In this document: in pieces, positions 1-32,880 of the stretch | How the letters are laid out: each line of letters begins with the position of its first letter | Position numbering within the stretch: the stretch's first letter is position 1 | IMG/VR virus record: IMGVR_UViG_3300033052_000128 | Span: 1 to 32,880 of that record | Strand: one strand, 5' to 3' | Origin: a virus | DNA length: 32,880 nucleotides | Position numbers and translations under genes: made by a program | The notes under the pieces: generated by a model | Told to the model about the DNA's origin: nothing | Databases searched by the model: none | The model's input: the letters and a program-made list of their open reading frames with translations, nothing else

Positions 1-276
1 GTCGAGTCGCGCGATCTTTCGACGCCTTGGCCAGCGGCGACGGGCGGTCAATCGCCCGCGCCGGGACGGCCCGCGCGGCCGACGGCGAAACCGGCCGAGG
101 CGCCCGATGTCGATGGCGACGGCGCCGAAGCCCTGGGCCGCGAGGCGTACCGCGCCAACGAGCCCGTCATCCGCAATCCCTTCCCGTTCGGCGACGACCG
201 TCGTCCGCGCTGGGACCTGGGCTGGCGGCTGGAAAGCGGGTCTGACGGCATGGGTCCGGGAACGGGCCAAGCCTGA
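1..276 (+). CDS. C-terminal part of a small Rmf-like phage protein (5' truncated)
   Basis: The frame is open from base 1 to a TGA at 274-276, which lies 2 bases before the next ATG, so the gene enters from outside the window. The last 45 residues (EALGREAYRANEPVIRNPFPF, then DDRRPRWDLGWRLESG) have the spacing seen in ribosome-modulation-factor-like small phage proteins: a G-x-x-A helix, an N-P-F/Y-P turn, and an R-x-x-W-x-x-GW motif. The part before this is rich in Pro, Ala and Gly and looks disordered. The RMF family binds ribosomes in E. coli; for phage copies the role is not established and may instead be nucleic-acid binding. Its position just upstream of the replication genes suggests expression in the same early operon. 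The family call rests on a short motif and is tentative. Confidence 0.55.
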   Translation, partial: VESRDLSTPWPAATGGQSPAPGRPARPTAKPAEAPDVDGDGAEALGREAYRANEPVIRNPFPFGDDRRPRWDLGWRLESGSDGMGPGTGQA

Positions 277-278
277 TC

Positions 279-1238
279 ATGTCACGTCAATCAAAGAGAG
301 ACCTGAGCGAGTTCGGCGACCTGTTCATGCCGGACCAGGCGGATGAACCGATCCTGCCGCCGCCCGTGCGCGCCGCGCTGCTGGAATGGCTGACCGAGAT
401 CTGGGCGGACAAGGACCTGCTGGCCGTGGGCATCAAGCCCCGGCGCCGGGCCATGTTCGAAGGCCCGCCAGGAACCGGCAAGACGACCCTGGCGCACCAT
501 ATGGCGGCGCGCCTCGGTCTGCCCATGCTGGCGGTCCGGCCGGATCGGATGATCGGCAAATACATGGGCGAGACCAGCCAGACGATCGGGGCGCTGTTCG
601 AAGCGGCGCGTGCCCAGTTCGATGGGTCGCCCATCGTCCTGTTCATGGATGAGTTCGACACCCTGGCCAGCGACCGGCGCAAGGCGGGGCAGGCGGCCGA
701 CAACGACCGCAATGAGTACGTCGGCACCCTGTTGCAGCGTCTGGAACAGTACGAAGGCTTCCTGATCGCGGCGACGAACCACGCCGACTGGATCGACCAG
801 GCGATCTGGCGGCGGTTCGACATGCATATCACGGTCGATCTGCCGGGGCAGGAAGAGCGCGAGCGCATTCTGGCGCGCTATCTGTCGCCGTTCGGATTGC
901 CTCCCGTGGCGTTGACGCGACTGGGCGAGGCCTTCGCCTCGGCTTCGCCCGCGCTGATGAAAACCGTGTGCGAGAACATCAAGCGGCAGATCGTGCTTGG
1001 CCCCCGCCTGGGGTCGGACATGGGGCGCGAGGCGGTGTTCGCGCGCATCCTGACCAGCGTGCATCCCCACGCGGATCTCGGCACGCCGCGCCTGTGGTCG
1101 CTGGGGGCTAAGGACCCGGCGCTGTGCGTCATGCCGTGGCCCCTCCCGCAGGCGGCTGATCTTCCCGCCCTGGAAGCGTCGGAGGACGATGCGGGTGGTA
1201 ATGACGTCGTCGTTCCGTTCGGCGGACGTCGCCCATGA
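279..1238 (+). CDS. AAA+ ATPase of the phage replication operon
   Basis: This 319-residue protein has one AAA+ module. Walker A is GPPGTGKT (residues 62-69), Walker B is IVLFMDE (119-125), sensor 1 is the Asn of AATNH (about 167), and an Arg-finger-like WRRFD lies at 177-181. A small C-terminal helical domain follows to about residue 260. The layout is that of FtsH/spastin-like AAA ATPases rather than of a bare DnaC loader. It lies directly upstream of a primase and a helicase and overlaps the primase by 4 bases (ATGA at 1235-1238). That suggests a role in loading or remodelling the replication machinery, but the partner is not visible in the sequence. The start is the ATG 2 bases after the upstream stop, which points to translational coupling. 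The AAA+ call is sure; the role is inferred. Confidence 0.88.
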   Translation: MSRQSKRDLSEFGDLFMPDQADEPILPPPVRAALLEWLTEIWADKDLLAVGIKPRRRAMFEGPPGTGKTTLAHHMAARLGLPMLAVRPDRMIGKYMGETSQTIGALFEAARAQFDGSPIVLFMDEFDTLASDRRKAGQAADNDRNEYVGTLLQRLEQYEGFLIAATNHADWIDQAIWRRFDMHITVDLPGQEERERILARYLSPFGLPPVALTRLGEAFASASPALMKTVCENIKRQIVLGPRLGSDMGREAVFARILTSVHPHADLGTPRLWSLGAKDPALCVMPWPLPQAADLPALEASEDDAGGNDVVVPFGGRRP

Positions 1239-3106
1239 CCTTGCGCGGCCTGTCCCTAAGCGCCGCCGCCCTGGCCTATGCCAAGGCGAAGATCGCCGTC
1301 TTTCCGCTGCGGGCGAAGTCCAAGGCGCCTTATGGCCGCACCGTCGGCCTGCACATGGCCTCGGCCGATGTGGCGCTGACGGCGTCGCGCTGGACCGGGA
1401 CGGCGCAGCTGTCGCTGAAGCCGATCGAGGAACTGCGGGAGGCCGCGCGAAAGGCGGGCCGGAACCCGACCGACGCTGAACTGCTGCGGCCGGTGACGGC
1501 GGGCGCGCAGTCGAACGTCGCCATCGCCACCGGAGCCCCGGCGGGCTTTTGGGTGCTGGATCTGGACGGGCCGGAGGCCGTGGCGTGGCTGGCGGCGAAA
1601 GAGGCCGAACACGGACCGCTGCCGGTCACGCCGACGTCGCTGACGGCGCGCGGCGAGCATCGGTGCTTCGCCTGGTGCCCCAAGTCGTCGTCGGAACCGA
1701 TCATCCGCAATCGCTCACGTCTGGACAAGGCGCCGGTCGATGTGCGCGGACAGGACGGATACATCCTGGCGCCGCCCAGCATCCATCCCGGCGATGCAGA
1801 GAAGGGTGTGGCGCCCGGCTATGTCTATCGCTGGGCCGAAGGCCGGTCGCCCGATGATCTGCCGTTCGCCGTCGCGCCCGACTGGCTGATCCTGCTGGTC
1901 AAGCCCGCGCCAGCCGCACCCGTAAAGCCGATGACGCCGCGTGCGCCGGCGGCCGGTAGGGCGTCGCGGTTCGGGGAAATCATCCTGGACCGGGTCTGCG
2001 CCGCCATCGCCTCGGCGCGGGTCGGGACGCGGGACACAGTGCTGTTCCGCGAGTCGGTCGGGATCGGCGCCCTGGTGGCGGGCGGCGAGATCGAGGACGC
2101 CTATGGCCGCGCGGCGCTGGAGAACGCCGGGCGGGTGCATGTGCCGGACGCCATGACCGAGGCCCAGCTGGTGCGCCAGGTGGATCGGGCCATGGCCTGG
2201 GGCGCGCAATATCCGCGCAAGGCCGATCCGACGCGGCCGGCCGGCCCCCGCCGGGCCGAGATGCCGGTAAGGGCGCAGCATGCGGCCCAGCGCGCCCTGG
2301 ACCCCGCCGCATACTGGGCCGAGGCGGTATCAGCGGACACGGCCGTGGTGCGACGGTGGATGTCGGACCTGGCGCTGGACCCGGCCGCCGTGCCCGGCGC
2401 GCTGGGTCGGTTCCGTTTCCATCCGGACGCGCCGGATCGCGAAGGCGAACTGAAGCCCATGCTGCTGGCGCCCATGACGATAGACGGCCGGGGGCCGGTC
2501 GAGGCCCTGGCCATGTTCGATCTGACGGTCGGGGACACGCGGCCGGCGGGGTTCATGGGCAAGGTGCTGGCCGGACGGGCCGTGGCGCTGACCGCCCTGG
2601 ACGGGCGGGGGCCGTTGGTGGTGGCGCTGGACCTGGCGGACGCCTGGATCTTGGCCGGCCGGATGGCGAGGCAGGGGCCGGTTCGGGCCGTGGCCTGTCT
2701 GACCCTGTCGTCGTTCAGCGGTGGGGTGTTGCAGGACGCCTATCGCCGCGTCGATCCCGCCGCGCCGCGTGCGGACGAAAAGTCGCCGCCGTGGCGCATA
2801 CCGCCTGCCTTCCTGACGCCCGGCGAGACCGAGGTGGGTTTCGCGATCCGGCGCGACCTGATCACCGCGCCGCTGCGGTTCCGGGGCGTGGTCGGCGGGA
2901 CGGCCGAGACGCGGCTGAGGGGAGACCAGGCCGCCGCCTATTTCACGAGTCTGACCGTCCAGGCCTGGGAGCGGCTGGACCTGCCAGAGGGGGCGTCGCT
3001 GCGGCTTAGGCCGCTGACGGCGACCGAGGGTGTGAGCTTCCACGATCAACAGCAGAGGGCCGCCCGCAATCGCGTCGGCGCGGCCGACAATGGAGTGCGT
3101 TCGTGA
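1235..3106 (+). CDS. Bifunctional PrimPol-type primase/polymerase with Toprim-like C-terminal region
   Basis: This protein has 623 residues. Residues 10-200 match the archaeo-eukaryotic primase (PrimPol) fold used by many phages and plasmids. The catalytic DLD is at 109-111 after the strand FWVL, the GEH motif has His142, and VDVRGQDGYILAPPS at 168-182 supplies the third acidic residue and the conserved Gly-rich strand. A middle linker follows (about 225-260 and 330-360, Ala/Pro-rich). From about 380 to 500 a Toprim-like region is seen, with LVVALDLADAWILAG near 457-472; the usual acidic positions are only partly recognisable. It probably makes primers for phage DNA replication. The 4-base overlaps with the ATPase before it and the helicase after it mean the three are probably made together. 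The PrimPol call is strong, the Toprim call moderate. Confidence 0.85.
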   Translation: MTLRGLSLSAAALAYAKAKIAVFPLRAKSKAPYGRTVGLHMASADVALTASRWTGTAQLSLKPIEELREAARKAGRNPTDAELLRPVTAGAQSNVAIATGAPAGFWVLDLDGPEAVAWLAAKEAEHGPLPVTPTSLTARGEHRCFAWCPKSSSEPIIRNRSRLDKAPVDVRGQDGYILAPPSIHPGDAEKGVAPGYVYRWAEGRSPDDLPFAVAPDWLILLVKPAPAAPVKPMTPRAPAAGRASRFGEIILDRVCAAIASARVGTRDTVLFRESVGIGALVAGGEIEDAYGRAALENAGRVHVPDAMTEAQLVRQVDRAMAWGAQYPRKADPTRPAGPRRAEMPVRAQHAAQRALDPAAYWAEAVSADTAVVRRWMSDLALDPAAVPGALGRFRFHPDAPDREGELKPMLLAPMTIDGRGPVEALAMFDLTVGDTRPAGFMGKVLAGRAVALTALDGRGPLVVALDLADAWILAGRMARQGPVRAVACLTLSSFSGGVLQDAYRRVDPAAPRADEKSPPWRIPPAFLTPGETEVGFAIRRDLITAPLRFRGVVGGTAETRLRGDQAAAYFTSLTVQAWERLDLPEGASLRLRPLTATEGVSFHDQQQRAARNRVGAADNGVRS

Positions 3107-4782
3107 GTGGATTTGACGATGTCGGGGGACGTCCGGCGGCGGCGGCGCCCTCGACCGATGAAATGTCGCGGTTCGACCTGAACGACGACGGAAACGCCCT
3201 GAGGTTCATCCGCATGGCCGGGGGCATCATCCGGCCCGACGGCGAGATCGACCTGAGCGAGGCCACGGTGCTGTACCTGCGCAAGCGGGGCTGGATCGTT
3301 TTCAACGGCGTGTTCTGGGATCTGGAGACCGGCGAGGCGCGGGCCAAGCGTCACGCCATCAAGGTGGCGCGGTCGATGCATGCCCAGATGGAGATCCGGG
3401 CTGCCGAGATGGAGGCCAAGAACTATTCCTCCAAGTCGATCCAGAGCGTGCGGGATTTCGGCGTGTCGGCCGGGAACGCCAGCCGGATCGGCAATATGCT
3501 GAACCTGGCGGCGTCCTACATGGACGTCGATATGGACGCGTTCGACCCCGACCCGCTGGCGTTGAACGTCCAGAACGGGGTGATCCGGTTCCGCAACGGG
3601 CCGCATATCAACGCCAAGGGCGAAGAGGTGGACGGTCCGCATGTGGTCTGGACCGAGGGCCACCGCGCCGCCGACCGGATGACGCGCCTGTGCGAGGCCG
3701 CCTATCGTCCAGACGCCGCAAGGCCGCTGTTCGACGGGGTGCTGAAATACGCCATCCCGAAGGCCGAGAACCGCCACTGGATTCAGAAGGCGCACGGCTA
3801 CATGGCCACGGGGGAGACCGGCGAGCAGGTCTTCATCGTGTACCAGGGCAAGGGGGGCGACGGGAAATCGACCGTCGTGAACGCCACGGCCCATGCGCTG
3901 GGCACTTACGCGACGACCGTGGGGGTCGAGACCTTCCTGGACACCGGCGTGAAGCGCGGTTCGGAGGCGTCGCCCGATATCGCCGCCCTGGCCGGAGACA
4001 GCCGCATGCTGTGCGCCGGGGAGCCGCCGAGCGGGTCCAAGCTGGCCACCGGGGAGATCAAGAGGTTCACCGGCGGCGGCAAGATCAAGGCGCGCGAACT
4101 GCGCGAGTCGCTGTTCGAGTTCGAGCCGGTCGGCAAGGTGGTGATCGAGTGCAACCGCAAGCCGACCATCAACGACACTGACAACGGGATCTGGCGACGC
4201 CTGAAGATCATGCGGTGGCTGAAGGTCGTGCCCGAGGACCAGATCGACCACGATCTGCCGAAGAAGCTGAAGCGTGAGGCGGACGGCATCCTGAACTGGC
4301 TGATCGAGGGCGTCCTGCTGTGGATGGGCGAGGGGCTGAAGGACGTGCCCGATCTGAAGGAAGCCCTTGAGGACTATCGCAAGGGGGCCAATCCCTTCGT
4401 GCAGTGGTTCGAGGATCGGGTGATCCGGGAGGAGGGCGCTCGGATCGGGGCGACCGTGCTGTTCAAGGACTACCAGGCCTGGATGACCGAGAACGGTCAC
4501 GACAAGGCCATGAGCCAGAAGGCGTTCGGGGGCACGCTGAGCGACCTTCAGATCGGCCTTGGGTCGAAGGACGCCGAGGGCAAGATCACCCGCATGGGCG
4601 CGCGCCTGCGCACGCCGCAGGACGGCTTGGCGGGCGGGTCGGCCGAGGCGGCGACCGCGCGCGCGGCCGACTCCGGTTCCGGCCCCGGCGGGTACGAATC
4701 CGGAGGCGCCACCGGCGACCCGGACGACGGCGCATTCCTGCCTCCCGACACGGATTGGGAGGGCGACGATGACGGACGATGA
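3103..4782 (+). CDS. D5/P4-type SF3 replicative helicase
   Basis: This 559-residue protein belongs to the phage/plasmid primase-helicase C-terminal (P4 alpha/poxvirus D5) group. The D5_N-like helical region covers about 95-225. The SF3 ATPase follows: Walker A GKGGDGKS at about 249-256, a Walker B-like stretch in DSRMLCAGE, the SF3 motif C Asn in VVIECNRKP, and an Arg-rich GIWRRLKIMRW. The C-terminal 60 residues are low-complexity Gly/Asp/Ala and probably disordered. It should unwind phage DNA at the fork as a hexamer, using primers from the PrimPol encoded just upstream. The GTG start at 3103 overlaps the primase stop (GTGA). No primase active site is seen in this protein, consistent with the primase being a separate gene. 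Confidence 0.88.
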   Translation: MSGFDDVGGRPAAAAPSTDEMSRFDLNDDGNALRFIRMAGGIIRPDGEIDLSEATVLYLRKRGWIVFNGVFWDLETGEARAKRHAIKVARSMHAQMEIRAAEMEAKNYSSKSIQSVRDFGVSAGNASRIGNMLNLAASYMDVDMDAFDPDPLALNVQNGVIRFRNGPHINAKGEEVDGPHVVWTEGHRAADRMTRLCEAAYRPDAARPLFDGVLKYAIPKAENRHWIQKAHGYMATGETGEQVFIVYQGKGGDGKSTVVNATAHALGTYATTVGVETFLDTGVKRGSEASPDIAALAGDSRMLCAGEPPSGSKLATGEIKRFTGGGKIKARELRESLFEFEPVGKVVIECNRKPTINDTDNGIWRRLKIMRWLKVVPEDQIDHDLPKKLKREADGILNWLIEGVLLWMGEGLKDVPDLKEALEDYRKGANPFVQWFEDRVIREEGARIGATVLFKDYQAWMTENGHDKAMSQKAFGGTLSDLQIGLGSKDAEGKITRMGARLRTPQDGLAGGSAEAATARAADSGSGPGGYESGGATGDPDDGAFLPPDTDWEGDDDGR

Positions 4783-4994
4783 CGGACGAACGGACGATCA
4801 GGGGCCGGGTCTGGTCATCGCGCGACGCCTCGCCGGACCTTCGAACCTCTGTCCCTCCGTCGATCATCCGGCCCGCAAAGCCAGTCGTGGCGGCGCGAAC
4901 GGACGATGACGGACGATACGGACGATGCGGCGGGGTTGGGCTCCATAAGCCGGGTGTGCGGGTGAGGCGGCGTGAACGGGTGGGTGATCGTCCG
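4773..4994. repeat. Iteron-like cluster of CGGACGAT; candidate replication origin
   Basis: CGGACGAT occurs at 4773-4780, 4791-4798, 4900-4907, 4910-4917 and 4919-4926, with the near copy CGGACGAA at 4783-4790 and an inverted copy at 4987-4994. Spacing within the two groups is 8-10 bases, about one helical turn. The first group overlaps the end of the helicase gene; the rest lies in DNA without a convincing gene. Iterons next to replication genes are a known layout for phage and plasmid origins. That this one is an origin is inference. Confidence 0.5.
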
Positions 4995-5056
4995 TCTGCT
5001 GTGAGCGGGATTTGCGGGGTCGGTGTGGTGATCTCTTTGGGTTTGGATTTGGTAAA
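4783..5056. other. Intergenic region, candidate origin; no convincing gene
   Basis: This stretch separates the helicase gene from the next gene. It holds most of the CGGACGAT cluster. Then, at 5036-5053, come three TTTGGR hexamers in tandem (starts 5036, 5042, 5048), the most A/T-rich point nearby and possibly a strand-opening element. A 93-codon frame (4779-5060) spans it with ATGA overlaps at both ends. Its third-base G+C is only about two thirds, well below the neighbouring genes, and its product is Arg/Gly-rich without recognisable motifs, so I do not call it a gene. Confidence 0.4.
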
Positions 5057-5812
5057 ATGAGAAACAATCCAGAAAACTTCATCGAAAGAGAACAGGGCGA
5101 ACCACTCGCCCTGCACCTCTATCGGAACGCCGATGTGATCGGCTGCGACGTCAGCCAACGCCGCCGCCTGCGCCACGCCGCCGCCCTCTGCGTCCGGGGG
5201 CACCAGGCGCCACACAGCGCCACAGTCGAGGGTCGTCAGGATCGTATCGATGCGGGCCGCATCGCCGACGCCGTGAACCGCGAACTGCGGGCCGGGATGG
5301 ATGAGATCGTCGATCATGCCCATGCCATCGGCGAGGGCGTGGACACCTACAACGACGCCGGCGCGCTGCGGATGAGTTCACGCGATGGGCTGTGGGGTGC
5401 GCAGCAGGCCGAGGACATCGAAGACGACCAGGCCGCCACGGGTCTGGCCTATCGCCTGCTGTTCGAGATTGTCGGTGCATCTCAGCTGGGATCGCAGCTG
5501 GGACGGGTGAACGAGGCGTCGATCAAGGCGTCATCGTCGGATGGGGATGCGGCCCGTGGCCTGTTCCGCGCCTATGCCGGGGTGCGGTTGACCACGGCCG
5601 AGGCGCTGGTGCTGAAGGCGGACCCGACCCAGCGCGCGCTGCGGGTGCTGCGGGCTGTGGCTGGCGAGGGCCGGACGCTGCGGTCTCTTGGGGCAGGTAG
5701 CAACCCTCGCAAGGCCAACGCCACCGCCCTCGTGGTCGCGCTGGATGCAGCCCGGCCGGTGCTGATCGTCGAACGTAAGCCGCTCCCCCCTTGCGAATCG
5801 GGCACGACTTGA
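5057..5812 (+). CDS. Phage protein of unknown function
   Basis: This 251-residue protein is not recognised. The ATG at 5057 is chosen because coding-like codon choice begins there; an upstream GTG/ATG extension would run into the repeat region. No clear Shine-Dalgarno sequence precedes it. The N-terminal third is basic and His-rich. The middle (about residues 75-175) looks helical and acidic. The last 70 residues (TTAEALVLKADPTQRALRVL, then RAVAGEGRTLRSLG) could form a small helix-turn-helix-like bundle, but no canonical motif can be named. It sits between the replication block and the packaging genes and is followed by a terminator. A regulator of the late genes would fit this place, but nothing in the sequence proves that. 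Confidence 0.65.
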   Translation: MRNNPENFIEREQGEPLALHLYRNADVIGCDVSQRRRLRHAAALCVRGHQAPHSATVEGRQDRIDAGRIADAVNRELRAGMDEIVDHAHAIGEGVDTYNDAGALRMSSRDGLWGAQQAEDIEDDQAATGLAYRLLFEIVGASQLGSQLGRVNEASIKASSSDGDAARGLFRAYAGVRLTTAEALVLKADPTQRALRVLRAVAGEGRTLRSLGAGSNPRKANATALVVALDAARPVLIVERKPLPPCESGTT

Positions 5813-5846
5813 GGCACTAAACAGATGCGCTCAATGTTGCGCCTCC

Positions 5847-5879
5847 AACCCGCCAGCCCCTCCGGCTCGGCGGGTTTTT
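5847..5879 (+). terminator. Rho-independent terminator closing the replication operon
   Basis: AACCCGCC (5847-5854) pairs perfectly with GGCGGGTT (5869-5876) around a 14-base loop that can form an inner AGCC/GGCT stem. A run of five T (5875-5879) follows. It lies 34 bases after the stop of the preceding gene and 150 bases before the small terminase gene, so it separates the early from the late transcription unit. Confidence 0.85.
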
Positions 5880-6026
5880 CGTGCCCGATCAAGGGGTTAC
5901 GGCAGGGGGCGCGGGTCCTCCCTGGGGCCACCCGTATGCGGTGGGGCTGAGCGCAATCATTCGGCAGGCTGGGCCACTTTCGAAAGCCTAAAACTCAAGC
6001 CCACCCTAAAGGACGGAGGTTTAGCC
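5880..6026. other. Probable cos/packaging-start region
   Basis: No gene is seen in these 147 bases. In phages with Nu1/GpA-type terminase the cohesive-end site lies just upstream of the small terminase gene. The region holds a G-rich patch (about 5902-5916), a CCACC/GGTGG inverted repeat (5928-5944), and the palindrome TTTCGAAA (5978-5985). Any of these could be part of cosN or cosB, or an operator. I cannot place the nick site from sequence alone. GGACGGAGGT (6011-6020) is the ribosome-binding site of the terminase gene. Confidence 0.4.
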
Positions 6027-6683
6027 GTGACCGACGCTCAAGGGGCGGGCGCCGAAACCGTCTCCAAGGGCGAGTTTGCGGGCATCTGCGGAGTCTCGCC
6101 GGGGCGTGTGTCCCAGTGGATCTCGGAAGGGAAGCTGACCGAGGAGGCGTTGGACGGCCAAGGGCCGCGCGCCAAGATCAAGGTTCACATCGCCCAGGCG
6201 CAGCTGCGGTCGCGGATCGACGTCGGCCAGAGGTTCGGCAACGGACTGAAGACCCGGCTGCGAGCGCCGCTCGCGCGGCCTGCGAACGAACCCGCCGGGG
6301 CAACACAGGTGACGGTCACGCCGGTCGATACGGTCGAGGAACAGATCAAGCGCGAAAAGCTGCGCGAGATGGAGTTCAAGAACCGGGAAGCCCTGAAAAA
6401 GGAACTGGCCAGCCGGGGCGAATATGTCCGCACGATCGACGTCCGGGTCGGCTACGATCAGGTCGCCATGGGGATGGTCACCGTGTTCGAGGGCGCGCTG
6501 ACCGACTTCGCTCAAGCCATAGCGGCGCGGTTCGAGGTGCCGCAGCGTGACGTGCTGCACCTGCTGCGCGGTGAGTTCAGGAAGGTGAGGGCCAGCGCGG
6601 CCCAGGCGGCTCGCCGGGCTGGTTCGGAGCTTCCGGGTGCTATCGAGGACGAGGCCGCGCCGCCATCGGCCGAGGCGGCCTGA
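6027..6683 (+). CDS. Terminase small subunit (Nu1-like)
   Basis: This 218-residue protein starts at a GTG preceded by a strong Shine-Dalgarno sequence (GGAGG at 6015-6019). Residues about 12-45 (SKGEFAGICGVSPGRVSQWI, then SEGKLTEEAL) form the winged-helix-turn-helix typical of lambda Nu1-type subunits, which bind cosB. A helical region with many charged residues at about 105-140 (VEEQIKREKLREMEFKNREA) is the likely oligomerisation segment. The C-terminus probably contacts the large subunit. It overlaps the large terminase gene by 1 base. Longer than lambda Nu1 (181 residues), but same order and architecture. Confidence 0.82.
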   Translation: MTDAQGAGAETVSKGEFAGICGVSPGRVSQWISEGKLTEEALDGQGPRAKIKVHIAQAQLRSRIDVGQRFGNGLKTRLRAPLARPANEPAGATQVTVTPVDTVEEQIKREKLREMEFKNREALKKELASRGEYVRTIDVRVGYDQVAMGMVTVFEGALTDFAQAIAARFEVPQRDVLHLLRGEFRKVRASAAQAARRAGSELPGAIEDEAAPPSAEAA

Positions 6684-8677
6684 TGAACATCCATGTCGCC
6701 AATACGGCGGCGCTGGCCTGGACGGCGATGGGCGACGCCCTGGAGCCGCCGCCGGTCATCGACTATCTGGCGTTCGCTGAGGAGAACATCGTCTTTTCGA
6801 AGCGGGAGAGCCCGCTTCCCGGTCCCTACAGCCGGGCGCAGTTCCCGCTGTTCGACGCCATTCTCGGCGCGTTCGGACCGGATGATCCCTGCCGCATCGT
6901 CAGCTTGGCCAAGTCGGCGCAGGTCGGCGGGACGGTGCTGGCGAATATCTTCACCCTGGGGTCGATGATCCTGGACACGGGCGATTTCCTCTACGTCCAC
7001 CCGACCGAAGAGAACGGGTCGCGCTGGTCGAAGATGAAGCTGTCGCCGATGATCCGGGGACTGGCGGCTGCTCGCCGGCTGTTTCCGGAGAAGTCTCGGG
7101 ACGGGGCGAACTCGGTCCTGTTCAAAGAGCGGATCGACCGCCGGGGCGCGATCCAGATCGCGGGGGCCAACTCCCCGGCCGGCTTGTCTCAGGTGTCCAT
7201 GCCTCGCCAGGTGCAGGACGATCTGGCGAAGTGGGAGATGAACGCGGCCGGCGATCCGGAGACACAGGCCGATACGCGGTCCTGGGGTTTCGAGTTCGCC
7301 AAGATCTTCAAGGTCTCGACGCCGTTGGTGATGCCGGGGTGCCGGATCACGAAAAACCTGGAGGCGGGGAGCCAGGAATATCCGGAGGTTCCCTGTCCGC
7401 ACTGCGACGCCTACCAGGTGCTGGAGTGGGCCAATATGCTGGCCCAGCTGGACGAGGCGGCGCCGGAGAAGGCGCATTTCACCTGCGTCGAATGCGGGTG
7501 CGAGATTCACGAGCACCACAGGGCGGCCATGGTCGCCCGCGTGCGCTGGGTGGCGCGGCGTCCGCACATGATGCGGCAGCACCGGTCGTTCTGGCTGTGG
7601 TGCGCCTATTTCCCGCTCCAAAGCTGGGAGGGCATCGCGCGTCGCTGGTTCGCCGCCAAGGGCGACGCCGCTGGCGAACAGGTGTTCATGAACGACGTCG
7701 CGGGCCTGCCCTATCGGTCGGCGGACGAGGCGGTTGATTGGGAAGTCCTGCGAGATCGGGCGTCTGAAAGCGACTATGTGCGCGGGCGGATTCCGGCCGG
7801 CGGGTTGCTGGTCACGGTCGGAGTCGACTGTCAGGGCGACCGGGTCGAGTGGCAGGTGGTCGTTTGGGGCCGGGATTTTCGCCGCTGGATCGTCGATGTC
7901 GGGGTGTTCCCCGGCCACATCAGCGACGCCAAATGCCAGAAGCTGCTGGACGGGCTGCTGGAACAGACCTGGTTGAACGCCCACGGGCGGCGATTGGGCG
8001 TGGATCTTCTGGCCATCGACGGCAACGCCTGGACCGAGGACGTCTGGGGCTTCGCGCGACGCCACCCGGCGGGCCGGGTGATCATGGTTCGGGGCGCCAA
8101 CTCGGAAAATGCGCCCCTGCTGGAGCGGGTCCGCAAGGAACGCAACAGGGCCGGAAAGCTGCTGAAGTACAGCCGTCGGTTCTACAACTTCGGCACGTCC
8201 ACGCTGAAGATGGCGCTGTATCGCAACCTGGCGCGGCTGGACCCGCTGGGCCGGGGGTTTATCGGCCTGCCGAAGGGTCTGGAGGACGAGTTCTTCCGCC
8301 AACTGACGGCCGAACGGCGTAAGCCGATCAAGAGACGCGACGGTTTTACCGTCTATCAGTGGGTCAAGGACCCCGCCCAAGCCAACGAAGGCCTGGACAC
8401 CCACCTTCAAGCCGAGGCCGCCGCGATCCGCCTGGGCGTGCGCAGCCTGCCCGACCGGACCTGGGACCAGCTGGAAGCCGAGCGGGATTGTCCGCCTGAG
8501 ACAGGTCAGCTGGATCTGGAAGATTTGATGATGGCGACGACGTCGGCCGACGCGAGCGCCGCTCGCATCGTCGAGGAAGAGCCTGCCGCACAGCCCAGCG
8601 ACCGGTCCGATCCGGAGCCGGGCCTGACGGATAACGACTGGATCGGCATAGGCGCCGGAGAGGACTGGATCGGATGA
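6683..8677 (+). CDS. Terminase large subunit, GpA family
   Basis: This 664-residue protein has the length and plan of lambda GpA-type packaging ATPase-nucleases. The N-terminal ATPase carries a deviant Walker A in SLAKSAQVGGTVL (about 74-86) like other GpA proteins, and the Walker B region is not plain by eye. A zinc-binding pair CPHC (238-241) and CVEC (268-271) lies between the domains. The nuclease domain starts near LLVTVGVDCQGDRVEWQVVV (about 375), with the conserved Asp in VGVDCQGD, and has a second acidic patch in LLAIDGNAWTEDVWG. It cuts cos and pumps DNA into the prohead with the small subunit encoded upstream. It overlaps the next gene by 4 bases. This predicts cos-type genome ends. 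Confidence 0.92.
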   Translation: MNIHVANTAALAWTAMGDALEPPPVIDYLAFAEENIVFSKRESPLPGPYSRAQFPLFDAILGAFGPDDPCRIVSLAKSAQVGGTVLANIFTLGSMILDTGDFLYVHPTEENGSRWSKMKLSPMIRGLAAARRLFPEKSRDGANSVLFKERIDRRGAIQIAGANSPAGLSQVSMPRQVQDDLAKWEMNAAGDPETQADTRSWGFEFAKIFKVSTPLVMPGCRITKNLEAGSQEYPEVPCPHCDAYQVLEWANMLAQLDEAAPEKAHFTCVECGCEIHEHHRAAMVARVRWVARRPHMMRQHRSFWLWCAYFPLQSWEGIARRWFAAKGDAAGEQVFMNDVAGLPYRSADEAVDWEVLRDRASESDYVRGRIPAGGLLVTVGVDCQGDRVEWQVVVWGRDFRRWIVDVGVFPGHISDAKCQKLLDGLLEQTWLNAHGRRLGVDLLAIDGNAWTEDVWGFARRHPAGRVIMVRGANSENAPLLERVRKERNRAGKLLKYSRRFYNFGTSTLKMALYRNLARLDPLGRGFIGLPKGLEDEFFRQLTAERRKPIKRRDGFTVYQWVKDPAQANEGLDTHLQAEAAAIRLGVRSLPDRTWDQLEAERDCPPETGQLDLEDLMMATTSADASAARIVEEEPAAQPSDRSDPEPGLTDNDWIGIGAGEDWIG

Positions 8678-8883
8678 CCGACTATTCGGCCGAGATCGCG
8701 GCCCTGTATTCCGCGCTCGCCAACGACACCCTGCGGGTGAAGGTCGGCGACAAGGACACGACCTTCCACACGGCCGCCGAGATCGAAAAGCGCATCGCGA
8801 TCCTGACGCGGGCGCAGGCTTCGGCCAGCGTGGCCGCCGCGCCCCGGTTCGGCAGCACCCTGGCCGCGTTCGGAGACGACTGA
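8674..8883 (+). CDS. gpW-like head-tail joining protein
   Basis: This small 69-residue protein lies between large terminase and portal, exactly where lambda has gpW. The sequence has an N-terminal helix (AEIAALYSALAND), a beta hairpin (TLRVKVGDKDTTFHT) and a second helix (AAEIEKRIAILTRAQAS), as in the gpW alpha+beta fold. gpW-type proteins attach under the portal after packaging and let the tail join. The gene overlaps the terminase by 4 bases (ATGA) and the portal by 1 base. Assignment rests on length, fold pattern and place. Confidence 0.75.
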   Translation: MTDYSAEIAALYSALANDTLRVKVGDKDTTFHTAAEIEKRIAILTRAQASASVAAAPRFGSTLAAFGDD

Positions 8884-10409
8884 TGCTTGATCGTCTGATT
8901 TCGGCCGTCTCGCCCCGCCTCGGCTACCAACGGGAAGCTTACCGCGTCGGCCTGGACGATCTGCGGCGTCAACGGTCTTACGCCGCCGGGGACCGTGGCC
9001 GCCTCAGTCGGGACTGGCGTGGGGATGCGCGGTCGCCCGACGCGGCCATATCGGGCGATTTGGGTCTGATGCGCGGGCGTCAACGCCGCATGGTCCGCAG
9101 CAATCCGCTGCTGGCCGCGCTGAAGCGGAATCTGATCGTCGGCCTGGTCGGCGACGGGATCACGGTTCGGGTGCTGCACGGCGACCCTGTCGTTCGGGAA
9201 AGGGCGCAGCGGCGTTGGGACGAGTTCTGCGCCCGCCCCTTGGATGGCCGCGACGATTTCTACGGCATCCAGCGCCAAGCCGTGTCGGGCATGATCGACG
9301 CCGACTGCCTGTTGGTGTGGATGCCGGAGGACGGCAAGCCGGACCAGCGAGTCATGGTGATCTCGGGCGACTACCTCGACCACACCCTGACCCAGACCCT
9401 AAACGGCGGCGCTAAGATCGTGATGGGCGTCGAGTATGACCGGGCCAATCGCGTGGTCGCCTATCACATCTGGGAGGATCATCCGGGCGACCTGATCATG
9501 GCCAACGCCGGCAAGCGCCGTCGGGTCGATGCGCGTGACGTGGACCTGGTCTATGAGCGGCTTGAGCCCGGCATGACGCGGGGCGTTCCGCTGATGCACG
9601 CCAGCCTGGAGACCGAACACGAGCGGTCCGAAACCAAGCGCGCCATCCGCGTGAAGAAGCGGATCGAGGCCTGTCTGGCGCTGTTCCGTCGGCCGGGCGA
9701 CGGCGGCGAAGCCTTCGCATGGGGCGAACAGGAGAAGCGGGCCAGCGGCCAATATCAGGAGCAACTGCGGCCGGGCATGATCATCTATGGTCAGCCCGGA
9801 GAAGAGGCGCCCACGGCCATCGCGCCTTCGTCCTCGGGCGACGGCGACGGCTTCCTGCGTACCGAGGCGATGCAGGTCTGCGCGGGCATCGGCGTGCCCT
9901 ATCATCTGGGGACGGGGGACTACAGCCAGTCCAACTTCACCAGCATGCGCAGCGAGAACATCGCCTATCACGCGCGGCTGGACGACTGGACGCAACACAC
10001 CCTTGACCCGTCGTTCATCGGCCCCGCCTTCCGTCGTGTGATGCGGTTGGGCGTGCTGGAGGGCGACGCCGAACTGGCCACGGTCCGGTATGAAGTCCTG
10101 GCGCCGCCGCGCGCCCTGACCGATCCGCTGAAAGAGATCATGGCCAAGGTGATCGAGGCCCGCGCCATCCCCGGCGCCATGGCCCGCCTACTGTCGTCCT
10201 ACGGGATGGATATCGAAGGGGCGATGAAGGCCCAGGCTGAAATCAACGGTCTGATCGACCAATATCAAATCGCTCTGGACACCGATCCACGACGCGTGAA
10301 CGGCAGCGGTGGCCTCCAACCGGCCGTCGGATACCTGAGACCCAAGGGCGACGGCGACCAGGCCCTTCGCTCCCTGTTGAGCCAAGCCCTCGGCCTGATC
10401 GAGGACTGA
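8883..10409 (+). CDS. Portal protein, lambda gpB family
   Basis: This 508-residue protein fits lambda-type portals (lambda gpB 533). Typical stretches are the N-terminal RSPDAAISGDLGLMRGRQRRMVRSNPLLAALKRNLIVGLVGDGI region, the EVLxP/YSQSNFTSMRSE segment (GTGDYSQSNFTSMRSENIAY, about residue 343-362), which is strongly conserved, and the C-terminal helical crown. It forms the dodecameric DNA entry ring of the head and docks terminase, then the connector. It starts 1 base into the upstream stop and is followed after 12 bases by the capsid gene with its own Shine-Dalgarno (GAGAGGAA). Confidence 0.9.
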   Translation: MLDRLISAVSPRLGYQREAYRVGLDDLRRQRSYAAGDRGRLSRDWRGDARSPDAAISGDLGLMRGRQRRMVRSNPLLAALKRNLIVGLVGDGITVRVLHGDPVVRERAQRRWDEFCARPLDGRDDFYGIQRQAVSGMIDADCLLVWMPEDGKPDQRVMVISGDYLDHTLTQTLNGGAKIVMGVEYDRANRVVAYHIWEDHPGDLIMANAGKRRRVDARDVDLVYERLEPGMTRGVPLMHASLETEHERSETKRAIRVKKRIEACLALFRRPGDGGEAFAWGEQEKRASGQYQEQLRPGMIIYGQPGEEAPTAIAPSSSGDGDGFLRTEAMQVCAGIGVPYHLGTGDYSQSNFTSMRSENIAYHARLDDWTQHTLDPSFIGPAFRRVMRLGVLEGDAELATVRYEVLAPPRALTDPLKEIMAKVIEARAIPGAMARLLSSYGMDIEGAMKAQAEINGLIDQYQIALDTDPRRVNGSGGLQPAVGYLRPKGDGDQALRSLLSQALGLIED

Positions 10410-10421
10410 GAGGAACCCGAC

Positions 10422-12527
10422 ATGAACAATGTTCTCGCCTCCCGCGTCGGCGGGCCGCGCACCCTTGTCCGCGATCAACCGGCACCGGTCCAGGAACGGC
10501 GCGGCGGCGCGCCGGCGGCGCAGCAAAGCCGCTACGTCGCCTTCACCGGCGGCAGCTACAACGCCGACACCCGCACGGTGGAGGCAGTCCTGGCGACGGG
10601 CTCACGCGTCCAACGCCTGTGGTGGTCCGAAGAGCTGGACATGGGCGCCGGCGCGATCGACCTCGCCCGCGTCAACCAGAACCAAGTCCGGTTCCTGTTC
10701 AATCACAACTCGAACGACGTCATTGGCGTCGTCGAGCGAATCTGGATGGAAGGCGCCGCGCTGTGCGCCGTCATCCGCTTCGCCGACACGCCACGCGGCC
10801 GCGAGTTCGCCGGTATGGTTCAGCGTAGCGAACTGACCGGGATCTCCATCGGCTACCAGGTGCGAAACTGGAAGCTGGTCGAGGTTCTGGAGAACGACCA
10901 CGAAATCTGGCGCGCCACGGACTGGGAGCTTTTGGAAGCCTCCCTTGTCTCGGTGCCCGCCGATCCGAACGCCGGGGTTCGGTCCCTACAACCCGGCCAA
11001 CCCAGCGGTTCCGCCGCTCCCCAACCCTCCGAGGATGACATGAGACGATCCCTTATGGCGGGCGGCATGCTGGCCGCCTTCGGCGCAGCGCGCGCCCTGT
11101 TCCAACCCAACACCGATCAAGGCGGCGGCCAGCCTGCGGCCCCTGCCGCTCCGGCGGCTCCGGCCGCTCCTGCCGCGCCTGAAAGCCGCGCCGCGCCGGT
11201 CCAACCGGCTCCTGCCGCGCCTGCCGCTCCGGCGGCTCCGGCCCCCGCCGCCGAACGGGCCCTGAGCCCCACCGAAATGCTGCAGCTGCAGGACCAGGCC
11301 CGCAGCCTGGGCGTCGAGACCAATGTGCGCGGCGCGTTCGAGGCGGCTGGCGCCGACTATGCGTCGGTCTCGCGCGCCATTCTGGAGGCCGCCGCCGCGC
11401 GCCAGGCGGCCAACACCCAGAACCTGCCGACGGGCGTGTCGCTCGGGGTGATCGTCAACGACGAACGCGACACCCAGCGCAGCGGCATTCGCGCCGCCAT
11501 CCTGCACGGTCTGCGGACCGGAAACGGCGGTCAAGCCGAACTGCCGGCCGAAGCCCAGCCCTATGCGCGCCACAGCCTGTCGGATCTGGCCATGGTCAGC
11601 CTGGGCGAACGCACCGCCCCGCGCTCGACCGCCGACCGGATCGAACTTTATGAGCGGGCCTTCCACACCACTTCGGACTTCCCGCTGCTGCTGTCGGGCG
11701 CGTTGAACCAGCGGCTGGCCGAGCAATATCGTGTGGCCGCACCGATCTATCGCAGCATCGCGCAGCAGATGACCTTCGTGGACTTCCGTCCGCATGAAGT
11801 GCTGCGTCCCGGCGACTTCCCGACCTTGAAGCCGGTCAACGAGGCCGGCGAGATCAAGTTCGGCACCTTCGGCGAAGGCCACGAGAAGGTGGCCGTGGGC
11901 GCCTACGGCATTCAGTTCGGCCTGTCGCGCCAACTGATGATCAACGACCACATGGGCGCCATCGACCGCGTGCTGGCCAACCAGGGCAATATGATCGCCC
12001 TGTTCGAGGAATTCACCTTCTTCGCCATGAAGGCCGTCAACTCGGGCGACGGGCCGGTCCTGCTGGAAGACAACAAGGCCGTGTACCATGCCGACCATGG
12101 CAACAAGGCCGCCACGGGCACGGCGATCACCGAGGCCGCCCTGTCGGCCGGCCGCGCCGCCATCCGCAAGCAGAAGACGCCCGCAGGCGTGCAGATGGGG
12201 ACGCCGCCGTCGATCCTGCTGGTCTCGCCGGACAAGGAAACCGAGGCCGACAAGGCCACCGCCGCCCGTGCGAACGGCGAATACAACCCGTTCGAAGGCA
12301 AGCTGCGCACCGTCGTGGGCGGCCAGCTGACCGGCAACAGCTGGGAAATGTATGCGGACCAGACCTTCGGCGCGAACTGGACCTGGGGTCTGCTGGACGG
12401 CTTCACCGCCCCGCGCCTGCGGGTCGAGAACGTGTTCGGACAGCAGGGCGTGAAGATCTCGCTGGAGCACGACTTCGGTTGCGGCGCCCAGGACTTCCGC
12501 TTCGGCTACCGCAACGCGGGCGCCTAA
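10422..12527 (+). CDS. Prohead protease/major capsid fusion protein
   Basis: This single 701-residue chain covers two head jobs. Residues about 40-190 are an HK97-type (U35) prohead protease: the likely catalytic His95 lies in FLFNHNSNDVIG and the likely Ser142 in GISIGY, with a helix before it. A flexible linker (about 235-280) is almost only Ala and Pro. A helical delta-like scaffolding part follows (about 285-400). From about 405 comes a Mu gpT-like HK97-fold capsid protein, beginning HTTSDFPLLLSGALNQRLAE and ending in the conserved FGYRNAGA. The chain presumably assembles, cleaves itself within the linker or delta region, and leaves the mature capsid protein. Fusions of this kind are known in phages. 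No internal stop or slippery site is seen. A terminator-like hairpin follows. Confidence 0.88.
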   Translation: MNNVLASRVGGPRTLVRDQPAPVQERRGGAPAAQQSRYVAFTGGSYNADTRTVEAVLATGSRVQRLWWSEELDMGAGAIDLARVNQNQVRFLFNHNSNDVIGVVERIWMEGAALCAVIRFADTPRGREFAGMVQRSELTGISIGYQVRNWKLVEVLENDHEIWRATDWELLEASLVSVPADPNAGVRSLQPGQPSGSAAPQPSEDDMRRSLMAGGMLAAFGAARALFQPNTDQGGGQPAAPAAPAAPAAPAAPESRAAPVQPAPAAPAAPAAPAPAAERALSPTEMLQLQDQARSLGVETNVRGAFEAAGADYASVSRAILEAAAARQAANTQNLPTGVSLGVIVNDERDTQRSGIRAAILHGLRTGNGGQAELPAEAQPYARHSLSDLAMVSLGERTAPRSTADRIELYERAFHTTSDFPLLLSGALNQRLAEQYRVAAPIYRSIAQQMTFVDFRPHEVLRPGDFPTLKPVNEAGEIKFGTFGEGHEKVAVGAYGIQFGLSRQLMINDHMGAIDRVLANQGNMIALFEEFTFFAMKAVNSGDGPVLLEDNKAVYHADHGNKAATGTAITEAALSAGRAAIRKQKTPAGVQMGTPPSILLVSPDKETEADKATAARANGEYNPFEGKLRTVVGGQLTGNSWEMYADQTFGANWTWGLLDGFTAPRLRVENVFGQQGVKISLEHDFGCGAQDFRFGYRNAGA
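11137..11251 (+). repeat. Ala-Pro coding direct repeats in the capsid fusion linker
   Basis: A 23-base exact repeat starts at 11143 and again at 11221, and GCTCCTGCCGCGCCTG occurs at 11166 and 11208. Together they encode the Ala/Pro linker between the protease and the scaffold-capsid part. Such repeats can change in copy number by slippage, so linker length may vary between relatives. Confidence 0.8.
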
Positions 12528-12546
12528 CCCTTCCTCACCCTGGCCT

Positions 12547-12584
12547 GACGGGGCCGCAGCGACAGTTGCGGTCCCGTCTCTTTT
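12547..12584 (+). terminator. Terminator-like hairpin directly after the capsid gene
   Basis: GACGGGGCCGCA (12547-12558) pairs with TGCGGTCCCGTC (12567-12578) over 12 positions with one G-T wobble and an 8-base loop. TCTCTTTT follows. The hairpin lies inside the late operon, 20 bases after the capsid stop. It may terminate part of the transcripts or protect the 3' end of the capsid message. Confidence 0.65.
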
Positions 12585-12621
12585 CGCCGTCCGGCCAGCG
12601 GCGATCTGAAGGATCATCACC

Positions 12622-12957
12622 ATGAAGAATTATGTTCAACACGGCGACACCCTGGACCTCATCGCTCCGACGGGCGGCGTTCTCTCGGGCAAGCCGGTCA
12701 AGATCGGCGGCCAGGTCGTCGTTCCGCAAGTCAGCGCCGCAGAGGGCGCGGTCTTCACCGCCAAGACGACGGGCGTGTTCACCGTCGCCGCCGCGTCGGG
12801 ACAGGCCTGGGCCGCCCTGGTCACCGTCTATTGGGACGACACGGCCAAGGCGTTCACCACCACGGCCTCGGGCAACACCAAGTGCGGCCACTCCGGCCCG
12901 CTGGGCAAGGCCTCGGGCGACGTCCTGGCGGACGTCAAGCTGATCCCGACCGTCTGA
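12622..12957 (+). CDS. DUF2190-family head decoration-type protein
   Basis: This 111-residue protein is mostly beta. The N-terminus MKNYVQHGDTLDLIAPTGGV and the pattern of a Gly-rich SGKPVKIGGQVVVP strand, then GVFTVAAASGQAWAALVTVYWD, match the DUF2190 family. That family is found next to major capsid genes, and several members decorate or stabilise the capsid shell at trimer positions. The start is the ATG after GAAGGATCATCACC, with GAAGGA as ribosome-binding site. The gene ends at 12955-12957 and overlaps the next by 1 base. The gap before it carries the hairpin described separately, so its expression may be set apart from the capsid gene. Confidence 0.82.
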   Translation: MKNYVQHGDTLDLIAPTGGVLSGKPVKIGGQVVVPQVSAAEGAVFTAKTTGVFTVAAASGQAWAALVTVYWDDTAKAFTTTASGNTKCGHSGPLGKASGDVLADVKLIPTV

Positions 12958-13304
12958 TGAGCATGGCGGGCCGTGAGGCGCGGATGCTGGACGCCATCTA
13001 CCGGGTCTATGGGCGTCCCGCCCAATGGATGCCGGCGGGAAGCGGCCAGACGATCACGCCCGTGGTCCGCCGTGACACCCGCGACGTGCAGGAAGGGTTT
13101 GGCGCAGGCGAGGTTCTGCTGCGGACCAATCTGATCTTCGTCCGGATCGACGAGTTCGCCTATCCGGACGTCCCGAGCAACGGCGACCGCGTCGAGATCG
13201 AACGGGCGGCCGGCGGCGTCGAGACCTTCCGCATTATTTCCGACCCGCGACTGACGCCCGACGGCCTGGAATGGCTGTGCGAGGCCAAGTCGCTGGACGC
13301 CTGA
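12957..13304 (+). CDS. Head-tail connector / stopper-type protein
   Basis: This 115-residue protein lies between the decoration protein and the tail terminator, where siphophages keep the gpFII-like head-tail attachment (stopper) protein. It is beta-rich: TITPVVRRDTRDVQEGFG, LRTNLIFVRIDEFAYPDVPSNGDRVEI, ETFRIISDPRLTPDGLEWLCEAK. The pattern of a loop followed by PxxGDxVEI and a last strand resembles stopper proteins of the Mu gp/FII type. The ATG at 12957 is fused to the upstream stop (TGATG); a second ATG two codons later is also possible. The assignment relies mainly on gene order. Confidence 0.65.
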   Translation: MSMAGREARMLDAIYRVYGRPAQWMPAGSGQTITPVVRRDTRDVQEGFGAGEVLLRTNLIFVRIDEFAYPDVPSNGDRVEIERAAGGVETFRIISDPRLTPDGLEWLCEAKSLDA

Positions 13305-13324
13305 CCGACCCGTCCGGAGCGCCC

Positions 13325-13759
13325 ATGCCAGTCCTGGACAAATGCTACGCCGTCATGGAGGCCGTGACCGCACTGGTTCGCGACGCCACGCCCGGCGGCG
13401 ACGTGCGGTTCAATCCGCCCAAGGCCTTTCGTCTGTCGCCTTACGGTTCGGTCGCGGTGTTTCCCGGCGAGGCCGAGGAGATGCCCGACTCGCCGTTGAG
13501 CAGCACCTTGTTGCAGCACAGCCTGCCGCTGTTCGTCGGCGGCGCCGAGACCCCGGAGGCGACGACCGCCGAGGCGGCGCGCGCCGTGACGGCCGCGATC
13601 GAGGCCGCCGTGTCGGCCAACCGGACCCTGGGCGGTCTGGTCGATTGGCTGCGGGTCTCGCCTGAGTTTTCCGGTCTGACATCCGTCGAGGCGCTGGGCG
13701 CCGAGGCGGCGGACTGGGCTTCCCTGAACCTGATCGCCGAATATTCGGTCGGTCGCTAA
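13325..13759 (+). CDS. Tail terminator / tail completion protein (gpU/Z-like)
   Basis: This 144-residue protein has an N-terminal helix (LDKCYAVMEAVTALVRDATP), a beta strand pair (DVRFNPPKAFRLSPYGSVAVFPGEAEE), and a C-terminal helix-strand (EAARAVTAAIEAAVSANRTL ... LNLIAEYSVGR). This is the alpha/beta pattern of tail terminator proteins that cap the tail tube at its head side. It lies directly before the tail tube gene, as in lambda-like phages. The ATG start at 13325 follows a GGAGC motif. A 14-base gap separates it from the tube gene, with CCGGAG as ribosome-binding site. Family membership is inferred from pattern and order. Confidence 0.65.
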   Translation: MPVLDKCYAVMEAVTALVRDATPGGDVRFNPPKAFRLSPYGSVAVFPGEAEEMPDSPLSSTLLQHSLPLFVGGAETPEATTAEAARAVTAAIEAAVSANRTLGGLVDWLRVSPEFSGLTSVEALGAEAADWASLNLIAEYSVGR

Positions 13760-13773
13760 CCCCGGAGATTCCC

Positions 13774-15066
13774 ATGGGTCGCGCACTAGGCTCCAACGTC
13801 CTTTCGGCGTTGGCTTTCGAACTCATCTATGGTCGCGCCGCCGCGAGCGGCTACACCCGCGTGCCGCTGGTGTCGTCCACTCTGGGGGACGAACAGGGCC
13901 TGGTCGAGGACGACGCCATCGGCCTGGGCCGCGAGCCCGGCGACGACGGCGACGACGTCGTCAACAATACGGGCGACGTGGTCATCCCCGTCGATGTCCG
14001 AGTGTTCGGCCTGTGGCTGAAGTCGATGCTGGGCGCGCCGCAGACCACCCAGGGCGTCGCCGCGAGCGGCGTCGTCACCTTTACGGCCCAGCCCGCGAAC
14101 AACGCCACCGTGACCCTGAACGGTCAGGCGATCACCTTCGTCACCGGAACGCCGGGGGCCAATCAGGTGAAGATCGGCGCGACCCTGGCCGACACCGTCG
14201 CCGCCGTGGTCGAGCACCTGAACCGCAGCGCCGTCACGGACGTCGCCGCCGCCCGATACGCCGCCGACCTGGACGGCACGAAAATCCTGGTGAAGCACAA
14301 GACCATCGGCACGGCCGGGAACAGCTTCACCCTTGCGGCGGGCACTTCGCCCGCGAGCAATGCGACGGTGAGTGGGGCCACCCTGGCGGGCGGTTCGACC
14401 ACGGGGCCGTACAATCACGTGTTCACGTCGGGCGCGATGACCCTGCCGTCGTGGTCGCTGGAACTGGGCTCTCCCGAGGTTCCCAGCTATCCGATCAATC
14501 TCGGCGGCGTCAGCAACACCCTGACCCTTCCGCTGGCGCGCAGCGGCAACTTCAACGCCACCCTGGCGGCGATCTGCCAGGGCGAGGACAAGCCTGCGGT
14601 CAGTTCGGCCGGGACGCCCGCCGAACTGGCATACGAGCGGTTCTCGCACTTCACCGGTCAGGTCGAGAGTTTCGGCGTGCCCCTGTCCGAAGTGACGTCA
14701 GGGTCGGTCGTGATCTCGAACGGGCTGTCGCCGGTGGAGGTGATCCGCAGCGACGGCAAGATCGGCGGCGTCGATCTGGGCAAGTTCAGCGTCGCCGTCG
14801 AACTGGCCATGTTGTTCGCCAACACCAAGATGCAGGACCGCGCGGCGGCGGGCGAGGACCAGGACCTGGTTGTGGGTTGGTCGAAGGGCGCGGCGGCGTC
14901 GCTGACCATCCGCGTGCCCCGGTTCAAGCTTCCGCGCAAGGCCAAGCGGTCGATCACCGGTCCCGGCGGGATCTCGGCTACTTACGCGGGCCGCGCCAAA
15001 AAGGACCCGCTGCTGAACCGTTCGGTGATCATCACCCTGGTCAACGACGTGGCCAGCTATGCTTAA
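13774..15066 (+). CDS. Major tail tube protein with inserted repeat-type domain
   Basis: This 430-residue protein is the expected tail tube subunit. The outer parts (residues 1-100 and 210-430) show the tube fold signature: a long N-terminal region GRALGSNVLSALAFELIYGR, and later YNHVFTSGAMTLPSWSLELG, FNATLAAICQGEDKP, LAYERFSHFTGQVESFGV. Residues about 103-205 form an extra domain (VTFTAQPANNATVTLNGQAI ... KIGATLADTVAAVVEHLNRS). It is a small alpha/beta unit common as an inserted decoration in phage tube and sheath proteins, here probably exposed on the tail. This makes the protein larger than lambda gpV (246 residues). It overlaps the assembly chaperone gene by 8 bases. Confidence 0.8.
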   Translation: MGRALGSNVLSALAFELIYGRAAASGYTRVPLVSSTLGDEQGLVEDDAIGLGREPGDDGDDVVNNTGDVVIPVDVRVFGLWLKSMLGAPQTTQGVAASGVVTFTAQPANNATVTLNGQAITFVTGTPGANQVKIGATLADTVAAVVEHLNRSAVTDVAAARYAADLDGTKILVKHKTIGTAGNSFTLAAGTSPASNATVSGATLAGGSTTGPYNHVFTSGAMTLPSWSLELGSPEVPSYPINLGGVSNTLTLPLARSGNFNATLAAICQGEDKPAVSSAGTPAELAYERFSHFTGQVESFGVPLSEVTSGSVVISNGLSPVEVIRSDGKIGGVDLGKFSVAVELAMLFANTKMQDRAAAGEDQDLVVGWSKGAAASLTIRVPRFKLPRKAKRSITGPGGISATYAGRAKKDPLLNRSVIITLVNDVASYA

Positions 15067-15562
15067 TCTTGAGCCGACCGCAGAACCGGCCTGGATGGAC
15101 GTCGCCTATGGCGTCCAGCTGCTGCTGAGGCCGGCCGACAGCGTGATGCTGACGGCCGGACGGGTCGCGGCCCGTGAAGCCGTCGTCCTGGGCATCGACG
15201 ACCGCGAAGGCGATTTCGCCTTCCTGGCCGCCTGCGTCCACTGGGGCCTGCTGGAATGGAAGGGCGTCGGCGAGGGCGACGAGGTCGCGCCGATCTCCCT
15301 GGACACGGTGAGCCGCCTGTTGCGCCAGAACGTGGCCATCCACGACCAACTGGACCGGGACTATCTGCTGCCGGTCCTGCTGCGGGAAGCGGAAAAAAAC
15401 GCATCCGCGTCCTCGCTGAATGGCACTTCAGCGGGGGCGCCGACTACTGCGAAACCGCCTGCCGGCGGCGATGCGGCCAGTGCAAATACGACGAAAACGC
15501 CCCGCAAACGGTCGAAGGCCAAAAGGTCTGGGACGTCGTCAAAGGGTGCGGCAACCAGCTGA
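15059..15562 (+). CDS. Tail assembly chaperone, unshifted product (gpG-like)
   Basis: This 167-residue zero-frame product starts at an ATG overlapping the tube gene by 8 bases. The first about 110 residues are a compact helical domain (VAYGVQLLLRPADSVMLTAG, DDREGDFAFLAACVHWGLLEWKG). The tail after the slippery site is low complexity (Ser/Thr/Ala/Lys) and basic. In lambda-like phages gpG coats the tape measure while the tube assembles, and a small share of ribosomes shifts to make the longer gpGT. The same arrangement is present here (see the frameshift product). Confidence 0.72.
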   Translation: MLNLEPTAEPAWMDVAYGVQLLLRPADSVMLTAGRVAAREAVVLGIDDREGDFAFLAACVHWGLLEWKGVGEGDEVAPISLDTVSRLLRQNVAIHDQLDRDYLLPVLLREAEKNASASSLNGTSAGAPTTAKPPAGGDAASANTTKTPRKRSKAKRSGTSSKGAATS

Positions 15563-15720
15563 GGGCGGTTCAGGGCGCGGTCTACGGCCTGGATTTCACG
15601 GCGGTGATCGAGACGGCGCGGCTGAGAGGCTGCGCAGGCGCGTTTCTGGCGGAGGTCCTGCCTCTGGTCGAGGCGGCGGCGGTCGCGGGGTTGAACGATC
15701 GGTCGGAGGACGGCGATTGA
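15059..15720 (+). CDS. Tail assembly chaperone, -1 frameshift fusion product (gpGT-like)
   Basis: A AAA AAC lies at 15394-15400 with AAA and AAC as zero-frame codons. Slipping back one base leads into a frame that stays open to TGA at 15718-15720 and gives a fusion of about 220 residues. The added 106 residues begin RIRVLAEWHFSGGADY. They contain a Cys cluster (CETACRRRCGQC) that may bind metal. They end in QLRAVQGAVYGLDFTAVIET plus a Leu/Ala helix, resembling the DUF1799/gpT-like frameshift partners of other siphophages. The shifted frame has no good own start, yet shows strong third-base G/C bias. The stop overlaps the next gene (TTGA). Confidence 0.75.
15394..15400 (+). promoter_or_regulatory. 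Programmed -1 ribosomal frameshift site A AAA AAC
   Basis: A perfect X XXY YYZ heptamer in the right frame, within an A7 run rare in this G/C-rich genome, at the boundary between the chaperone domain and the downstream open frame. Lambda uses G GGA AAG in the same gene. A stimulating hairpin downstream is likely but was not resolved by eye. Confidence 0.82.
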
Positions 15721-16421
15721 GTTGGGCCCGCACGCGGATCGACCGGCCGACCGGCCTGGCGCGAGGATTCGAGGACGACGCGGCGCGCGCCATGACGGCG
15801 ACGATGGCCGAGGCCGGAAACCTGCTGAAGGAAGGGCTGAGGGAGGCCACCTGGCACGCCAACGGCTGGCGGAACAAGCTGCCCAAGACCTGGCGGTTGA
15901 AGGTGTTTCCGCGCGGTCAGAACAGCATCGACGCCGCCGCCTGGGTCGATACGCGGGCGCCGAAGTTGATGCAGGTGTTCGCCGAGGGTGCGAACATCGC
16001 CGCCAAGGGCGGCAAGTGGCTGGCGATCCCGACCGATGCGGCGGGAAAGCAGGGTCTGAGGGCGGACGTCGGGTTTCGGTCCACGGTCAATACGCGCGGG
16101 GCGCGCGAGCGTGTCACCCCGCGCGGGTTCGAACGGCGAACAGGTCTGAAACTGAGGTTCGTCGCCGAAGGCGGGGCCTTCGCCGCGTCCCGCGCGCTGC
16201 TGGTGGTCGATCAAGCCAAGCGCAACCGTGCCACGGGGGTCGCCGCCCCCTATTCGGCCAAGGGGCCGGGGTCGAAGCTGTACGGGCCGGAAGGTCGGAC
16301 CATCGTGGTCTTCATCCTGGTTCGCCAGGTACGCCTGAAAAAGAAGCTGGACGTCGCGGCCGAGGGTCGCGCGGTCGCGGACCGCTTGCCGTCGCTGCTG
16401 GCGAAACACTGGAGGGACTGA
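15717..16421 (+). CDS. DUF6441-like phage tail protein
   Basis: This 234-residue protein lies between the chaperone and the tape measure. I start it at TTG 15717, which overlaps the chaperone stop (TTGA) and has CGGAGGAC a suitable distance upstream. An internal ATG at 15792 is the next choice. The sequence SWARTRIDRPTGLARGFEDD ... LREATWHANGWRNKLPKTWRLKVFPRG followed by VDTRAPKLMQVFAEGANIAAKGGKWLAIPTDAAG resembles the DUF6441 family of tail-associated phage proteins. Their function is not established; the place suits a tail completion or tail assembly factor. It is basic, with a C-terminal helix ending SLLAKHWRD. The family name is from memory of the pattern. Confidence 0.68.
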   Translation: MSWARTRIDRPTGLARGFEDDAARAMTATMAEAGNLLKEGLREATWHANGWRNKLPKTWRLKVFPRGQNSIDAAAWVDTRAPKLMQVFAEGANIAAKGGKWLAIPTDAAGKQGLRADVGFRSTVNTRGARERVTPRGFERRTGLKLRFVAEGGAFAASRALLVVDQAKRNRATGVAAPYSAKGPGSKLYGPEGRTIVVFILVRQVRLKKKLDVAAEGRAVADRLPSLLAKHWRD

Positions 16422-16423
16422 GC

Positions 16424-19132
16424 ATGACGACCAAGGTGTTCGCCGTCCGGCTGAAGCCGGAAGGCACCTCCGAAACCGTGTCGGCGGTTAAGTCGGCCGA
16501 GACCGCCATCGTCCATGGCGCGGACGCCGCCGACGCCGCCAATGCGCGGGCTGCGGCCTCGGCCGAGCGTCTGGCGGCCAAGTACAACGCCATGGCCCAG
16601 GCCGCCCAGGCCAGCGCCCGCGCGGGCACGGCGCAAGCCCAGATCAACGGCGTCCTGGGCGTGGATCGGCCGATGTCGAACGCGCGGATCTCGGCCGATG
16701 TCTTCGCCTCGGCCGACGACGATGCGAAGAAGGCGGCGGCGCTGAAGGCGATCATCGATCCGCTGGCGGCTGCGCAGGACCGCTACAACGAGGAACTGGC
16801 GGAATATGCGCGGTTGCAGGCGGCCGGCGCGCTTCAGACCAACGAACGGATCGTGCTGGAGGGCCGCGCCAAACAGAGGCTGGACGAGACGACGGCCGCG
16901 CTTCAACGCCAGGAGCGGGGCCTGACCCGTCTTGCCATCGCCTCGCGGGCCAACCTGGTGCAGCAGGCGTTTGACGTGGCCGTGACGGCGCCGTTCATGA
17001 ACCCGGCGACCATCGCCCTTCAGCAAGGCCCTCAGATCCTGACGGCCTGGTCCACGGCGGCGATCAAGTTCACGCCCGCCATGTTGGCGGCGGGCGCCGC
17101 CATCGGCGTGGTGGGCGCGGCGGCGACCGTGGCGGTCGGCGGGTTCCTGGCGGGTGAAAAGGCCGCCAAGGGCTTTGAGGCGGCCGTCAGCGGCGCGGGT
17201 CGGGTGTCAGGTCTGACCTCTAGCGAGCTGCGCAAACTGGTCTTTCAGGCGGCCGACCTGGGCGACGTTTCGATCAGCAGTGCGCGCGACCAGGCGACGG
17301 CTTACTTGTCCACGGGCAAGATCGGGCGGGCCGTGCTGGTCGATCTGATCGCGGTAGGAAAGGACTATGCCCAGATGATGGGCATGGACGCCGAGGCGGC
17401 GACCAAGTCGTTGGCGGACGCCATGCTGGCGCCGGACAAGGCCGGGCGAGATCTGACCCGGACGATGGGTCTGCTGGACCAAGAGGCGCTGAAGCAGATC
17501 GACAGTCTCATGAAGTCTGGCGATCTGTTGGCTGCGCAGCGTATCCTGCTGGACGCCGTCAGCGATGCGGCGGCCGGTCAGGCCGATAAGGTTGGGCTGA
17601 TCACGAATGCCTGGGACGCGGTGGGGACCTCCATCAGCAACGCCGTGACCAAGCTTGGCGAATGGATGTACCTGACCGAGGGCGAACGTCTTCAGCAGAT
17701 CATTAATCAGCAGGCTTCGATGGAGCGCGGCCAGCGGGAGAGTGGCAGGCCATTTGATGCGCGGTCGGAGGGACTCTATCGCCGCAATGAGCGAGAGTTC
17801 AGGACCATCATGGCCGCCCGCCAAGCGCGCGCGGCAGCCGCCGCCGAAGCGACAAAAAACCAGCAGGCGCAGTTGTCCAAGGATCGGTATGACGCCGGCG
17901 CGCCGGATCGGCGTAATGCGGCCGCCGAGGCTCGCCGCCTGGCTGCTGATGCGGCGCGAGCAGCACAAGAGGCCTTGGCCAAGAAACGCCGTGAAGAGGA
18001 TGCTCGCGCGGCGCTGGCCTTGGAAATGGCTCGGGCGCGCGGGGATATTGATGAAGTGCGGCGGATCGAGGATGCGAACGCCGCTCGCACCCGCACCCGC
18101 CAGCTGATCGACGATGGGACCGACGCCGAAAAGGCCAGGCTTCAGGCGGTAAAGGAGCAGGGCCAGATCATCGCCGCGCGCCAAGGCGCAGCGGAGCGAG
18201 AGGCGGCTGTCCTGACTCGGACAACCTTGATCGAGGTCGAACGGATCAAGGGCAACGCCCGCACGGCGGATGAGATGGCCAAGCATGGGGAGTTGGTCCA
18301 GCGGATCAACGCCTATACGCAGACGGGCCTGGGCTATTACGCCGCCTGGCTGAAGGCGGCCACCGACATGAAGGCGGTGGAAGAGGGTCGGGCCGAGGCG
18401 ATGTCGCGCGCCAACGCCGCCGCCGATCTGGAGCGCCGCGCGCGGGTGGCCGGCTTGAGCGGGGACTGGCGGTCGGCCCGCGAACTAGACCGCGAGATCA
18501 GCATCAATGCGCGGGCGCGAGAAATCGAGGCGCGGGGTCGGGACGGACGGCCGCTGAACGAAGGCGAAGGCCTGGCCGAGGCCAAGAGACAGATCGAGGA
18601 AGAGACGCGTGCAGCCTTGATCGGCGCCCGCCGAGGCTGGGCCACCGGCTTGGCCCTGGACATCAAGAACAGCGGCATCAAGAGCGCCATGAGCGACCAG
18701 CTGAGCCGTGCCGGGGACCGGCTGATTGAAAACATCATCGACGGTCTGTCGAAAGTGAAGTGGGGGGATTCGGGCGCTGGAAGCTGGATTTCGAAGGGCC
18801 TGAACATGTTCTTCGGAAAGAACGCCGAGGGGACCAACGACTGGCGCGGCGGCCTGACGTGGGTCGGCGAGCGGGGCAAGGAACTGGTCCATCTGCCGGG
18901 CGGATCGCAGGTCTTCAGCCACGGCCAGTCGATGGCCATGACCCGCAAGGGCATCGGCGGGACAGGGGTTGGGCCGACGGTGATCCAGGCGACCTACGCC
19001 CCGAGCTACCAGGTCAGCGGCGTGGACATGGAGCGGATGGAGGCGATGATGGCCCAGGATCGTGCGGAGTTCGAAAGCCGCACGATCGCGACCGTGAATG
19101 ACGGCATCGCCCGCCGGCTGATCGCGTCGTGA
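16424..19132 (+). CDS. Tail tape measure protein
   Basis: This is the longest tail gene so far in the order, 902 residues, starting at an ATG after GGAGGG (16411-16416). It is mainly helical and Ala-rich, with coiled-coil stretches at about 40-175 and 430-760 (many EARRLAADAARAAQEALAKK-type heptads). A hydrophobic segment at about 205-245 (STAAIKFTPAMLAAGAAIGVVGAAATVAVGGFL) is typical of the part that later enters the host membrane. The C-terminus has the usual WVGERGKELVHLPGGSQVFSH region. It sets tail length and may help DNA pass into the cell. At about 1.5 Å per residue, 902 residues would predict a tail near 135 nm. It overlaps the next gene by 4 bases. Confidence 0.9.
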   Translation: MTTKVFAVRLKPEGTSETVSAVKSAETAIVHGADAADAANARAAASAERLAAKYNAMAQAAQASARAGTAQAQINGVLGVDRPMSNARISADVFASADDDAKKAAALKAIIDPLAAAQDRYNEELAEYARLQAAGALQTNERIVLEGRAKQRLDETTAALQRQERGLTRLAIASRANLVQQAFDVAVTAPFMNPATIALQQGPQILTAWSTAAIKFTPAMLAAGAAIGVVGAAATVAVGGFLAGEKAAKGFEAAVSGAGRVSGLTSSELRKLVFQAADLGDVSISSARDQATAYLSTGKIGRAVLVDLIAVGKDYAQMMGMDAEAATKSLADAMLAPDKAGRDLTRTMGLLDQEALKQIDSLMKSGDLLAAQRILLDAVSDAAAGQADKVGLITNAWDAVGTSISNAVTKLGEWMYLTEGERLQQIINQQASMERGQRESGRPFDARSEGLYRRNEREFRTIMAARQARAAAAAEATKNQQAQLSKDRYDAGAPDRRNAAAEARRLAADAARAAQEALAKKRREEDARAALALEMARARGDIDEVRRIEDANAARTRTRQLIDDGTDAEKARLQAVKEQGQIIAARQGAAEREAAVLTRTTLIEVERIKGNARTADEMAKHGELVQRINAYTQTGLGYYAAWLKAATDMKAVEEGRAEAMSRANAAADLERRARVAGLSGDWRSARELDREISINARAREIEARGRDGRPLNEGEGLAEAKRQIEEETRAALIGARRGWATGLALDIKNSGIKSAMSDQLSRAGDRLIENIIDGLSKVKWGDSGAGSWISKGLNMFFGKNAEGTNDWRGGLTWVGERGKELVHLPGGSQVFSHGQSMAMTRKGIGGTGVGPTVIQATYAPSYQVSGVDMERMEAMMAQDRAEFESRTIATVNDGIARRLIAS

Positions 19133-19800
19133 GCGTGGTGTTTCCCATCGCCATGCCCGTGGGCGTGGCGACCGAATATTTCGAACCTGAGCGGGTCGAT
19201 GCGATCTCGCCGACCAACGACGGCGCCGTCAGCGGCGTGACCCTGGGCTTTCCGCTGTGGCGTGCCAGATGGGGGCTGGGAAAGTCGATCAGTCGCGCGA
19301 CCTCGGAAGAGTGGCGGGCCTTTGTCGCCCTGCTGAGGGGCCAGCAGAAGACCTTTCTCGGCTTTGACCAGGGTCGGCCCCTGCCGTTGGCGTACCCCGA
19401 CGGATTCGAGGGTCTGAGCCGCTTCGGCGGCGGCGCTTTTGACGGATCGGCGACCAGCTGGTCGGTCAATGCGGACCGGGATGAGCCGACCCTGAGCGGG
19501 TTTCCGCCTGGGTTCGTCATCAGTGTCGGCGACTACATCATGTGGCGTTGGACAACGGGCGGTGAGGCGCGGCGCGCGCTGTGCCGCGCCGTTCTGCCGT
19601 CGGTCGCCAACAGCGGCGGGGTGATCGCCGTCCGCGTCGAACCGCCTTTGCCGACCCTGACGCCGTCTTTCGCCGTGGCGGACGTGAACCGGCCCACCTG
19701 TATCATGAAGCGGGTCACCGAGGACGGAAGCCTGGGCGACAAGGATCGCAGTCTGAAGGTCAGCGGCACGATCGCCGCGATCCAGGACCTGAGAGACTAA
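19129..19800 (+). CDS. Tail-tip/distal tail-type protein
   Basis: This 223-residue protein lies directly after the tape measure, where lambda has gpM and other siphophages the distal tail protein. It starts at GTG 19129, overlapping the tape measure stop. It is beta-rich: VSGVTLGFPLWRARWGLGKS, EEWRAFVALLRGQQKTFLGF, VGDYIMWRWTTGGEARRALCRAVLPSV, and a closing NRPTCIMKRVTEDGSLGDKDRSLKVSGTIAAIQDL. The combination of a strand, a helix around EEWRAF and a C-terminal barrel fits a Dit/gpM-like ring that joins tube and tip. I do not recognise a specific family, so the name rests mainly on position. Confidence 0.6.
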   Translation: MSVVFPIAMPVGVATEYFEPERVDAISPTNDGAVSGVTLGFPLWRARWGLGKSISRATSEEWRAFVALLRGQQKTFLGFDQGRPLPLAYPDGFEGLSRFGGGAFDGSATSWSVNADRDEPTLSGFPPGFVISVGDYIMWRWTTGGEARRALCRAVLPSVANSGGVIAVRVEPPLPTLTPSFAVADVNRPTCIMKRVTEDGSLGDKDRSLKVSGTIAAIQDLRD

Positions 19801-19813
19801 TAGGACGCATCCC

Positions 19814-20458
19814 ATGAAGTTGTTCAGTGCAGAGGCGCTGGCCGCCCTGGCCAGCGGCGACGTCATCGTGTCCGGCGCGGTTCGGATCGGTTCGTCCGAT
19901 CCCATTCGGCTGTGGGGCGGGCACGGCGCCCTGGTCGTGGACGGCGAGGCCTATGAGGGCGTCGGCTCTCGCGGGCTGGTGTCGGTGTCGTCGGGGTCCA
20001 TCGGGGGCGCGGAAACGCCCGCCGCCCTGACTCTGGACGGCGTGGAATCCGCGCTGCTGCCCGAGTCCGACCTGCGATCCCTGCGGGGTGCGCCGGTCGT
20101 GATCCGGCGTCTGGTGTTCGACGGTTCGGGCGCCCAGCTGTTGCACGCGGCCGTCTATCTGCGCGGGCGGGTCGATACGATCCAGATCAGTGAGACGCCC
20201 GGCGGGACGGCCAGCCTGACGATCTCGGTCGAGGGCGCGGCGCGCGGCCTGGGCCGCCGTTCGGAGCGGATGCGAACCGACGCCGATCAGAGGCTGATCA
20301 ATCCGACCGACGGCGGGATGAGCCGCGTCTCCTATGCCGGCGAAAAGTCGATCTATTGGGGCGGCAAGCCCCCGGCGCGGGCCGGTGCCGTGTTCGGAGT
20401 GACGGCGCAACAGGCCGCCCTGATCAACCTGGTCACGCCTGGATCGATCAGACTGTGA
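19814..20458 (+). CDS. Tail-tip protein, gpL-position (possible hub component)
   Basis: This 214-residue protein lies between the distal tail protein and the NlpC/P60-like gene, as does gpL in lambda. The N-terminus (MKLFSAEALAALASGDVIVSG) and the strands that follow (AVRIGSSDPIRLWGGHGALVVDGEAYEGVG, AALTLDGVESALLPESDLRSLRGAPVVIRRLVFDGSG) resemble baseplate hub proteins of the DUF2163/TIGR-type or gpL group. It lacks the Cys cluster that binds an iron-sulphur centre in lambda gpL, so a cofactor is not expected. It is followed by a GTG start that overlaps its stop. Moderate confidence that it belongs to the tip; no exact family named. Confidence 0.6.
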   Translation: MKLFSAEALAALASGDVIVSGAVRIGSSDPIRLWGGHGALVVDGEAYEGVGSRGLVSVSSGSIGGAETPAALTLDGVESALLPESDLRSLRGAPVVIRRLVFDGSGAQLLHAAVYLRGRVDTIQISETPGGTASLTISVEGAARGLGRRSERMRTDADQRLINPTDGGMSRVSYAGEKSIYWGGKPPARAGAVFGVTAQQAALINLVTPGSIRL

Positions 20459-20850
20459 GTCGCGATCACGGCGCCTTCATCGCCTTCCTGGAAAGCCGGG
20501 AGGACTGGCGCTTCGGCTATGGGCCGGAGCCGCGCACTCATGACTGCGCCCGCGCCATGAGCGCCGGGATCGAAGCCCTGACCGGCGTGTCGCCCCTGGA
20601 CCGCTTCACCAGCCGCTGGACCACCCCCTTGGGGGCGGCTCGGGTCATCCGTCGGCATGGCGGGTTGGCGCCGGCCGTGGACACGGTGATGACGCGCGTC
20701 GAACTGAGCCTGGCGCAGCGCGGCGACGCGGGACTGACCCAGGACGGGGCGCTGGTTCTGGTCGAGGGCGACACCCTGGTGGGACCTGCCGCGATCGGCT
20801 GGAAGCGCCTGCCGCGTGAGGCCTTGGCGATCGCCTGGAGCGCTGAGTAA
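20455..20850 (+). CDS. DUF6950/NlpC-P60-like tail-tip protein (gpK-position)
   Basis: This 131-residue protein starts at GTG 20455, overlapping the upstream stop. The N-terminal part WRFGYGPEPRTHDCARAMSAG (about residues 18-38) holds a DC dipeptide at a helix start, the place of the catalytic Cys in NlpC/P60 hydrolases. The later RRHGGLAP and VEGDTLVGP stretches could hold the His region, although the triad is not clear. Such short proteins (DUF6950) replace the longer lambda gpK in many alphaproteobacterial siphophages. If active it would cut peptidoglycan peptides during entry. It overlaps the J-like gene by 1 base. Catalytic activity is uncertain. Confidence 0.68.
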   Translation: MSRDHGAFIAFLESREDWRFGYGPEPRTHDCARAMSAGIEALTGVSPLDRFTSRWTTPLGAARVIRRHGGLAPAVDTVMTRVELSLAQRGDAGLTQDGALVLVEGDTLVGPAAIGWKRLPREALAIAWSAE

Positions 20851-23810
20851 TGCCGCAGGTCGTCGCCGTCGCCGCCGCCTGGGTGGCCAAGACCCTGACC
20901 GTCAAGGCGGTCGCGGCCTTTGTCGTCAAGACCGCGCTGCAAGCCGTCGCGGCTGTCGCCCTGAGCAAGGCCGCGAAGGCGCTTGGCCTGTCGAAACAAT
21001 CGATCCAGGAACGTCAGGCCAGCGTCACCTCGTTGTCGCTGGGCGAGGGTCCGCGCGAGGCCGCGTTCGGTGTCGTCTGCACCGGCGGGACGCTGCTGGA
21101 CGCCTTCAACTTCGGCGGCAAGTACGGGACCGATACGGTCACGCGGGTGATCGCCCTGGCCGACCATCCGGTGGACGCCATCGTCGGCTATTATGTGGAC
21201 GACGTCTATTACGCTTGGACGGCCGACGGGGTTCAGCCCGGCTTCAACAGCAAGCTGTCGATCGAGTTCAAGAACGGCGTCGCCGGCGGCCATGTGCCGC
21301 CGCTTCATGTTCGAACGAACGGCGGTTGGACCGTCAACGACGTGCTGGACGGCGTCACCCATGTGGTGGTCGATACGCGGTATGACGACGCGGTCTGGGT
21401 GTCGGGCCATCCCCGTTTCAAGTTCGTTCTGCGGGGTCTGCGCGTCTATGATCCGCGTCGCGATCCGGCCCTGGGTTACACCGGCTCTAATCCACAGACC
21501 TGGGAAGACACGTCCACCCACGGCTTCAGCCGTAACGCCGCACTGAACCGTTACGCCTATGAGCGCGGGATCTACGCTGCCGGCCATCAGGGCGAGGCCC
21601 AGCACCTGCTGATCGGGCGCGGGCTGACCGCCGAGGAGGCGCCGCCGTCGCGGGTGATCGCCGCCGCCAACCTGTGCGACGAACTGGTCGATGGCGAGAT
21701 GCGGTACGCCGCCGAGGGCGTCATCTTCGCCAATCAGTCTTTTGACGAGGTCGAGGAACTGTTCGCCGCCGCCATGGCCGGGGTCCTGGTCCAGCGCGAA
21801 GGCGGTTTGGAGATCGAGCCGGGGCAGGCGAAGGCGGCGGTCGTGACGATCACCGACGGCGACCTGGTCGGCGGCAAGCCCATGGGCATGTCGCCCTTCC
21901 TGCCCGATTCCGACGGCGGTCGGGTGAACACCATCGTGCCGCGCTATATCGAGCCGAGCCAGGGGTGGCTGGATCACGCCGCGCCCGTGATCCGCGATTT
22001 GTCGCGTATGGCGCCCGCGCCGGACGGCGACGGCGGCCCGCGCGAAATGACCCTGGCCCTGGCCCTGGTGACGGTCGGAAATCAGGCCAACCGCAACGGC
22101 GCCATCGCCCTGAGAAAGGCGGCGCTGGAGCGGCGGGCGACCATCACCCTGCCGCCGAAGTTTGCCGGCATCGAGGAAGGCGACTGGATCGCCTGGACCA
22201 GCGCGCGACGGTTTGGCGGGGCGACGGTGCGGTTCCGGGTCGTCAGCTTCTCGCTGGACGCCGGATGGCAGAACAGCCTGGTGCTTGAGGAAATCGCGTC
22301 CTCGGTCTACGGCGTGCCCGACCCGGTCGAGGACCTGGTGCTGCCGCCGCCCGCGCCTGTTCCGGTGGATGCGCTGGAGCTGCTGGGGGTGACGGCCGAG
22401 GCCATCACCCTGGCCGGCGAGACCAGCACCCTGCCGGCGGTGCGGTTCGGATGGGACGTCGAGGTCGAGGATACGTCGATCACCGGTATTCGCGCCGAGA
22501 TCCGCAAGGCGGGCGCGACGGACGCGGCGACGACGCGTCTGGATGATCCGGCCAAGGGATTCGACGTCGTCACCAACGGGGTGTGGCCGGACTCGGTGCT
22601 GGAATGCCGTCTGGTGCCCCTGGGCGATCCGACGCGGCCGGTGCTGACGTCGAACTGGATCACGGTGAATACGACGGCGGTGACGGCAACGGTCGATCCC
22701 GCTCTTATCCAAGAACAGATCGACCTCGCCACGGTCGCGCTGGAAGCGGCGCAGGCGCAGTTGGCTGCGCTGGTGGCGCAGTCGAACACCGACTTTGATA
22801 CGCGGATCGGAATGCTGGACACCGGCCTGACTGGAGTCCAGCAGGTCAACGATCAGCAGCAGACGTTGATCGATGGCAAGGCGACGACGGCGCAGTTGAA
22901 CTTCCAGATCAACCGCATCGACGGGCAGGCCTCGACGATCGGAGCGCTGCAAACCACGGTCAACAGCCTGCCTGACCAGTATGTCTCGACGACCAGCTAC
23001 AACACACTGAAGTCGGAGATCGAAGGGGCGCGTGGCGGATACGGCAATCTCTCAGGTCGTTTCACTGCTCAGCAACAGACCATCACTGATGGCCTCGCCG
23101 GCAAGGCCAGCACGACGGCGCTGACCAGTCTTCAAGGCACGGTGACGAGCCTAAACAATACGGTGAACGCCCAGATCGGGCGGCTGGACACGGTCGAGGC
23201 GAGCGTCGCCGGCAAGGCGTCTGCGGGGTCGGTGTCGGATCTGGCGGTTGCAGTATCGAGCAAGGCCACGACCTATCGCCAGAACACCGATCCACCCAAC
23301 CCCAATGTCGGCGATCTGCTGATCAAGCCGAACACCAACAACATAATCTTCAGGTATGAGGGGTCGGGCGCAGGGTGGATCGGTTATCCCGATACTCGCA
23401 TCGCCGCGCTTCAAGGCGACGTGACCTCCCTGTCGGGTCGGCTGACCACGAGCGAGCAGGCCGTCGTCGATCTTCAGGCAGGCAAGGCGACGGTATCCGC
23501 CGTTCAGCAGGCGCAGGCCACGGCAAACACCGCACAATCAACGGCCGTCAGCGCCACGACTGTCGCAGCGTCTGCCGACGGGAAGGCCTCGGCCCTTGTC
23601 GCCAACCAGACCGACGTCAACGGGGTCATCACCGGAACCTACAGCTACAACAACGGCGCCAGCACGACCTATCGGATACGATCCGATGTGGTGGAGTTCG
23701 TGCCGTCCTCCAGTTCCGGCGCCCGCACCGCCTATGCGAACGGCAAGTGGTCGATCTTCAACGCGGCCGGCGTCGAGGTCGTGCAGCTGGGGCTGGGCGT
23801 TAATGGCTGA
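20850..23810 (+). CDS. Tail tip protein J-like (host-specificity/attachment)
   Basis: This 986-residue protein is the central tip protein. The N-terminus begins with an Ala/Val-rich helix (VVAVAAAWVAKTLTVKAVAAFVVKTALQAVAAVAL), which may be a membrane-seeking segment. The body matches tip proteins: EGPREAAFGVVCTGGTLLDAF, VDAIVGYYVDDVYYAW, YERGIYAAGHQGEAQHLLIGRG, GGRVNTIVPRYIEPSQGW, followed by fibronectin-like strands to about residue 610. From about 615 to 875 comes a long coiled coil (QEQIDLATVALEAAQAQLAA and later Ser/Thr/Gln-rich heptads), ending in a small knob (TYRIRSDVVEFVPSSSSG). It probably binds the receptor together with the repeat fibre encoded next. It overlaps that gene by 8 bases. 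Confidence 0.85.
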   Translation: MPQVVAVAAAWVAKTLTVKAVAAFVVKTALQAVAAVALSKAAKALGLSKQSIQERQASVTSLSLGEGPREAAFGVVCTGGTLLDAFNFGGKYGTDTVTRVIALADHPVDAIVGYYVDDVYYAWTADGVQPGFNSKLSIEFKNGVAGGHVPPLHVRTNGGWTVNDVLDGVTHVVVDTRYDDAVWVSGHPRFKFVLRGLRVYDPRRDPALGYTGSNPQTWEDTSTHGFSRNAALNRYAYERGIYAAGHQGEAQHLLIGRGLTAEEAPPSRVIAAANLCDELVDGEMRYAAEGVIFANQSFDEVEELFAAAMAGVLVQREGGLEIEPGQAKAAVVTITDGDLVGGKPMGMSPFLPDSDGGRVNTIVPRYIEPSQGWLDHAAPVIRDLSRMAPAPDGDGGPREMTLALALVTVGNQANRNGAIALRKAALERRATITLPPKFAGIEEGDWIAWTSARRFGGATVRFRVVSFSLDAGWQNSLVLEEIASSVYGVPDPVEDLVLPPPAPVPVDALELLGVTAEAITLAGETSTLPAVRFGWDVEVEDTSITGIRAEIRKAGATDAATTRLDDPAKGFDVVTNGVWPDSVLECRLVPLGDPTRPVLTSNWITVNTTAVTATVDPALIQEQIDLATVALEAAQAQLAALVAQSNTDFDTRIGMLDTGLTGVQQVNDQQQTLIDGKATTAQLNFQINRIDGQASTIGALQTTVNSLPDQYVSTTSYNTLKSEIEGARGGYGNLSGRFTAQQQTITDGLAGKASTTALTSLQGTVTSLNNTVNAQIGRLDTVEASVAGKASAGSVSDLAVAVSSKATTYRQNTDPPNPNVGDLLIKPNTNNIIFRYEGSGAGWIGYPDTRIAALQGDVTSLSGRLTTSEQAVVDLQAGKATVSAVQQAQATANTAQSTAVSATTVAASADGKASALVANQTDVNGVITGTYSYNNGASTTYRIRSDVVEFVPSSSSGARTAYANGKWSIFNAAGVEVVQLGLGVNG

Positions 23811-26800
23811 CGGCCTGGTCATCAAGCATCCGACGACGGGGGCTGTAATCTTCAGCACCGCCACGATCACGGGTCACAGCAGGGCGGCGTTCAACACGAC
23901 GGGTTCTGCGGGGAGTCAGTCGGTCGCCGGCTTGCTGCGCGGGACGCCGTTTGTGATCCAGGCGCTCCCGTCCACGGACACAGCGGGTTACAATGTCCCG
24001 GACTTCACCGTCAACGGCTCGACCGTGTCGTGGAACGGCGCCGCGCGCAACATGCGGGTGCTGGTCGGGTCTTACGCTGTCGGCGGCCCCGGCGCCTCGC
24101 AATCGTTCGACGGCTTTCTGGTTCGGCGTCCTGCCGGCGCGGTTCAGATTTCCGTGGCAGATTTCGCCCTTCAGCTTTCCAACTATGGGGCGCTGGTGCT
24201 GACGGACGACAACGGATCTCAGCCTCTTCCGATGGTTCGGGCTTCGATCACGGTTTCTGGTGTGAACCCGGTCCTAGCTTTCCGGGGGCAGGACGGCGCT
24301 GCCATCAATGTCTGGCGTGTCGCGGCGTCAGGCGGGACATACACCTTCCATCTGGCCTGCCAGTCGGGGTCGCCGAAGGGTTTGGTATGGTGGGTGTTCG
24401 ACGTGGCGGGCGTCGCCTTGAAACTGGACACCGATGTCGCCCTTGTCTTGGCTGATCCGGTCGAGGTTCGCACTTTCGACAGCCGTTCCTACTGCCTGAA
24501 CTTCGTCACAGAGTCGGAGGTGACGGGCATAGTCGGTGGCGAGCCGATAACAGATATACTCATCCCTTCGGGCCGGTCTTATGCGGTGATCCAGTCCACG
24601 GCCTCGTTCACATCATCTCTGCAAGAGGATTTCGAGGTCGATCCTGGGGGGCTAGGGCAAGACGAAAAGTGGATGGTCCTGAACTCGACATATGCGGCGG
24701 CGCGCTTCAACGGATCAACGCTGGAAGTCGGCCTTTCCCAGTACGAGTTTTTCGCCGGGGCCTATTCGAAAAATACCCCAGCCACGTTTTCTATTTATGG
24801 GAAGGCGCGCCACACCGTCATCGACGTGACGGGCCTGCCTTCAGCCGCCATGCCGACCCCGTCTGACCTTGCCGTTTCGGTGAACGCGACGACACGCGAG
24901 GTGTCGGTCGCCAGCAACTCGGCCGTAACCACGGTCTCGCCGGCCGTGACCGCGACCGTAAGCGGCGGAACCGCGCCCTATGGATTGGAATGGCGCTTCG
25001 TCGATGGTTCGGCGGCGGTCGTGCCGAACGGCGCAACGGATGGTCTGTCGTTCCAGACGAAGGTCATCAATCAGTCGCCTGGCACCACCCTGAGCGCCCG
25101 CTATCAGCTGCGGGCGAATGATGCTTCTCGAGTCGGCTTCTCTCAGGTCGTGACCTTCACGCACGCTGTGCCGACGCTGGATCTGACGCCTGATGCGATA
25201 TCGAACATCGCGGCGGTGTCAGGGTCCACGAACGATCCCGACTTCTATTTCGGATACGACTATCGCCGGATCACGGGGGTCAGCGGTCCGATCATCCTGC
25301 GGTTCGAGCGCTACGACTATGCGGGCGACGCTGACATCGCCGATGTGGTGGTGGCGCTCTCCGCTGACGCCTCGGCCTGGTATAATCAGACGCCTTTCAG
25401 CGCCAAGGGGTCGGGCCTCGCCTATCTCGACGTAGAGGTTCCCGAGGGGACCTACGTCGGCTGGAAAATCCGCGTCGCCACTTCGTCCGGCCGAAAGACG
25501 GCGGCCATGCGGATGGTCATCTGGAACCTGTCCGACGCCGCCGGGCCGACTCAGATTAACATCACGCCTCTCAGTACCATGGTCGTGGACGCGGACGACA
25601 ACTTCAACATCGATGTCACGCCTGACGCCTTCTCGCTTCCTAGCCAGTCGGCGGTCACCAACGAGCCGGACGGCTATACGGGCGGGGCCTATTTCACGAT
25701 CAACGGGATCAACCGCCCGATCACCCTGCGCTTCACGCGCGACAGCCTGGTCGAGAACGGTCTGCTGCCGACGCGTCGGACGGTGATCGGCAAGTCCACC
25801 AACGGCGGCGCGTCCTATACCGAGACCTTTCTGGGCGCAGCGGCGGGGGCCGTGGTCGATCTGTCGGCCAGTCCCGGCGATATGTTCTTCATCAAGGGCT
25901 ATCTGGTCACCAGCTCTGGGCGGGGAACCGCCAGCTGGCGCAACATCGTCACCAATCTGACCGCGGGTCAGCAGCTGGCCACGACGACCGTCAATCTGAC
26001 CGTCGATGACGACAACAACTACAACGTCGCGGACACCACGCCGGACGCCATCGCGCCGTCGAACCAAAGCCTGAGCGTCGCCGGTAGTTCGGCCTATACG
26101 GCGGGCACGACTTTCGCGGTCTCGGGCATCAATACAGCGATCACGCTGAGGTTCGCCAACAGCCTGACCAGTTCGTCGGGCAGCGTTTCGACACGGCAGA
26201 TGGTCGTTGGGCGGACCACGTCAGGCGGGGCGTATAGCGAGTGGTTCATCGCCGTGCCGAACGGAACGGTCGATGTCGTCGTCAACAACGGCGATCAGAT
26301 CGTGGTGAAGGGCTATCTGGTCACGTCCTCTGGCATCGCCTCCTCGGTCTGGGCCTGGACCGTGAGGAATCAGACCGCCGGGGGTCTCCAGCTGGCCTCC
26401 GCTACGGTCAGCCAGACGGTGGATAACGACAACAACTACAACGTCGCCGATATCGTGCCGAACGCGATCAGCCCCGGAAACCAGACCCAGAACTTCGCCG
26501 GGTCGGAAGGCTTCACGGCTGGGTCATATTTTACGATCAGCGGCATCAATGCGCCGATCCAGCTCCGTTTCAGCACCAGCGGTCGGTCTGTCACCGGACA
26601 GGTCACCAGCACACAGATGGTCGTCGGCCGGACCACGAGCGGCGCCACAGAGCAGTTCGTCAATGTCGGCAGCAGCACCACCACCCTGACCGCCAACAAC
26701 GGCGATCAGTTCTTCGTCAAGGGATACATCAACACCATCGGCGCTGGGTCGGCGCAGTGGTCGTGGTCTGTCTTCAACGTAACTGCCGGCCAAAGCCTCG

Positions 26801-26835
26801 GGTCGGCTTCAGTTTATCAAGTCGCAAGTGGCTGA
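23803..26835 (+). CDS. Tail fibre-type protein with four tandem repeats
   Basis: This 1010-residue protein starts at ATG 23803, 8 bases inside the J-like gene. Residues 1-150 (MADGLVIKHPTTGAVIFSTA, VLVGSYAVGGPGASQSFDGFLVRR) form a beta-rich N-terminal domain that probably anchors to the tip. From about 460 to the end there are four units of about 130-143 residues, each starting x-PxAI/FS(P), then (Y/F)TAGxxFxIxGINxPIxLRF and closing with MVVGRTTSGG, NGDQFFVKGYLVTSSG and NYNVAD. Unit 4 ends the chain. The repeats are beta-rich like Ig or fibre domains. No transmembrane segment is seen. It is likely a receptor-binding or side fibre. The function is inferred from place and repeat structure. Confidence 0.8.
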   Translation: MADGLVIKHPTTGAVIFSTATITGHSRAAFNTTGSAGSQSVAGLLRGTPFVIQALPSTDTAGYNVPDFTVNGSTVSWNGAARNMRVLVGSYAVGGPGASQSFDGFLVRRPAGAVQISVADFALQLSNYGALVLTDDNGSQPLPMVRASITVSGVNPVLAFRGQDGAAINVWRVAASGGTYTFHLACQSGSPKGLVWWVFDVAGVALKLDTDVALVLADPVEVRTFDSRSYCLNFVTESEVTGIVGGEPITDILIPSGRSYAVIQSTASFTSSLQEDFEVDPGGLGQDEKWMVLNSTYAAARFNGSTLEVGLSQYEFFAGAYSKNTPATFSIYGKARHTVIDVTGLPSAAMPTPSDLAVSVNATTREVSVASNSAVTTVSPAVTATVSGGTAPYGLEWRFVDGSAAVVPNGATDGLSFQTKVINQSPGTTLSARYQLRANDASRVGFSQVVTFTHAVPTLDLTPDAISNIAAVSGSTNDPDFYFGYDYRRITGVSGPIILRFERYDYAGDADIADVVVALSADASAWYNQTPFSAKGSGLAYLDVEVPEGTYVGWKIRVATSSGRKTAAMRMVIWNLSDAAGPTQINITPLSTMVVDADDNFNIDVTPDAFSLPSQSAVTNEPDGYTGGAYFTINGINRPITLRFTRDSLVENGLLPTRRTVIGKSTNGGASYTETFLGAAAGAVVDLSASPGDMFFIKGYLVTSSGRGTASWRNIVTNLTAGQQLATTTVNLTVDDDNNYNVADTTPDAIAPSNQSLSVAGSSAYTAGTTFAVSGINTAITLRFANSLTSSSGSVSTRQMVVGRTTSGGAYSEWFIAVPNGTVDVVVNNGDQIVVKGYLVTSSGIASSVWAWTVRNQTAGGLQLASATVSQTVDNDNNYNVADIVPNAISPGNQTQNFAGSEGFTAGSYFTISGINAPIQLRFSTSGRSVTGQVTSTQMVVGRTTSGATEQFVNVGSSTTTLTANNGDQFFVKGYINTIGAGSAQWSWSVFNVTAGQSLGSASVYQVASG
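25180..26832 (+). repeat. Four tandem protein-domain repeats in the fibre gene
   Basis: Units begin near 25180, 25609, 26026 and 26440, about 413-430 bases each. They are similar in protein but diverged in DNA. The last two are closest. Each starts with a DxTPDAI/VPNAIS motif and ends with a DNDNNYNVAD-type linker. Confidence 0.78.
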
Positions 26836-26886
26836 TGAACATCGGCAGAGGCGCCCAACCCAACCTTATCTTTCGGAGATATCCAG

Positions 26887-27135
26887 ATGGCCACCATCAC
26901 TGCACAACAGGTTCAAGACGCGCAAAAGCAACAGGTCCAGGGCGTCATCGACGCGCTCCGAGTTGTCCATGCCCAGGTCGAGGCGATGCGAGACTCCACA
27001 CTCGGCGACTTCCAACTCTGGTTGGGCGGCCTGCCTCAGCAGGTCCAGCAGGCCGGCGGCCAAAGCTACTACTACGCCCAGCAGTTGGGCGAGGTGTTCG
27101 GCATCGACGTGCCGCCCATCGCGCCCGAGGCCTGA
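26887..27135 (+). CDS. Small Gln-rich phage protein of unknown function
   Basis: This 82-residue protein has a clear ribosome-binding site (GGAG at 26875-26878, 8 bases before ATG). The first 50 residues are one amphipathic helix (AQQVQDAQKQQVQGVIDALRVVHAQVEAMRDSTLGDF). Then come the aromatic LWLGGLPQQVQQAGGQSYYYAQQLGEVFGI and a Pro-rich end. It lies between the fibre gene and the lysis genes. Proteins at this spot are sometimes fibre chaperones or tail accessory factors, but nothing specific is seen. Codon use matches the neighbours. Confidence 0.6.
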   Translation: MATITAQQVQDAQKQQVQGVIDALRVVHAQVEAMRDSTLGDFQLWLGGLPQQVQQAGGQSYYYAQQLGEVFGIDVPPIAPEA

Positions 27136-27179
27136 AGCCTGCGAGCCCGATCTGAAACCCCGGCCTGGAGTATCGCCTT

Positions 27180-27659
27180 ATGCCTGATGAACTCGCGGTG
27201 TCGATGACGTCGCCGGGCGGTCTCGCCACGATCCTGGGTGCCCTTGGACTGGGCGGTGTGCTGTCGGCCCTGATCAGCCGGCCGTCTCGCCGCGCGGTCG
27301 CCGCCACGGCCGCCAAGGACGAAGCAACCGGAGAGGCGGCGGTGATCGCCAGCATCGCCCAGGCCTTCACGGGGACGACGGCGTCCCTGCGTGAAGAGAT
27401 CGAACGCATGCAAGCGACCCTGAACGAGTTCCGGGAACGGGTCGCTGAAGCCGAGGCCGAGGTCCGGGCGGCTGTGGCGCGCGAGGCGGTCAAGGATCGG
27501 CTGATCGCGGACTATAAGGCGCGGATCGCCACCTGCCATGACGACGTGATCCGGTTGCGTGCCGAGCGCGACGCGGCGCTTGAGAAGGGCGTCCAGCAAG
27601 AGGGCGAGATCCGGCAACTGAAGGCCGTGATCGAGGCCCGCACGCGGGTGGAGGGCTGA
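27180..27659 (+). CDS. Coiled-coil membrane protein at the start of the lysis cassette
   Basis: This 159-residue protein has one membrane segment near the N-terminus (about residues 12-32, GGLATILGALGLGGVLSALI). A basic patch (SRPSRRAV) follows, and then a long coiled coil (about 60-155, LREEIERMQATLNEFRERVAEAEAEVRAAVAREAVKDRL). The topology resembles an inner-membrane spanin or a lysis accessory protein, but the window has a better spanin pair at 29695-30337. It ends 3 bases before the holin candidate ATG, so the two are coupled. The function is unknown. Confidence 0.6.
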   Translation: MPDELAVSMTSPGGLATILGALGLGGVLSALISRPSRRAVAATAAKDEATGEAAVIASIAQAFTGTTASLREEIERMQATLNEFRERVAEAEAEVRAAVAREAVKDRLIADYKARIATCHDDVIRLRAERDAALEKGVQQEGEIRQLKAVIEARTRVEG

Positions 27660-27662
27660 TTG

Positions 27663-28052
27663 ATGACCGACCCCGCCGCCACTGAGGCCATGAACGCCGT
27701 CGCCGCCGCCACCAAAGGGGCGGACACGCCCGAGGCCGCGACGGTCGTCGCCAAGCCCTCGGAGTGGGTGGTGCGGATGCTGGCCCTGGCCGGCCCCGCG
27801 CTGTCCGGCATGGTGGCCTGGATCATCGCCCTGATCGGCGGGGGCGGGGTGGCGGTGTTCGGGTTCAAGATCGTCGCGCCCATCATCTGGCCCGAGGCCG
27901 TGGCGGAGCGGCGGGTCGAGGCCCTGATGTGGCTGGGCATGGCCTTGTGCGCCATCCTGGGCATCGTGGTCTTCCGCCTGGCCAGCGGCGGGCTGAAGCG
28001 CGTCGAGGCCAAGGCCGGGCCGGCCGGCATCACGGTCGAGACCGGCGACTGA
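27663..28052 (+). CDS. Putative holin, two membrane segments
   Basis: This 129-residue protein has two hydrophobic segments. One covers about residues 38-75 (VRMLALAGPALSGMVAWIIALIGGGGVAVFGFKIVAPIIW, with a Gly-rich turn inside). The other covers about 85-105 (EALMWLGMALCAILGIVVFRLAS). Charged, polar ends follow. Length and segment count fit class II-like holins, or a class with a hairpin in the first stretch. It lies 199 bases before the endolysin gene. I chose ATG 27663; a TTG at 27660 is the codon before it. The holin call rests on topology and context, since holins share little sequence. Confidence 0.62.
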   Translation: MTDPAATEAMNAVAAATKGADTPEAATVVAKPSEWVVRMLALAGPALSGMVAWIIALIGGGGVAVFGFKIVAPIIWPEAVAERRVEALMWLGMALCAILGIVVFRLASGGLKRVEAKAGPAGITVETGD

Positions 28053-28080
28053 GGTTCGTCCGTCCCTGGGGTGACGAACC
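28053..28080. other. Stem-loop after the holin gene
   Basis: GGTTCGTC (28053-28060) pairs perfectly with GACGAACC (28073-28080) around a 12-base loop, starting immediately after the holin stop. No T-run follows, so simple rho-independent termination is not obvious. It lies between the holin stop and the end of the opposing small gene and may act on both strands. Confidence 0.5.
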
Positions 28081-28096
28081 GGGTTCGCGACCAAGC

Positions 28097-28225
28097 CTAG
28101 AACCAGCCGGCGACGGTCAACGCACCGAAGCCCAGGGCCGCAACGGCCATGCCGATGCACAGCATCCAATCCGTCCTGTCGCGCCGCTTCATCGCGTCAG
28201 GCTGACACGCGAACGGCGTTCGCAT
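28097..28225 (-). CDS. Tiny membrane peptide gene opposing the lysis cassette
   Basis: On the minus strand a 42-codon frame runs from an ATG at 28225 to TAG at 28097. The product begins MRTPFACQPDAMKRRDRTDW. A hydrophobic segment MLCIGMAVAALGFGALTVAGWF ends the chain, making a single-pass peptide with a positive N-terminal side. GAGGG lies close before the ATG on that strand. A second ATG inside (at 28192) would give 31 residues. About 90 percent of third bases are G or C, as in the genes around it. It is divergent from the endolysin gene (25 bases apart). The role is unknown. An antiholin, or a toxin-like or regulatory membrane peptide, would fit the place. Its reality needs support from homologues. 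Confidence 0.5.
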   Translation of the reverse strand: MRTPFACQPDAMKRRDRTDWMLCIGMAVAALGFGALTVAGWF

Positions 28226-28250
28226 CAACCCTCACAATCTGGAGAAGACC

Positions 28251-28679
28251 ATGACTTACTCGCTAGGCCAGCAATCCCGCGCGCGCCTAAAGGGGGTTCA
28301 CCCCGACCTTGTGAAGGTCGTGGAACTGGCGATAAAGAAGACTGCGACCGACTTCCTAGTTCTGGAAGGCGTCAGGACGCCAGCGCGGCAAAAGGAACTC
28401 TACGCCCAAGGTCGGACTAGGCCGGGCCAGGTCGTCACCTGGACGCTCACGAGCAACCACTTCGCCAAGGCTGACGGCTTCGGCCATGCCGTCGATCTGG
28501 CGCCCTACCCGGTGGACTGGAACGACCTCAAGAAGTTCGACGCCATCTCCAAGGCGATGTTCGCCGCCGCCGCCGAACTGGGCATCAGAATCCGCTGGGG
28601 CGCGGACTGGGATCAGGACGGCAAGTCGCGTGAACGTGGTGAGAGCGATAGTCCTCATTTTGAGATCATGACCGACTAG
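28251..28679 (+). CDS. M15-family peptidase endolysin
   Basis: This 142-residue protein is an L-alanyl-D-glutamate/D-Ala-type peptidase of the M15 family, as in phage T5 lysin. Zinc ligands fit His70 (TSNHF), Asp82 (GHAVDLAP) and His136 (SPHFE), with the catalytic acidic residue just before it (Asp133). The ILxGxRTxxRQxELYxQGR-type stretch (EGVRTPARQKELYAQGRTRPG, about 40-61) is typical. IRIRWGADWDQDGK precedes the last motif. It cuts the peptide cross-links of peptidoglycan after the holin lets it out. No signal peptide is seen, so it depends on a holin. The ribosome-binding site is GGAGA, 6-10 bases upstream of the ATG. Confidence 0.9.
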   Translation: MTYSLGQQSRARLKGVHPDLVKVVELAIKKTATDFLVLEGVRTPARQKELYAQGRTRPGQVVTWTLTSNHFAKADGFGHAVDLAPYPVDWNDLKKFDAISKAMFAAAAELGIRIRWGADWDQDGKSRERGESDSPHFEIMTD

Positions 28680-28712
28680 CACATAGCAAGAACATCATTT
28701 AGAAGTTGTCGC

Positions 28713-29345
28713 ATGGCTACACCGCTGCGCGACATTTCGAATCAGACCTTCGGGCGCCTCACAGCGATCCGGCGGGATGGAAAGATCGGAACCGCGACCG
28801 CGTGGATTTTCCGCTGCACGTGTGGTGTCGAGAAGCGCATTCGGATGGGTCCTGTCACTAGCGGCGTCGTTGGATCTTGCGGCTGCTTGCATAGGGAACG
28901 GTGTGCTACGGGGCTAAACCGCCGCACGCACGGCGACGCCAAGGTCGGTCAGGTGTCGCGGCTGCACAACCTTTGGCGCGGAATGCTAAAGCGATGCTCC
29001 CCTAACTATCCAGATTATGCGGGTGCCTACCGCGCTCGGGGAATTACGGTCTGCGCTGAGTGGCTGGCTTACGAGCCTTTCAAGGCCTGGGCTGAAGCTA
29101 ACGGCTATCGAGACGACCTGACGATTGACCGGATCGACAACGACAAGGGCTACTCGCCCGACAACTGCCGTTGGGCTGACAAGACGACGCAAGCTCGTAA
29201 TCGCCGCACCTCGCGACACATCACTATCGACGGCAGGACGCAGGTCCTCGCTGCATGGCTTGCGGAAGCGGGCATCACACCCCCGGCCTTCTACGGCCGC
29301 CTGCAACGCGGCTGGACTGTAGAGGCCGCCCTCACCCCCAAATAG
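28713..29345 (+). CDS. HNH-type endonuclease-like protein (free-standing)
   Basis: This 210-residue protein has the common phage layout of an N-terminal Zn-finger-like part and an HNH part. The N-terminal part is FGRLTAIRRDGKI ... CTCGVEKRI ... VVGSCGCLHRE. The later part is LWRGMLKRCSPN ... GITVCAEWLAYEPFKAWAEANGY, then the core LTIDRIDNDKGYSPDNCRWA and TTQARNRR. The C-terminal HITIDGRTQVLAAWLAEAGITPPAFYGRLQRGW looks like a DNA-binding tail. Such genes behave as free-standing homing endonucleases and insert between phage genes. It stands inside the lysis cassette. The codon choice has more A and T than in its neighbours, suggesting later arrival. The ATG follows a weak ribosome-binding site (GAAGTTGTCGC). 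Confidence 0.8.
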   Translation: MATPLRDISNQTFGRLTAIRRDGKIGTATAWIFRCTCGVEKRIRMGPVTSGVVGSCGCLHRERCATGLNRRTHGDAKVGQVSRLHNLWRGMLKRCSPNYPDYAGAYRARGITVCAEWLAYEPFKAWAEANGYRDDLTIDRIDNDKGYSPDNCRWADKTTQARNRRTSRHITIDGRTQVLAAWLAEAGITPPAFYGRLQRGWTVEAALTPK

Positions 29346-29346
29346 A

Positions 29347-29360
29347 GCGCCTTCGGGCGC
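29347..29360 (+). other. UUCG tetraloop hairpin before the small leader frame
   Basis: GCGCC-TTCG-GGCGC (29347-29360) forms a very stable C(UUCG)G hairpin 2 bases after the stop of the HNH gene. GAAGGAG (29361-29367) follows as a ribosome-binding site. The hairpin may mark the 3' end of the HNH message or shape access to the next start. Confidence 0.55.
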
Positions 29361-29372
29361 GAAGGAGCGCCC

Positions 29373-29417
29373 ATGTTCGCTATCTGCACCAGCCCCCATT
29401 TCGAGCTGGCCCGATGA
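29373..29417 (+). CDS. Possible 14-residue leader peptide coupled to the next gene
   Basis: ATG 29373 has an excellent ribosome-binding site (AAGGAG, 6 bases spacing). It encodes MFAICTSPHFELAR and stops by the ATGA overlap at 29414-29417, where the DUF6527-like gene starts. That gene has no own good ribosome-binding site. The likely purpose is translational coupling. It could also be the remnant of a longer gene interrupted by the HNH gene. Confidence 0.45.
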   Translation: MFAICTSPHFELAR

Positions 29418-29701
29418 CCCGCGCCGTCATCGTCGAGGACGTCGATCATCACCACGACACGCCGGGTGCGGTCGAGATTCGAGAAGTACTGATCGAAGGC
29501 GAGGCGTCGGTCGGGTTTGCCTTCATCTGCCCGTGCGGTTGTGGGCGCGAAGGGTATCTGCCGACCGACACCGCTACATCCGGGCCGCGCTGGGATTGGA
29601 ACGGTGATCGGGAGCGACCGTCGCTGACGCCCTCGGTCCTGTTCCGGGGCGGATGCGCATGGCACGGCTATCTGACGGACGGGGAGTGGCGGTCATGCTG
29701 A
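29414..29701 (+). CDS. DUF6527-family small phage protein
   Basis: This 95-residue protein matches the DUF6527 pattern: a Cys-rich CPCGCGREGYLP (about 38-49), then GPRWDWNGDRERPSLTPSVLF and GCAWHGYLTDGEWRSC at the very C-terminus. The Cys and His residues (CxCxC, CxWHxY, terminal C) may bind zinc. The family is common near lysis and tail genes in phages; its function is not known. The start overlaps the leader frame, and its stop overlaps the inner spanin start (ATGCTGA). Confidence 0.75.
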   Translation: MTRAVIVEDVDHHHDTPGAVEIREVLIEGEASVGFAFICPCGCGREGYLPTDTATSGPRWDWNGDRERPSLTPSVLFRGGCAWHGYLTDGEWRSC

Positions 29702-30114
29702 AGATGCTTCGAACCCTCTCGCCCCTCGGTTGGCTGATCTCGATCGCCGCCCTGGTCCTCGCCGTCGCCCTGATCGCCGGGATCTGGAACGGCCGGTGGT
29801 CCTGGCTGCCGTGGTCGGCCGAGGCGCAGCTGGACCGGACAAAGACCGAACTGGCCACCACCCAAAGCTCCGCCTCGGCGCGCGGCCTGGAAAGCCAGGG
29901 CAACGCCGAACAGGTGGCGCGGACGGAAGCCTATGGCGACATCCGCATCCGCGTCGAAGGCGTCACCGCCGAATCCATCACCCGAGCCCAGGAGGCCCCC
30001 GATGCGAACGACCCTCTGTCTGATGAGCGGGCTGATCGCCTGCGCGACCATGATCGCCGGCTGTGCGACATCGCCCGCGGAACCTGTCAGGCCCCCGCGC
30101 CTGGCGCTCCCTGA
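29695..30114 (+). CDS. Inner-membrane spanin (Rz-like)
   Basis: This 139-residue protein starts at ATG 29695, 7 bases inside the DUF6527 gene. It has one N-terminal membrane segment (about residues 10-30, WLISIAALVLAVALIAGIW). A periplasmic helical part follows (LDRTKTELATTQSSASARGLESQGN ... AESITRAQEA), ending in a charged stretch with CDIARGTCQ. This is the topology of Rz-type i-spanins, which join with an outer-membrane lipoprotein to fuse the two membranes in the last lysis step. The outer spanin gene begins inside its 3' part in another frame. Sequence is not conserved between spanins, so topology and the overlap are the evidence. Confidence 0.75.
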   Translation: MLKMLRTLSPLGWLISIAALVLAVALIAGIWNGRWSWLPWSAEAQLDRTKTELATTQSSASARGLESQGNAEQVARTEAYGDIRIRVEGVTAESITRAQEAPDANDPLSDERADRLRDHDRRLCDIARGTCQAPAPGAP

Positions 30115-30337
30115 GGCGGCGACGCGGTCCTGTGTTCTGCCCGTCCTGCCCGACCATCCGACGGCGGCCGACCTGGACGCCGTCTATGTGGCGCGCGGGG
30201 CGCAGATCGTGACCTGTGACGGGGCGCGGATGCTGGCGGTCGAGACGATCGAGGCCGAGCGGCGGCTGATCGACGAATGGCTGAGGATCGAGGAACGAAG
30301 GCGGCAAGGGTGGCTGGGCCGCCTCGTGCCCGGCTAG
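30002..30337 (+). CDS. Outer-membrane lipoprotein spanin (Rz1-like), overlapping the inner spanin
   Basis: This 111-residue product starts at ATG 30002, in the +1 frame relative to the i-spanin, and overlaps its last 113 bases. The signal peptide MRTTLCLMSGLIACATMIAG leads to the lipobox Cys21 (MIAG-C), so the mature protein is a lipoprotein. The region after it is Pro-rich (SPAEPVRPPRLALPEAA), as in Rz1 proteins. It is longer than lambda Rz1, and adds a helical end (VETIEAERRLIDEWLRIEERRRQGWLGRL). Together with the i-spanin it should disrupt the outer membrane. A terminator follows after 51 bases. Confidence 0.8.
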   Translation: MRTTLCLMSGLIACATMIAGCATSPAEPVRPPRLALPEAATRSCVLPVLPDHPTAADLDAVYVARGAQIVTCDGARMLAVETIEAERRLIDEWLRIEERRRQGWLGRLVPG

Positions 30338-30388
30338 ACCGCCGAGACGTCACAGACCATCCGCGTCGAGCCCCAGGCTCCGCTATCG

Positions 30389-30417
30389 AGCCCCGCTCTC
30401 TCCGGAGGGCGGGCTTT
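30389..30417 (+). terminator. Terminator of the late operon
   Basis: AGCCC-(C)-GCTCTC (30389-30400) pairs with GGAGGGCGGGCT (30404-30415) with one bulged C, followed by TTTC. It lies 51 bases after the outer spanin stop and just before the 3' end of the opposing operon (30431), so it may serve both. Confidence 0.7.
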
Positions 30418-30430
30418 CGCGTTTGCTATT

Positions 30431-31189
30431 TCAAGCCAATGCGTCAGGCCACGACTCTGCTGGTCCCAACCAAGGCAGGCTATCAATTACTGCTTGGGTG
30501 GCATCTCTCGCTACAACGAGGCTCTCTTCTGAAATTGGCACGCGCGATTTGTTACCTTTAGCGGAAGTCGATACGAGATTTCGCCCCTCCAGGTTCAACA
30601 CCTCGAGGACGTTGTCAGGAAGTGGTATGGGCCTGCCGTACTCTTGGCCCAGCAGGCGTTCATCCATGTGAGCTATGGAATCTCGCAGATTTCGCAGGTG
30701 CGGCAGGCCGTTCTCAATGGCAGTGAGCCCTAACTGCATCGATGGCGCAGCCTCGGGAATGTCCTTGCTCGCGCGGCGGAGTATCTTCGTCAGATCGTCG
30801 AGCGCTAGGACGAAGAGCGTCGCCATTTGGAACGGACGCCGCGTCTTCCATGCAGGCGGAATCCGCCCTTCTAGTTCAAGTTGGCGCAGCAGTAACTGAT
30901 TAGCGGCAAGCCGTTCCCGGTGCATGTCCGTGCTGGTTTGAGGTTTCGGCCCATTCCCTCGCGCCTCAACGACTGCTCGCTCGAACACTTCACGACGCGC
31001 TAGAAAGGCCGTCCTCGCCTCATCGGCACTCATATGGTCGTCGTTATTCCGGGCGGTGTTAAAGTCGTTCAAGGCGACCGCTGCATTCACCAAGGCACCG
31101 CTCGCGTGATAGAGCCGGTCCCTCAGATCAAACGATATGCGATCTTCAAGCGCTATCCTTCGTCCGGGATACAGCAAACTCGGAATCAT
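30431..31189 (-). CDS. HEPN-like accessory protein (candidate moron / defence gene)
   Basis: This 252-residue protein is not a known phage structural protein. It is helical. RDSIAH at 169-174, in LRNLRDSIAHMDERLLG, fits the R-[polar]-x(3-5)-H signature of HEPN domains, which in many toxin and abortive-infection proteins form an RNase site. A helix (FQMATLFVLALDDLTKILRR, about 120-139) lies before it. The rest is not recognised. The ribosome-binding site is GAGGGTG 5 bases before the ATG. The gene begins 28 bases after the stop of the SRAP gene, so it is the last gene of the minus-strand operon. It has lower third-base G/C than the late genes, hinting at later arrival. HEPN membership and RNase activity are inferred from one motif. 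Confidence 0.6.
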   Translation of the reverse strand: MIPSLLYPGRRIALEDRISFDLRDRLYHASGALVNAAVALNDFNTARNNDDHMSADEARTAFLARREVFERAVVEARGNGPKPQTSTDMHRERLAANQLLLRQLELEGRIPPAWKTRRPFQMATLFVLALDDLTKILRRASKDIPEAAPSMQLGLTAIENGLPHLRNLRDSIAHMDERLLGQEYGRPIPLPDNVLEVLNLEGRNLVSTSAKGNKSRVPISEESLVVARDATQAVIDSLPWLGPAESWPDALA

Positions 31190-31217
31190 GTGTCACCCTC
31201 GCGGCGGTCCCATTTCA

Positions 31218-31922
31218 TCAGACGTACTCCAGCGCGCCGTCGGCCAGCGGCCTCTGCAGCTCTTTAGCGATGTCCCAAGGCGCCGACATCCACATCTCGA
31301 CCTCGTCCGGCTCGGTAAGGATCACGGGCATGGCCTTTGGGTGAACGGCTCCGACCTCGGCGTTCGGCTCGGTCGTCAGGAAGGCGAACACATCAATCGT
31401 CTCCATGCCGGTCTTGATCTTGCGGACGCCGGTGTGGCCCGGAAGGTGGATGCCGGCGAAGAAGGCCAGGGGCTCGGGATCCTCGCCAGCCAGCCTGAAC
31501 CACACCGGCCGGTACTTGCCGGGGGCGTCGCGGCCGGGCTCGCTGAAGGCGGTGAAAGGGACAAGGCAACGGTGGGCCGGCTCAAGCCAGGGCTTCCAGT
31601 GGGCCGAGGTCGTGTTGCGGACGTTGGTCGTGCCGCTGTCCGGTTCGAACTCGAGGATCTTCTGGAAATCGACCGCTCCGCCCTTGGCCCGCAGCTTGTC
31701 CGCGCGCTTGGTCGCGTTGTCGAAGATCGCCTTCTTGGACGACGGCATGCCCCAGCGGGCCAGGGCCAGTTCGCGCACGCCGTTCACATCGGTCCGAACG
31801 ATCGGCGCGGGGTAGTCCGGATAGATGTCGCCGGGCGCCAGATTGCCGACGGTCGAGGTCATGGCCTTGGCCAGATCCATGATGGCCTGGGGGCCGGTGC
31901 GCTGGCGGTAGAGGTTGCACAT
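31218..31922 (-). CDS. SRAP-family protein (YedK/HMCES type)
   Basis: This 234-residue protein is a SOS response-associated peptidase (SRAP) protein. The first residues are MCNLY: Cys2 becomes the N-terminal residue after Met removal and forms the thiazolidine crosslink with abasic sites in single-stranded DNA. Other conserved parts are the NVRNTT Asn (about residue 100), the active Glu in RCLVPFTAFSEP, and the His in HPKAMPVIL near the end. The start is fixed by the need for Cys at position 2, although no strong ribosome-binding site is seen. Host copies shield abasic sites during replication. In a phage it may protect replicating DNA, perhaps against damage or host base-removing defence. 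It lies in the minus-strand operon 36 bases after the previous gene. Confidence 0.9.
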   Translation of the reverse strand: MCNLYRQRTGPQAIMDLAKAMTSTVGNLAPGDIYPDYPAPIVRTDVNGVRELALARWGMPSSKKAIFDNATKRADKLRAKGGAVDFQKILEFEPDSGTTNVRNTTSAHWKPWLEPAHRCLVPFTAFSEPGRDAPGKYRPVWFRLAGEDPEPLAFFAGIHLPGHTGVRKIKTGMETIDVFAFLTTEPNAEVGAVHPKAMPVILTEPDEVEMWMSAPWDIAKELQRPLADGALEYV

Positions 31923-31958
31923 GAGGCGAGGCTCGCACGGCGGACAGGGTTTGTGGAG

Positions 31959-32264
31959 TCAGGGGGCCGGGGCGCGGCGTTTCATCAGGCCATAGACGTC
32001 GGAGTTTCGAGGATAGGTCCAAACGATCGTCGGCCAACCCGACTTGGGGTCGCCCGATCCCTCGATGACCAGGACCGGGTTTCGCGCGCCGCACCGTTTG
32101 CAGACCATCTTCTTTCGCAGTTCGCGCAGCGGGGTGAACTGGGTCGCCTGGGGCAGGGTGCGCCAGGCCGGCCAAGTCTGGTGGCCGCACTCGCACAGGC
32201 AGGACAGCCGGTCGCCGAACGGGACGTCGTCGATAGTGGTGTCGTCCTTATAGTGGGTTGTCAT
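31959..32264 (-). CDS. Small Cys-rich (zinc ribbon-like) protein
   Basis: This 101-residue protein carries two Cys pairs, LSCLCECGHQTW (about 20-31) and MVCKRCGARNPV (about 53-64). Together they could bind one zinc as a ribbon. The rest is short strands and a basic end. It starts 10 bases after the previous gene. I do not recognise a family. Small zinc ribbons of this kind are frequent in phage early regions, with unknown roles. Confidence 0.6.
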   Translation of the reverse strand: MTTHYKDDTTIDDVPFGDRLSCLCECGHQTWPAWRTLPQATQFTPLRELRKKMVCKRCGARNPVLVIEGSGDPKSGWPTIVWTYPRNSDVYGLMKRRAPAP

Positions 32265-32274
32265 GGCGACAGCC

Positions 32275-32613
32275 TCAAAGGTCCGGAATGTCGTCGCCGG
32301 TCGCCGGCATCCTCTTTTCCGGCGGATCGTGGAGCGGCCAGAACACGCCGCTCGGCTCGCCTGGCGGTGTGAACAGAAAGACCATTCGGCCGGGGCAGCC
32401 GTAGCGCCGGCAGCGGCCCCAGCGGTTCCACAGTGTCACCTGGGCGCCTGACAAGCGGGCGACGGTGTCCAGATCGACCCAGCAGTCCAGATGACAGCGC
32501 GGGCACCGGGCGCAGATGACCCAGCGATCGCGCCGCAGTTGGCCCACCGTCATGTGCCGGGCGACGCTGAGGTGATGCCCCAGGCCTCGGTTCTCGGGTT
32601 TGACGTAACCCAT
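32275..32613 (-). CDS. Small Cys-rich protein, unknown function
   Basis: This 112-residue protein starts directly at the end of the previous gene (stop 32614-32616). Cysteines in VICARCPRCHLDCWVDL (about 33-49) and CRRYGCPGRMVFLFTPP (about 68-84) make a probable zinc-binding module. The N-terminal GLGHHLSVARHMTVGQLRR is basic. The arrangement resembles that of the next gene downstream (pairs of Cys about 25-30 apart), so the two may be distantly related. No function can be named. Confidence 0.6.
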   Translation of the reverse strand: MGYVKPENRGLGHHLSVARHMTVGQLRRDRWVICARCPRCHLDCWVDLDTVARLSGAQVTLWNRWGRCRRYGCPGRMVFLFTPPGEPSGVFWPLHDPPEKRMPATGDDIPDL

Positions 32614-32880
32614 TCATCGCCGCGACCGCTCGCGCTCCAGGGCCAGCCGGTGATCGTGCTCTGAGACGCGGAAGCGGCCGAGGCCCAGGGCCAAGGCCTG
32701 GGCGACCAGGCGGGCGTTCTCGGCCGCCGGCAGATAGGCGACATTCGAGCCCGGCGCCGGCGTCAGCGGCAGGCCGGGGTGTGGCGGCGGCGTGGCGAGG
32801 GCCGCGTCCAGTTCGGCGATCAGGTCCGTGCGATCGGCCAGCGAGAGGGCTCGAGGCGAACCCGGTTCGTCAGTCTTCAT
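32614..32880 (-). CDS. Hypothetical protein at the window edge
   Basis: This frame begins with an ATG at the last bases of the window (32878-32880) and ends next to the following gene. The 88 residues (MKTDEPGSPRALSLADRTDL, then IAELDAALATPPPHPG) have two helices around a Pro-rich linker and a basic end. If the true start lies further out, the gene is cut by the window. It is not recognised. The zero-base spacing to the next gene shows they are in one operon. Confidence 0.5.
   Translation of the reverse strand: MKTDEPGSPRALSLADRTDLIAELDAALATPPPHPGLPLTPAPGSNVAYLPAAENARLVAQALALGLGRFRVSEHDHRLALERERSRR

Follow-up and report, generated by a model that had tools for sequence, protein, structure and literature searches.

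A putative replication origin downstream of the helicase gene

The region from 4772 to about 5000, directly behind the initiator helicase gene, is most likely the replication origin of this phage, where the helicase would read the word ACGGACGAT and the PrimPol would provide the primers. We put the probability of this reading at about 0.87. A candidate origin had been proposed here from the letters of the window alone (by window we mean the whole stretch analysed, the 32,880-base virus record IMGVR_UViG_3300033052_000128, which may be a fragment of a genome). The proposal is now supported, because the repeat cluster is unique in the window, is conserved in place among relatives, and occupies the position that holds an annotated origin in phages A2 and Sfi21 and, in P4, the crr. 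To judge from these comparisons, the element is real and functional, and it is very probably replicative. This provides a concrete and testable origin for an uncultivated phage.

The element follows a replication operon encoded on the plus strand. The operon includes a AAA+ ATPase gene (279-1238; Pfam AAA, 5e-27; phrog_3757), a gene for a primase-polymerase of the archaeo-eukaryotic type (Prim-Pol, 1235-3106; PF09250, 7e-25), and the gene of a D5/P4-type SF3 initiator helicase (3103-4782; PF08706 D5_N, PF03288 Pox_D5, and phrog_1156 at 2.5e-100). After the helicase gene come a non-coding gap, an unknown gene (ATG at 5057), and lambda-type packaging genes (TerS at 6027, TerL at 6683, portal at 8883).

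The repeats are arranged in four blocks. Block A1 (4772-4798, plus strand) overlaps the stop codon of the helicase gene and has copies starting at 4772, 4782, and 4790, which read ACGGACGAT, ACGGACGAA, and ACGGACGAT, the middle one with one mismatch. The middle block M (4829-4877, minus strand) contains degenerate inverted copies, including ATCATCCGG at 4863-4871 with two mismatches. Three exact copies of ACGGACGAT, starting at 4899, 4909, and 4918, make up block A2 (4899-4926, plus strand), and block E (4987-4995, minus strand) is a single inverted iteron. The sequence-only reading had described this cluster in terms of the octamer CGGACGAT, with five exact copies, a near copy, and an inverted copy after the helicase block. 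All were located between 4773 and 4994: the exact copies at 4773, 4791, 4900, 4910, and 4919 on the plus strand and at 4987-4994 on the minus strand, and the near copy, CGGACGAA, at 4783. The spacing of 8-10 bases that it gave within groups holds when counted from start to start (10 and 8 in the first repeat group, 10 and 9 in the second).

It is the clustering of the octamer, not its number, that is significant. In the 400 nt that follow the stop codon of the helicase gene, the most frequent 7-mer has 7 copies, against a shuffle mean of 2.4, and this count was reached in none of 100 shuffles and none of 316 other windows. Outside the element, the densest 7-mer cluster that the window has in any 230 bp counts 5 copies, and the count stayed at or below 5 in all 60 simulations under an order-3 Markov model. 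No second comparable repeat cluster was found in the 32,880 bases of this possibly partial record, in agreement with the sequence-only reading, which had noticed no such cluster elsewhere. The condition that would have refuted the proposal, an octamer equally common across the genome, is answered in two parts: it is clustered beyond chance, but its enrichment over the whole window is mild (7 observed for 3.06 expected, a value reached by 2 of 100 shuffles), with one more copy standing isolated at 17459. The GC skew, which had been suggested as a guide, was uninformative, with no switch at the element in the window sequence.

The 60 bases from 5036 (5036-5095, plus strand) have the lowest GC content of all 60-mers in the window (35%), so the claim that the most A/T-rich point adjoins the cluster stands for the stretch as a whole. 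The hexamers thought to form it had been described as three TTTGGR at 5036-5053 and read TTTGGG-TTTGGA-TTTGGT, where two of the three fit; they are present in the near-identical locus L004 and absent from L003. The stretch is a plausible unwinding element, as had been proposed, but the next gene, with its leader, also begins within it, and it adjoins the last block instead of lying between blocks. Next to it in AT content comes 28647-28710 (37% GC over 60 bases), which directly precedes an ORF at 28713.

Conservation of the element across the helicase family

The sequence-only reading had tied its case to the conservation of this place in relatives, and repeats do follow the helicase gene in L003, L004, and others. 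Every repeat copy of the window element is kept in L004. L003, with a helicase about 69% identical to that of the window, has the element in the same place but with the word ACGGAGGAT, with the same base changed together across several repeat copies. The three forward copies of block A1 are conserved in L003, L004, and L008-L016, and the position of block M has clear inverted copies in L003 and most relatives. Block A2 is kept in L004 and degenerate in L003; block E is kept in both in the form GATCGTCCGTC.

We also scanned viral contigs blindly, i.e., for three spaced ACGGASGA words and without using the gene. The scan returned 9 contigs. In each, the array is at most about 30 bases away from where the gene of a homologous helicase ends, even if the helicases of the more distant group are just 37-40% identical to that of the window. 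As a negative control, a looser repeat pattern returned 19 other contigs, which by look have simple repeats or unrelated sequence, without the element or its layout. One contig with the loose pattern, L034, has AACGGATGA repeats at 4490-4520. The scan of bacterial genomes for the helicase gave no confirmed match, and no DNA match to the element was found among named phages.

The wider family was sampled with an alignment of eight helicases, from which 80 loci were drawn by protein similarity (out of at least 582 confirmed stretches). The drawn loci and five reference loci (the window, L003, and three named records) gave 74 non-redundant loci with enough sequence. A cluster was accepted when a 7-mer was repeated in the first 400 nt past the helicase stop with p ≤ 0.02 relative to shuffles and was matched by at most 5% of the other windows of the same locus. 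Significant clusters were found in 56 of the 74 loci. The arrangement is not universal, since 18 of the 74 have no significant cluster after the helicase and Bordetella phage BPP-1 (L118) has none in the 400 nt after its primase gene. The absence was noted earlier for BIP-1, a relative of BPP-1 (PMC4234260). The case of BPP-1 suggests that a second type of origin may exist among such replication proteins.

The order of the blocks is far more stable across loci than the repeated word, which can be ACGGACGAT, ACGGACAGT, ACGGAGGAT, ACAGACAGT, CTGAACAGT, GGGAGGAT, AGGGAGGC, ACGGCGGGTT, GGAAGGGTT, or others. The order forward, inverted, forward, inverted fits 23 of the 25 elements related to that of the window (when orientations were shuffled, 2.4 elements fitted on average and 9 at most), a figure that is a description and not a probability, because the pattern was defined after viewing the elements and because the loci share ancestry. 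A second group, with GGGAGG words, commonly has forward, forward, and inverted blocks with variable ends. The similarity between iterons correlates with the similarity between helicases (r = 0.70, 38 loci). The partial correlations with the word are 0.17 for the winged helix (p = 0.026) and 0.22 for the ATPase part (p = 0.007), and these statistics do not tell whether the specificity for the word lies in the winged helix or elsewhere in the helicase. In L059 and L047 the word CTGAACAGT resembles the type 1 repeat of P4 (GGTGAACA), yet their helicases group with the family of the window.

We lean towards the view that the large class of phages with D5/P4 helicases has one origin design, with a fixed block order after the helicase gene and a word that drifts with the helicase. 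A constant layout with a drifting word across the family is more interesting than a single element. The paired helicases and words are natural data on how such initiators choose their origins. If the class does share one design, origins could be read from sequence for many uncultivated phages, and a recognition code of the winged helix could be derived from the pairs.

Alternative functions of the repeats

The alternative that survives best, itself very unlikely, is that the repeats are an operator array for a phage transcription regulator of late genes, or a site at which the NusG-like protein of some relatives acts in antitermination. The element lies between replication and packaging genes, and an antiterminator gene is directly downstream of it in L009. 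However, the element persists with unrelated unknown genes downstream in other relatives, and because the downstream genes differ, it can be said to go with the helicase. Phages A2 and Sfi21 have annotated origins at the homologous positions, and an operator leaves unexplained why the word tracks the helicase. A regulator operator is possible as a second role, since an origin can at the same time serve to regulate the gene downstream of it. The gene in L009 (948-1508, phrog_6386) is NusG/RfaH-like, and a similar gene was seen by eye just after the element of L010; the window phage has none there.

We give slightly less credit to a terminase recognition site (cos/cosB), in which the repeats would be bound by the small terminase subunit. 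The TerS gene starts 1 kb downstream with one gene between, a lambda-type TerL follows, and Rhodobacter phage RcapNL has an annotated cohesive end about 300 nt behind its copy of the helicase gene. Yet a better cos candidate, the GGGTCCTCC motif, is found at 5913, just upstream of TerS, and a motif like it is also present downstream of the helicase gene of L003, L004, L012, L039, L040, L042, L046, L048, and L049, which makes a cos role for the repeats unlikely. Moreover, the repeat word varies with the helicase, and the cos of Sfi21 is annotated about 6 kb from its origin. In the window, the candidate cos site corresponds to a GCGGGTCCTCCC motif at 5905-5930, between a terminator-like hairpin and TerS.

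Lower still in probability is a structured single-stranded element, recognised by its shape and not by its word. A precedent comes from pRN1, which depends on a stem-loop of 100 nt located behind the gene for its primase-helicase; the same was proposed for phage BIP-1 (PMC4234260). Forward and inverted copies such as those of the window can indeed pair. Against this, the blocks are mostly direct repeats whose word is kept, and the strand across the element folds no better than shuffles (z = +1.06), with no stable stem-loop of about 100 nt like that of pRN1; a hairpin origin was rejected on this score.

Chance or coding repeats can be dismissed, since the shuffles, other windows, and Markov simulations exclude chance, and the open frame of 93 codons that spans the element (4779-5060) has a stop in L004, is broken in L003, and was rejected as a gene. 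As this frame is not conserved, the comparison indicates that the DNA words, and not a protein, are under constraint.

A possible mechanism of initiation

Under the origin reading, the most likely repeat-binding domain is the winged helix at the end of the helicase. In the AlphaFold model of the protein (pLDDT 88), residues 431-503 form a winged helix (helix-strand-helix-helix-strand-strand at 431-502), followed by a tail predicted to be disordered, and the match to PF03288 at residues 429-480 falls in this C-terminal region. The closest solved structures are D5-type viral primase-helicases (PDB relatives C962R and D5/E5).

We propose that the winged helix of each helicase subunit would read one nine-base word ACGGACGAT. 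With copies spaced 8-10 bases apart, adjacent subunits would then be separated by roughly one turn of the helix and would sit on nearly the same side of the DNA. Forward and inverted blocks could load one or two helicase rings (hexamers), one per strand, for replication in both directions. The adjoining AT-rich DNA would melt, the helicase would unwind it, and the PrimPol encoded next door would prime both strands. The unwinding site is the least certain of these steps. The stretch at 5036-5095 is the best candidate; family-wide, the GC content dips about 125 nt and 250-325 nt after the helicase stop, and the window has only the second dip, which is also a gene start.

Comparison with known origins

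The origins of phages A2 and Sfi21, which we know here from their GenBank annotation, have reportedly been tested experimentally. The helicase of Lactobacillus phage A2 is 29% identical to a relative of that of the window. Its annotated rep_origin (AJ251789, 32208-32717) starts at the end of the primase gene and is full of ACGGGAGGAT in forward and inverted orientation. As in the window, this origin is directly after a homologous primase/helicase gene and has forward copies first and inverted copies last. The A2 unit is near-identical to ACGGACGAT, with one extra G, so the remark that the motif of the window was not a familiar one is fair for the exact word only. In contrast to the window, phage A2 has a long AT-rich stretch between the forward and inverted blocks, a much longer primase ORF, and a Gram-positive host. 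In Streptococcus phage Sfi21 (NC_000872) the origin is annotated at 34487-34784, after the primase gene. It resembles the element of the window in being a non-coding region of about 300 bp after a putative primase/helicase gene, with repeats in both orientations, and differs in its word, AAGTAAC, and in its AT-rich stretch, which is central, between the blocks. The region is also labelled 'phage inhibitory sequence', which suggests that origin fragments of this kind may serve as decoys against phage.

Similar arrangements are found beyond these two phages. The crr of P4 (4291-4590, annotated as required in cis) has type 1 octamer repeats and directly follows the alpha gene. These repeats are bound by the alpha protein. 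Like the window, P4 has short repeats in both orientations, about 9-11 apart within groups, and an initiator with an SF3 helicase part. Unlike the window, with its single cluster and Prim-Pol, it has two repeat regions about 5 kb apart (ori plus crr) and a primase domain of bacterial type (PMC4234260). The Rep helicase of SaPI and the Cch2 helicase of SCCmec bind, via their C-terminal domain, iterons placed directly downstream of their own genes (PMC7581432), which is where the iterons of the window lie, although the words are other ones and these are satellite or cassette elements, not a phage that carries packaging genes itself. The arrangement is also found in phage RcapNL and in a Tritonibacter plasmid that has a terminase gene, each with words of its own. 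In summary, these comparisons suggest that the candidate origin of the window belongs to a known kind, that of A2, Sfi21, P4, and SaPI, with a different exact word, and they join scattered results on single phages into one rule that describes 56 of the 74 sampled helicase loci.
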